A DNA stretch of 49,486 bases from Candidatus Zhuqueibacterota bacterium (GTDB lineage: Bacteria > Zhuqueibacterota > Zhuqueibacteria > Oceanimicrobiales > Oceanimicrobiaceae). Position numbers and translations under genes: made by a program. Below are positions 1 through 49,486 of the stretch, piece after piece (position 1 is the stretch's first letter; every line of letters starts with the position of its first letter). The notes beneath the pieces are model-generated. The model saw only the letters and a list, made by a program, of their open reading frames with translations, did not search any database and had not been told where the DNA came from. The stretch lies in assembly GCA_029262005.1 (NCBI GenBank), contig JAJDAG010000004.1:1-49486 (forward strand), given 5' to 3'.

Positions 1-345
1 CGTTCCTTTTTTGTGGGTATGGAAGGTGGGTTTTTTAAGCAAGACATGCCTAACGGTCAGTCCGGTTATTTTTTGCAGGGTTGGGTTTATGTGGCCACAA
101 GCCAGGCGGGATATTTTGGCGCCTCAGGTGCCATGCCGGTGCCGCATGGGGTTGTTGAAAAAGTGGTTCATGAAGGTATTGAGCTTGGAGATGTGATCGA
201 CCAGTTTTCTCCCGAACAGAATACACGCGATAAGGGTGGCGCGTTCGGTGTATTTACGCTGGGCGTCATGACCCGAAAGTGTTGTTTTGAAGCGACGCTC
301 GTTCATGCCCTGGCGCCGTTTTACAATCCGCTTTTGTATAAATAA
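1..345 (+). CDS. YjjX/DUF84-like inosine/xanthosine triphosphatase, C-terminal part (runs off left edge)
   Basis: The frame is open to the left edge, so the start lies outside the window; the visible 114 residues are the C-terminal part. They match the DUF84/YjjX house-cleaning NTPase family, which hydrolyses non-canonical purine triphosphates such as ITP and XTP in the cytoplasm. Visible landmarks are FVGMEGG near the start (family FVGIEGG), then GIELGDVIDQ, a basic NTRDKGGAFGVFTLG segment matching the family KNGAVGILTDG region, and a final ALAPFYNPLLY matching ALIPFLNPELY. The stop at 343-345 is followed directly by the ATG of the methyltransferase gene, so the two are probably co-transcribed and translationally coupled. 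Family assignment is by recognised motifs; substrate is inferred from the family. Confidence 0.85.
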   Translation, partial: RSFFVGMEGGFFKQDMPNGQSGYFLQGWVYVATSQAGYFGASGAMPVPHGVVEKVVHEGIELGDVIDQFSPEQNTRDKGGAFGVFTLGVMTRKCCFEATLVHALAPFYNPLLYK

Positions 346-924
346 ATGAAGCTCTGGGATTTCAAGGCGAATATTTATGACCGCATGCGCAGTGTTTTCC
401 CTTTTGGGTTTGTCAGACAACAGGAACATCGAAATATTACTCAGTTGTTGGCAGATGTGCCCTTGGTCAATGCGAGAGTTCTTGATGTAGGCACCGGCAC
501 TGGCGATATATTGCCTTTAATAAAAGGCGGCTCAGAAATAATTGCTGCCGATGCTTCATTTAAAATGTTGCGTCAGGCTCGAAAAAAGCAAATCGGTAAA
601 TTGGTGGTAGCAGATTGTATGAATCTTGCGTTTAGGTCGCGTTCTTTTGATGTGGTCACCACCATTGGCCTGGTGGAATACCAAAATGATGTTACGACTT
701 TATTGTTTGAATTGGCTCGCGTTACTCGCCCGGGCGGCGCGGTAGTGATGACTTTTTCGCAAAAGCGAATGTTCAACCGGTTGAGAAATTTGTTGGGACA
801 CAGGCTTTCACTGTTTTCTATGGATGAATTTCTTAAGCTGCTTAACACGACAAACCTTCGAGTAAAAAAAAGTCATCGTTCTTTTATTCAGTACCAAATT
901 TATTGTAGAAAACTCTATGTATAG
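346..924 (+). CDS. Class I SAM-dependent methyltransferase
   Basis: This 192-residue protein has the Rossmann-fold methyltransferase layout. Motif I is VLDVGTGTG at about residues 45-53, the acidic residue after strand beta2 is D69 in IIAADA, the adenine-side segment is VVADCMNLAF around D90, and a post-III turn RPGG lies at 128-131. It belongs to the Methyltransf_11/ubiE-like group of small-molecule methyltransferases. The substrate cannot be read from the sequence. It starts immediately after the upstream NTPase stop without a clear Shine-Dalgarno, which suggests coupling, and it overlaps the start of the ClC gene by 8 bases. The three genes therefore form an operon whose first gene starts outside the window. 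Confidence 0.85.
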   Translation: MKLWDFKANIYDRMRSVFPFGFVRQQEHRNITQLLADVPLVNARVLDVGTGTGDILPLIKGGSEIIAADASFKMLRQARKKQIGKLVVADCMNLAFRSRSFDVVTTIGLVEYQNDVTTLLFELARVTRPGGAVVMTFSQKRMFNRLRNLLGHRLSLFSMDEFLKLLNTTNLRVKKSHRSFIQYQIYCRKLYV

Positions 925-2743
925 TTCCAGATTTAAGAGACGTTTAATCAGAGGTCGGCAGCTGATTAACGAGTTCGGTAGTAATTTTGAATTCCGCTTT
1001 ACCGGCAGGTGGATGCTGTTCAGTTTTATGATCGGCCTGGTTGCCGGATTGGGCGGCATGGCTTTTTTTTATATTCAGGAGGCGGTTGAGCTCGTTTCGC
1101 TGAAGGGTCTGGCATCTTTTTATCCGCCTCTGCCGGGAGGAGAAGGTGGAGGAGAAACAAGCGGTGCCTTGCCGCAGCTTTATAACTGGTGGTTTTTTAT
1201 TATTCCCACCATCGGTGGTCTCATTTCCGGTTTCATTGTGTACACATGGGCACCGGAGGCTGAGGGCCATGGCACGGATGGTGTTATCAAAGCTTTTCAC
1301 CAGGAACGTGGCACAATTCGCGGCAGAGTGCCTATTGTAAAAACAATCGCTTCTGCAATTACGATTGGCACCGGTGGCAGTGCCGGGCGTGAGGGGCCTA
1401 TTGCTCAGATTGGCGCTGGATTTGGTTCGGTGCTCGCCACGAGGCTGAAGCTTGGTGACACCGACAGACGCACAATGGTGGTTGCAGGTATGGCCGCGGG
1501 CATCGGCAGCATCTTTCGCTCACCCATCGGCGGGGCGCTGTTTGCAGTGGAAAGTCTTTACAAAGATGATATCGAAACAGAGGGCCTGGTTCCTGCCATC
1601 ACTTCGTCCATCATCGGTTATTCTGTGTTTGCTTCTTTTTCCGGATGGGATACAATTTTTACAACCGGCGAATATGTTTTCCACAATCCGCTAGAGTTGG
1701 TTTTTTATGGCATCTTTGGTTTACTGTGCGCTGTACTGGGAATCGGCTATGTGAAAATTTTTTATGGTATTCATGAAAAAGTGTTTGCTCCGCTCCGTAT
1801 TCCACGTCACCTGAAGCCTGCTCTCGGTGGGCTACTGCTTGGTTGTCTGGGCTTCTTTTTCCCTTACATTCTCGGGTCTGGTTATGGCTGGATTCAGATG
1901 GCCATAGATGGAAATCTGGCCATTAACGTGATGCTTCTTGGCGTTATTTTGAAGGTTTTGGCAACGTCTTTCTCAATTGGCTCAGGTGGCAGTGGTGGTA
2001 TTTTTGCGCCGTCGCTATTCATGGGCGCTATGCTGGGTGGTGCATTTGGTGGTTTGTCTCACATGTTTTTCCCGGAAGTTGTGACCCAGCCAACGGCTTT
2101 CGTTCTCGTTGGAATGGCCGCATTTTTTGCAGGAGCCGCCAATGTTCCAATCTCCATGACAATCATGATTACTGAGATGACCGGAAGTTACAGCTTGCTG
2201 GTACCCCTGATTTTTTCTTCAACGCTGGCCTTTTTTGTGGCGCGCAAGTGGAGTATTTATAATCAGCAGGTCAAAAGCCGGGTAGAGTCACCGGCCCACA
2301 GAGGCGATCTCATTGTAAATATCCTGAAAGATATTCCGGTAAAGTCGGCTTATGTAGTGGCTGTTGATTTGCCGGTTGTCACCAATGACCTGCCGGTTCA
2401 ACGTATTTTGCCGCTTTTCGCACACCATGAGGAAGAGTGTTTTCCGGTTAAAACCACTGAGGGAGAAATAACCGGTTTGATCTCCATGAACACCTTGCGT
2501 GCAGTGATTGGTGAGGATGAAATAGACAATCTAATTGTGGCTGAAGATATAAAAACCAAATTTGTTGCGGTTACACCGGACGAAAATCTACATACTGCTC
2601 TTGGAATATTTCTAAAAACAAGATACGCTTCCCTGCCTGTCGTGGATATGAATGATCGCAATAATGTTCTTGGTTTTCTAACCTATCGGGACCTGATTAC
2701 CGCTTATGACGACGCATTGATAAAGTGGACAACCGACAAATAG
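917..2743 (+). CDS. ClC-family chloride transporter with C-terminal CBS pair
   Basis: This 608-residue membrane protein moves chloride across the inner membrane. ClC signatures are clear: GSAGREGP with the gating glutamate at E159, a GSGGSGGIFAP segment from about residue 354, and GTDGVI in place of the usual GSGIP anion-loop motif. About ten hydrophobic helices span roughly residues 30-450, and two CBS domains follow at about 470-600, which in this family usually sense adenine nucleotides. At the place of the ClC-ec1 proton glutamate (E203, second of the EE pair) the sequence reads FAVES, so the residue is serine. This could mean channel-like behaviour or altered proton coupling (inference). 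The start overlaps the upstream gene by 8 bases, so expression is likely coupled. Confidence 0.93.
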   Translation: MYSSRFKRRLIRGRQLINEFGSNFEFRFTGRWMLFSFMIGLVAGLGGMAFFYIQEAVELVSLKGLASFYPPLPGGEGGGETSGALPQLYNWWFFIIPTIGGLISGFIVYTWAPEAEGHGTDGVIKAFHQERGTIRGRVPIVKTIASAITIGTGGSAGREGPIAQIGAGFGSVLATRLKLGDTDRRTMVVAGMAAGIGSIFRSPIGGALFAVESLYKDDIETEGLVPAITSSIIGYSVFASFSGWDTIFTTGEYVFHNPLELVFYGIFGLLCAVLGIGYVKIFYGIHEKVFAPLRIPRHLKPALGGLLLGCLGFFFPYILGSGYGWIQMAIDGNLAINVMLLGVILKVLATSFSIGSGGSGGIFAPSLFMGAMLGGAFGGLSHMFFPEVVTQPTAFVLVGMAAFFAGAANVPISMTIMITEMTGSYSLLVPLIFSSTLAFFVARKWSIYNQQVKSRVESPAHRGDLIVNILKDIPVKSAYVVAVDLPVVTNDLPVQRILPLFAHHEEECFPVKTTEGEITGLISMNTLRAVIGEDEIDNLIVAEDIKTKFVAVTPDENLHTALGIFLKTRYASLPVVDMNDRNNVLGFLTYRDLITAYDDALIKWTTDK

Positions 2744-2831
2744 AGCATAGTTGACGAATTTAAGTTTTGACGTTTGACTGATTGCCATAAAATACGCTTT
2801 AAATCCAGCCAGCCAAAGGAGTGCTGACCTA

Positions 2832-3623
2832 ATGTTGAAACAGTCCGATTCTATGGATATAAAATTGAAGCAGTTTTTTTTAATAGTCACATGCCTGATA
2901 ACTATCTGGGGCAGTCCAGGCGTGGCAAAATTCGGTTCGCAAGATGCGGGTGTGACGGGCCGTGAAATTTTTCGTCAGGCGGTGAAATGTGCAGGTGGCG
3001 CCGAAGCCTTTCAACGGCTGGAAAACATTACCATAAAAACACAAAGTCAGATTTTTAGCGGGCAAAAAAAAATAGAACTTACCGTTACCGAAACCATTGA
3101 CTTGCCAAACAGAACCAAGCAGGTGATGCAACTGGCTGCCGGTAAACGCATTCAGGTGTTGAACGGCAGCAATAGCTGGAAACAACTCAACGATGAGATG
3201 AGCGCACTTTCTGCCCTGGAAAAACGTGAAATGGAACGAGGCCTTTTTAGGGATTTGGTAAATCTATTTCAGGGAGTGGGCAGAGATGAAGTCACTGTCA
3301 CCTATTTGAACGACTCCAACATGGCGGGCGAAGCTTTGCATGTGCTGCAGATTAAGAATAAAAAAGGTGATTTTTTTCATCTGTATATTGATGCCTCTAC
3401 ATATTTTGTTAAGAAAAAAACTTACCATGGCGCGGCAGAAACAGATTTAGCATCGTTTGCGGAGGTTTATTCAAATTACAAGGAGGTTGGTGGCATTCAG
3501 CTCCCTCACAAAACAATCGTGATGGTGAATGGGCGTAAATTCATGGAATCTTTGGTGGTCGATGTTCAAATTAATTCAGAACTTGGCAAAGAGTTCTTTC
3601 TAAGAAGTACGGACCGTCGGTAG
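2832..3623 (+). CDS. Secreted LolA-like / outer-membrane lipoprotein-sorting-like protein
   Basis: This 263-residue protein has an N-terminal hydrophobic segment (about residues 12-30) typical of a Sec signal peptide. The mature part is predicted-looking beta-rich sequence with the pattern of LolA/LppX-type lipid-carrier folds: an amphipathic entry helix (GREIFRQAVKCAGGAEAFQRL), then alternating strands, ending in LPHKTIVMVNGRKFMESLVV, which resembles the common xLPxxxxxxxxG ending of periplasmic sorting proteins. A function in carrying a lipid or lipoprotein in the periplasm is inference from fold resemblance. The start ATG at 2832 has AGGAG about 11 bases upstream; an internal ATG at 2853 is a possible alternative. 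It lies 88 bases after the ClC gene and may or may not share its transcript. Confidence 0.6.
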   Translation: MLKQSDSMDIKLKQFFLIVTCLITIWGSPGVAKFGSQDAGVTGREIFRQAVKCAGGAEAFQRLENITIKTQSQIFSGQKKIELTVTETIDLPNRTKQVMQLAAGKRIQVLNGSNSWKQLNDEMSALSALEKREMERGLFRDLVNLFQGVGRDEVTVTYLNDSNMAGEALHVLQIKNKKGDFFHLYIDASTYFVKKKTYHGAAETDLASFAEVYSNYKEVGGIQLPHKTIVMVNGRKFMESLVVDVQINSELGKEFFLRSTDRR

Positions 3624-3753
3624 CGGGAAATAAAACCGAGTGTCTATCAAGGACACAGGCAGTCGGTTATTTTCGGGACTACTATTTTATTGTTTCCGCG
3701 TGGTGCTTAGAATATAGAGGTACACGCAGATGTCTTTGCGCAGATAAGTTGGG

Positions 3754-4104
3754 TTAATCAGCGGGTTCAATAATAGCCGACATAGACCCGGTACAATTTG
3801 GAATTCGCCAGTCGGCACCGAACGCATGAATCTGGTCGCACTTCAACTCAGCTCGCTCCTGTGAAGTCGTATCGACAATTACTTTTCCACGGGAATCCAC
3901 TTCACAGGCCATTTCAAAGGCAGTTGCTTGGCTATGGCGAAATAGTGTCATTAACATTTCTATGACATAGTCGTATGAATGGTAATCGTCGTCTATCAGG
4001 ATAACATGGTATTGGGGGACTCGAAAAGGGCGTTGTTTTCGCTTCTTTTTTATGTCCTGCTCGATACCGGGAATTGTCGTAATTTCCGGTTTTTCAGTGT
4101 CCAT
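3754..4104 (-). CDS. clpS: ClpS-like Clp protease adaptor, divergent subfamily
   Basis: This 116-residue protein aligns with ClpS from about residue 31: QYHVILIDDDY (E. coli YKVILVNDDY), a VIEMLMTLF helix, then the EVDSRGKVIV and ERAELKCDQIHAFG segments that match the ClpS core helices. ClpS delivers N-degron substrates to ClpAP/ClpCP in the cytoplasm. Two of the three classic N-degron pocket residues are changed: E. coli N34 corresponds to D38 and H66 to D70, while D35 is kept as D39. Substrate choice may therefore differ. The N-terminal 30 residues are charged (KKKRKQR), as in other ClpS delivery tails. A strong promoter ends only six bases before the ATG, so the mRNA may be leaderless. Confidence 0.85.
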   Translation of the reverse strand: MDTEKPEITTIPGIEQDIKKKRKQRPFRVPQYHVILIDDDYHSYDYVIEMLMTLFRHSQATAFEMACEVDSRGKVIVDTTSQERAELKCDQIHAFGADWRIPNCTGSMSAIIEPAD

Positions 4105-4110
4105 ATAAAT

Positions 4111-4139
4111 AATATAAAGCGGGTTCCTGCCAAAGTCAA
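4111..4139 (-). promoter_or_regulatory. Sigma70-type promoter for the ClpS-like gene
   Basis: On the - strand TTGACT (plus positions 4134-4139) is followed by a 17-base spacer and TATATT (4111-4116). The -10 box ends six bases before the ATG at 4104, so transcription should begin at or within a base or two of the start codon. Confidence 0.65.
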
Positions 4140-4153
4140 GGCTAACTTTTCAC

Positions 4154-4182
4154 TTGACTTTTTAGGGTGTAATTCATAATAT
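4154..4182 (+). promoter_or_regulatory. Sigma70-type promoter facing the rhomboid gene
   Basis: TTGACT at 4154-4159, a 17-base spacer, and TAATAT at 4177-4182 form a good promoter on the + strand, divergent from the ClpS promoter only about 15 bases away. It would give a leader of about 230 bases before the rhomboid start. I see no riboswitch fold in that leader by eye. Confidence 0.55.
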
Positions 4183-4421
4183 ACACCACTATTTTTGGGC
4201 AGGTTGTCTGGAAAGGTGAGAGCAGAAAGAATATTCAGATAGTCTGCCTGTCGATACTACTCTAAAGCCTATATAGGGCCGACTTAACCCGCAAACAATC
4301 TGCTACCCGGCAAATTAGATTATTTTTTAACAAGTTCAAAGCAGGGAATTTGTTGTACGCTTATTCCGGTTTCAGTGATGAGATCGGTTGCTGATACTCA
4401 CGTTATTGATGGCAGTTCGTG

Positions 4422-5267
4422 ATGGCATACTATGAAAGGACAAGATATCGGCTGGGTTTTGGCGGTGGTTTGACAACGACCATCAAATACCTGCTTATCC
4501 TCAATACCGCAATCTACATTCTTCAGGAATTAACCTCACTTGGTCAACCATTTGAAGCTTCAGTGCTTATGGAGTGGTTTAGTTTGCAGCCAGGTTTGGT
4601 GTGGTCGCATTTCTTCATTTGGCAGCTTTTCACCTACATGTTCCTGCATGGTGGTACTTTGCATTTGGTTATCAACATGTTCATGCTCTGGATGTTCGGT
4701 GGTGAGGTGGAAAGAGCATTGGGAGCAAAGGAATTTCTTAAATATTATATAATTTGTGGTGTTGGTGCCGGCTTTTTTCACATGCTGGTCAACTCCGCCG
4801 GCGTTGTCGGTGCATCGGGCGCCATTTTTGGCGTGATGGCAGCCTTTGCAATTTTGTTTCCAGACCGCGTCATTACGCTTCTTTTGTTTCTTGTCCTGCC
4901 GGTGCAAATGAAGGCGAAATATTTTGTTCTGATTTTTGCCGGCGTTTCCTTGTTGCTAGGCTCGTTTGGAAGTGAAGATGGGATCGCTCATTTTGCACAC
5001 CTCGGTGGTATGCTGGTAGGATTTGCCTATCTTAAGCTCGACTGGCGTATTGAGCGATTTGGTGGTTGGGTGCGTCAGAAACAGGAGTCACGCAAGGCGG
5101 TCCAAAGTCTAAAAAAGGACCAGGCCATGCAGCAAATTCGCGAACAAGTGGATGAAATTCTTGATAAGATTAATGAAGTCGGCTACGAGCAACTGAGCGA
5201 CCAGGAAAAGAAACTTCTGCAAGAGGCCAGTGAAAAGTTCAGTCAGGAGAAAGAAGCCAATAATTAA
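4422..5267 (+). CDS. Rhomboid-family intramembrane serine protease
   Basis: This 281-residue inner-membrane protein has six or so hydrophobic helices and the rhomboid signature: an HGGTLHLVINMFMLW helix 2 (HxxxxHxxxN), GASGAIFG with the catalytic serine at S132, and the catalytic histidine at H193 in HFAHLGG. Rhomboids cut single-pass membrane proteins inside the bilayer. The C-terminal 60 residues are a soluble, charged helical tail (MQQIREQVDEILDKI) that often occurs in bacterial homologues of this GlpG-unlike group. The frame could begin at GTG 4419, but ATG 4422 is preferred; no strong Shine-Dalgarno is visible for either. The amidase gene starts 18 bases downstream, so the two are likely co-transcribed. 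Confidence 0.92.
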   Translation: MAYYERTRYRLGFGGGLTTTIKYLLILNTAIYILQELTSLGQPFEASVLMEWFSLQPGLVWSHFFIWQLFTYMFLHGGTLHLVINMFMLWMFGGEVERALGAKEFLKYYIICGVGAGFFHMLVNSAGVVGASGAIFGVMAAFAILFPDRVITLLLFLVLPVQMKAKYFVLIFAGVSLLLGSFGSEDGIAHFAHLGGMLVGFAYLKLDWRIERFGGWVRQKQESRKAVQSLKKDQAMQQIREQVDEILDKINEVGYEQLSDQEKKLLQEASEKFSQEKEANN

Positions 5268-5285
5268 CCAATTGAGTTTATTTTC

Positions 5286-6794
5286 ATGATAGGAAAATTT
5301 TGGAGGGAGTTTGGCCGCTTGATTAGAACGGCCACTTTCTTTTTGCTAATATTTGCTAACACACCCGACTTTACCCACGCTCACCCAAGTGATTGGGAGC
5401 GGCGTCTTGAACACAAAGCCCGCAGAATGGAGGGAGACTTTTATTATGTTGGTCTCCAACAAATCGCTGATATTCTCGGCATAAACACCTATTACAGCAA
5501 TAAAGTTCGTAAAGCGATTCTTTACGTTGCGGACGAAAAGATTACGGTGTCTGCATTTAATTCGTTTGTCATTGTCGGCAAACGTGTTGTGCAAATGCCG
5601 ATTCCAGCCCAGTACGATAGAGACGACATCCAGTTGCCGGTGAAGTTTTTCATCCCCATTCTTAGGAAAGTTTTAGCAGGCAGTGATGAGGTGGAGAGCA
5701 ACCCTGTAGACAACCGCACATTACCTGTCAATATTGAGGGTGTGTCCGTTGAGGACAAGGCAAACGGAACTCTGATCCGTATCCGGACATTGGCAAAATT
5801 TGAAGAATCAAGCATGAGTACGCGTTATAGCAGGCGGTGGCTTTACGTTGACATTCTGGGCGGAAGTATCAATCCCACCTCATTTGTTACGCTCAATCAA
5901 AGCAAGCTGATAAAAAAAGTTGTTCCGGTTCAGATGACTGAAATGCTGCAATTGTCGTTTCGAGTGGGCAAGGAAATCAACGCTGAAGATGTTCAGTTCA
6001 TTGAACGGGAAGGCGAACTTTGGTTGTCCATTCCCAAGAGCAGTGGCCTGAGCCGCGATGTTGTCGAAAAATTAAAAAATGACCAGGAAAAATGGCAAAT
6101 TGACAAAGTCGTAATCGATCCGGGGCACGGTGGACGCGATCCGGGCACGATTGGAAGCAGCGGCACGTACGAAAAAGATGTTGTGCTGGCCATTGCCAAA
6201 CGCCTCAAGACCGCTTTGGAAAAGAAACTTAATATTGAAGTGCTGATGACTCGGGAAGACGATGAATATATCTCTCTTAAAGAACGAACACAATATGCTA
6301 ATAAAAATCAGGGCAAACTTTTTATCAGTCTCCATGCGAATTGGAACCGCAATCCAAAGGTAAATGGCGCCGCCACCTATTTTTTGGGCCTTGCCAAGTC
6401 GGATGAAGCTATTGAGATTTCACAATTGGAGAATGCCGCAATTAAATATGATGACGGTGTGGAACACGGGGACTTGAATGAAGAACAGATCATTCTGGCG
6501 ACCATGGCACAGAATTCTTACAATAAAGAGAGTCAGAATTTTGCAGCGATGATTCAGGATGAGCTCGATTCAGAAACAAAACTGCGCAACCGTGGCGTTA
6601 AGCAAGCTGGTTTTTATGTAATGCTGGGTGCATCCATGCCTAACGTACTTGTTGAAACCGCTTTTATGTCGAACAAACGCGAAGAACGACTTTTGAATAC
6701 ACCCGGTTTTCAGAAGGAAATTGCTGAGGCGATCTTTCGGAGTGTAAAGCGATTTAAAGAGAAATATGAAATGACCGCTGCCAACGGCCGCTGA
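5286..6794 (+). CDS. N-acetylmuramoyl-L-alanine amidase (Amidase_3 with AMIN-like N-terminus)
   Basis: This 502-residue periplasmic enzyme cuts the bond between N-acetylmuramic acid and L-alanine in peptidoglycan. A signal peptide covers roughly residues 1-33. Residues about 40-265 carry a copper-amine-oxidase-like first part and an AMIN-like beta domain that would localise it in the envelope. The catalytic domain begins at VVIDPGHGG. The zinc ligands are H281, E296 (TYEKD) and H350 (SLHAN), and the general base is E457 (VETAF). Length and order match AmiC-type enzymes. The insertion between H350 and E457 resembles the regulatory helix region that blocks the active site in EnvC/NlpD-controlled amidases (inference). 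It follows the rhomboid gene closely. Confidence 0.93.
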   Translation: MIGKFWREFGRLIRTATFFLLIFANTPDFTHAHPSDWERRLEHKARRMEGDFYYVGLQQIADILGINTYYSNKVRKAILYVADEKITVSAFNSFVIVGKRVVQMPIPAQYDRDDIQLPVKFFIPILRKVLAGSDEVESNPVDNRTLPVNIEGVSVEDKANGTLIRIRTLAKFEESSMSTRYSRRWLYVDILGGSINPTSFVTLNQSKLIKKVVPVQMTEMLQLSFRVGKEINAEDVQFIEREGELWLSIPKSSGLSRDVVEKLKNDQEKWQIDKVVIDPGHGGRDPGTIGSSGTYEKDVVLAIAKRLKTALEKKLNIEVLMTREDDEYISLKERTQYANKNQGKLFISLHANWNRNPKVNGAATYFLGLAKSDEAIEISQLENAAIKYDDGVEHGDLNEEQIILATMAQNSYNKESQNFAAMIQDELDSETKLRNRGVKQAGFYVMLGASMPNVLVETAFMSNKREERLLNTPGFQKEIAEAIFRSVKRFKEKYEMTAANGR

Positions 6795-6833
6795 TTCCCC
6801 GTTCTCGCCAACCCTGTTGTTAATCGCTGTGTG

Positions 6834-9800
6834 CTAATTCTCTCCCTCCCGCTCTTTCAAGAATTTATGAAACTGCCTGACGAATAGTGTCAGAAGAATG
6901 AGCAGACCAATAATGGTCATGTAGACCAATAAATAGGTTTGATTCGTTTCGAATTTCATCGCTGTGTTGGAGCCACTCAAGACCAGGCCGGCCCAATGGT
7001 ATGGGTCGCGATTGCCGTGACTCAAGTATTCTATTTTTGCTTGCTGCAATGCCTTTGCTTTGTTGAGACCGGCCTTAAGGTTCGTGTAAAAATTTTCGTA
7101 GATGGAGGCGTGGCTTTCCGTTTTCTTTGTTTTCCAAAGGTTGGTCACAATGCTGGGTGTACCGGCAAAATTGAAGCCATGCAAGAGATTCGCCAAACTG
7201 TTTCCGCTCTCGGCGTCGCCGAGTTTTCGTTTGCTTTTGCTGAGAATAACCAGCTCTGCCTTGAGTTCTGTCGTAAACAATTCGGAAGTGGTCAATCTTT
7301 CGTTCCCGAAGAATTCAAAATAAGACTTTTGCGGGTTTCTATCCTCTAAAGTTCCTGGAACTGCCAGATGAATGATACGGTGTTTTTTGCCTAGCTCAAG
7401 GAAATTTTCCTTACTTGCGGTTATATTATTGTAGTAACTAATGTGTCGACGACCCAAGGCTATCTGGATGCTTTCGAGCTCTTTAGAGGCATTTTCCTCA
7501 TAAAGTTGCTGTTGTTCCAGGTGTTCGTTTGTTCCTGAAATTTGTTGGTCGGGGCTTTGTGCCGTTGGTGCAGACATGACAAGGCTGAGTTCTTGAGCCT
7601 GCTTGCGTTTTGGTGCCGGCTTGGCAAAACTTGCAAGAGGGGCATAATAAATCGGGTAGGACTCGACCAGAAATCTGGCACTTGAGTAGTCATGACTGTG
7701 GATTAGGTCTTGTGGGTTTTCAACAAGCAATTCAAAAGGCAGAATGTTCAACAGACCATCTGCAGAAATGATGAGGCTTTGTTTCGGGTTGAGCCAGCCT
7801 TCAATGGGTTGAATGAGCAACTCATACAGTTGACATGCATGGTTTAGGCTGAATTCAGATGGTTTAGGGCCATCGACTGATGAGAAATTATCGCTGATGT
7901 CACGGAATAAAGGTGTGATGTTGCGAACCAGATCTTCGATATATGCACTTGGAACATTGATTCGATCACAATAGATTGAATTGGGCTGAACGACAAGAAC
8001 AAACGTTGCATTCTTACCCACAAAGTAATGGATAAAGATACTATTCAGAGTTTTTAAATTTGATTGTAATTCATTTAATGACTGGCTGTCAGGCCTGATT
8101 AAGTGATACCATTCTGGATGGTCCTGGGCCAATTGGGTAAGAAGCGTATTCCTGCGCAGGTGCAGGTTGCGAATGCTTCGTTTAGCCGCTGCTTCCGCTT
8201 CCTGGTCGTTGCTTCGATCGTTCCAAATATTTATCCACGTTTCTTTTATTTGGGTCTCGAGTGCGGTTATCTGGTGACTAACCGAATCCATGTCAGGGTT
8301 GTGAAGAACCTGTGCCACATCCGTAATTTCTCCGGTATGTTTGAGCGCTTTATAGTAGTCGCAGGTTGCATAAATGTTTGGCAGGTCACCCACATTTGAG
8401 TATGAAATTATCGCCGGCTCAAATAGATCCTGTTTCAAGTCAAAGAATTCAGCCCAATATTCACTCAGGCAAAAAGTGCGATACTGCTTCAAATAGGCCA
8501 TGGCCGTATCTGCGTAGGTACTGGCCATTTCGTGGAAATTGGCAGCCAGGTAGGTTCTAATCAATCCGGCCTGACCTGCGAGAATCGCAAGGTGAGAGCC
8601 GGTCTCTCTGCCAAGTTGAATAGCGTGCAGATAATAAGTTTCGGCTTGTTCAATATCCTTTTTCTGCAGTTCCAGGTTTCCCTGCATCCAGCGATGATTG
8701 GCTGCATACTGCAGTTGAAAAGTTTGACGGGAAAGAGCATCCGCCATGGATAAATAGTACTCGGCCTTGTTGAAATCCGCAGGTGGATTGAGAAAAAGGT
8801 TGGCCAACCGTGTAAAACACTGTTCGGTTATTTTATGTTGTTGTGTTTTCTGGGCATATCGCAAAACTCTTTCGATGGCGAGCTTTGCTTGCTGTCTTTG
8901 CCCGCTGGCTGTCAGGATTGTAGCGCGTCTAAAGATGATCTGGTGCTGAAGATCTTGTTTACCTGCTTTGCCTGCATGCGTCTCGGCGCGTTCGAAGTAA
9001 GTCAGAGCACGGGTCGGGTTTGCTGCACTGACGCACAATTCAGCCATGGAAAGTGATAGCTCGGCTTTTTGGGCGAAATCCTCTTCGGCCAGCGCGTAAG
9101 CCAGCTCGTAGGTGGTCATCGCCCTTTCCCATTCTCCATTCATGGTTAGGCAAAAAGCACGATCGTGTTGAAAATCTACCAAACCACGTTTCCGGTTAAG
9201 TTGTTCAAGGGCAAAAATGCCACTATCCGCGTTATTTTTAAGGTTGCGATAATAAGCGTATTTTTTGAAATAGGTTCGTAAACGCAAAGCTATATCAAGT
9301 TGCTCGAACAAGGCGCCGGTTTCTGTCGCGAGTTCTGTGGTCCTTCCTGCAAATGAAAGGGCAGAATCGAGTTTGCCCGATTCAAAATATGCAACGCCCA
9401 GATGAGTCAGTAGAAGAATTTTTTGCCTTCTCTCTATTGCCGGCGTTTTCTCCAGAGCATAAAGGTATTCTGTTGTTGCGGCTCTATTTTCACCTTGTGC
9501 TTGCAAGATATCGCCACGAAGTAAATGCGCAAAAGAGTCAGTTGGGTTATTGGTAAGATAACTGTCGATGGTCTTCCGGGCCTTGTTAAAATCCCGGTTT
9601 CGCAATCGCCAAATGGTATAAGCTTTGTGGTACAAATGTTCCTGGTCAGGATTGCTGCGAAGCTTTCGCAACTGGGAGGCAAGAGCAGAATTGTTTTTCA
9701 AGCGAAGTGCTGCATCTAGCATTAACTTCGTTGCCATATGCGAGTCAAGCCCGGCCTGTAAAGCTTGCCGGCTATATTGAAATACCTCCGGCCACTTTTG

Positions 9801-10139
9801 TTGGTGTTGATGCAGGCGGGCAAGGGCTAAATACGCGTTTGCTCCACTGCTATTAGTAAAGTAGGTTTTGCCTTCTTCATGCATGTTTGCATAGTGGAAG
9901 TAGTCGGCGAGCCACGTAAATGCGACGCTCATTGAAGAGTCCGCGGCGATCTGTTCTTTTAGTAACGCAATCGCAGTAACATAATCATGCTCGCCTGCCT
10001 TTTTTAGTGCAGCCTCATATTGCGTGACGGTTCCAGGGTTTGCACTAAGATGGGAAGAAAAGAGTAGAGAAATTGTTAAGAAATGCACTGCATTGAGGAG
10101 TTGAAAAACACATTGTCTTCTGCTATATTTTATTCGCAT
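6834..10139 (-). CDS. TPR protein with degenerate, probably inactive CHAT domain
   Basis: This 1101-residue protein begins with a signal peptide (about residues 1-33), followed by roughly ten or more TPR-like helical repeats to about residue 620, a coiled region, and a C-terminal CHAT (caspase-HetF-associated with TPR) fold at about 680-1060. It ends in one transmembrane helix (YLLVYMTIIGLLILLTLF) and a short basic tail, so the bulk faces the periplasm. The CHAT scaffold is recognisable (IIHLAVPG, ELVILS, FNFAGTPSIVTNLWK, KALQQAKIEYL). The catalytic histidine of HLATHG is replaced by P928 and the catalytic cysteine of LSACETG by S969, so peptidase activity is unlikely. It probably acts as a scaffold. 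The gene is divergent from the cytochrome operon and convergent with the amidase. Confidence 0.82.
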   Translation of the reverse strand: MRIKYSRRQCVFQLLNAVHFLTISLLFSSHLSANPGTVTQYEAALKKAGEHDYVTAIALLKEQIAADSSMSVAFTWLADYFHYANMHEEGKTYFTNSSGANAYLALARLHQHQQKWPEVFQYSRQALQAGLDSHMATKLMLDAALRLKNNSALASQLRKLRSNPDQEHLYHKAYTIWRLRNRDFNKARKTIDSYLTNNPTDSFAHLLRGDILQAQGENRAATTEYLYALEKTPAIERRQKILLLTHLGVAYFESGKLDSALSFAGRTTELATETGALFEQLDIALRLRTYFKKYAYYRNLKNNADSGIFALEQLNRKRGLVDFQHDRAFCLTMNGEWERAMTTYELAYALAEEDFAQKAELSLSMAELCVSAANPTRALTYFERAETHAGKAGKQDLQHQIIFRRATILTASGQRQQAKLAIERVLRYAQKTQQHKITEQCFTRLANLFLNPPADFNKAEYYLSMADALSRQTFQLQYAANHRWMQGNLELQKKDIEQAETYYLHAIQLGRETGSHLAILAGQAGLIRTYLAANFHEMASTYADTAMAYLKQYRTFCLSEYWAEFFDLKQDLFEPAIISYSNVGDLPNIYATCDYYKALKHTGEITDVAQVLHNPDMDSVSHQITALETQIKETWINIWNDRSNDQEAEAAAKRSIRNLHLRRNTLLTQLAQDHPEWYHLIRPDSQSLNELQSNLKTLNSIFIHYFVGKNATFVLVVQPNSIYCDRINVPSAYIEDLVRNITPLFRDISDNFSSVDGPKPSEFSLNHACQLYELLIQPIEGWLNPKQSLIISADGLLNILPFELLVENPQDLIHSHDYSSARFLVESYPIYYAPLASFAKPAPKRKQAQELSLVMSAPTAQSPDQQISGTNEHLEQQQLYEENASKELESIQIALGRRHISYYNNITASKENFLELGKKHRIIHLAVPGTLEDRNPQKSYFEFFGNERLTTSELFTTELKAELVILSKSKRKLGDAESGNSLANLLHGFNFAGTPSIVTNLWKTKKTESHASIYENFYTNLKAGLNKAKALQQAKIEYLSHGNRDPYHWAGLVLSGSNTAMKFETNQTYLLVYMTIIGLLILLTLFVRQFHKFLKEREGEN

Positions 10140-10394
10140 TGGGTCGTCTTTTTTATGTAAGCAATCGTATTTGTTTTGATTTACTGAAGCACCACCCTCT
10201 GTTTCTCCATCGTCTGCTGCTAATTCGGTAGCCTCAAGTACAACTCACAGAGAGTATCCCGAAAATTTTGGGGGATGTAGGTGCGCCTTATAAGTTAGTA
10301 CCACTTGGGAGATAAATGCAACTAAATTAAAATATAAAAATTTGAGATTATGGCGTCAATCTATTTCGTGAAAAAGTCTAAAGTGATTACACTC

Positions 10395-10423
10395 TTGACA
10401 TTTAACAAAATTGTATCTATATT
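10395..10423 (+). promoter_or_regulatory. Near-consensus sigma70 promoter of the cytochrome operon
   Basis: TTGACA at 10395-10400, a 17-base spacer and TATATT at 10418-10423 make the best promoter in the window. The start site should fall near 10430, giving a leader of about 60 bases with AGGAG at 10481-10485 ahead of the cytochrome b ATG. The rest of 10140-10490 shows no gene. Confidence 0.8.
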
Positions 10424-10490
10424 TTATCCATCTTAATTAACCTATCTCAGTTTTTCCCATACCGCGAAAACTACTAAATAAGGAGTTACA

Positions 10491-11264
10491 ATGCAGGCCT
10501 TTCTGAATAAAATGCGGGATAGTGTGACTAAGACGCAAGTTTGGAAATCGGTTTTTCGACATGGCTATGAAGATACGCCACGTAATCGCTATTTGCAGGT
10601 TCTGGACAATGTTTGGCTGCATCTCCACCCGACGCGTATTCCAAGGCACGCCGGGTATGTGCGATTCACATGGTGTATGGGCGGAATCACTTTTCTGCTT
10701 TTTTTGGTAACAGCCGTAACCGGCGTTTTGCTCATGTTTTACTACCGGCCAACTGCAGAATACGCTTATAGCGATATGAAGTTTTTGGAGTTTGATGTTC
10801 CGTTTGGAATGTTTCTTCGTAACATGCATCGTTGGGCTGCACACGGCATGGTCATTACCGTGTGGCTTCATATGTTCAGAGTATTTTTGACCGGCTCATA
10901 TAAACCACCACGGGAGTTTAATTGGGTTGTCGGCATAATTTTGTTAACAGCGACACTCCTTTTGAGCTTTACTGGATATTTACTTCCCTGGGATCAACTT
11001 TCTATTTGGGCAGTTACAGTGGGTACCAACATGGCGCGAGCGACCCCTTTGCTGGGGCATGAAGGACCGTTCGGGCCAGAACTGGGTATGCGGCCAGATA
11101 ATGATGTGCGATTTGTACTGCTAGGCGGTACACAAGTTGGGCCCCCGACTCTTCTGCGTTTTTATGTTCTACACTGCATTTTCTTTCCTATCTTTTTATG
11201 TATCTTTATCGCCGTACATTTTTGGCGGATACGCAAGGATGGTGGTATTTCCGGACCATTGTGA
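10491..11264 (+). CDS. Cytochrome b6-type subunit of a quinol:cytochrome oxidoreductase
   Basis: This 257-residue membrane protein is the N-terminal half of a split cytochrome b. The four haem-b ligands are H113 and H127 (HRW and LHMFR) and H228 and H243. The pair spacing of 13 and 14 intervening residues is the b6 pattern. C62 in TWCMGGIT sits where Cys35 of plant b6 carries the extra covalent haem c-n, so a third haem near the Qi side is likely. YYRPT and LPWDQLSIW are further b6 hallmarks. It oxidises or reduces quinol in the inner membrane together with the next gene product. AGGAG at 10481 sets the start. It is first in a four-gene operon with no Rieske gene. Confidence 0.93.
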
Positions 11265-11359
11265 TGTAAAGAAGGATGGGTTGTGTTTAAGGCTTGGTTT
11301 CTGTTCCGGGTAAGCTGAACATTTGCGCTCGCTATAAATCATCTGAAAGAGGAAGTTTC

Positions 11360-12238
11360 ATGGACAATTTAATGCTGATTCTCGGAAAACCGGACAATAT
11401 TCCGATCATAATGATGCTTGTGCTCTTTGGCTTCTTTACATGGCTCTGGTGGCGAGAGGCCAGGAAAAATGATAAACTCATACGTGAAGGCCGATATTGT
11501 GAATTGCAGGCTGAAAACAACGACCGGATTTTTACCTGGCCCTATCTTGCCAGAATTGAGTTTCTTGCTGCAATTCTGGTTATGGTCATTCTGACAGTCT
11601 GGTCCATTGTGCTGGATGCCCCGCTTGAGCTTCCGGCGAATCCAGCAAAAACACCCAACCCTTCGAAGGCGCCGTGGTATTTTCTTGGACTGCAAGAAAT
11701 GTTGGTTTACTTTGATCCATGGATAGCCGGTGTTATATTTCCAACCATAATCATTGTCGGGCTGATGGCTATCCCATATATTGATCGAAACCCCAAGGGA
11801 AATGGTTATTACACCTGGGATGAAAGGAAGTTCGCCATTTCAACCTTTCTCTTTGGATTTTTCGCTCTTTGGATTGCACTGATTTTTGTGGGCACATTCC
11901 TCCGGGGGCCGGGTTGGAACTTTTTTGCGCCCTGGGACTATTGGGACCCACACAAAGTTGTAGCTATGGTTAATGTGGACCTGCATCAGTTTTTCGGGAT
12001 ACGCAGTTCTGTTGTTGCTTTCTTGTTTGGCGGGTTTGTTGTTACAGCCTACTTTGCTCTTGGTGTCTTGTATTACTACTGGAAGAAAAAAACTGATTTT
12101 GTGCAGAAATTAGGGGCGGCCCGCTATGGTGTGCTCGCATTCCTTTTTCTGTGTATGATGGGCCTGCCCATAAAAATGTTGCTTAGATGGCTTTTCAACA
12201 TTAAATATGTTTGGATAACACCCTGGTTTAACATATAA
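11360..12238 (+). CDS. Cytochrome b C-terminal / subunit IV-like membrane protein
   Basis: This 293-residue protein completes the split cytochrome b. It has an N-terminal helix, then three helices equivalent to b6f subunit IV, and two or three additional C-terminal helices. The Qo-site PEWY motif of subunit IV is replaced by APWY at residues 104-107 (SKAPWYFLGLQEML), a change in line with variants known from low-potential quinone complexes. The frame is open from 11294, but ATG 11360 has an AGAGGAAG Shine-Dalgarno at the right distance, so I chose that start; the 95 bases before it are a plain spacer. It would form the quinone-binding core with the b6 subunit. Confidence 0.88.
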   Translation: MDNLMLILGKPDNIPIIMMLVLFGFFTWLWWREARKNDKLIREGRYCELQAENNDRIFTWPYLARIEFLAAILVMVILTVWSIVLDAPLELPANPAKTPNPSKAPWYFLGLQEMLVYFDPWIAGVIFPTIIIVGLMAIPYIDRNPKGNGYYTWDERKFAISTFLFGFFALWIALIFVGTFLRGPGWNFFAPWDYWDPHKVVAMVNVDLHQFFGIRSSVVAFLFGGFVVTAYFALGVLYYYWKKKTDFVQKLGAARYGVLAFLFLCMMGLPIKMLLRWLFNIKYVWITPWFNI

Positions 12239-12390
12239 ATTATATCAGGTCAGCGATTCATTTTTGATTTCTTTGTGATGTATTTAAACCTGTATTTTAG
12301 GAAGGAGGCGGGATCTGCGGTTGCTAAATCCCGCGCTTTGTACGGGACTTAAACGTTTCTGGATATTTACACTGACTAAAGGAGGAAGCT

Positions 12391-15027
12391 TTGCCTAAGC
12401 GATCTGAAACCCCTCTCGAAGAGAGACATTGTGGTCATATATTTTTGATTTTGGCCGGGTTGCTTGCATTGACAACCTTTTGGGCCATTTGGGATATGAT
12501 CCGCACACGGGCACCGTGGCTTGGATATCAGCTATCTGAGAATGCTCAGGAGCTGGCGCTTATCCAGAATGAAATTGACCTCGCAGTCGAAGATTTTGAA
12601 TTTGAGGCCAGCGAAGAATATGGCGCTTTACAAGAGCAATTAAACGAGGCGCGGGCCCAACTCGAAGGCGAAGAGCACCAACAGGTCTTGCTTGAGCTGG
12701 AGCAAGCGAACGATAGAATCCAAGATGTGATGCAAATTTATCGTTTTGCCAAGAGTGAATACGATGCCCTTTGGTATCGTTACAAGCATGCCGAGCATGA
12801 GGGCCACCAGGACGAAATGCAAAAACTTCGCCCTGAAGTCGACGCACTCGATTTGAAGGTAAAGGAGCTAAAAAAAGACTGGGATGATGCTGAAGCGAGT
12901 AAAGTCGAGGTAGAAAACCGCATAGACGGTCTTGGCGAGGGCATCAAGGCCATTGAAGCTGAAATGGCACAACTGAATAAACCGGTTGTGGATTTGCGCG
13001 AGCAATTTACACGGGTGCAAGATCGGAAGGTTGCAATAAACCAATTCGTTCTCAATAATTTTGTTCGTGGGAACTTTGCGAGCTATCTTGACCAGGTTGA
13101 TCGATGCACAAGCTGCCACGTCAATGTTGACAAGGGCGGCTTTGAGGAGTTTGAAACACCTTTCAAAACGCACCCTGTACGTGATCCGCTACTGAAGCTT
13201 CACCCCATCAACCAGTTTGGCTGTACGCCTTGTCACGATGGTCAGGGAGAGGCTCTGAGAATTCCGCATGCGCATGGGAAGGTTGAATTCTGGGAACATG
13301 AACTTCTGGACTCTGATATTGTTGAAGCTGGATGTAACAAGTGTCATAAAAACGAGATGCGGGTTGAGCATGCGCCCAGGTTAACCAAAGCAAAAAGAAT
13401 GGTATTTGACCTGGCTTGTTACGCTTGCCATGACATCGCCGGTCATGAGAAGGCCCGTAAAACAGGACCTCCGCTTAACGCAGTTACGAAGAAAACAACG
13501 CCTGAATTCATCTACCGCTGGGTTAGCAACACCAAGTCGTTTCGGCAGCACACGCGCATGCCAAATCCGAAATTTACCCATGACGAAGCCGCTGCGGTGT
13601 CTGCTTATCTGACTTCTATCAGTAATGAAAGTGACTATTCAGTGCCCAGGGCGCCTACAAGTGGCTCCGCGATGAGAGGTGAAAAACTTATTGAGAGTAT
13701 TGGCTGTAAAGGCTGTCACATTGTTAATGAATCGGATCGAGAGGTTCGTATAGCAGATGTTTCGTATGATATTGCCCCGGAGCTGGCCAAAATTGGCAGC
13801 AAAGTTAACCGTGATTGGCTGTATGCGTGGATTCGTAATCCAAAACAATATCATCCCGGCACCACCATGCCGCGACTTCGCTTGAGCAATTCTGAGGCAG
13901 CCGATATCACCACTTATTTAATGAATAAGAAAGAGTCCGAGCCACCTGGAAATGGCCTTGAGCGTGTGGATTTAAGCTCGCCGGAACTCATTGCCGAGGG
14001 AAAAACAATAATCCGTAACTTCGGCTGCCACGGCTGCCATGAAATCAAGGGCATGGAAAAAGAAGGAAAGGTGAGCGTTGCGTTGGATGAGTTTGGCGGC
14101 AAGGCGCACGATGAACTCTTTTTCGGTGATGCTCTGGCGCGTGGAGAAGTCCAGGCCGAGACCTGGGATAAATGGACGCTGGGTAAAATGCACAATTCTC
14201 GGCTTTACGCCACCGAAGCAGTCGTTCAGAGAATGCCCGATTATGCCTTCAACGATGATGATGCCCGCACCATGATGCTGCTATTAAAAAGTTGGGACGG
14301 ACGTGTTATCGGCAATAAATACAAACACGATACGGGGCGTTTGGGTGATGCGCTTGAGAAGGGTCGCAGGCTCGTCAGGCAATACAACTGTGTAGGCTGT
14401 CATGTTATCGAAGGTGAGGGCGGGGTTATTCGTCCAACAATTGTCGCGGCTTTTGAAAAAGAGGGACGCACTAAGGATGAGGCTTTGTCCTTTTCTCCCC
14501 CCGATTTAATTGGGGAAGGTCGTAAAGTGCAACCGGACTGGCTTTTTAAATTTCTAAAAACGCCAACAACGCAAATTCGGCCATGGTTAAGTGTTCGCAT
14601 GCCGACATTTGGTCTGAAAGACGATGAGGTGAACACCATCATCGAGTATTTTCAGGCGATAGAAGGCACAAGTCAGCCATTTGCTGAAATCAAAAATGAA
14701 CTTACCGCTGTAGAAATTCGCGGCGCTGAACTTCTTTTTACAAACGATTATTTAAGCTGTTTTAGTTGCCATCAGGTCGGTCCTAAAAAGCCACAAGGCC
14801 CCCCCTCTGGTTGGGCACCTGATTTTCTGTTGGCCCCGGATCGTCTTAATCCGGACTGGGTGTACGACTGGATTGCCGATCCGCAAAAACAGCAACCTGG
14901 CACGCGTATGCCGAGTTTTTACCCGGATGCTGCGCCTCCCAATATTCTGGACGGTGATGCCAATAAACAAATTGAAGCACTTACAGATTACTTGATGAAC
15001 ATTCGACGTTTTGCTGATAGATTATAA
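12391..15027 (+). CDS. Octahaem c-type cytochrome with membrane anchor and coiled coil
   Basis: This 878-residue protein has one N-terminal transmembrane helix (about residues 16-36), a long coiled coil (about 45-220), and eight CXXCH haem sites beginning at C239, C278, C315, C343, C439, C546, C667 and C790. The first four form a compact cluster. The last four each sit in a cytochrome c-like module with a distal Met-containing MP segment (RMPN, TMPRL, RMPDY, RMPTF/RMPSF). The protein should be anchored in the inner membrane and reach into the periplasm, taking electrons from the b6/IV core. The start is TTG at 12391, fixed by GGAGG at 12381-12385. The family resembles cytochrome c subunits of menaquinol complexes but is far larger than usual. 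Confidence 0.9.
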   Translation: MPKRSETPLEERHCGHIFLILAGLLALTTFWAIWDMIRTRAPWLGYQLSENAQELALIQNEIDLAVEDFEFEASEEYGALQEQLNEARAQLEGEEHQQVLLELEQANDRIQDVMQIYRFAKSEYDALWYRYKHAEHEGHQDEMQKLRPEVDALDLKVKELKKDWDDAEASKVEVENRIDGLGEGIKAIEAEMAQLNKPVVDLREQFTRVQDRKVAINQFVLNNFVRGNFASYLDQVDRCTSCHVNVDKGGFEEFETPFKTHPVRDPLLKLHPINQFGCTPCHDGQGEALRIPHAHGKVEFWEHELLDSDIVEAGCNKCHKNEMRVEHAPRLTKAKRMVFDLACYACHDIAGHEKARKTGPPLNAVTKKTTPEFIYRWVSNTKSFRQHTRMPNPKFTHDEAAAVSAYLTSISNESDYSVPRAPTSGSAMRGEKLIESIGCKGCHIVNESDREVRIADVSYDIAPELAKIGSKVNRDWLYAWIRNPKQYHPGTTMPRLRLSNSEAADITTYLMNKKESEPPGNGLERVDLSSPELIAEGKTIIRNFGCHGCHEIKGMEKEGKVSVALDEFGGKAHDELFFGDALARGEVQAETWDKWTLGKMHNSRLYATEAVVQRMPDYAFNDDDARTMMLLLKSWDGRVIGNKYKHDTGRLGDALEKGRRLVRQYNCVGCHVIEGEGGVIRPTIVAAFEKEGRTKDEALSFSPPDLIGEGRKVQPDWLFKFLKTPTTQIRPWLSVRMPTFGLKDDEVNTIIEYFQAIEGTSQPFAEIKNELTAVEIRGAELLFTNDYLSCFSCHQVGPKKPQGPPSGWAPDFLLAPDRLNPDWVYDWIADPQKQQPGTRMPSFYPDAAPPNILDGDANKQIEALTDYLMNIRRFADRL

Positions 15028-15061
15028 TCAATTTATTCTATTTTTTTTAGGAGGAAGTATT

Positions 15062-15847
15062 ATGAAAAAGTTTTTCACTTTGGTCATGGCATTGCTGTTA
15101 ATGAGTTTCTTTGTTGCCTGTGGCGGTGGCGAAGAGAAATCGACGACACCTGCTGAGAAAGCAGGTAGAACGGCAAAGAAGGCCGCAGGTTATCAGGCCA
15201 CAGCCGTGACTGACGGGGGTTCAATTTCCGGCAAAGTTTCCCTGGCCGGCGCAGTACCGGAAAAGAAAAAACTGGAAATTACGAAAGATGTTAATGTTTG
15301 CGGAAAAACAGGACATTATGATGAAAGTGTTGTTGTATCCGCGGATAATGGTATCGCAAACGTGGTCGTGAAAATTGTCGCTATCGGCAAGGGTAAAGCC
15401 ATGGACGCGTTGGGCGAATCATTTACTCTCGACCAGAATGGCTGTGTGTTTCAGCCGCATATAAATTTGGTGCCTGCCGGGGGTGACCTGACCATCTTGA
15501 ATAGTGATGGCATTCTTCACAATATCCACACCTATAGCGAAAAAAATGGTTCTGTGAATGTTGCGCAACCTGGGTTCAAGAAAAAAATGAAGCAGAATTT
15601 TGCCAAGGCGGAAATAATTCGTGTAGCATGTGATGTCCACAATTGGATGGGCGGCTATATTGTCGTGGCGGACCATCCCTACTATAGTGTTACCGATGCA
15701 AGTGGTGGTTTTGAGTTGACGGATGTACCAGCCGGAACTTACACAGTTGAGTTTTGGCAGGAAACTTTTGGTAAGCAAACCCAGGAAGTAACTGTTACAG
15801 CCGGTGCTGCTGCAACCGCCAATGCGGAATTCGCTGCCGGCAGTTAA
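15062..15847 (+). CDS. Cupredoxin-like copper lipoprotein with carboxypeptidase-regulatory-like tail
   Basis: This 261-residue protein has a lipoprotein signal peptide with lipobox FVAC, a flexible low-complexity linker, and a type-1 copper fold. Candidate copper ligands are H153 (or H156) in ILHNIHTY, C190, H193 and M196 in the CDVHNWMGG segment. The C-terminal 50 residues (GFELTDVPAGTYTVEFW) form a carboxypeptidase regulatory-like beta sandwich. Such proteins are often labelled methylamine-utilisation or plastocyanin-like. Here the operon position after the octahaem cytochrome suggests that it is a lipid-tethered electron acceptor or an assembly factor (inference). GGAGG at 15050-15054 selects ATG 15062 over an upstream in-frame start. 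A strong terminator follows. Confidence 0.85.
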   Translation: MKKFFTLVMALLLMSFFVACGGGEEKSTTPAEKAGRTAKKAAGYQATAVTDGGSISGKVSLAGAVPEKKKLEITKDVNVCGKTGHYDESVVVSADNGIANVVVKIVAIGKGKAMDALGESFTLDQNGCVFQPHINLVPAGGDLTILNSDGILHNIHTYSEKNGSVNVAQPGFKKKMKQNFAKAEIIRVACDVHNWMGGYIVVADHPYYSVTDASGGFELTDVPAGTYTVEFWQETFGKQTQEVTVTAGAAATANAEFAAGS

Positions 15848-15871
15848 GTTTGACGAAATTTTTATACTTTG

Positions 15872-15914
15872 AAAGAGGTGTGCCTGTCTTTGGTGGGCAC
15901 ACCTCTTTTATTTT
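15872..15914 (+). terminator. Rho-independent terminator of the cytochrome operon
   Basis: A perfect 13-base stem (15872-15884 with 15896-15908) encloses an 11-base loop and is followed by TATTTTG. It ends the four-gene operon 25 bases after its last stop codon. Confidence 0.85.
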
Positions 15915-15972
15915 GATGCCATATCGATTTGTCAGGTGAAAGTGCAATCATGTTGTAGCGCTCAGGCTTAAT

Positions 15973-17022
15973 TCATTCAATCTCATGGTTGTAATAAACT
16001 TTATAGAAATTCATTTTTCTGACTTCATCATAACCGCGTTCAATAAACTGCGTTGTTTCTGCCACATCTTTTGAATCAAGTTTCACCTCGATGTTTGTGT
16101 CCAGTTTGATGATATTCTTCATTTTACGTTTCGCTTTTTTTACTTCAGGCTGATGTATTTCAAATGCTTTATTATAAAATTCAGAGGCATTGTTTGCATC
16201 ACTTTGAACATAATCAAGGAATGGCTCCTTACTGCCAAATGGTTCTAGTACTTCGGTGGAAAAGCTGGGATAATCGAAGATATCTTGCTTTTCAAAATAA
16301 TCGATGGCAGCGCTGTTGAACTCAAATTGCTCCTCTTTCTCCACCATACTGGGCATGACATCATCTGAAAAACCCAGGCATAGATTAAGGTAATTCTGTG
16401 TGTCCACACGCGATGTGTTAACCAAGCAGACATTTAAAAAGAGCTGATGCCAGTAATTGTCATCGGCTTTCTTCCGGTTGATGGTCAGGAGACGATAACC
16501 GATTTCTTTGCCTGTACCCAGAACGAGGCAGGCTTTGTCTATTTGCGCCGGATTAAATCCCGTTTCATGATTCACGCTTAACCCGTTCACGCCTTCTACG
16601 AAGCTCACAAACAAATTACTATTCTCAAGTTTGTAGATGCCAATTGCATCGGTGATTACGCCTTCAAATATAATTTCGGAGAAATAGGCAAGGCAGACTT
16701 CACCCTTTTTGATGTATGGATGTTCCGCCGAGTCATACAGATGTTCTACAATGGTTTTGCTTTCATCCACAAATGAATTTATGTCTGAAAAAATTTCACT
16801 GCAACTGCTGAAGACCGGGTTGAATTCCAGTTGTTCTTCATGGTAAAATTTTTTCAGATCATCCTGCTTAAAGGCATTTAGAAAATAGTTCAGGAACAGT
16901 TCAGAAAATGCCTGATCGAATTCGTAGGGTTGCGCGGCCGTGTGACACGCCTGCTTTTCACTTTTATTGCCCACATGGTGCAGTGTCAACAATTTCAGTT
17001 CAGTGGATGAAAAGTCTAACAT
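15973..17022 (-). CDS. 37-kDa nucleoid-associated protein (NdpA/YejK family)
   Basis: This 349-residue cytoplasmic protein matches the nucleoid-associated protein family common in Bacteroidota and Proteobacteria. It shows the N-terminal core (ELKLLTLHHVGNKS), a middle segment YIKKGEVCLAYFSEIIFEG, the nucleoid-protein hallmark DKACLVLGTGKE, and a C-terminal basic stretch KKAKRKMKNIIKLDTNIEVKL that probably contacts DNA. The frame is open further upstream, but ATG 17022 follows GAGGAAAA at a good distance and begins with the conserved region. The gene is alone on the - strand between the cytochrome operon terminator and the Omp85-like gene. Its role in chromosome compaction is inferred from the family; no partner is visible nearby. 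Confidence 0.85.
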   Translation of the reverse strand: MLDFSSTELKLLTLHHVGNKSEKQACHTAAQPYEFDQAFSELFLNYFLNAFKQDDLKKFYHEEQLEFNPVFSSCSEIFSDINSFVDESKTIVEHLYDSAEHPYIKKGEVCLAYFSEIIFEGVITDAIGIYKLENSNLFVSFVEGVNGLSVNHETGFNPAQIDKACLVLGTGKEIGYRLLTINRKKADDNYWHQLFLNVCLVNTSRVDTQNYLNLCLGFSDDVMPSMVEKEEQFEFNSAAIDYFEKQDIFDYPSFSTEVLEPFGSKEPFLDYVQSDANNASEFYNKAFEIHQPEVKKAKRKMKNIIKLDTNIEVKLDSKDVAETTQFIERGYDEVRKMNFYKVYYNHEIE

Positions 17023-17209
17023 GAAATTTTCCTCAACGTAAAAGTAAAGTGATGGCGACAGAACAGGAACGGTGAAAATAGGATAAATGCCGGAGAATGT
17101 CAAATGGTTTGGAGCAAAGTAGTTTGGCGCGGTGCATTTTGTGGGAATAGGCTTTCAGTTCGTGTAGTTACTATTGAGCAAAATGAATAAAATATTTAAT
17201 GGAGAGGTC

Positions 17210-19025
17210 ATGACTATTCAACTGAAATACTATTATTCCCTTTTAATTTTGTCGGTTTTTTTTCTGGCTTCCTGGCCCACAAGGGTCACAGCACAAACTG
17301 TGGAACATCCGATCAAGATTGAAATTCATCCGCTGCAGCAGCAAGTAGCACCAGGAGAAAGCTCCGCGCTCACAATTACTTTCCGCATACCAAGAGGTTT
17401 TTGGCTGGGCAGCAACGATCCCGCCGCCCGCATTCCTGCGGCAACCGTTATCAAGATGGAGAAGGAGGCGGGCTTTACATTTGAGTCTGCACGATTCCCG
17501 AGCCCTGAAGTGCGCGGCGTGCCGGTTCATCTTGGTGTGACTCATGTTTTCGAGGGTGAAATAACGGTTGTTGTGCCTTTTAAAGTGGCTAAAACAGCAA
17601 CCGCCGGTGAGCATGAATTGACCGCAAAGATTACCTACACACCGGGCTTGAATGCCGGGCACCTGACTACCCACTCTAAAGAGCTGTACTCTGTAAAAAT
17701 AATGATATCGTCTGGTTCCGGAAATGGTTTTGCGGCCACTCCAAAACCGACAAAAAAGCAAGTGCCGGAAGATTTTTTAGTGGCTGAAAAAAAGTTGAAT
17801 CTGCCGCAGCCCATGAAGATGATGTTTCATACCTGGGATGAGAATGGCCTGTTGCCGAAGTTTCTGCACAGACTTTTTGTTGATCCGGACAATCACGGTA
17901 AGCACATTCAGACAGTTTGGCATCCTTTTGTCGGCTCAACTGAAAATAACGGGCAGACCATCGGCGGGGCCATGGCTTTAATGAATGTGACCCGGGAAGG
18001 CATCATGACCGGTACTTTCGATGTGCGTGCCTACCACAATGAGTACGCTGGAAATACCATCGCTATGGATGTTGTCAGTTGCCCAGGCGCTTATGTGAAT
18101 TACTGGTTCTCGGCCCAGCTGGCAGAAGATCGGAACCGGCAGGTACAATTTCATAACGAGAATTTGGCGCTCGGTCAATCCGATAGATTTGGCTACGAAG
18201 TTCAGGTCGATGCTTTTCAGGATCCGCGATACCGGTTTTTCGGCCTTGGAGCCGGTACGAATGAGGAAGATGAATCAAACTACACGCATGAAGAGTTTGG
18301 CGGTTTTCTCGATCTATAAAAACAATTTGAGATTCTCGGTTGGCGGCAAAGTTCGCTCGGTTGATTTAAAACGCGGGGCGGAACGGCTGGCAGGCGACTT
18401 ACCGTTCACAATTAACGAGGCGCGTTTTGATGGCGTGCCGGGCATTACTGGATCAACGGTGGTCGGAGAACGCGTGAGCCTGGTTTATGATGCACGAAAT
18501 CAGGAGTTTACGCCGTCGGCCGGTTTTTTTGTGAAACTCACGGCTGAGTATGATCAAGTGACTGGCGGCGCAGAACCGGTTTCCGACTACGGTCGTTTTG
18601 AAGTTGATTTGAGGAAATATTTTTCAACTGTAGACCAGCGTTTGACTTTGCTGTTTCGTAATAACTTGACGTTCACCACGAGCGACGATGTGCCGTTTTT
18701 CGACCAGGCAACATTAGGCGGCGAGTCAACTTTGCGCGCCTTTGACAAGGGACGTTTTTACGGCCAACACGCTGTATTTGGCAGTATGGAAGTACGTTTT
18801 CAGGCGATGCACATTGTAATGATGGGCTTCCCAATGGATTTGGAAATAGGTACTTTCCTGGACGTTGGTCAGGTTTTTAATGGCTCGGATTTTGATGGGG
18901 GATTCAACGTTAATCCCGGTATGAGCATGCGCTTCCTGAATCGGCCCAACATCGGCATCGTCGCCAATGGGGCTCTTGGTCAGGATGGTATCATCTTTAC
19001 GGGTGGTGTTAGTCTGCCTTTTTAA
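17210..19025 (+). pseudogene. DsbD-alpha-like / Omp85 (surface antigen) barrel protein split by a frameshift
   Basis: Two overlapping frames encode one protein. The first (17210-18319) has a signal peptide, a beta domain at about residues 40-170 that resembles the DsbD N-terminal domain but contains no cysteine, then a linker and the first strands of a 16-stranded Omp85-type barrel (GGAMALMNVTREGIMTG, RFFGLGAG). The second frame continues the barrel from about 18310 (RFSVGGKV, LVYDARNQEFTPSAGFF, FFDQATLGGESTLRAF) to a terminal phenylalanine, SLPF. Reading must move forward one frame at about 18300-18320, next to an A-rich stretch. Both halves are otherwise intact, so the break is recent, a sequencing error, or much less likely programmed. 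GGAGAGG supports ATG 17210. Confidence 0.8.
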
Positions 19026-19360
19026 TATTGTTTTTGGGTACCGCGGGTCAACGTTTTTAAAAACCGTTTTGTCTTGCCTGTTTTCCTCGCATTTCTTATG
19101 TCCTGGTTTTAAGTTGTATTTTTGATAAGGAATGCGAGGAAAAGTTAACAATAAAACGACAGTGGCAACAGAATTTGCCTCTTCCTGGCTGTGCCATCGC
19201 GCTGAGTCGTCTTTATCTGCAATTACGCCTTTTGCTGCGCTTAACGGCTGGTTTGAAAATATTGCTGATGAAGCTAAAGATGCCTATAATTCCCTCCGGA
19301 TTTATGAAAGTCGCCGTGCAATGTGCCGCCAATTTTCATTACGATCAAAACTTGAACACC
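19026..19360. other. Intergenic region between Omp85-like gene and SH3b-muramidase gene
   Basis: This stretch holds a large stem-loop at 19081-19143. A + strand frame from 19132 begins inside that stem, has no ribosome binding site and runs into the convergent gene. I see nothing else. Confidence 0.5.
19081..19143. repeat. 19-base inverted repeat, long stem-loop
   Basis: The arms at 19081-19099 and 19125-19143 match at 18 of 19 positions around a 25-base loop. It lies between two convergent genes and may serve as a bidirectional terminator, although no clean T-run follows on the + strand. It could also be a small mobile-repeat remnant. Confidence 0.7.
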
Positions 19361-20692
19361 TTAAACGTTTAGTCTTTGAAAAATGTTGAATTGGTTTTCA
19401 ATTTTGCTGCCGTATTCTTCGGCTTTGCCTGAACCATTGTAGCCTCCGGCAAAACCAACAAAGTTACGACCCTTTAGCGCTGCAAGCATTCCTTCATCAA
19501 AGAAATCGAACAGGCCAAATATTTGGTAGCGTATGTCCTGGTTAAATTTTTCAAACAGGGCCTGCACCGAGTCATATCCAATGGTCTTGTAATGAAAACC
19601 CATGATTTGCGGCGCACCCATACTGATCGATTTCAGGGCGGCCGTGTCGTCCAGGCTTCTGGCGAAATCCAACACCTTCCATTCATGCGTCTGGCTGACA
19701 TGCATTTTTTCCCATTCAGCGTTTTCGTTTGGCCGGAACTGGTGGCCACGCCAGACTTTGTCGCTGCGATATTTAAAATGCGAGTGAAATGCTTCGGAAT
19801 TGTGTTGCCCCCAGTATTTCCAGAATTTGTGATTTTCCAGACGGATGATTAGGCGCCCGTCCTTCGCAAAACCCATGCCTGAGCTTTCAACATTGAGCAC
19901 GGCCACAGTACTGCCGGTGTCAATTTCAACAGTTTTACTCAGAGTTTCCAGAAGATTGCCAAAACGGTTCCATGTGCGGGCCACTTGCTGGTCTATTGCC
20001 GAGTCGGTGGGGTTGAAAAGCTTTGTGGGTGCCAGCTTGGTGTTCTGTAAATCGGTTCGTTGGAAAAGAAATTCGGTCACCGTTGTTGGACCCGAGTCTG
20101 TCCCCAGATCGCCAATTATCTTAATGTGTTTGGCAAAAACAAAAGCTGCTGAGTCATTAAAACGGATTTCATACCAGTCGCCAACTTGTGAGTCAATATT
20201 GACGGTAGAATTTTTTCTCAACGAGCCGGCTTTTTCGCCGGTGAGGCTGGGTTGCTTTCTTACGTTAAGTTCATTTGCTTTAACCAGGCCTTGTTTTTGT
20301 TTTTCAATTTCAATGATTTTAACGAAATCTTTGTGCAGGAATGCCTGAGCACCGTTAAAGGGAATCTCAAGCCAATCACCGTGCTCAACATTGATTTGTA
20401 TGATGGTGTTGCGGTTAAGAGTGCCGAGAATGACGCTGTGGATATCGGGTTCGCTACGCACGTTTAAGCGATTGACAGCAACTTTTCCTTTAACTTTTTT
20501 AGCAGGTGGCAGGGTCATAACATAATCGCTATGGACAAAGCCAAATCCGCCCTTAAACTTGATTCGCAGCCATTCCTCCAACTCTTCAATAATTTCGATG
20601 ATGGCGTTGAAGTGGAGCACACCGATCTTTTCACCCGTTCGGCCGGGCAGCCTTCGGACATTCAGTTTGTCGGCTGTGACTTTGCCTTTCAT
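19361..20692 (-). CDS. Triple SH3b-domain N-acetylmuramidase (DUF3380-like)
   Basis: This 443-residue protein has three tandem bacterial SH3 domains, each with an LNVR or LNVRxxP core and a WxxI/F pattern, at about residues 1-62, 68-130 and 138-195. A C-terminal domain at about 255-440 resembles the N-acetylmuramidase (DUF3380) family known from phage endolysins. The likely catalytic glutamate is in NVESSGMGF; LENHKFWKYWG and GAPQIMGFHYKTIGYDSVQAL are matching segments. It would bind and cut the glycan strands of peptidoglycan. No signal peptide is visible. The frame extends to a TTG at 20773, but I prefer ATG 20692, where the first SH3b domain begins; neither has a clear Shine-Dalgarno. No phage genes surround it. 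Confidence 0.78.
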   Translation of the reverse strand: MKGKVTADKLNVRRLPGRTGEKIGVLHFNAIIEIIEELEEWLRIKFKGGFGFVHSDYVMTLPPAKKVKGKVAVNRLNVRSEPDIHSVILGTLNRNTIIQINVEHGDWLEIPFNGAQAFLHKDFVKIIEIEKQKQGLVKANELNVRKQPSLTGEKAGSLRKNSTVNIDSQVGDWYEIRFNDSAAFVFAKHIKIIGDLGTDSGPTTVTEFLFQRTDLQNTKLAPTKLFNPTDSAIDQQVARTWNRFGNLLETLSKTVEIDTGSTVAVLNVESSGMGFAKDGRLIIRLENHKFWKYWGQHNSEAFHSHFKYRSDKVWRGHQFRPNENAEWEKMHVSQTHEWKVLDFARSLDDTAALKSISMGAPQIMGFHYKTIGYDSVQALFEKFNQDIRYQIFGLFDFFDEGMLAALKGRNFVGFAGGYNGSGKAEEYGSKIENQFNIFQRLNV

Positions 20693-21061
20693 GGGTTGAC
20701 TCTGCTCTTTTGTCTGAAAGTGAAGCGTTTGGCGAAAATTCAATTTAGCTGAGCAAGCTGGTTGGATCCTCAATTTATAGAGAAAGTTATTGTGCTCAGA
20801 CTATGAATATTGCAAAATCGTGATTCCTGTGAGAATTGTCAAGTAAAATCAGGCGTTGATGTATTGCTTGTCTTCGATTTGCCGGTTGTCTGATTTGTGT
20901 ATTGGTCAGAGAGGTGGTGGGGTTAAAAAGACGAACCGACGCTACCGGACTAAAGCACTTGCATCCACAGCGCCAAAATGGTATATTGCCCGATACAAAG
21001 TGTCTTTTTCGTTGCTTGAAACTGTGCGACATCCTGTGCGGTATGAACTCTGGAGGAATGA
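20693..21061. other. Divergent intergenic region
   Basis: This lies between the muramidase and CoxM-like genes. GGAGGAATG just before 21062 is the CoxM-like gene ribosome binding site. I see no further gene or structured element; the short frames here have no ribosome binding sites. Confidence 0.4.
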
Positions 21062-21922
21062 ATGAAACCCGCTCCTTTCAAATATTTCGTCCCTGAGTCC
21101 AGAGACGAAGCGTTGGAACTTCTTTGCGAACACGGCTTCGACGCCAAGATACTCGCCGGTGGCCAAAGTCTGGTTCCAACCATGAATTTTCGTCTGGCCC
21201 AGCCGGAGGTGGTTATCGATATCAACCGAATTCAGGCGCTTTCTTACTTACGAAAGAAAGACGGTTTTCTGCAAATTGGCGCTCTGAGCCGGCACGCCGA
21301 ATTGGAGCGCAATGCCGATATCGCTGAATCAGCGCCGCTGCTTTCTGCAACCATGCCGCATATCGCCCATCCGCAAATTCGCAACCGGGGAACCATCGGC
21401 GGTTCGCTGGTGCATGCCGATCCAGCCGCTGAACTTCCAGCGATCATGCTGGCTTTGGATGCGAAGTTCAAATTGCAGAGCAAGGAGCAAACGCGAGTGG
21501 TCAACGCACAAGACTTTTTCATCGACCTGTTTATGACTGCGCTCGAACCGGAGGAACTGCTGGTTGAAATTGAGTTGCCCGAGCAAACGAATGGCCTTGG
21601 TTACGCCTTCGAGGAAGTCGCTCGCCGCCATGGCGATTTTGCCCTGGCTGGCGCTGCAGCCATCATCAATCAGGATGCAGACAGCAAATGTTCAAGTGCG
21701 CGTATTGTCCTGATAAATGTTGGCAACAGACCGGTTCAGGCGACTTCTGCGGAAAAACTATTGATTGGGGAAAAGAAGTCAGACGAACTCATTCAGGCAG
21801 CGGCAGAGGCGGCGATACAAGATATTGACCCACCTTCTGACATGCATGCTTCTTCTGAGTTTCGGCGCCATCTAACAAAGGTGCTGGTTCAAAAGGTTTT
21901 GAATAAAGCGTTTAAACGCTAA
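21062..21922 (+). CDS. FAD-binding medium subunit of a xanthine dehydrogenase-family enzyme (CoxM-like)
   Basis: This 286-residue protein matches the flavoprotein subunit of molybdenum hydroxylases. The two FAD-pyrophosphate motifs are present: AGGQSLVPTMNFR near residue 32 and TIGGSLVHADPAAE near residue 117. The C-terminal CO-dehydrogenase flavoprotein domain starts at about 175 (GYAFEEVARRHGDFALAGAAA). In known enzymes it passes electrons from a 2Fe-2S small subunit to FAD and on to NAD or a quinone. Neither the small iron-sulfur subunit nor the large molybdopterin subunit is encoded nearby, so its partners are elsewhere or it has another role. A strong GGAGG precedes the ATG. Its stop overlaps the stop of the convergent gene. 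Confidence 0.9.
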   Translation: MKPAPFKYFVPESRDEALELLCEHGFDAKILAGGQSLVPTMNFRLAQPEVVIDINRIQALSYLRKKDGFLQIGALSRHAELERNADIAESAPLLSATMPHIAHPQIRNRGTIGGSLVHADPAAELPAIMLALDAKFKLQSKEQTRVVNAQDFFIDLFMTALEPEELLVEIELPEQTNGLGYAFEEVARRHGDFALAGAAAIINQDADSKCSSARIVLINVGNRPVQATSAEKLLIGEKKSDELIQAAAEAAIQDIDPPSDMHASSEFRRHLTKVLVQKVLNKAFKR

Positions 21923-22620
21923 GGCGTCAACAAAGATTCGGCCAGATTTGCCAGATCATCCATAACCTGGCGGATTTCCCCTGGTGTGGCAGCTTGTTTA
22001 TAAAGGTAGTCCATTTCCACATTCGCTTTCACTTTGCCGGATGTTCTTGCTAGCAGCTCATTTCTCAGTATTATCGCCTTGTCGCTAAAACGGGTTGCAA
22101 ATTCCAGGCTCAAACCTCGCAGAAAAACATCAGATGAAGCGCTGTACATTTGCCATGTCGCCTGTTTCGTATCTTCAGATTGGGCCCCGGACATCTGCGC
22201 CATCAAGGCATTCACCATTTGGTTTTCTTCAACGCCGCGTTCCAGGAGAAATTTTCGCAATTCATTGGTGAAATCGAGACTGCTGTTCCTGAGAGCCTGA
22301 TTTGTGAAGTTGGCGTACGGTGTGGTGGTGCTTTGGGCTCCCGAAACAGGCGCTTCTCCAGGTGAAGTTTCTGTAAATTGTAGAAAGGCGGTTACGTAAC
22401 CGAGAAACAGGGCAAAACCAAGGCTCATAGCAAAAAGTGAGGGCGAACGCATAACCTCAATGAGCCGGGCCCGCCAATACTCAAGTTGTGGAACATCAAC
22501 AACAGTTACGTTGGCGAGTTCATCTGCAACTTCAGAGGTCTCTTGTTTCGCGGATTGTTGCAACGCTTCTTCGTCAACAACCGTCACTTTTGCTTGCTTT
22601 TCTGTCTTCGTCTGTTTCAT
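21919..22620 (-). CDS. Single-pass membrane protein of unknown function
   Basis: This 233-residue protein is not one I recognise. Residues 1-65 are charged and rich in VTVVD-type segments, so they probably lie in the cytoplasm. One transmembrane helix follows at about 70-92 (LFAMSLGFALFLGYVTAF). The remaining 140 residues are helical and soluble, likely periplasmic, with a mostly acidic composition. The topology resembles membrane-anchored adaptor proteins, but no domain is clear. TTG 22623 could also start the frame; ATG 22620 is preferred. It ends with a four-base overlap against the convergent CoxM-like gene. No operon partner is evident. Confidence 0.65.
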   Translation of the reverse strand: MKQTKTEKQAKVTVVDEEALQQSAKQETSEVADELANVTVVDVPQLEYWRARLIEVMRSPSLFAMSLGFALFLGYVTAFLQFTETSPGEAPVSGAQSTTTPYANFTNQALRNSSLDFTNELRKFLLERGVEENQMVNALMAQMSGAQSEDTKQATWQMYSASSDVFLRGLSLEFATRFSDKAIILRNELLARTSGKVKANVEMDYLYKQAATPGEIRQVMDDLANLAESLLTP

Positions 22621-22844
22621 CAAACAGGTCCATTAATCGTTGTGGGATTTTCACTAGCTATGCATCGGTAAAAATCAAAAAAATATTAGAATTCCACCGC
22701 AGTGTGACAGGTATTTAACTCTGAAAAAGCGCTTGAGGTTGACTCGTCCCGATCCTATATTTAACCATTCCGTGAAATTTTTATAAGATCAAGCAGACTA
22801 TTTTACTCAGCTCATTTTTCTTCACAAACTCAGAAAGAGCCATT

Positions 22845-24404
22845 TTGGTCAAATTTACAGTAATCGTGCTGAACGTGACTTTCTTGTGTGTTTCATTTTT
22901 GTTTTCCAAGGATTTGTTTAATATTTACGACCTGAAATATCAAGGTGAATTCCTGGCTTATCACGTCAATGACCTGAACAACGACCAGCTCAAAGATATC
23001 CTTATTCTGCAAAAACAGCACAATTTGGAGAAACAAAAGGAACACTGGCTTTCTGTTTACTTTCAGAATGAAGAGGGTTTTTCTCCTTCACCGGTTCAAC
23101 ATTTCAAGCTGCCCGGCCAGATCATTGCCTTTGATATTGGCGATGTCAGTGGCGATGCGCGCAAAGAACTCGTCTATTTTAGCAGAAATGGACTGAGCTA
23201 TTATTCGCCCACGGACAGTGGTTTCACACTTACCAGTTCCCGACTCATTGAATCATCCTCCTTGTTCATGCTGCCAGGCGATTATGCTTCCTTTAGTTTC
23301 GATTTTGTCAGAGATGTCAATGCCGATGGCGTAGACGATCTTTTGGTGCCGGATGTCAGGCATTTTGACTTTTACTTCAGAAAACAGGCAAATGCCTCAT
23401 GGCAACGAAATCGAATTCCGCTGCTGCCGGAATCGTCTTATTCCGGCTTCTACAATTCGCGCTATTCAGTCGGCCACCGAGTGAATGCAGTGTACTCCGT
23501 GCCATACCTTACTTTTGCTGACTTCAATTCAGACAGCCGCGACGATGTCATCGCGGTTTACCGGGATAGCCTGGTTGTCCACCTTTTGAAGGAAGACGGA
23601 TTGTTCGACCAAGAGCCGCTGTGTAGACTGCCAATCAATTTTGGAGAAATATGGCGCGGTGGTAAAATACAGCGGACGCGCTGGGGCGATGACAGCATCA
23701 AAAAGCACTTGATGCGACTGGTCGATCTGGATGGTGATGGTTTGCTCGATGCTGTTGTCGTGCAAAAGTCCACGCGCAAGAGCATCATGCGCCCGGCCAC
23801 GGATGTGCGCATCCATTTCGGCCGTACCGACAGATCAAATTCACCCGCATCCCTGTACTTTTTGGATGAACCGGATCAAATTGTCCGGCCCGGGGGCACA
23901 CAGCTTATCCTTGATATCCTGGATTTCAACAAGGACGGGAGAAGCGATTTGCTCCTACCCGTGGTCAAAGTTGGTCTGGGAAATATCATTCGCGTGCTTC
24001 TCACCAAAAACATTAAAATTCAGGCCGAGACTTATTTTTTGGGTGAGGACAGGAAATATCCGCAGTCACCTGATCAAGTAAACGAACTTATGGTAAGTTT
24101 CACCTATCGGGGCGGCGCAACGTCACCGGTTTATGAATTGGCTGACTTTAACGCTGACGGTTTGCTGGATATCCTGGGCAGCATAAAGGAAAACACGCTT
24201 GTTTTTGTCCATGGCAAGCAGAATAGTGGTTTTAAGAAAAATATTGGAAATCGGTTTCATGTCCCTCTGCCACAAAATGGTGAGCGGGTGGGTGCGATAA
24301 ATCTGAATCGGGACAAAAAAGCCGATATTGTCATCAATTATGCCGAGTCAAACCCAAGAATCAAAGAACTTAAGAAAGTATTACGCATCTTGTTGGCCAA
24401 TTAA
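22845..24404 (+). CDS. Secreted FG-GAP/VCBS repeat protein
   Basis: This 519-residue protein has a short hydrophobic leader (about residues 3-20) and at least seven calcium-binding DxNxDxxxD loops: DLNNDQLKD, DVSGDARKE, DVNADGVDD, DFNSDSRDD, DLDGDGLLD, DFNKDGRSD and DFNADGLLD, with a weaker NLNRDKKAD near the end. Such FG-GAP repeats form a beta-propeller like the integrin alpha head and are used in secreted or surface adhesion and enzyme-associated proteins. The start is uncertain: TTG at 22845 is preceded by AGAAAGAG, and no ATG lies near. The binding target cannot be deduced. The following small frame starts directly on the stop codon. Confidence 0.8.
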   Translation: MVKFTVIVLNVTFLCVSFLFSKDLFNIYDLKYQGEFLAYHVNDLNNDQLKDILILQKQHNLEKQKEHWLSVYFQNEEGFSPSPVQHFKLPGQIIAFDIGDVSGDARKELVYFSRNGLSYYSPTDSGFTLTSSRLIESSSLFMLPGDYASFSFDFVRDVNADGVDDLLVPDVRHFDFYFRKQANASWQRNRIPLLPESSYSGFYNSRYSVGHRVNAVYSVPYLTFADFNSDSRDDVIAVYRDSLVVHLLKEDGLFDQEPLCRLPINFGEIWRGGKIQRTRWGDDSIKKHLMRLVDLDGDGLLDAVVVQKSTRKSIMRPATDVRIHFGRTDRSNSPASLYFLDEPDQIVRPGGTQLILDILDFNKDGRSDLLLPVVKVGLGNIIRVLLTKNIKIQAETYFLGEDRKYPQSPDQVNELMVSFTYRGGATSPVYELADFNADGLLDILGSIKENTLVFVHGKQNSGFKKNIGNRFHVPLPQNGERVGAINLNRDKKADIVINYAESNPRIKELKKVLRILLAN

Positions 24405-24706
24405 TGAAAGACCGCAACCGATTAGCGATTGGCATTTCGCCTGGATTATTTATGAAACTTTGTAAAACAGAATTTGAGCTAATAAACATCGCAGGTTTAG
24501 CATTTATTAGCTTGGAAAATGTTTTAAAGGCTGCCGGTGCAAATAATTCAGAGAAAGGCGAAGTGTCTTTTGTAAGACTTTCATATGAACGCCGAACTTT
24601 AAAATATTGGCTGTTTAGGTTTTTCTCTGCGGAACTCTATATCAAATTTTTTAAAGCATCATTCAGGTTGGCTGTTGCCCGCTCTATGTCCAATGGTATA
24701 GATTGA
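24404..24706 (+). CDS. Small hypothetical ORF, doubtful
   Basis: This 100-codon frame begins at an ATG overlapping the stop of the FG-GAP gene (TAATG), a typical coupling arrangement. The protein shows no signal peptide or recognisable domain and is moderately basic. No ribosome binding site stands out beyond the overlap. It could be a real small gene or a chance frame. Confidence 0.25.
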   Translation: MKDRNRLAIGISPGLFMKLCKTEFELINIAGLAFISLENVLKAAGANNSEKGEVSFVRLSYERRTLKYWLFRFFSAELYIKFFKASFRLAVARSMSNGID

Positions 24707-24808
24707 CTTTTCATGAAAAAATGTTTTTCTTTATAGCGAGCAGTGTGGCGTGCAATTGTGGAATCATGGGTTTATAGAACAAACAGTTGAAGAACATAGA
24801 GAGACACC

Positions 24809-25411
24809 ATGAAAAATATCGTGTTTTATGCACTGGCGGCTCTGTTATTAACCAGTATCTACACAAGCAGTTCTTTTGCCCAAAATGGCGAAACAGGCCA
24901 ATCTTCCAGGTTTTCACACAAAGGGTTTAAGGCTGCACTGGCATTCGGAGGAGCAGAAATTCCGTCGCAGTCAAACCTCAAAGAAGGGCAAGCAGTAAAC
25001 GTGCATCTTGGTTACGGTTTCAGTAACCATTCGTCACTCTGGTTGAGTCTGGTTGGAACTGAATTTACGGACAAAATAACAAATGATGTTAGCAACAAGT
25101 TTTCTGCTCTGGAACTTTCCTACGCCTACAAAGTGAGGTCGAATTCACGCTTGCAGCCGTATGGAAGAATTGGTGTTGGCATTTATGTTCTGGAAACGGT
25201 GAGCATCAATACCCGTTTGCATGGCGGCGGTTTTCTTTTTGGCGTGGGAGCAGACTATTTTTTGACCCGCCACATCGGGTTGGGCGTGGAATTGATGTTT
25301 AAGGATATTGAATACCTGGAAATAGAAGGTGCAGGCGGCAACACCGTCGCGATTAATCCGCATTTAAACCGTGATGCCAGAGCGCTTATGTTTGCGGTGA
25401 CAATACAATAA
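24809..25411 (+). CDS. Outer-membrane beta-barrel protein, OmpW/OmpA-barrel-like
   Basis: This 200-residue protein has a clear signal peptide ending near SSFAQ (residue 25). Amphipathic strands typical of an eight-stranded barrel follow: LGYGFSNHSSLWLSLVG, ALELSYAYKV, LQPYGRIGVGIYVLE, GGGFLFGVGADYFLT, HIGLGVELMFKDIEY, and an end strand ALMFAVTIQ. It belongs to the broad outer-membrane beta-barrel superfamily used by OmpW and OprF N-terminal domains. Substrate is unknown; such proteins often admit small hydrophobic molecules or act structurally. GAGAGA precedes the ATG at a suitable distance. A shared bidirectional terminator separates it from the malate dehydrogenase gene. Confidence 0.8.
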   Translation: MKNIVFYALAALLLTSIYTSSSFAQNGETGQSSRFSHKGFKAALAFGGAEIPSQSNLKEGQAVNVHLGYGFSNHSSLWLSLVGTEFTDKITNDVSNKFSALELSYAYKVRSNSRLQPYGRIGVGIYVLETVSINTRLHGGGFLFGVGADYFLTRHIGLGVELMFKDIEYLEIEGAGGNTVAINPHLNRDARALMFAVTIQ

Positions 25412-25443
25412 ACCCACCGCAGCTATCATATTGCCTGATTTAT

Positions 25444-25478
25444 AAAAAACCCTCGTTCCACTGGAACGAGGGTTTTTT
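25444..25478. terminator. Bidirectional Rho-independent terminator
   Basis: A perfect 16-base stem (25444-25459 with 25463-25478) closes a 3-base loop. It has six A on one side and six T on the other, so it can stop transcripts from both the barrel gene and the convergent malate dehydrogenase gene. Confidence 0.9.
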
Positions 25479-25509
25479 GTGTATCCAGGTTGTGAGTTGC
25501 TTTTCAGAG

Positions 25510-26493
25510 TTAGAGCATTTCTTGCACGACTGCTTTTTCTGCGCGCAGTTCCTCGTGTGTTTTGGCAATTTTTTCCTTTGCAAAATCGCTCCAATCGAGA
25601 TTCCGGACAATTTCGTAGTTGCTCCGGCCATCGCTTGTGACAGGAAATGAGAAAAGCAGATCCTCGTCAATGCCGTAACTGCCGTCGGAAGGTACCGCTG
25701 CCGAGAACCAATCTCCCGTCGGGGTTTTGTTAATATAACTTTTGACATGATCCAAAGCTGCATTCGCAGCCGAAGCGGCAGAAGAAAGTCCGCGTGCTGC
25801 AATGATGGCCGCACCGCGTTTTTGCACGGTTTCGATGAACTCGCCGCGCAGCCATTCCACATGACCTATGAAGTCTGTGACCGGCTTGCCTTTGATGCGA
25901 GCATTCTCAGAATCAGGATATTGGGTCGCGCTGTGATTGCCCCAGATCGTGACTCTTGACACATCCGAAATACTCACGCCCGCTTTGTTTGCAAGCTGTG
26001 CTTTGGCACGATTTTGATCGAGTCTGGTCATGGCGCTGAAGCGTTCTTTGGGAATATCGCCGGCGTTTTTCATGCAGATGAGGCAGTTGGTGTTGGCCGG
26101 ATTTCCGACAACGAGTACGCGCACATTATCTGCGGCGCATGTTGCCAGCGCTTTGCCCTGGCCAACAAAAATGGGGCCATTTTCACGAATTAAATCACCG
26201 CGCTCCATGCCCGGCCCACGCGGTTTGGAGCCCACCAGCAATGCCCAGTTGACGCCATCAAATGCGGTCTCGGCTTTGTCTGTAACAATAATGTTCTCCA
26301 GCAAGGGAAAAGCACAGTCATCAAGCTCCATGACCACACCTTCAAGGGCTTTTAGGGCAGGTGTAATTTCAAGTAGTTGCAGGGATATTTTTGTGTCAGG
26401 GCCAAACACTTCGCCGGATGCAAGTCTGGGCAGCAGTGAATAACCGATTTGACCAGCCGCACCGGTCACAGCGACTTTCATTGTTTTAGACAT
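25510..26493 (-). CDS. mdh: Malate dehydrogenase (NAD-dependent, cytosolic-type)
   Basis: This 327-residue cytoplasmic enzyme interconverts malate and oxaloacetate in the TCA cycle. It has the Rossmann glycine motif [12 protein letters not shown], the substrate arginine loop [22 protein letters not shown], a [13 protein letters not shown] segment carrying the second substrate arginine and the aspartate, and the catalytic histidine in [11 protein letters not shown]. Length and these motifs fit the group of MDH related to eukaryotic cytosolic and Thermus-type enzymes, not the lactate-dehydrogenase-like group. GGAGAAACA before the ATG is a good ribosome binding site. The gene stands alone between a terminator and a 205-base spacer. 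Confidence 0.95.
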
Positions 26494-26698
26494 TGTTTCT
26501 CCTTTGCAGATTTGTACTGAATTTGGACAGTTCTATTCAAGAAAAGATGTCAATACGCGTTTTTATCATCAAAAGAAGTTATAAAAAATCTACCCCAAAG
26601 CAAGCAGAATCATTGCCGAAATTATCAATATAATGAGACTTTTTGAAGCAAAATAATTGGTTCTGCTACTGAAGAGCAAACGGGTTGCCTTGTTGTTT

Positions 26699-28534
26699 TC
26701 ACACCTCTACCGGCAATCCTTCCATTTGCATTATTTTAAGTGCATTTGTCGACGGGCAGGGTCCCGGACGCATCTGATAATCAAAGACCATTTTGCCCCC
26801 CTCAATTTCTTCCCGGAAATGGAAGTTGGTGATCTGGGAGATTGAATCGGCCAGTCTGGTCAATTCCAGATCATGCGTCGAGATGATACCCAATCCGTTT
26901 TGCCCCGCAAGTGCCTGGATATAAGACCGGCTGCCGATAAGCCTTTCCCGGTTATTGGTACCTTTGAAGATTTCATCGATGAGAAAAAATAGAGGTCGCT
27001 CATGTTTTGACCGCAGCGCTTCCAGTAGTGATTTTAGTCGCCGGACTTCTGTATAAAAGAAGGAAAAGCCATCGGTGATGGAGTCGTTAATCTGAATACA
27101 AGTAAAAATCCTGAATGGCAGTGTTTCAAATTGTTTCGCGATAACCGGGCCACCGGCAAACGCGAGCACCAGGTTAACGCCCACGGTTTTCAGAAAAGTA
27201 CTTTTCCCGGACATGTTTGAACCTGTTATCAGGGTCACATCGCCATTTTCTGCAAGAGTAAAATCGTTGCATTTACGTTGTTGTTCGTGGATCAAAGGGT
27301 GGCCGAGGCCATCTGCCCGGAGTACACCGGATGTTTCCTGTGTCTTTTCAAAACACAATTTCGGGAAAACCGCCTCAGGGTTAAGATAGGCAAAACTTGC
27401 CAATGAATTCAGCGCTTCCAGCTCAACCAGCGCCTCGAGCCAGGGCACCAGTTTTTCATGCAGATTGCGCCCAACCCGGTTCAAAAGTTGCGCCAACCAA
27501 AAGTCCCAGGGCAAAACAAGATTCAGTACCACGCGAAACATGGGGTTCATGCGCAATCCCACTGCGAAGCTAATCAAGGTGATGCGTTTGAGTTCAGCAG
27601 AGGGGCGGGTTCCTTCAGCCCAAAACGGTTTGCAAAGTCGCTTCAGCTCAACGTGGTTGCCATAGCGGTAGCGTTCCAGAAAATAAAGCACTGCTTTGAG
27701 TTTTCTTAATTCTTCAGAGATGAGTACCGAGTCGTCGAGCAGCGAGTCCAGCAGGCCCTGATTGAGCAGATAGAGAATACCGTAAACCGTCAAAGAAAGC
27801 ATCCACCAGGCCGGCAGGATTTGGAATGCATGAAGCGTAAATAAGACAATGTTGATAATCACAAGTGCTGAGGACGCATAAAGAATCCGGCTGAAGCCTG
27901 TGCGCGTTTGTTGTTTTTCCAGGCAATGCAGCAATTTCTTGCCTTCGAGATACTTTTCTGAAACCAACCGGTAGGCCAGATAGAGTTTGTCGCGAAACCG
28001 CGACATGGGGGTCAGTTCTTTAACAACTTCCTGACGCCTGGCTACTGTCTCGGTATCGGGTAACGGATTGAGAAGCCAGGCTTTTAGCAGTTCGCTGCCA
28101 TCTTGTGAGATTGCAGTGTCGATAAGGTGGTGCAGAGAGAAGGCCCCGGTAATGTCCAAATCTATTTCGAATGGATGTTCCGGCTGCGGCTCAGGCGTGA
28201 TTGGTGCGGGAATATGTTGCCAGTCAAGCTGCATTCGGGCGACTTGGGTGGCTTTTAATTCCAGCCATATTTCGTGTCGGCGGATGCTGCGAACGATGCG
28301 CCGATGAAAGAACGCCGCAATATTTAAGGCAATCAGGGTGATGCCTATGATGGTCCAACCTATTTCCGGCGAGATTATGTAATCAAGTGCAATGCCCAGG
28401 CCAAAACCGCCAAGAAATACTGCGAGCCGTAATCGCGAAAAACGACTACTCGTGGATTTGAATTTGTCCGTATGGCTTGTGAGCCGGGATATTTGCTTCT
28501 GCAGAAAGTGCAGCCTTTTTTGTTTTGCAGTCAT
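26699..28534 (-). CDS. Membrane-anchored MutS-like ATPase
   Basis: This 611-residue protein has the MutS C-terminal ATPase domain without mismatch-recognition domains. Walker A is GSNMSGKST from G438, Walker B is FFLIDEIFKGTNN, and the signature loop is DSITDGFSFFYTEVRRL, followed by STHDLELTRLAD. The N-terminal half has two hairpins of hydrophobic helices (about residues 40-85 and 210-255), and the middle resembles the MutS lever and clamp. Membrane-anchored MutS-like proteins of this size occur in Bacteroidota and relatives. Their role is unknown and probably not mismatch repair. The ATG at 28534 overlaps the upstream peptidase stop (ATGA), so translation is coupled; the frame extends six codons upstream to a TTG. 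Confidence 0.85.
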   Translation of the reverse strand: MTAKQKRLHFLQKQISRLTSHTDKFKSTSSRFSRLRLAVFLGGFGLGIALDYIISPEIGWTIIGITLIALNIAAFFHRRIVRSIRRHEIWLELKATQVARMQLDWQHIPAPITPEPQPEHPFEIDLDITGAFSLHHLIDTAISQDGSELLKAWLLNPLPDTETVARRQEVVKELTPMSRFRDKLYLAYRLVSEKYLEGKKLLHCLEKQQTRTGFSRILYASSALVIINIVLFTLHAFQILPAWWMLSLTVYGILYLLNQGLLDSLLDDSVLISEELRKLKAVLYFLERYRYGNHVELKRLCKPFWAEGTRPSAELKRITLISFAVGLRMNPMFRVVLNLVLPWDFWLAQLLNRVGRNLHEKLVPWLEALVELEALNSLASFAYLNPEAVFPKLCFEKTQETSGVLRADGLGHPLIHEQQRKCNDFTLAENGDVTLITGSNMSGKSTFLKTVGVNLVLAFAGGPVIAKQFETLPFRIFTCIQINDSITDGFSFFYTEVRRLKSLLEALRSKHERPLFFLIDEIFKGTNNRERLIGSRSYIQALAGQNGLGIISTHDLELTRLADSISQITNFHFREEIEGGKMVFDYQMRPGPCPSTNALKIMQMEGLPVEV

Positions 28535-29595
28535 TTTTTTGAATTGAGGCAAGTTAATCCTTGCGCAACTATCCTTAGTTGAATTTTCATTTGCAGTTCC
28601 AGTGACAGGGATTCAAGTTGAAATCGTTCCAGTTCCTTATTAACGTCTTTTCCTCGCAACAGCTTAAGGCGTATGTTTTTTGCTGCTTGCTTAAATTCCA
28701 GATAAGCGCTCGGAACACCCGGTTTCAGTTTCCCCGCTTTGCGGATCATGAACATGGGTAGTTCCGTCACCAGGCAGAGCGGATCACCGCCCAGCGAGCG
28801 CACGAATTCCATCGAACTATCGCGAAACAACTGTGAGGTTTCCGGTTCTTTACTTTTTTTAAAATAAGCGCGCATGGCCTGGCCTTCCGGCGTGGTGGTG
28901 AAACCCGGCCCGATATACTGAAAGCCTTTTTCTCCTTTGCGGTCGTGATCGTGCAGCCGAAAGTTCAAGTCGTCGGCAACTTTCTTGAACACGTTTTGTA
29001 GATTTTCTGAGCGGGCAATCCAGTGTTTTTCAATGAGCAGCAACAGGCCGTCAGAGAAACCCATGCCGTGTAAACTCATGTGCAGCGAAAATGGAGCATA
29101 TTTTTTCAGCAGCGTCGAAACCAGGCAGTTTTCCTGGCGCATGTCAGGGTAGCCAAACTCAAGATCGCGCCCGGGTAGTTCGCGAAAGGCGTGGCACAAA
29201 TAAGCCGCAATATCCGGCCACTTCTTAATCCATGCCTGATTTTGAGCCTCTCCATCAGGATTGATGTGCGACACAATCACGAATTTGAATTGGGAAAGCA
29301 ATTCTGAAAAGACAGTTTTGTTTTTGAGAATTTCCAGAATAAACGTGCGCAGGGTTTCCGGGCCAACCGGTTCATCCGAGTGCGCCCCGGCAAGCAGACT
29401 GACCGTCTTCGGGCCGTTGCCAAGCACAACTGCGCAGACAGGTCGGCCGGCCTCACTCGGTCCCAGTTCATGCAAAGCAGCAACATCTGAATTCGCCCCA
29501 CAAGCTGCCTTGATTTCGGCTGCAACCTGTTCGCTTGTTCGGAATCGTGCTCCGGCCACGGAAATTTTTTCAATGCATTTTGTCGCTGCCGTCAT
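28531..29595 (-). CDS. M14-family zinc carboxypeptidase-like protein
   Basis: This 354-residue protein has the M14 zinc pattern: H72 and E75 in GAHSDEPVG and H176 (or H172) in SLHMSLHGMGF as the third ligand. NPDGE near residue 112 fits the M14 NPDG segment, and E278 in VTELPMF is a plausible general base. M14 enzymes remove C-terminal residues or deacylate amino acids, as in succinylglutamate desuccinylase. No signal peptide is visible, so it may act in the cytoplasm, which is unusual for digestive carboxypeptidases and fits a peptide-processing or amidase-like role (inference). Its stop overlaps the start of the MutS-like gene, so the two form a coupled operon. Confidence 0.75.
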   Translation of the reverse strand: MTAATKCIEKISVAGARFRTSEQVAAEIKAACGANSDVAALHELGPSEAGRPVCAVVLGNGPKTVSLLAGAHSDEPVGPETLRTFILEILKNKTVFSELLSQFKFVIVSHINPDGEAQNQAWIKKWPDIAAYLCHAFRELPGRDLEFGYPDMRQENCLVSTLLKKYAPFSLHMSLHGMGFSDGLLLLIEKHWIARSENLQNVFKKVADDLNFRLHDHDRKGEKGFQYIGPGFTTTPEGQAMRAYFKKSKEPETSQLFRDSSMEFVRSLGGDPLCLVTELPMFMIRKAGKLKPGVPSAYLEFKQAAKNIRLKLLRGKDVNKELERFQLESLSLELQMKIQLRIVAQGLTCLNSKK

Positions 29596-29919
29596 GTTTT
29601 TATTTTCAACTCAGTTGAGGATATGCTCTGCCATTGACTGACATAAAAATAGGAATTAATTTGAGTAGCGCAAGCAATCTCTGCATCTTGGGAAATATTT
29701 TCGTGTGGCTGAAAATTCACAGGAAGCGTCATGCCGTTCGAACCATTTTTCGGTTGACTTTTGCCCGTCAATGCTATTTATTTTGCAGGCGCTTGCACCT
29801 GCTGTTTTACAATAATATTTTTTTGCGCTCTTGCAGGAAAAGTAAAAGCAAATGTTTGCACTTTGAACCTTTTCTCGCCTGAATTAGTACAATTTGCAAA
29901 ATCAAAAAAGGAGACATCC
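29596..29919 (+). other. Intergenic region, possible weak promoter
   Basis: This divergent spacer holds TTGACT at 29754-29759 and, 17 bases on, TTTATT at 29777-29782. It is a weak promoter candidate for the Bax-inhibitor-1-like gene. AAAAAAGGAG at 29903-29912 is that gene's ribosome binding site. No other element is visible. Confidence 0.35.
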
Positions 29920-30618
29920 ATGAGTTCTGTTTATGAAATATCAGGTGCAGCCCCGGTTGCCGCCGCAAACGCAGATGTTCGCGCTGCGTTTATTACCCGC
30001 ACTTACATGCATCTGTTTGGCGCCATTCTTGGTTTTACCGCTATCGAGATGTTCTTTTTTAGCTCAGGCTTGGCAGAGTCAATTGCGCGCTCCATGTTAA
30101 GTGTCAGTTGGCTGTTTGTACTCGGAGGTTTTATTGTGGTAAGCTGGCTTGCAAGCAGACTGGCGGATTCCGCTACCAGCCCGGCAGCGCAGTATGCCGG
30201 CCTTGCAGGATTTGTAATCGCTGAAGCGCTCATTTTTGTGCCCATGCTTTACATCGCTGACAGCGTGGCCTCCGGCGTTATCGAGAGTGCGGCACTGGTC
30301 ACACTGATGGGATTTACAGCCCTCACCATCTTAGTGCATCGCACGCGCAGGGACTTTTCATTTCTGGCCGTATTTCTGCGCTGGGCCTTTATCGGCGTTC
30401 TTGTTTTAATTGTTGCCGGCGTCATGTTTGGCTTTGAATTGGGCACTTATTTTTCCGTTGGCATGGTTGTGTTGGCAGGCGCAGCAATTCTTTATGATAC
30501 TTCAAATGTGCTGCACCACTATCCGGCAGATCGGCATGTCAGCGCGGCTTTACAGTTGTTTGCATCTGTCGCATTGTTATTTTGGTACGTGTTGCGCCTG
30601 TTTATGTCCCGGGACTAA
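29920..30618 (+). CDS. Bax inhibitor-1/YccA-family membrane protein
   Basis: This 232-residue protein has seven hydrophobic helices and the BI-1 layout: an N-terminal FITRTYMHLFGAILGFTAIE, then AAQYAGLAGFVIAEALIFVP, MGFTALTILVHRTRRDFSFL, and a C-terminal AAILYDTSNVLHHYPADRHVSAALQLFASVALLFWYVLRL, which contains the family YDT and final helix. Members such as BsYetJ form pH-gated calcium leak channels; YccA instead binds the FtsH protease. Which role applies here is unknown. An upstream in-frame start at 29761 exists, but AAAAAAGGAG selects ATG 29920. A stem-loop follows the stop. Confidence 0.88.
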   Translation: MSSVYEISGAAPVAAANADVRAAFITRTYMHLFGAILGFTAIEMFFFSSGLAESIARSMLSVSWLFVLGGFIVVSWLASRLADSATSPAAQYAGLAGFVIAEALIFVPMLYIADSVASGVIESAALVTLMGFTALTILVHRTRRDFSFLAVFLRWAFIGVLVLIVAGVMFGFELGTYFSVGMVVLAGAAILYDTSNVLHHYPADRHVSAALQLFASVALLFWYVLRLFMSRD

Positions 30619-30639
30619 GCGGCCCTCGCTTTTGCATTG

Positions 30640-30678
30640 AATTCGGGCGGAACCGGTTCGGCTGGTTTCGCCCGAATT
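30640..30678 (+). terminator. Stem-loop after the BI-1-like gene
   Basis: The arms 30640-30654 and 30664-30678 pair over 15 bases with one G-U pair around a 9-base loop. The sequence after it is A-rich, not T-rich, so it may act as an mRNA-stabilising or weak terminator hairpin. Confidence 0.5.
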
Positions 30679-30848
30679 AAAAATATTTCTCTCCCGCTAA
30701 AAGTTCGCACCTGTTTTCCCGGTTGTAACTTCCTCTGCCTGCCTCCCCGCTAAATTTCTTACAGACGAACAAATAGTCTCCACTTTCTGTACTATTGATA
30801 AATTTATGTGGAATTTGAAGATTCGATGCTTATCTTTTTAGTCTGCTC

Positions 30849-31008
30849 TATTCATAAATTTTGCCACAGAGATACAGAGTACGATTAGAATACAGAACTT
30901 AGAACAAATGGACTCAATAAAAAAAATAAGCGCGAATGCGGGTTCTCACCTTTTGCAAGCTTTAATTGTCTGTTTTTTAAAACTCTGTGCTCTCTGTACC
31001 TCATGTTG
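30849..31008 (+). repeat. Intergenic repeat family 1, copy 1
   Basis: This block matches 39997-40150 along its length: both begin with TTCATAAA and GCCACAGAGA, share AACTTAGAACAAATG and GGTTCTCAC in the middle, and end with AAACTCTGTGCTCTCTG. The ends are imperfect inverted repeats of each other (CACAGAG against CTCTGTG), so the block can fold into a long hairpin. It lies just upstream of the homoserine dehydrogenase gene. Confidence 0.85.
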
Positions 31009-31073
31009 TCAACAGGGATATAATAAAATATTGTCTGAAATCGAACCAGACGGTTCTTGAGGAGCGTCTGCCT

Positions 31074-32195
31074 ATGCGAATAAAAAATACATTTCAACCT
31101 GAATTTCCGGGATCCGGTTTTGCCGGAGGCTGTGAAAGCCTGCATATTTTTCTTGTGGGCCCCGGGCTTGTGGGTGGACGGCTGCTTGAACAAATCGAAC
31201 AGCAGGCTGATGTTTTAAGGGAAGAACATGGTTTGGAAATCAGGGTGAATGCCATTGCCAACAGCAAGCAAATGATTTTTGCTCACGAAGGCATTGCGCT
31301 CGCTAAGTGGCGCCGGATTTTGCAGCAAAGCACGGAGGCCACGGATTTCACCAAATTTGTTCAGGAAATGAAACGCCTCAACTTAAACAACAGTGTTTTT
31401 GTTGATTGCACGGCCAGCGAAGCGCCTGTTATTTATTACGAGCAGATACTTGGCCAATGCGCCTCGATTGTGACAGCCAACAAAAAGGCGAATTCCGCTA
31501 GTTTTAAACAATACGTAAGCCTCAAGGAGGCGGCGAAAGAAGCAGGCGTCAGGTTTTATTACGAAACCAATGTCGGCGCCGGCTTACCTGTTATTAACAC
31601 GTTAAAAGACTTGACGCTCAGTGGCGATAAAATTGTCAAAATTGAAGCGATTATTTCGGGAACTATTGCCTTTCTTTTTAATGCTTTTGACGGCACAAAG
31701 CCGTTCAGCGCGTTGGTAAAAGAAGCCAAAGCCCTCGGCTACACAGAACCGGATCCGCGGGAGGATCTTAACGGCATGGATGCGGCGCGCAAGTTGCTTA
31801 TTTTGGCAAGAGAGGCGGGTGTGTCACTCGAATTTGCAGATTTAAGTTTAGAAAATATTCTTCCTGAGTCCTGTAAACAAGCTGCGAGCGTGGGTGCCTT
31901 TTTTGCTGCCCTCGAAGCAGTGGATTCGTACTTCGAGAAATTGCGCAAAAAAGCTGCGGACCAGGGAAAACGCTTGCGGTATATCGCCGCCTTTTCCAAC
32001 GGCAAAGCCGAAATTTCTTTGCAGGAAGTTGATGCAAATCACCCTTTTTTTTATCTTCAGGGAAGTGAAAATATTATTTCCATTACCACCAGCCGCTACT
32101 GTGACGCACCTCTGGTTATCAAAGGTCCGGGTGCAGGAGCGGATCTCACCGCAGCCGGCGTATTTGCCGACATCCTGCGCACTGCCAAAATTTAA
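31074..32195 (+). CDS. Homoserine dehydrogenase
   Basis: This 373-residue enzyme reduces aspartate semialdehyde to homoserine on the way to threonine and methionine. The N-terminal NAD(P) site is IFLVGPGLVGGRLLEQI. The catalytic domain has TANKKANS, YYETNVGAGLPVI, ISGTIAFLFN and GYTEPDPREDLNGMDAARKLLILAREAG, and the end is GPGAGADLTAAGVFADILR. The sequence resembles the homoserine dehydrogenase half of bifunctional ThrA rather than the Hom proteins with a C-terminal ACT domain; no ACT domain follows. ATG 31074 is chosen for GAGGAG at 31060-31065, although the frame extends upstream into the repeat. No other threonine gene is adjacent. Confidence 0.92.
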   Translation: MRIKNTFQPEFPGSGFAGGCESLHIFLVGPGLVGGRLLEQIEQQADVLREEHGLEIRVNAIANSKQMIFAHEGIALAKWRRILQQSTEATDFTKFVQEMKRLNLNNSVFVDCTASEAPVIYYEQILGQCASIVTANKKANSASFKQYVSLKEAAKEAGVRFYYETNVGAGLPVINTLKDLTLSGDKIVKIEAIISGTIAFLFNAFDGTKPFSALVKEAKALGYTEPDPREDLNGMDAARKLLILAREAGVSLEFADLSLENILPESCKQAASVGAFFAALEAVDSYFEKLRKKAADQGKRLRYIAAFSNGKAEISLQEVDANHPFFYLQGSENIISITTSRYCDAPLVIKGPGAGADLTAAGVFADILRTAKI

Positions 32196-33175
32196 AATCC
32201 TGTCAGGGTCAACCTCTCTCTTTGCCACCCTCTGCATAGGCGTGCAGTCTGGCGGCTCCGCGTCCCGTAAAGTATCTGGGGACAGAGCGACTTTTGGGCT
32301 TTCTCCCCCGAAAAACGCTTTTATTTTATTTTTTTTGAGAAGACGCCGGTTTTTAAATTGGCTCAATGTCGCTTTGTGTGGGTAAGTTTGAAAGAGGTGG
32401 AAAACCACGGATTGGCACGGATGAGAACGCGGATAGAATGAACTTAAAATTGCTAAAGACTCCACCCTGCAAACGGAGCCACAATTACTCAATGAGTTGA
32501 AAAGTAAAGGGAATTAAAGTAGGATCATGAATCAATTTCGGCAAAGAAGCAGTCGAGTTCAAACGGTTTGTTTCTGAGCCTGAATAAAGTATAAATCCAG
32601 AATGATTCTGCTGTAATGGTTTCTATTTACAACACATAAGTATTCAGCCAAATCCAAAGTCAGTTTTTTTAACGCGGAGAACGCAAAGGACGCAGAGTTA
32701 AAAGTGCTTAAATTTTAAAAAATATTCAACCTTACAGAGTATGGCCGGATTAAGTCATAATTTAAGGTCAAAAAATATGCATCCGGTTGTCACTCAGGGG
32801 GCGTCCTTTCGCTAAAGCTAACTGCTGTTAATTAAAAAGATTCCTCCTGAATAACAAAGAGGCTGTGAATTAAGCAGGATAGTATCTTTACTTTTTTTTA
32901 CTCTGCGAACTCAGCGTACTCTGCGGTTTAAGAAAAATTGAAGTTAGCAAAAATCTGTGTTTCATCTGTGGAAATTCGTGAGGAACACTTATTTTGACGC
33001 GTAATTGATAACAACTGTACCCACACAGATCAACACAGAACCTTTAAATTGTCTATATGTATCAAAGGAAGGATTTCTCTCATTTCCACGCGGAGCGTCT
33101 AATACTGCATTCCGGCGGAGACCATCGGAACGAGGAACGAGAACGAATTACCGCACCAGCACGAACACAGGGCCA
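32196..33175. other. Long non-coding stretch dominated by a repeat
   Basis: Apart from the family 2 repeat at 32365-33041 I find no credible gene here. The frames crossing 33005-33547 are antisense to the outer-membrane protein gene. The first 170 bases after the homoserine dehydrogenase gene show no clear terminator. Confidence 0.6.
32365..33041 (+). repeat. Intergenic repeat family 2, long copy
   Basis: This 677-base block matches the 403-base block at 35723-36125 at both ends. The left end has ATGTCG, CACGGATT, GCACGGATGAGA and GATAGAATGAACTTAAAA; the right end has ACTCTGCGAACTCAGCG, AAAAATCTGTGTTTCATC and CCCACACAGAT. It holds about 270 additional bases between about 32457 and 32750. The ends carry the inverted pair CACGGAT/ATCTGTG, and ACGCGGAGAACGCAAAGGACGC inside is an inverted counterpart of the ACTCTGCG stretch. 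Confidence 0.85.
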
Positions 33176-33697
33176 CTACAAGCCAAACAAAATTCCGACG
33201 GAGAACATGAAGAAATTGCTGTCAACACCCTTAAATGGCAACGCATCGAATTCATAGTCGAGAAACACGTAGCGAACATCCCCTGTCAATTTTTTCCCTG
33301 CACCAATTGGGATTTCAAGGCCACCGCCAAAGTGCCAGCCAAATTCCTGCGTTGTTTCATTTTCAACGCCAGGAATGTCGACGTCAAGTGTGGTGTTGTA
33401 CCAACCGGCGCCAACGGATCCATAGACAATGGGCAAAACATGCAGCATCCCGGTTACCATCACCGGCCAACTGCGCACAGTCTGAGTGGCGTTATATTTT
33501 TCCTGACGATAATCAATCGAGCCCTCGACAGTAAGCGAGTTGGTTAGTTTTAAGCGCAAGGCGCCGCCAAACATGAGCCGGCCCTTTTCAGCATCGGTCG
33601 CTTTTTGATATGCAACATGAAGCCCCAGGCCTTGAGACTGTACGTTCGTTGTTATTAACAAACACAATATTGCTAAAATCATACTTCTGCGAATCAT
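33176..33697 (-). CDS. Small outer-membrane beta-barrel protein
   Basis: This 173-residue protein has a signal peptide ending near VQSQG (residue 23) and then alternating hydrophobic strands with aromatic ends: LGLHVAYQKA, RLMFGGALRLKLT, LTVEGSIDYRQ, WPVMVTGMLHVLP, IVYGSVGAGWYNTTL, QEFGWHFGGGLEIPI, LTGDVRYVFLDYEF, and a C-terminal FFMFSVGILFGL. The pattern is an eight-stranded outer-membrane barrel of the OMP_b-brl type. The function is unknown. AGGAG lies before ATG 33697. Together with sppA it sits between two copies of the family 2 repeat. Confidence 0.78.
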   Translation of the reverse strand: MIRRSMILAILCLLITTNVQSQGLGLHVAYQKATDAEKGRLMFGGALRLKLTNSLTVEGSIDYRQEKYNATQTVRSWPVMVTGMLHVLPIVYGSVGAGWYNTTLDVDIPGVENETTQEFGWHFGGGLEIPIGAGKKLTGDVRYVFLDYEFDALPFKGVDSNFFMFSVGILFGL

Positions 33698-33883
33698 GGT
33701 GTAAATCTCCTGTTTTTGTTCTGGTGAATTTAAGCAGTCGCGAGCAGAATGTCAAACGGAATTGACATTCCCTGGATTTTGTTCTTCAGGCAATTTTGTG
33801 AGGACGTTTTTCACTTGCTAATGATGAATAATCCCTTAACTTAATATTTAGTTCTTGCTGAAATTTGGTCAATGGGAGGCACT

Positions 33884-35686
33884 ATGTCGAGGAAAAAAGT
33901 CCTGCTGGTTGTATTGGCGGTGTTTGGTTTTTTTATATTTGCCAGTGTGATTTTTATTATTGGAATCAAAGCGGCTTTTGATAGCAAGCCTATTATTAAA
34001 GACAATTCTGTGTTGCGGCTCAGTTTGAGTGGTGCCATTACCGAGCGTTTCTCTCCAGATGCTTTTGGCCGTGAGTTTGAAGGCGCTGCAGTGCAATTGC
34101 ACGATATCCGCAAAGCGCTGCACATGGCTTCTGCTGACAAACGCATCAAAGGCGTCTACTTGCGCTTGAGCGCGCCCGAGCTTGGTTGGGCCAAGGCACA
34201 GGAAATTAAGCGACTCATTTCCAAATTCAAAGATACCGGTAAATTTGTCACTGCTTTTTTGAACTACTGTGATGAGAAGTCTTACTACATGGCCCTGGCT
34301 GCAGATGAAATTTATCTGATGCGAAATTCATTTGCAACCATCAACGGATTCTCCGTTGAAATACCGTTTATCAAGCGTGCTGTGAATAAACTGGGTGTCG
34401 AAGTCGAGGTGGTTAGCGCCGGCAAATACAAAAGCGCCGGGGATATGTTCACGCGCAAATCCATGAGCGCGGCCCATCGCGAGGCCACCGAAGCTCTGCT
34501 GTCAGATGTTTATGAACATTTTTTACAAACGGTGAGCCAAACCCGCGACATCAAGCGCGAAGCATTGGCAGCGTTGTTAGAAAGAGGGATTTATCAGGCA
34601 GAAGCTTTGCGGGGCACAGGTTTGATCGATGGGCTGAAATACGGGACTGAAGTCAGTGAGTTGATTAAGGCGAAAGTCTATGGGATGGAAGTGGCGGAAG
34701 TCGCGGATAAGAAATTAAGAATGGTGTCGATCAACAATTACGCCAAACTCTCACCTGATGATGTAGGCCTGGGCGGAAAGGAAAAAATTGCACTGATTTA
34801 TGCTACAGGGGCCATCATGTCTGGCCAAAGCGGGCATGATCCAATCAATGGCCGGACTCTGGGCGCGCAGTCAATCATACGTATGCTTCTTGCCGCCAGA
34901 GACAATCGTGGCGTGAAAGCAGTCGTCCTGCGGGTGGATAGCCCGGGTGGCAGTGGTCAGGCTTCCGATGAAATCTGGGCCGCAATTGAGAACGTACGGG
35001 AAAAAAAGCCGGTTGTGGTTTCCATGTCGGATGTGGCGGCATCCGGCGGATATTGGATTTCCATGAATTGTGATGGCATCGTCGCTGAAGCATTGACGAT
35101 CACCGGTTCAATCGGTGTTGTCAGCATGCTTTTTGACTTGTCCGAAGCGTATGAGGCAGTGGGAATTGACTGGGAAACCTTGAAAACCGGCCCGGGTGCT
35201 GATTTTCCCACTGACAAACGGCCACTATCTCCCCGTGAGTGGGAGCAATTCAAGCAATTGAACCGTGATTTCTATCAAGTGTTTGTACAGAAAGTTGCTG
35301 ATGGCCGCGGAAAGAGTTGGGACCAGGTACATGCAATCGCCCAGGGCAGAATCTGGACGGGTGCACGTGCATTGAAATACGGCCTGGTTGATACACTTGG
35401 CGGCCTTGACACAGCTCTGGGTATGGCCAAAGAAAAAGCCGGCATCGCTGCAGATGTAAGTACGCGTTGGCAGGTCTACCCACAGCCAAAGGGATTCCTC
35501 GAGTCGATAATGGACAAATTTAGTATCCGTGTAGCACAATCTTGGCTCAGTGAGAATGATACCGTGTCACTTTTACGACAGTTGTCACCGGCAACCCGAG
35601 GCGCTCTGAGAAAGCTGGCACTGTTCCAGCTCATCCGCAACGGTGAGGTGCTTGCCTTTGCACCTGCCGTACCAGTAGTGCAATAA
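33884..35686 (+). CDS. sppA: Signal peptide peptidase SppA, long form
   Basis: This 600-residue inner-membrane serine protease digests cleaved signal peptides. One N-terminal transmembrane helix (about residues 5-30) precedes two tandem Clp-protease-like domains, as in the 67-kDa E. coli enzyme. The catalytic lysine is K183 in SAGKYKSAGD in the first domain, and the catalytic serine is S387 in DVAASGGYW in the second; both match the E. coli Ser/Lys dyad. VLRVDSPGGSGQASDEIW and TGSIGVVSMLFDLSE are further family segments. GGGAGG at 33874-33879 selects ATG 33884 over ATG 33872. The gene is followed by a family 2 repeat copy and is not obviously in an operon. Confidence 0.93.
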   Translation: MSRKKVLLVVLAVFGFFIFASVIFIIGIKAAFDSKPIIKDNSVLRLSLSGAITERFSPDAFGREFEGAAVQLHDIRKALHMASADKRIKGVYLRLSAPELGWAKAQEIKRLISKFKDTGKFVTAFLNYCDEKSYYMALAADEIYLMRNSFATINGFSVEIPFIKRAVNKLGVEVEVVSAGKYKSAGDMFTRKSMSAAHREATEALLSDVYEHFLQTVSQTRDIKREALAALLERGIYQAEALRGTGLIDGLKYGTEVSELIKAKVYGMEVAEVADKKLRMVSINNYAKLSPDDVGLGGKEKIALIYATGAIMSGQSGHDPINGRTLGAQSIIRMLLAARDNRGVKAVVLRVDSPGGSGQASDEIWAAIENVREKKPVVVSMSDVAASGGYWISMNCDGIVAEALTITGSIGVVSMLFDLSEAYEAVGIDWETLKTGPGADFPTDKRPLSPREWEQFKQLNRDFYQVFVQKVADGRGKSWDQVHAIAQGRIWTGARALKYGLVDTLGGLDTALGMAKEKAGIAADVSTRWQVYPQPKGFLESIMDKFSIRVAQSWLSENDTVSLLRQLSPATRGALRKLALFQLIRNGEVLAFAPAVPVVQ

Positions 35687-35722
35687 CCGTTTTATTTGCA
35701 CGGCTCGACATCAAATAAGGCA

Positions 35723-36125
35723 CTATGTCGTTTCGTGTAGGTAAAGAGTTGAAGGAAATAGAAAGTCACGGATTAGCACGGATGAGAGCACAGATAGAAT
35801 GAACTTAAAATTGCTAACCTGATTAATTTATAAATTCACAATTTAAGGGCAAACGTCATGCACCGGATTGTCACTCAGGAGGCGTCTTTGGATAAAGTAA
35901 ACTGCTGTGAATCAAAAGGATTCCTCCTGCATGACAAAGATGTTGTGAGTTATTCAGGATAGTATGTTTACTTGTTTTTTTACTCTCTGCGAACTCAGCG
36001 TTCTCCGCTGTTTATAAAAAAATCAGGTTAGCAAAAATCTGTGTTTCATCTGTGGAAATCAGTGGTGAATACTTATCTTCGCGGGTGCTCGATAGCTAGC
36101 GCACCCACACAGATTAATAAAGAAC
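35723..36125 (+). repeat. Intergenic repeat family 2, short copy
   Basis: This 403-base block is the shorter partner of 32365-33041, in the same orientation. It lacks the additional central segment. Its outer parts CACGGATTAGCACGGATGAG and CATCTGTGGAAATCAGTG are imperfect inverted repeats. Confidence 0.85.
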
Positions 36126-36155
36126 ATAAAACAATAACAAGCTTAATTGGTGGAA

Positions 36156-37565
36156 ATGAAAAAAGATATATTTGCAATTTATTGTATTCTCGCGTTGTTA
36201 ATCGGTTGTTCGGCTTCGAAGCAGGCTTTTAAGCAGGCCCGGGAATTTGAGGACGCCGGGCTGTATGTAGAAGCAGCAGAAGCAGACCTGCAGGCGTTGG
36301 ACAAGAGTCCGAAGTACAAGGAGGCCAAAGTTCACCTGCGGAAAGTGGCGCCGGACGCTTACGCAGAGCTGCTGTCACAGGCTCAAAATCTGGAAACAGG
36401 CGAAAATTGGGATGCCGCGGTAGGTGTTTATGCCCACCTAACCAGGATGCTTTCCCGATTTCAGCGCCACGGTGTTGTTCTGGAAACGATTAATGTAAAA
36501 GCGCGACTAGGCAGCGCCAGGCGCAAGGCGGCAGATTGTCATTACAAAAACGGTGAGCGTTTATTTGCTGCGGGTAAGTGGCGTAAAGCGGCAAATGCCT
36601 ATTTGCAGGCCCACAAATTTGTTGATAATTACAACAAAGCCTTGGACAAAGCGATTCAAGCGCTTGTTAATAGTGGAAACGGGCATTTAAAAAACAACGC
36701 ATACAACAAAGCATTGAAAGCATTTGCCAAAATTTTGGATGTAGCGCCCAATCATCCTGTTGGCAAAACGAAGCTGGCTGAGACTCATTTTCAAATGGGC
36801 AGGGCACATTTTGAAGCGGGTGAGTTTCGTCAAGCGCTTAAAGAATTTGAAAAGGTGCTGGCGTTTAAACCGGACTTTGAAGGTGCTGAGAAGTGGGTCG
36901 AACGCGCCTATGAAGCGGCCGTACAGTACATTGCTGTTTTTCCATTCCTGAACAAGACCAACGTTACAATCGATGGTTATTTGCTGGCGAGCGATATTCT
37001 GACGCGCACCAGGCAAGCCAATTTACAGTTTGTTGATTTTCTTTCTCATCCGGCTACTGTTTCCCTTATTAGCAAAAGCAGTTTGTCGCGTTACGGCCAT
37101 GTGAGCGAGTCCGAGCTGCTGAGCATTGCTAATGAAGAAGGCCTGGATTCCATTGTCTGGGGTACGATTCGTGACCTGGATGTGCAGGATAAACCTGAGA
37201 GCAGGCAGGAAATTGCTTACGATAAAATCATTACGGTTCAAGATTCATCCGGCAAAGATGTTGAGGAGACAGAAACTATTTATTATCGTGAATATGCGCG
37301 TGAACGTCGGATTGTGGTCCGGCTTGAATATGTTATTCTCAATGTGGCAAGCGGCGCTGTTCTTGACAAACAGCGCTACACACGGGAAGTGAGCGATATT
37401 GCTCGGTGGATCGGTTATAATGGTAGTATTTATGATCTTCCGGAGGACCGGCGCATCCTGCTCGATGCGCCGCGTAATCCGCGTCCTGTTGAGGTTTTGG
37501 TAAATGAATTGCTCGCTGCTGCCACGGACCGCATCAGTCGTGATGTTGTACGCCATTATCGATAA
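36156..37565 (+). CDS. TPR-repeat lipoprotein
   Basis: This 469-residue protein has a lipoprotein signal peptide with lipobox LLIGC at about residue 18. TPR-like helices fill residues 20-260 (GRAHFEAGEFRQALKEFEKVLAFKPDFE is the clearest repeat). The C-terminal 200 residues (AVQYIAVFPFLNKTNV, SLISKSSLSRYGHVSESELLSIANEEGLDSIVWGTIRDL) resemble the CsgG/TolB-N-type alpha-beta fold used by envelope lipoproteins, with long beta strands after it. It would be tethered to a membrane in the periplasm and may act as an assembly scaffold (inference). TTGGTGGAA precedes ATG 36156. The next gene also encodes a lipoprotein, so they may work together. Confidence 0.75.
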   Translation: MKKDIFAIYCILALLIGCSASKQAFKQAREFEDAGLYVEAAEADLQALDKSPKYKEAKVHLRKVAPDAYAELLSQAQNLETGENWDAAVGVYAHLTRMLSRFQRHGVVLETINVKARLGSARRKAADCHYKNGERLFAAGKWRKAANAYLQAHKFVDNYNKALDKAIQALVNSGNGHLKNNAYNKALKAFAKILDVAPNHPVGKTKLAETHFQMGRAHFEAGEFRQALKEFEKVLAFKPDFEGAEKWVERAYEAAVQYIAVFPFLNKTNVTIDGYLLASDILTRTRQANLQFVDFLSHPATVSLISKSSLSRYGHVSESELLSIANEEGLDSIVWGTIRDLDVQDKPESRQEIAYDKIITVQDSSGKDVEETETIYYREYARERRIVVRLEYVILNVASGAVLDKQRYTREVSDIARWIGYNGSIYDLPEDRRILLDAPRNPRPVEVLVNELLAAATDRISRDVVRHYR

Positions 37566-37711
37566 ACCTCGGTCAAAAACAACAATGTCTTGTTAGTTTT
37601 AGAACAAAAATAAAATATGTGGCCCCCGCAGCGCTCGAAGAGACTTTGCGAGCTGTGCCGGCCGGAATAATTGCCCTTTTGTACCATTCGGGAATCATAC
37701 GGAGGAAAACA

Positions 37712-38554
37712 GTGGATCTCCAGATAAATCGATGGCGTTTCCGCTTCATCTGTTTGTTTGCAGCAATTTCTTTTTCGACTCTGTATTTTTATGCCTGCGA
37801 GGATGTTGGCGTTGAGGCAAACTTTTTTAAGGGCACAGTCAAAGGGGAATTAAGAATCGATTCAGTTGTGCCCGAGTCCACCGACGAGATTCGAGTGGCG
37901 CTTTCTCCGGATTTTCCGCCTTCAGACTTCAAGGAATTGCAAATTAGCGAGGTTCTTTCCGTCAACAAGGATACGTCGCTTCACTCACAGATTATACCTT
38001 TTGAAATGCAGTTGCCATACGGCAAATACGATGCGACTGTGGTTATCTGGAAGGAAAAAGCCAGATCATGGTCGCTCACGGACATCGTTGGGCTACATGG
38101 CAACCTTGAACGTTTTGAGCTGAAGGGCATTGAACTGAATGAAGCGCATCCAACCGAGGAAGGCGTCAGTATGGCGGTTGATCTTTCTCGGGTTAATCGT
38201 ACGTCTACAGTTTCCGGAACCATCGATTTTATTGGTGATTGGCCTGCTAACACTTTTGTTACAGCCCTTATCATGCTGCGCGACTTTAACGATCTGAACG
38301 GCATTCCACCCGTGCTGGTTTTTATTCCGACCGATAGCGAGCAGTTTACCTTTGCGACAGGCATATCGCCGGCGACATATACGATCATTGCCGTTGTCTG
38401 GCTGCCGCTAGGGGATTTTGATTTGACAAAACTTCGCTTCCTCGGTGTTTATGAGAATCCGGCCGAACCCGGTGAAGCAGGTCAAATTGTGGTGCAGGAC
38501 AGTGTCAGAATCTCAAACATAAATATTACTGCTGACTTTACAAATGTGAAATAG
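37712..38554 (+). CDS. Lipoprotein of unknown function, beta-rich
   Basis: This 280-residue protein has a lipoprotein signal peptide with lipobox FYAC. The mature part is beta-rich with two similar sandwich-like halves, each containing a strand pattern of the type FxGTVKGELRID or STVSGTIDFIGDW followed by VxALxxLRDF and TYTIIAVVW. The halves could be duplicated immunoglobulin-like or carboxypeptidase-regulatory-like domains. I do not recognise a family. GTG 37712 is chosen because GGAGG lies at 37700-37705; the open frame runs further upstream without a ribosome binding site. It follows the TPR lipoprotein by 146 bases and is convergent with acetate kinase. Confidence 0.65.
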   Translation: MDLQINRWRFRFICLFAAISFSTLYFYACEDVGVEANFFKGTVKGELRIDSVVPESTDEIRVALSPDFPPSDFKELQISEVLSVNKDTSLHSQIIPFEMQLPYGKYDATVVIWKEKARSWSLTDIVGLHGNLERFELKGIELNEAHPTEEGVSMAVDLSRVNRTSTVSGTIDFIGDWPANTFVTALIMLRDFNDLNGIPPVLVFIPTDSEQFTFATGISPATYTIIAVVWLPLGDFDLTKLRFLGVYENPAEPGEAGQIVVQDSVRISNINITADFTNVK

Positions 38555-38587
38555 GCCAATGGCGATATGTTTGGCAGCAAAAACGTG

Positions 38588-39838
38588 CTACCACCTTCTC
38601 GGCACATTTTTAACGACGCGCAAAGTGTCTCTTGCGATCAGCAATTCTTCATTTGTCGGAAATACAAAAGCGCTCAACCGGCTGTCTTCAGTGGAGATTT
38701 TGCCGCTCTTGCGGGAATGTGTTTTGTTGTTTTTGTTTTTATCTAATTTCAAGCCAATGCTCTCCAGGCCGTTGCAGATTCGTTCGCGAATGACCGGTGA
38801 ATTTTCTCCAATACCACCGGTAAAAATTACAGCGTCAGCTTTGCCGGCCGTATCCACGTAATACGCACCGATATATTTTCTTACCCGCTTGCAAAAAATG
38901 TCGATGGCCAGTTTGGCGCGCCGATCCTGATTTTCCGCCTCTTCCTCTAGAAGCTCTCTCATGTCGTTTGTCAGGCCGGAAATTCCAAGTAGCCCTGAGC
39001 GCTTGTTTAAAAGCGTATCAATTTCTCCAAAACTTAAGCCTTCTTTGTGATATAAAAACTCCAGTATTGAGGCATCGATATCACCGGCGCGAGTGCCCAT
39101 TAGCAAACCTTCGAGCGGGGTAAAACCCATAGATGTGTCGTAGGATTCGCCACGCAGAATAGAGCAGGCAGAGCAACCGTTTCCCAGATGAACGGAGATG
39201 ATATTTACGTCTTTTAACTTCAACCCATGTTCCTGCCGGTAGCGGTAGGAAATGTATCTGTGCGATGTGCCGTGAAAACCGTACCGGCGAATTTTGTATC
39301 GCCTGTAAAGATGGTATGGCAGGCCATACAGATAGGAGGTGTCCGGCATAGTGGAATGAAAGGCTGTATCGAAGACCGCGACCTGTGGCACGGCCATGCC
39401 AAGCAGGTCGGTTATCGCCTTGATGCCTTTCAATCCGGCAGGGTTATGTAAGGGCGCGAGTTCGATACAATCTTCGATGCCGGAAATAATCTCCATGTTG
39501 ATTTGAACAGATTTGCTGAATTTTTCACCGCCATGCACGACGCGGTGGCCCACAGCATCAATGTCCGACAAGGACTGAATCTGGTTGATTTGTGAATCGG
39601 GTGAGATGATCCAGCGCAAAATAAAATCGATGGCATCACGGTGATCTCTGAGCGGCCTGGCCTTCTTTATTTGCTTCCCGCCTTCGGGTTGCAGGGTGAT
39701 GAGCGCCTGGCTGCCGATGCGTTCGATCACGCCTCTGGCCAGCCGTTTGTCATTGTTTTGCTTTATCAGTTCAAGGTCGGTTTCGATGATCTGAAATTTG
39801 ACGGATGATGAACCACAATTGAGTACGAGAATGTTCAT
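38588..39838 (-). CDS. ackA: Acetate kinase
   Basis: This 416-residue cytoplasmic enzyme makes ATP and acetate from acetyl phosphate, or the reverse. Family signatures are intact: MNILVLNCGSSSVKFQ at the start, GHRVVHGGE, PLHNPAGLKGI, AVFDTAFHSTMP, RRYGFHGTSHRYIS with the catalytic histidine, SVHLGNGCSACSI, GFTPLEGLLMGTRAGDID, FTGGIGENSPVIRE and a terminal NEELLIARDT. Compared with the usual 400 residues it has a small insertion near residue 370 (KNNKTHSRKSGK). AAGAGG lies before ATG 39838, six codons inside the open frame. No phosphotransacetylase gene is adjacent, though one is usual. Confidence 0.96.
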   Translation of the reverse strand: MNILVLNCGSSSVKFQIIETDLELIKQNNDKRLARGVIERIGSQALITLQPEGGKQIKKARPLRDHRDAIDFILRWIISPDSQINQIQSLSDIDAVGHRVVHGGEKFSKSVQINMEIISGIEDCIELAPLHNPAGLKGIKAITDLLGMAVPQVAVFDTAFHSTMPDTSYLYGLPYHLYRRYKIRRYGFHGTSHRYISYRYRQEHGLKLKDVNIISVHLGNGCSACSILRGESYDTSMGFTPLEGLLMGTRAGDIDASILEFLYHKEGLSFGEIDTLLNKRSGLLGISGLTNDMRELLEEEAENQDRRAKLAIDIFCKRVRKYIGAYYVDTAGKADAVIFTGGIGENSPVIRERICNGLESIGLKLDKNKNNKTHSRKSGKISTEDSRLSAFVFPTNEELLIARDTLRVVKNVPRRW

Positions 39839-40326
39839 GAAAATGACCTCTTGCACGGCATACGCCGAATTAAATAATGAGCTTTATCAGTCATAAAGCC
39901 CGTAAGCATTCAGCCCGCCAATAAACAAAACTGGCAGTCTAAATCCTCAAAAATTAAAGGCCAGCAAAGAATAGCTGAACAGTTACGAACCTGCATTATT
40001 CATAAACTTTGCCACAGAGACACAGAGCACACTGAGAATGCAAAACTTAGAACAAATGCCCTGATAAAGAAAAGTTTTAAGAGCGAATAATGGTTCTCAC
40101 ATTTTTAATTGTCTGTCTTTTAAAACTCTGTGCTCTCTGCGCCTCTGTGGCTGATGCATAATTCAGGCTAAAATCACTGCAATGATATTAAAAAAATACG
40201 AAAAGAGCAATGCAAAAGCAGACCAGCCTCTTTTCTGTTTGATTCCGTTGTGAAACTCGTTATCTTGGGTCTCTTCGTGAGTATTTTCATGCTTATTAAC
40301 CATTTCATACAACCAGGGTGAACTCT
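39839..40326. other. Divergent spacer with repeat family 1
   Basis: Apart from the family 1 repeat copy at 39997-40150 nothing is recognised. The last 170 bases before the metalloprotease start are AT-rich and could hold its promoter, but no clear box pair stands out. Confidence 0.45.
39997..40150 (+). repeat. Intergenic repeat family 1, copy 2
   Basis: This matches 30849-31008. The ends GCCACAGAGACACAGAG and CTCTGCGCCTCTGTGGC form a near-perfect inverted pair, better conserved than in copy 1. It lies in the divergent spacer between acetate kinase and the metalloprotease. Confidence 0.85.
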
Positions 40327-42795
40327 ATGAAGTCTATTGTGCCGTTTGTATTTATTTTGCTAATGAATTCCAATGTTTTTGCGTGGCCCGGTGAAGATAT
40401 GAAGACCTTGCCCACTATTGAAGTGAAAACCCACGGCATGCAAAAGTATGAAGGCTTTATCGACTTCTATTGGGATGAAATCGAGGGTAAAGTTTGGTTG
40501 GAAATCGATAAATGGGATGAAGAATTTTTATATATTAATTCTTTGCCCGCCGGGGTTGGCTCAAATGATATTGGCCTGGATCGTGGCCAACTTGGCTATC
40601 GACGTGTGGTGAAATTCTATCGAGTTGGGCCGAAAGTGCTTCTGCAGCAGCCCAATTATGACTACCGGGCTATCTCTGAAAATGATGCGGAGCGCAGGGC
40701 CGTTGCGGAAGCCTTTGCACAGTCCATATTATGGGGCTTCGAAATAGCCGCTGAAACCGGCGATCGCGTGTTAGTCAGTGCTAACGATTTTTACTTACGC
40801 GATGCGCATGATGTCAGTGGCACCTTAAGCAGAACAAAACAGGGCGCATACAAGCTTGATGCATCAAGATGCGCGTTTTATCTGACTCGAACAAAAAATT
40901 TCCCCCAAAATACTGAATTGGAAGTGACCTTAACTTTTACCGGCGATGCTTCAGGCTCTTATGTTCGTCAAGTTGTACCCACTGCAGATATTGTTACAGT
41001 TCGCCAGCACTACTCATTTGTCCGATTGCTGGACGACAATTACAGGCCACGCGTTTCCGACCCACGCGCCGGTTATTGGGAGATCGGTTTTATGGATTAT
41101 GCCATGCCGATTTCCGAGCCGCTGCATAAGAGTTATATTGCGCGGCACCGATTGCAAAAAAAAGATCCGGCTGCGGCTATGAGCGAGCCCGTCGAACCGA
41201 TTGTTTATTTTGTCGATCCGGGTGCACCGGAGCCAATTCGCTCCGCTTTGGTGGATGGCGCTCTATGGTGGAATCAGGCCTTTGCGGCCATCGGTTACAA
41301 AAATGCTTTTCAAGTGCAGTTGTTGCCGGAAGATGCGGACCCGATGGATGTGCGTTATAACGTGATTCAATGGGTGCACCGCGCCACACGCGGTTGGTCG
41401 TATGGCGATGGCGTGGCAGACCCCCGTACCGGTGAGATCATCAAGGGGCACGTTACGCTCGGCTCGTTGCGAGTGCGCCAGGACTTTTTGATTGCCCAGG
41501 GATTACTCGCACCGTTTGAGCAAGGCAAACCTGTTTCACCTGCCATGCAGGAAATGGCGCTGGCCCGGCTGCGGCAGCTTGCGGCGCATGAGGTGGGGCA
41601 CACGCTTGGTCTGATTCATAATTTCGCTGCCAGCGCTTCTGACCGCGCTTCGGTCATGGATTATCCACACCCGTACATCCAACTTGGCGAAGATGGGACA
41701 CTTGATTTTTCTGAAGCCTATGGCAGCGGTATCGGGGCCTGGGACAAAGCGGCTATTGCGTACGGCTATAGTGATTTCCCGGTGGGGGTGAACAAGGCGG
41801 AAGCGCTGCAGAAAATCATCAGGCAAACGATTGCGGATGGCCTGATCCTGATTTCCGACAGCGATGCCAGGCCTGCGGGCGGGGCGCATCCACTGGCGCA
41901 TCTTTGGGACAATGGTATTGATGCGGCTGATGATCTTTACCGGGTAATGCGTGTTCGCAGACATGCGCTTAGTCGTTTTTCAGAAAACAGTATCCCGATG
42001 GCACAGCCCATGTCAACCCTGGAAGAAGTGTTTGTGCCGCTTTATCTCTCCCACCGCTATCAAGTTGATGCCACATCAAAACTGCTTGGTGGCCTTTACT
42101 ACACTTACGCCATGCGCGGCGATGGCCAGAAAGTCACAGAAATTGTAAATTCAGAGCAACAGCGAAAGGCGCTATCTGCTTTGTTATTTACCCTGAAGCC
42201 GGGAGAGTTGGCTATTCCCGAGCGCATCCTGCAAATGATACCGCCGCGCGCTTTTGGCACGGTCAGAAGTCGGGAAAATTTTCAGACGCGTACGAATGTA
42301 ACATTTGATCCGCTGGCGGCTGCTGAGGTTGCAGCCGATCAAACTTTACGTTTCCTGCTGCAGCCCGAGCGTGCCGCCCGGCTCGTCGAATACCATGCCA
42401 GAAATAAGCGAAATCCTGGTCTGGTTGAAGTCCTGGACAAGATTTTGACTGCTACCTGGTTTTCTCAATATGGCACTGGCTATCATGCCGAAGTTCGTCG
42501 TGTGGTTAACAACATCGTTTTGAACCGCATTATGGACCTTGCTGCCGACACCGATGCGGCTACCCAGGTGCGGGCAATTGCCTATCTCAAGCTCGATGAG
42601 GTTCGAACGTGGCTGTCTAAAAAAGTGAAAAAAGAGAAGGATATTTTGTGGCGCGCACATCTCGGCTTCGCCATGCGCCAGATTGATTTGTATTTTCAGG
42701 ATCCTTCAGCGCGACGTGTGACCAAACCAGTCTCACCACCGGCCGGCTCGCCCATTGGAACGGGTTCAGGTTGTATGGGGCATGAGTTTTTTTAG
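40327..42795 (+). CDS. Zinc-dependent metalloprotease (DUF5117/DUF4953 type)
   Basis: This 822-residue secreted protein has a signal peptide (about residues 1-19). An N-terminal beta domain (residues about 30-250) matches the DUF5117 type, and the zinc protease site is HEVGHTLGLIHN with H421, E422, H425 and H431, followed by SVMDYP, a metzincin-like Met-turn. The C-terminal 350 residues are the family's helical DUF4953-type part. The substrate is unknown; relatives are common in Bacteroidota and Gemmatimonadota. The frame begins at GTG 40318, but ATG 40327 behind AGGGTG is preferred. The stop codon touches an attC-like palindrome, so this is either the last chromosomal gene before a cassette array or itself a cassette gene. 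Confidence 0.88.
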   Translation: MKSIVPFVFILLMNSNVFAWPGEDMKTLPTIEVKTHGMQKYEGFIDFYWDEIEGKVWLEIDKWDEEFLYINSLPAGVGSNDIGLDRGQLGYRRVVKFYRVGPKVLLQQPNYDYRAISENDAERRAVAEAFAQSILWGFEIAAETGDRVLVSANDFYLRDAHDVSGTLSRTKQGAYKLDASRCAFYLTRTKNFPQNTELEVTLTFTGDASGSYVRQVVPTADIVTVRQHYSFVRLLDDNYRPRVSDPRAGYWEIGFMDYAMPISEPLHKSYIARHRLQKKDPAAAMSEPVEPIVYFVDPGAPEPIRSALVDGALWWNQAFAAIGYKNAFQVQLLPEDADPMDVRYNVIQWVHRATRGWSYGDGVADPRTGEIIKGHVTLGSLRVRQDFLIAQGLLAPFEQGKPVSPAMQEMALARLRQLAAHEVGHTLGLIHNFAASASDRASVMDYPHPYIQLGEDGTLDFSEAYGSGIGAWDKAAIAYGYSDFPVGVNKAEALQKIIRQTIADGLILISDSDARPAGGAHPLAHLWDNGIDAADDLYRVMRVRRHALSRFSENSIPMAQPMSTLEEVFVPLYLSHRYQVDATSKLLGGLYYTYAMRGDGQKVTEIVNSEQQRKALSALLFTLKPGELAIPERILQMIPPRAFGTVRSRENFQTRTNVTFDPLAAAEVAADQTLRFLLQPERAARLVEYHARNKRNPGLVEVLDKILTATWFSQYGTGYHAEVRRVVNNIVLNRIMDLAADTDAATQVRAIAYLKLDEVRTWLSKKVKKEKDILWRAHLGFAMRQIDLYFQDPSARRVTKPVSPPAGSPIGTGSGCMGHEFF

Positions 42796-42841
42796 CTATA
42801 ACGTTCAGTAACGGCCATCCGCTCGAGCTGAACCGTTAGAA
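42796..42841 (+). other. attC-like integron recombination site, degenerate
   Basis: The order is CTATAAC (R-double-prime-like), GTTCAG, a 19-base centre, CTGAAC, and GTTAGAA (R-prime-like). The inner boxes pair perfectly and one additional C in the right half would be extrahelical, as in attC sites. The outer boxes deviate from RYYYAAC and GTTRRRY at two and one positions. It begins one base after the metalloprotease stop. Confidence 0.45.
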
Positions 42842-42943
42842 TAAATTCGTAAAAAATGTGGCCACTGGGGTGACCACATTTAATTGGACTCCGCAGAACA
42901 GAATGCACCCTATTGAGTACGACGATACCAATATGATTGCGGA

Positions 42944-44131
42944 TCATCTATGGTAAGGCGCTGTTACTTCGAAAGTGACTCCGCCGCGTGAACTACCGGA
43001 GGTGCCGCGTTGAGAGCTAAAGTATAACCGCTTTCCATCCGGCGAAAATGCTGGGCCAGTTACTTCTGATGAGTTGTGACCAACGAGCTGAGCTAATGGT
43101 ACTAATTTATTACTTTTTGCTAAGGCAATAATTTGTAAATCCCCACCATCTTCACCAACTACAAGCTCTCCTTCATTGTTAAGAGTAATATTATCCACTC
43201 CACTCAATATTGGAGTCGGATGTGTATTTTTATCGTATGTCACGGATATTTGATTGTTCTCTGTATTATAAGACCAGATTTTATTATCACCTTTAGAAGC
43301 AAAAGAAATTATTCCATTATAAAAAACGATACCTTCACCACCGTTAAATTTTGTACTCGATCCTACTTGATAACGTGTCGGTTGTGATGATGCACTTGGA
43401 TCTGGTACGGGTTGCCACCTAACAGATAAATCCTGTGAATCTACAATCGCCACCTCCAAAACACCAGAATTTAAATCTGGATTTCCATCAATAGTGTATG
43501 AATCTGGTGCAAACCTATAAAAGCAACCATCTGGCTTGTCTTCTGTTAAATAAATCATATTCGTATTTGTGTCTAATGTTGCAGCCTCGTGCGCAAAGAT
43601 ACCTAATGCAGGCCTTTGAACGGGCAAGCGTATTCCAAATGGGTCACATTCCCAAATTACGCCAGAGTCGTGCTCTTCGCAGGACAACCAGGTATTCCAT
43701 GATGTTGGGCCACCTGCACAATTATAATTTGAATTCTCAAGTATTGAGTATGCATCCATAATATTTCCAGAACTATCAAAACGAATGGCACCAACTCCAC
43801 CCGAATTGTTTCCCACTTCACTATTTGACACATATATCCAACCGTTATCATTGGTACTAAACGTTGCGCCTCCATCGGGGGCGTCATGCCATAAATAGGG
43901 AGAACCAATATATGGTTGGAAACCAGACCGAGCAATTATTCGTGATCTAAATCCTTCAGGAAGCATTATTCCGTTATCATCTGGCGGCAAAAGAGGACCA
44001 ATATCATCTAGTGCACTACTTAATTGTGTAGAATCCGAGGAACTTCTATTTCCACAACCGAACAACAAGTTATTAGCCAATCCCACGAGGGTGATTGCTG
44101 ACATCCTGAGAAATGATCTGCGTGTGCTCAT
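42944..44131 (-). CDS. PhoX/DUF839-like secreted protein with Tat-type leader
   Basis: This 395-residue protein starts with a twin-arginine leader (STRRSFLRM) and a lipobox-like LLFGC, so it is probably a Tat-exported lipoprotein. The body matches the PhoX/DUF839 beta-propeller family: TFSTNDNGWIYVSNSEV, CAGGPTSWNTWLSCEE (typical GG.TPWGTWLTCEE), GIFAHEAA, TEDKPDGCFYRF, and SPDGKRLYFSSQRG near the end. PhoX enzymes are calcium-iron alkaline phosphatases; activity here is inferred from the family. Codon use is clearly more AT-rich than in the neighbouring genes, which suggests transfer. The gene lies between an attC-like site and a GTTAGGC core at 44155-44161. Confidence 0.8.
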   Translation of the reverse strand: MSTRRSFLRMSAITLVGLANNLLFGCGNRSSSDSTQLSSALDDIGPLLPPDDNGIMLPEGFRSRIIARSGFQPYIGSPYLWHDAPDGGATFSTNDNGWIYVSNSEVGNNSGGVGAIRFDSSGNIMDAYSILENSNYNCAGGPTSWNTWLSCEEHDSGVIWECDPFGIRLPVQRPALGIFAHEAATLDTNTNMIYLTEDKPDGCFYRFAPDSYTIDGNPDLNSGVLEVAIVDSQDLSVRWQPVPDPSASSQPTRYQVGSSTKFNGGEGIVFYNGIISFASKGDNKIWSYNTENNQISVTYDKNTHPTPILSGVDNITLNNEGELVVGEDGGDLQIIALAKSNKLVPLAQLVGHNSSEVTGPAFSPDGKRLYFSSQRGTSGSSRGGVTFEVTAPYHR

Positions 44132-44478
44132 ATGCTGCTTGTTTGAATTTCTGCGTTAGGCATGCCCTGAAAGCGCGTGCCACCCATTTATGTTATTTTA
44201 GCGCCACGGGCACCCGGCGCACTCTCAGGTCTGCTGTTTGGCACGGCCCTGACTTGTGATGCGTTTGTTTGGCTCGCCCTTTATTTGGCGGGACAGAGTC
44301 CCTGTATTATTGGTGCGTCGGGGATACCCTTTTGAGATTTGTGGGTGGTAAAAATCCACGACAAGCGTAAGTAATGTCCCAAGCGACTGCTCGCACTCCG
44401 GGTAACAAAACAGTCTGCCGGATCCGGCTACGGGCGGGCTCACAAACCCTAGGGTGAAACGATCTCGACGGACTGTTT
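44132..44478. other. Cassette-like spacer
   Basis: This begins with GCGTTAGGC, an attC-core-like heptamer at 44155-44161, then a loose palindrome (CCTGA at 44166 against TCAGG at 44225) and a 27-base direct repeat at 44245. The remaining bases to 44478 show no credible gene. Confidence 0.4.
44245..44271 (+). repeat. 27-base perfect direct repeat, copy 1
   Basis: This is identical to 46550-46576, in the same orientation, starting GGCCCTGACTTGTGATGCG. Both copies lie about 115-155 bases upstream of a - strand gene and next to a GTTAGGC heptamer. Confidence 0.85.
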
Positions 44479-44704
44479 TTAAAAATAGTCTTTTGACCGA
44501 TAAATGTCACTAATATTAATATAAAGGGTGGAGTGGGACTCCACCCTACGCAACTCCCGCGCCACAGAGGCCACACTCCGTTCGGCTTCTTCGGTCAGTC
44601 TGACAGCTTCGTTCTTAAAGTCTCGTGTGAATTTTCTTCTCTGTTTCAACATTAAAACTCCTCCGTTGGTTGGACTAAGATACAAACCTTTCGGTGTGTC
44701 CACA
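44479..44704 (-). mobile_element. IS3-family OrfA transposase remnant
   Basis: From ATG 44652, preceded by GGAGGAG, the first 35 codons encode the helix-turn-helix start of an IS3/IS911-type OrfA: KQRRKFTRDFKNEAVRL, then EEAERSVASVARELR. Homology stops at about 44548, exactly where a perfect hairpin (44525-44547) begins, and the frame then drifts to a stop at 44479. No OrfB is present. The sequence GGACACACC near 44697-44704 on the - strand may be the left insertion-sequence end. This is a dead fragment. Confidence 0.8.
44525..44547. repeat. Perfect 10-base hairpin at the IS3 junction
   Basis: AGGGTGGAGT and ACTCCACCCT enclose GGG. It marks the break point of the transposase fragment. The same GACTCCACCCT word appears in the central segment of the family 2 repeat at about 32459. 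Confidence 0.75.
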
Positions 44705-44725
44705 ACAACGGGGGAAGATCAAATT

Positions 44726-45301
44726 TCACCAAACTCCCCTACTCTTTGCACGGTGATACTTAAATTCAGTCTCACTTATCTCTCCATTATGCCTGAGCGC
44801 CAGATAGATTTGAATCGTATTCTGGTCGAGCTTCTGAAACGTCAATCCATCAAAAAAGGCTGTGTCCTTCGTCAACCTAACCAATGGGAAAGATACAAAC
44901 TCATCTTTCTCTTCCCAACCCTTCAGGTCAGGGTGAAAGTGCTTCAATTTGAGGTTCAGACTGTTCGATTCTTCAGTGATAGTAAAAAACTCATAGAAGA
45001 TTATCGTATCACCTTTAACCATCCTAAACATACCCATCATCGACCCACCGAACGGAGGCATCCACACTTCTTCACATATTCCACCAAATGCCTCACCCCG
45101 AAAATGTCCTGCAATCCAGGCAACGTCGTTGATAGTGGCTGCCGGCATGTTTTCGCGGTGGTCAAGTTTCAATGTGTGAGCGGTGTTCTGACTTTGAGCG
45201 AAAGCACCCTGCCACAGCGGCAAGGCGGCAAACAGCAGCAATGTGCTTAAGAACCGAGTTGAGTGGTTCTTCTGAGTGGTTCTGCTTTTCGGGTTCATCA
45301 T
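44726..45301 (-). CDS. Secreted DUF6265-like protein
   Basis: This 191-residue protein has a signal peptide to about residue 35 (ALPLWQGAFAQ). The mature part carries a recognisable domain: WIAGHFRGEAFGGICEEVW, then GGSMMGMFRMVKGD, FYEFFTITEE, LKLKHFHPDLKGWEEKDE and FFDGLTFQKLD. This is the DUF6265 pattern, an uncharacterised beta-rich domain with conserved EE, GGSM and KHF-GWEEKD segments. The function is unknown. The ATG at 45301 overlaps the VOC gene stop (ATGA) and GGAGGTG lies just before it; ATG 45298 is an alternative. It is the last gene of a three-gene operon with the VOC protein and the sigma factor. Confidence 0.75.
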   Translation of the reverse strand: MMNPKSRTTQKNHSTRFLSTLLLFAALPLWQGAFAQSQNTAHTLKLDHRENMPAATINDVAWIAGHFRGEAFGGICEEVWMPPFGGSMMGMFRMVKGDTIIFYEFFTITEESNSLNLKLKHFHPDLKGWEEKDEFVSFPLVRLTKDTAFFDGLTFQKLDQNTIQIYLALRHNGEISETEFKYHRAKSRGVW

Positions 45302-45693
45302 TTCACCTCCTCAGACGGTTTACGGCGAGGAGCGCCCGCAGGTTGATGAACGCTCAATATATGACCATCCGGGTCTCCAAAGTCAGCGGTCAATCCTCCG
45401 TCGGGAGCTTCACTGACCGGTGTTACAATTTCAACTCCCTGCTTTGTCAAACCCTCGACGACATCATCAATACCTCCATTCAAACCAAAGACGACAATTG
45501 GACTCCGGCCTGGTTTCTCGTCGCTTTCGACAAAAACAAGCTCTAAGTCTCCGACGTTTGAGGTACCAAAACTACCATCGTGGCCTGCAATGATGCTTAT
45601 GGACAGACCCAGCGCATCCTGATAAAAAGTCATTGTCCTCTGTAGGTCTTTAACATAATAAACAATGGTTGAGATTTTTTCTGGTGATATCAT
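45298..45693 (-). CDS. VOC-family (glyoxalase/bleomycin-resistance-like) protein
   Basis: This 131-residue protein has the vicinal oxygen chelate fold: an N-terminal ISTIVYYVKDLQRTMTFYQDALGL, a middle LELVFVESDE, and the C-terminal half ending ADFGDPDGHILSVHQPAG. Members bind a metal with a His/Glu set and act on small thiol adducts, dioxygenation substrates or antibiotics; here the substrate is unknown. AAGGAAG precedes the ATG. The stop overlaps the DUF6265-like start, and the sigma factor gene lies 81 bases upstream in the same direction. VOC proteins are frequent integron-cassette cargo, which fits this location. Confidence 0.88.
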   Translation of the reverse strand: MISPEKISTIVYYVKDLQRTMTFYQDALGLSISIIAGHDGSFGTSNVGDLELVFVESDEKPGRSPIVVFGLNGGIDDVVEGLTKQGVEIVTPVSEAPDGGLTADFGDPDGHILSVHQPAGAPRRKPSEEVK

Positions 45694-45774
45694 GCTACTT
45701 CCTTTTGTTTGTTAATAATGCTAAACATTTTTCCTTTCAACTCTACGTTGCCGCAGAATCATAAAATGTGAGCA

Positions 45775-46395
45775 TTACCGGGATTTTATTATCAAGAGGT
45801 GTCCATCAGGGTCGTTTATGCCGATTCCAGATTCTTGTTTGAGTAATCGATGCAGCGCTCGCCGGATTAGGCCAAAGGCAAGGTCATCGGCACCTTGCGC
45901 TCTTCGTTGATAGGCTAGCGCTAATGCCTCGCGCTGGAGATCTTCGGGTAACTTTTTGAGAGCCTTTCGAATCACAGTGAGACGTTGTCGCAAGGCAGAA
46001 GGGGATAAACTCAACGCAGAGCAAATCTCGTCACGGTTGAGGCCCGATAGAATGAGGGCCAGTACCTTGCGTGCAGCGGGAGGTAACTCAGTCAATGGTT
46101 TCACATCTACTCCAGCGTGAGAACTTACTTCCGGGTCTGACGACGGAGAGGACTTAGCTGTGAGTGCCGAGATTTTTTCTCGATTCTTGCGTCGGGATTC
46201 CGAGCGAGCCATCATTGCCGCACGATTTTTCAGAACGCCGGTAAACCACTTTCTATTCTGTTCCATGGTGAAGTCGAGTCTGTCTTGCTTGAAGGCGACC
46301 AGGAGGCTGTCCTGCAAAAGATCTTCCGCGTCATTTCCTGTTCGTGAGAACTTTCGGGCTATCGATAGCCAGCTATTATAGTTTTCAAGATTCAT
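45775..46395 (-). CDS. ECF-type RNA polymerase sigma factor with VOC-like tail
   Basis: This 206-residue protein has sigma region 2 (LSIARKFSRTGNDAEDLLQDSLLVAF) at about residues 10-36 and further to about 75, and a region 4 helix-turn-helix (LPPAARKVLALILSGLNRDEICSALSLSPSALRQRLTVIRKAL) at about 105-147. A 55-residue extension follows. It ends IGINDPDGHLLIIK, which looks like the last strand of a VOC domain (compare FGDPDGHILSV in the neighbouring protein). The extension may sense a ligand or bind the adjacent VOC protein (inference). No anti-sigma gene is visible. The ATG lies 11 bases from the GTTAGAC end of an attC-like site and has no clear ribosome binding site. Confidence 0.8.
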   Translation of the reverse strand: MNLENYNSWLSIARKFSRTGNDAEDLLQDSLLVAFKQDRLDFTMEQNRKWFTGVLKNRAAMMARSESRRKNREKISALTAKSSPSSDPEVSSHAGVDVKPLTELPPAARKVLALILSGLNRDEICSALSLSPSALRQRLTVIRKALKKLPEDLQREALALAYQRRAQGADDLAFGLIRRALHRLLKQESGIGINDPDGHLLIIKSR

Positions 46396-46406
46396 ACGTA
46401 TTCACG

Positions 46407-46511
46407 GTCTAACGACTGGCTGTGCCGCGCGGGTTTCTCTCCCCTGGCGCCAACTAGAACTCATCATCCTCCCGAACCACCGAAACCCAGAAATCACGCA
46501 CGAAGTTAGGC
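46407..46511. other. Long attC-like site
   Basis: GTCTAAC at 46407-46413 fits RYYYAAC and GTTAGGC at 46505-46511 fits GTTRRRY, in correct orientation for an attC site. Seven-base boxes GGGTTTC (46431-46437) and GAAACCC (46482-46488) pair inside at nearly equal distances, so the 105 bases form a long imperfect palindrome, within the 57-141-base range of attC sites. Its end abuts the start of the sigma factor gene. Confidence 0.55.
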
Positions 46512-46549
46512 GTCGGCAACCCTGCCCTCAAAAATACGGTCCTTGGCTT

Positions 46550-46576
46550 GGCCCTGACTTGTGATGCGTTTGTTTG
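46550..46576 (+). repeat. 27-base perfect direct repeat, copy 2
   Basis: This is identical to 44245-44271. It lies 39 bases beyond the GTTAGGC end of the long attC-like site. Confidence 0.85.
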
Positions 46577-46617
46577 CTGAGAATCTTCGCCACAGCAGGG
46601 GATAAGCAGTGCTTTAA

Positions 46618-46764
46618 ACTACAAAGCGGTACGGAAAATTGGATGCCATCTATAAAAAAAGTGCTGAATTGATAAATCAAATGAGAGACCACGTTCCCTA
46701 TCCCTCAGGAGACTTGGTTTTCTATTTTCAACGTAAGGTTCGCACGGATAAAAAGCAACTCTAA
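46618..46764 (+). pseudogene. Possible gene remnant (48 codons)
   Basis: The frame from 46618 to the stop at 46764 reads like the C-terminal tail of a helical protein (LDAIYKKSAELINQMRDHVP, then GDLVFYFQRKVRTDKKQL), with a stop just upstream and no ribosome binding site. I do not recognise the family. It may be what is left of a cassette gene or transposon gene. The rest of 46396-47295 apart from the listed repeats and sites shows no gene. Confidence 0.25.
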
Positions 46765-46806
46765 ATTGCGGTCACTGGTAACGAAACGGCTGCCGACCGG
46801 TCGTCT

Positions 46807-46869
46807 GTCATTTGGCTATGGTCACCTGTCATTTGGCAGTGGTCAGATAGGATTTGGCCCTGGTCATCA
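46807..46869 (+). repeat. Three 21-base tandem repeats
   Basis: Three units of 21 bases at 46807, 46828 and 46849 share ATTTGGC, two variable bases and TGGTCA. Units 1 and 2 are nearly identical and unit 3 is weaker. Arrays of this kind occur at the ends of IS21-family elements, so it may be a transposon end remnant. Confidence 0.65.
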
Positions 46870-47295
46870 GCCATTGTCGGATTATCGTGACAGAACCATC
46901 ATTAGGTGACAACCATAACAACAGCTTCAGACGTTGAAACCGCAGAGGATCAACTGTGAAACTGAAAATAAACCTTGAATACAGCAAAAATCATTTGAAA
47001 AAAAGCACGGCGGTTCAATCGGCTGCAAGCAAAGTGTACGCCCGAACAGAGCCCCAAACCTGATGCAACCCCAAAACCAACTTGTTACTGAACCGCAATT
47101 AACCACTTGACTTTGTTTATCATCCAGCAAACAACCCACCGATTATCTTCCAGGTGTGGCCTCTCCCATCGGGGTGGCGATGATTGTTTTCTAATAGTAA
47201 AATTCGTTTTTTATTTTAACGATTTAGCTTGTCATCCCTCTACTTTTAACATAATTAAACTTGAAAATAAAATATTTTGTATTTACTTTGTATGT

Positions 47296-47580
47296 ATGAA
47301 AGAATTAAGTTTTGAATGGGATTCCAACAAGGCTACAGAAAATTATAAGAAGCATGGCGTCACATTCAAAGAAGCGCAAACTGTTTTCTTTGACGACTAT
47401 GCAGTTGAATTCTATGACGATGAACATTCCGAATGGGAAGATAGATTTCTGTTGCTTGGTCTTAGCGCCAAATTGCGTTTGCTGATGGTTTGCCATTCTT
47501 ATCGTGAACATGAATCAACTATTAGAATAATATCTGCTCGTAAAGCTACAAAAAATGAATCTAAACATTATAAAAGGTGA
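47296..47580 (+). CDS. brnT: BrnT-family ribonuclease toxin
   Basis: This 94-residue protein matches BrnT, the toxin of a type II toxin-antitoxin pair that halts growth by RNA cleavage. Family landmarks are FEWDSNKATENYKKHGVTFKEA at the start, a DDY-EFYDDEHSEWEDR middle, LLLGLSAKLRLLMVCHSYRE, and the terminal IRIISARKATKNESKHY. ATG 47296 is chosen because it opens the conserved region; the open frame begins further upstream without a start signal. The gene is AT-rich like the rest of the cassette. The antitoxin gene follows after six bases, the standard order for brnTA, and the pair is cytoplasmic. The toxin domain appears complete. Confidence 0.9.
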   Translation: MKELSFEWDSNKATENYKKHGVTFKEAQTVFFDDYAVEFYDDEHSEWEDRFLLLGLSAKLRLLMVCHSYREHESTIRIISARKATKNESKHYKR

Positions 47581-47586
47581 TCCAAA

Positions 47587-47808
47587 ATGAAAGAAGAATA
47601 TAACCTCTCCAAAATGAAATCGAGACGCAATCCATATGCTAAGAGACTAAAAAAGCAAGTAACCTTACGTATGGGCTCCAACATCGTCGATTACTTCAAG
47701 CAAATGTCTGAAGAAACAGGCATTCCATATCAAAGTCTAATAAACCTTTATTTGCAGGACTGTGTAGAATCAAATCGTAAACTGGAAATGCACTGGCCTT
47801 CGCGCTAA
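47587..47808 (+). CDS. brnA: BrnA-type antitoxin, ribbon-helix-helix
   Basis: This 73-residue protein matches BrnA antitoxins. An N-terminal linker (YNLSKMKSRRNPYAKRLKKQ) precedes a ribbon-helix-helix DNA-binding fold (VTLRMGSNIVDYFKQMSEETGIPYQSLINLYLQDCV). BrnA covers the BrnT active site through its N-terminal part and represses its own operon through the ribbon-helix-helix domain; both roles are known of the family. The stop codon lies within the CGCTAAC left core of an attC site, a placement typical of integron cassette genes. Together with brnT it forms an addiction module that stabilises cassette arrays. Confidence 0.88.
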   Translation: MKEEYNLSKMKSRRNPYAKRLKKQVTLRMGSNIVDYFKQMSEETGIPYQSLINLYLQDCVESNRKLEMHWPSR

Positions 47809-47848
47809 CAAACGGTTGAGCGGCGACAGTCCGCCTCGAACCGATAGT
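47803..47848 (+). other. attC site of the brnTA cassette, left part (split by group II intron)
   Basis: The order is CGCTAAC (47803-47809), AAA, CGGTTGAGCGG (47813-47823), a 7-base centre, CCGCCTCGAACCG (47831-47843), ATA, then GT. The site is completed by TAGAC at 49255-49259, giving GTTAGAC, a perfect GTTRRRY core. Two bases in the right inner box have no partner, as expected of extrahelical attC bases. Joined, the site is 51 bases long. Confidence 0.8.
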
Positions 47849-49254
47849 GTGTGCCCGGCATGGCACGTGTATATTTTGAATATTAAAATATACACAGATT
47901 ATCCAGAGGGTGCAAGTCCCTTATGGGCGAGTTGGCGAAGCCCATTAGTAAGCCGCAAGGGTGTTCCGGGTGACCGGGAGTCTGAAGGAAGCGGGACTAC
48001 AAGAGTCTGTACGGAGGAACACTGGCCTTGCATCAAACATCAGGTTGAAAGCGGAAGTTACCAACCCGCCCCGATTCTGGGCGTTGAGATACCCAAGCAC
48101 AACAGCAAAACCCGCCTGCTGGGTATTCCAACAGTTGGTGACAGGGTGCTACACCAAGCCCTGCACCAGCAACTCAGCCCGATTTTTGAGCGGGACTTCT
48201 GCCGACATAGTTACGGTTTTCGTCCCAATCGCAATGCCCATCAGGCCGTCACTCAAGCGTTGGAAAATATTAACGATGGTTATCACAACATCGTAGATAT
48301 TGACCTGAAAAGCTTCTTTGGTGAAGTCAGTCATGAGCTTTTAATGACCCTGATTTATCGCCGGGTGAAGTGTCCACAAACCCTGAAACTCATTCGTAAG
48401 TTTTTACGGGCTCCTATTTGCATTAACGGGAAGCTTGTGAAAAGACGCCAAGGCGTACCACAAGGCAGCCCGCTCAGTCCATTGCTCTCCAATATCGTTC
48501 TGAACGAGTTGGACAAAGAGCTGGAACGACGCGGTCACCGCTATGTAAGATATGCCGACGATTTCAGCATCTACCTCCGCAGTAAAGCGGCGGCACGGCG
48601 AGTCGGAAACAGCATTTATTTGTTTCTGCGCGATAAGCTGCGCCTGCCGATTAACCGGGAGAAAAGTGGAATCCGGCGTCCGGGTAAGTTTTATATGCTT
48701 GGTTATGGCTTTGTGCCTGTTTTTCGTAAAGGCTCGAAAAGAAAGTACCAGCTTGTGGTGGACCGTTCAGCGCTCAGACGTTTGAAAGCGAAGCTCAAAT
48801 TCATCACTCGTAAAACCATTCCTGCCGGCTTCGCCGAACGTATCGCCCGGCTGAACCTTGTCATGAAAGGGTGGATTCACTATTTCCGACTGGCCAATAT
48901 GTATGGCAAGTTGCAAGAAATAGATGTATGGATACGTCGCCGGCTGCGCCGCTGCATTTGGCATGACTGGAAGAAACCGAACCGTAAGGTGAAAAATCTT
49001 ATTCGTTTGGGAATACCCCCGGGTATGGCTTACGCGTGGAGCCGCACCCGCAAGGGTGGTTGGGCGGTGGCTTGCAGCCCGATTCTGGGCACAACCATTA
49101 CCTTGGACAGATTGGGTAGAAGGGGATATATCTCAATGCTATCGTACTATCTTAAACTAACTCGTGGTTAATGAACCGCCGTATTCGAGACCCGAACGTA
49201 CGGTGGTGTGAGAGGCGCACTCCGGTTGTTTTCAACCGGAGCCGCCTACTCGAT
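47849..49254 (+). mobile_element. Group II intron, class C-attC type, internally deleted
   Basis: The 5' end GTGTGCCCGGCATGG fits the GUGYG intron start. AGAGGGTGCAAGTCCC and GGTGACCGGGAGTCTGAAGG are domain I segments. GAACCGCCGTATTCGAG to ACGTACGGTGGT at about 49173-49207 is domain V, and the last hairpin ending CCTACTCGAT with a bulged A is domain VI. Only about 165 bases lie between the 5' end and the reverse transcriptase homology, against several hundred in complete introns, so domain I to IV sequence is missing. Insertion directly 3' of an attC stem-loop and before TAGAC matches class C-attC introns. Confidence 0.82.
48014..49171 (+). pseudogene. Group II intron reverse transcriptase/maturase, N-terminally truncated
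   Basis: The frame encodes a group II intron-encoded protein from the motif EHWPCIK and GSYQPAPILGVEIPK onward: GIPTVGDRVLHQAL, FCRHSYGFRPNRNAHQAV, VDIDLKSFFGEV, RQGVPQGSPLSPLLSNI and the catalytic YADD in RYVRYADDFSIYL. A maturase domain X follows (MKGWIHYFRLANMYGKLQE), with GGWAVACSPIL and LSYYLKL at the end. No endonuclease domain is present, which is usual for class C. The RT0/GAAGIDGM region of about 60 residues is missing and no credible start codon with a ribosome binding site exists within the intron. The open frame continues upstream into the 5' exon, but that part is intron RNA or exon sequence. Confidence 0.85.
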
Positions 49255-49442
49255 TAGACGTTTTAAAACAAAACTTGAGTATTGATTAGCCCCAAAATGC
49301 CCAACTACTTACACTATATTTATTTTTATAACTCTTCCTTTTTAAATCTTAGTTTCAAGTTCCAAGTGCGACAGTTTTAAAAATGGGTTAATTGCATTAT
49401 ATTAAGTTCGCAATTGACCAAAACCACAAACTGGAGCACGTA
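49255..49442. other. 3' exon and spacer before IS30 element
   Basis: TAGAC at the left end completes the attC core. The rest is AT-rich. A copy of GGGTTAATTGC near 49384 and the following bases may include the end of the IS30-family element. No gene is visible. Confidence 0.4.
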
Positions 49443-49486
49443 ATGCCCTATAAGCAATTAACCCATGAGCAAAGATACACAATTTA
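49443..49486 (+). mobile_element. IS30-family transposase, first codons (runs off right edge)
   Basis: The last 44 bases open with ATG and read MPYKQLTHEQRYTI, which fits the start of IS30-family transposases (xYKxLTxEERYQI). The rest lies outside the window. An insertion sequence here would fit the decayed state of the cassette array. Confidence 0.65.

Follow-up and report, generated by a model that had tools for sequence, protein, structure and literature searches.

The 49,486-nucleotide stretch of DNA analysed here (the window, a contig of a Candidatus Zhuqueibacterota bacterium) carries a group IIC intron on its + strand (47849-49254) within a short attC-like hairpin. Very probably, an intron of a Bacteroidota-type lineage inserted into an attC site and was later internally deleted, and the adjacent brnTA toxin-antitoxin pair is not the owner of that attC. 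The features of the locus are the following, with the evidence for each in brackets:

47296-47580, +, brnT toxin gene, adjacent to the attC and apparently inverted relative to its polarity (PF04365, 99 bits; G063 homologue between two attC-like sites, also inverted)
47587-47808, +, brnA antitoxin gene, with a stop codon overlapping the attC R' box (PF12441, 34 bits, and PF14384, 29 bits; sequence)
47803-47848, +, putative attC bottom strand from R' (CGCTAAC) to the first bases of R'' (GT), a short hairpin with extrahelical C-N3-G on the 3' arm (sequence; DNA fold; arm score 27.0, both bulges on the right arm)
47849-49254, +, group IIC intron, internally deleted (Rfam matches; ends common to relatives; intact relatives about 1850 nt)
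47849-48021, +, 5' part of domain I, 97% identical to L014/L170 (blastn; 97%-identical copies in G018 and G073)
48021-48022, +, deletion junction, 505 nt with CAC microhomology (alignment to L014; Rfam RF02001 and RF01998)
48022-49171, +, reverse transcriptase (RT)/maturase fragment comprising an RT domain with YADD and a maturase domain, lacking a proper start codon (Pfam RVT_1, 130 bits, and GIIM, 63 bits; TIGR04416, 344 bits; in-frame start codons checked)
49174-49254, +, intron domains V-VI and the 3' end CTACTCGAT (RF00029, 37.9 bits)
49255-49259, +, 3' exon TAGAC, which completes R'' GTTAGAC (sequence)
49443-49486, +, possible start of an IS30-like transposase (MPYKQLTHEQRYTI), 14 aa, cut by the contig end and 183 bases past the 3' exon (sequence reading only)

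The intron and its insertion site

The insert of 1406 nt is flanked by GATAGT (47843-47848) and TAGAC (49255-49259), with exon/intron junctions that read ...CGCTAACAAACGGTTGAGCGGCGACAGTCCGCCTCGAACCGATAGT|GTGTGCCCGGCATGG... at the 5' side and ...CCGCCTACTCGAT|TAGACG at the 3' side, the first and last letters of the intron thus being GTGTGCCCGGCATGG and CCGCCTACTCGAT. The Rfam model for domains V-VI (Intron_gpII, RF00029; E 2e-5) matches at 49174-49254 and ends exactly on the last base of the intron, a further match (group-II-D1D4-3, 47964-48059) covers part of domain I, and the intron ends are common to relatives (5' GTGTGCCC, 3' CTACTCGAT|T). These GTGTG...CGAT ends fit the 5' GUGYG and 3' AY of group IIC, the closest PDB structures of the RT are group IIC RTs (GsI-IIC as best match at 336 bits, the next group II maturase at 297 and LtrA at 112), and a tree built without an outgroup places the protein among class C relatives. 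The preliminary description of this DNA, which had proposed a group II intron in the GTTRRRY core of an attC, directly after a stem-loop, was therefore correct in the position of both ends and of the hairpin.

Its further proposal, that removing the intron restores GTTAGAC with a complementary CTAAC and two unpaired bases, agrees with both the sequence and the fold. The joined exons read CGCTAAC-AAA-CGGTT-GAG-CGG-loop-CCG-C-CTC-G-AACCG-ATA-GTTAGAC, and this 51-mer folds as DNA into an attC-like hairpin that ends at the insertion point (-11.0 kcal/mol, z -2.97; 1 of 200 shuffles folds as well). The R boxes CTAAC and GTTAG are complementary, the core GTTAGAC conforms to GTTRRRY, and the two unpaired bases, C and G, both lie on the right arm of the hairpin (C-N3-G). 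With the insertion site held fixed, the simple attC arm score is the best of its neighbourhood and is equalled at 1 of the 764 GTT[A/G] positions in the window; it resembles the best chance hits when the window is scanned freely, and the attC of Kl.pn.I3 scores 39.8 and two host attCs score 42.0 and 44.5. The N3 spacing of the extrahelical bases falls outside the N5-N8 described and tested for attC (PMC3053210), the site is only about 51 nt long and its IBS1 is TAGT, not TTGT. Our reading is that this attC is short or has decayed. Neither intI nor a second attC was found on the window contig.

Transcription terminators are the second known kind of target for group IIC introns, which often insert after them (PMC4424553), and we found relatives of this kind (L092, L093, L176 and L183, on plasmids) that share the group IIC RT and ribozyme with the window copy, but are inserted past a GC-rich hairpin with a T-run and belong to a different clade. 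It is nevertheless highly unlikely that the window hairpin is the terminator of brnTA and its attC look a coincidence: while the brnA stop codon overlaps the start of the hairpin and the attC score is modest, the stem has no following T-run, a terminator scan calls none there, and the nearest T-run (4 T) lies well over 10 nt past the stem in the joined exons. Moreover, the AAC/GTT cores and the presence of both bulges on one arm fit an attC, and same-clade copies in the host class occupy attC hairpins, not terminators. Terminator insertion is thus not favoured over insertion into an attC.

Internal deletion of the window copy

Over its 5' ~174 nt the window intron is 97% identical to L014, in which the next base of the window copy is found 505 nt further on. 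Missing from the window copy are domains II-III together with the 3' half of domain I before them, and the beginning of the intron-encoded protein (IEP), start and about 42 codons included (MITQVLSSENMKRAYAQVL... in L014). The assignment of domains II-III to the lost stretch follows from the usual domain order of a group IIC intron and from Rfam matches, as RF02001 scores 33 bits in the window copy versus 114-122 bits in intact relatives, while RF01998 is matched in the intact relatives and absent from the window copy. The open frame from 47816 reads through ribozyme sequence and lacks a proper start, and the RT fragment keeps the YADD motif and the maturase domain. L014 is apparently the same contig as G073:C314; G073 belongs to the host's class, and the metagenome-assembled genome (MAG) of L014 is labelled Actinomycetota.

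Activity requires a complete ribozyme (domains I-VI) and a complete IEP, neither of which the window copy has, and the loss of 505 nt, taking ribozyme parts together with the IEP start, would leave it able neither to splice nor to make a full-length maturase. Judged from its sequence, the window intron is probably a dead, non-functional deletion derivative, which the preliminary description did not recognise; the deletion itself could be an assembly error. No second copy of the intron, and no intact one, was found in the host genome, whose other RTs are only 27-34% identical to the window RT; no partner acting in trans was thus found.

Shortened forms also occur elsewhere. An ORF-less 587-nt version (L136 / L167, G018:C32:5110-5283 and on), still matched by the models for domains I, III-IV and V-VI, lies in an attC hairpin ending TTTTGT|TAGAC. 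A 450-nt derivative with one common deletion junction, devoid of most of the ribozyme and of the ORF, recurs at several distinct sites across two genera, with 90-95% identity (L165, G024:C23, at 2803, 5504 and 7070; L168/L144, G070:C221:2519).

Strand polarity, brnTA and the host integron

The brnTA module consists of a BrnT toxin domain and a BrnA/CopG antitoxin in one operon, and the attC had been assigned in the preliminary description to this toxin-antitoxin cassette, an assignment that the polarity of the hairpin contradicts. With both extrahelical bases on its right arm, the + strand would be the bottom strand of the attC, such that the intron sits in R'' in the canonical manner and the attC points away from brnTA and is not the cassette's own site. 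The cassette owning the attC probably lay to the right of 49259, with brnTA inverted at the left, and is not visible because the contig ends 227 bases past the 3' exon.

The same polarity is seen in other copies. A hairpin that ends at the junction is present in 11 of 14 intron copies from the same class, and in each of these the right arm has the greater number of unpaired bases, the 3' exon being taken as TAGAC where the contig or copy is incomplete; several of the same-class copies have genuine 3' exons (TTGT|TAGAC). The classical IIC-attC intron Kl.pn.I3, which lies opposite to blaIMP-4, likewise has the extrahelical bases of its 5' exon (T-N6-C) on the right arm. A search of 119 relatives yielded no uninterrupted copy of the window attC site; the closest homologue of brnTA (G063, 72% identical) is followed by a different attC. 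This homologue lies between two attC-like sites, one of them with an ambiguous bulge pattern, has its neighbour genes on the other strand and shows the same inverted sense as the window pair.

An attC belonging to the brnTA cassette would require insertion of the intron into the top strand, reported once, in Enterobacter cloacae (cited in PMC7923331). This arrangement would suit the location of brnTA directly upstream and on the same strand as the intron, with its stop codon in the R box, and has a precedent of same-orientation intron and cassette in Aeromonas pR148 (L179), but the right-arm position of both unpaired bases marks the + strand as a bottom strand, and in G063 the brnTA homologue is inverted with respect to the attCs on either side of it and to its neighbour genes. 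We consider it very unlikely, and reject top-strand insertion on the position of the extrahelical bases. Further left of brnTA, a 34-nt direct repeat (94% identical) is found at 44238-44271 and 46543-46576 of the window, 2.3 kb apart.

The host genome also encodes a 336-aa integron integrase (IntI) on another contig, C106 (TIGR02249, 442 bits versus a cut-off of 265). Host attC sites, sought on individually chosen contigs, are located at C106:579-706 and C106:31083-31214, and both are stronger than the window attC. To the left of IntI lie two - strand genes and then an attC with its extra bases on the + strand, so that its bottom strand is opposite to the cassette genes, as expected. C106, with IntI, opposite-strand genes and attC, has no link to the window contig; the two sites share the genome and the polarity rule, but the C106 attCs are longer and higher scoring than that of the window. 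The earlier remark that the host is an unusual one is fair, although it has a true IntI and introns of the classical clade occur in its family and class. C106 also appears, when read by eye, to encode a T9SS-type C-terminal domain, a feature that may point to the FCB group.

Lineage of the intron and its Bacteroidota relatives

Group IIC-attC introns insert into the attC bottom strand at TTGT/T of R'', after the stem-loop and opposite to the cassette genes (PMC7923331). The window site fits in position and strand, its core is TAGT/T and the owning cassette gene would lie outside the contig. With S.ma.I2 and Kl.pn.I3, the window intron shares the group IIC ribozyme, an apparent location in the attC bottom strand at R'' directly past the stem-loop, the GT|T core and the lack of a matched endonuclease domain; it differs from them in its protein, which falls into a separate clade, in TAGT instead of TTGT and in its internal deletion.

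In two protein trees (91 and 32 rows, no outgroup), the window protein groups with L013 (Fidelibacterota) and L014, and the three branch first within a mainly Bacteroidota clade (100/100) that has a long stem, apart from a classical attC clade that unites Kl.pn.I3, L178 and L182 with L116, L118 and L119 of the host class (99/95 and 100/100 in the two trees). The window protein is 41-44% identical to the plasmid relatives versus 55-88% within its own clade. It is thus a group IIC protein outside the classical IIC-attC clade: the preliminary description was right to expect it among class C relatives and wrong to expect it in the class C-attC lineage, even though the intron targets an attC. Forcing the two clades together costs 11.5 log units (p-AU 0.104), so their union is not rejected, the clades may be sisters, and attC targeting need not have arisen independently in the two. 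That the intron is simply a diverged classical IIC-attC intron, as supposed earlier, would accord with this AU test and with a target core, strand and position like those of Kl.pn.I3, but is unlikely given the two trees and the lower identity to the plasmid relatives.

Introns of the classical clade are present in the host's family and class (L118 in G020, L116 in G049 and L119 in G066), such that two attC-associated lineages coexist there. A group IIC intron of Aeromonas hydrophila pR148 (L179, from 2050 on) has the same orientation as its aadA1 cassette, which places it in the attC top strand, and falls outside the classical attC clade.

The history that we favour would begin with a full-length group IIC intron of the mainly Bacteroidota lineage, which also includes Fidelibacterota and the host's class, reverse-splicing into a single-stranded attC bottom strand, directly 3' of the folded stem-loop and between GT and TAGAC of the R'' core. 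The attC would have belonged to a cassette to the right of 49259, where an IS-like element and the end of the contig now follow. A later deletion of 505 nt between short CAC repeats may then have cut out everything from the 3' half of domain I to the beginning of the maturase gene, domains II-III included, leaving a copy without splicing or full-length maturase in a still interrupted R'', with brnTA inverted on the other side.

Among the Bacteroidota members of the clade with both ends seen, most junctions are TGT|T[A/G], and many members have as their 5' exon one arm of a ~131-nt palindrome whose cores are AAC...GTT. In Formosa and Polaribacter, such palindromes recur every ~1-4 kb, the first ones within a few kb of tyrosine recombinases (376-384 aa) that score just above the cut-off for NF040815 and under that for integron integrases, with the IntI patch region unmatched; one ~131-nt repeat is 99% identical between the two genera. 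The introns of Polaribacter filamentus (L064-L070) and Formosa (L090) share with the window copy the 100/100 clade, the intron ends and the TGT|T[A/G]-type junction, but unlike it are full length (about 1850 nt) and lie in ~131-nt palindromes that lack the canonical two extrahelical bases.

According to published surveys, Bacteroidetes contain very few integrons (PMC9024848), and we found no report of the ~131-nt palindromes in the open-access literature searched. The palindrome arrays are possibly an unrecognised integron-like platform. Tentatively, the window intron may mark a second attC-targeting group IIC lineage, distinct from the classical lineage and with its centre in Bacteroidota, that resides in ~131-nt attC-like palindromes beside patch-less tyrosine recombinases, the arrays being such a platform in a phylum for which hardly any integrons are reported. 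Previous descriptions treat group IIC-attC introns as a single specific lineage, with a proposed role in the assembly of gene cassettes. If there is indeed a second lineage, widespread at attC or attC-like sites, attC targeting would be broader than this, and its introns would serve as independent markers of integron-like arrays in phyla with few hits by standard finders; the window copy is itself no more than a dead marker of such a history. Palindrome arrays can be seen in Formosa at G004:C1:333000-352000 (L197), in Polaribacter at G001:C13:1446000-1455000 (L200), and at L065 and L070.
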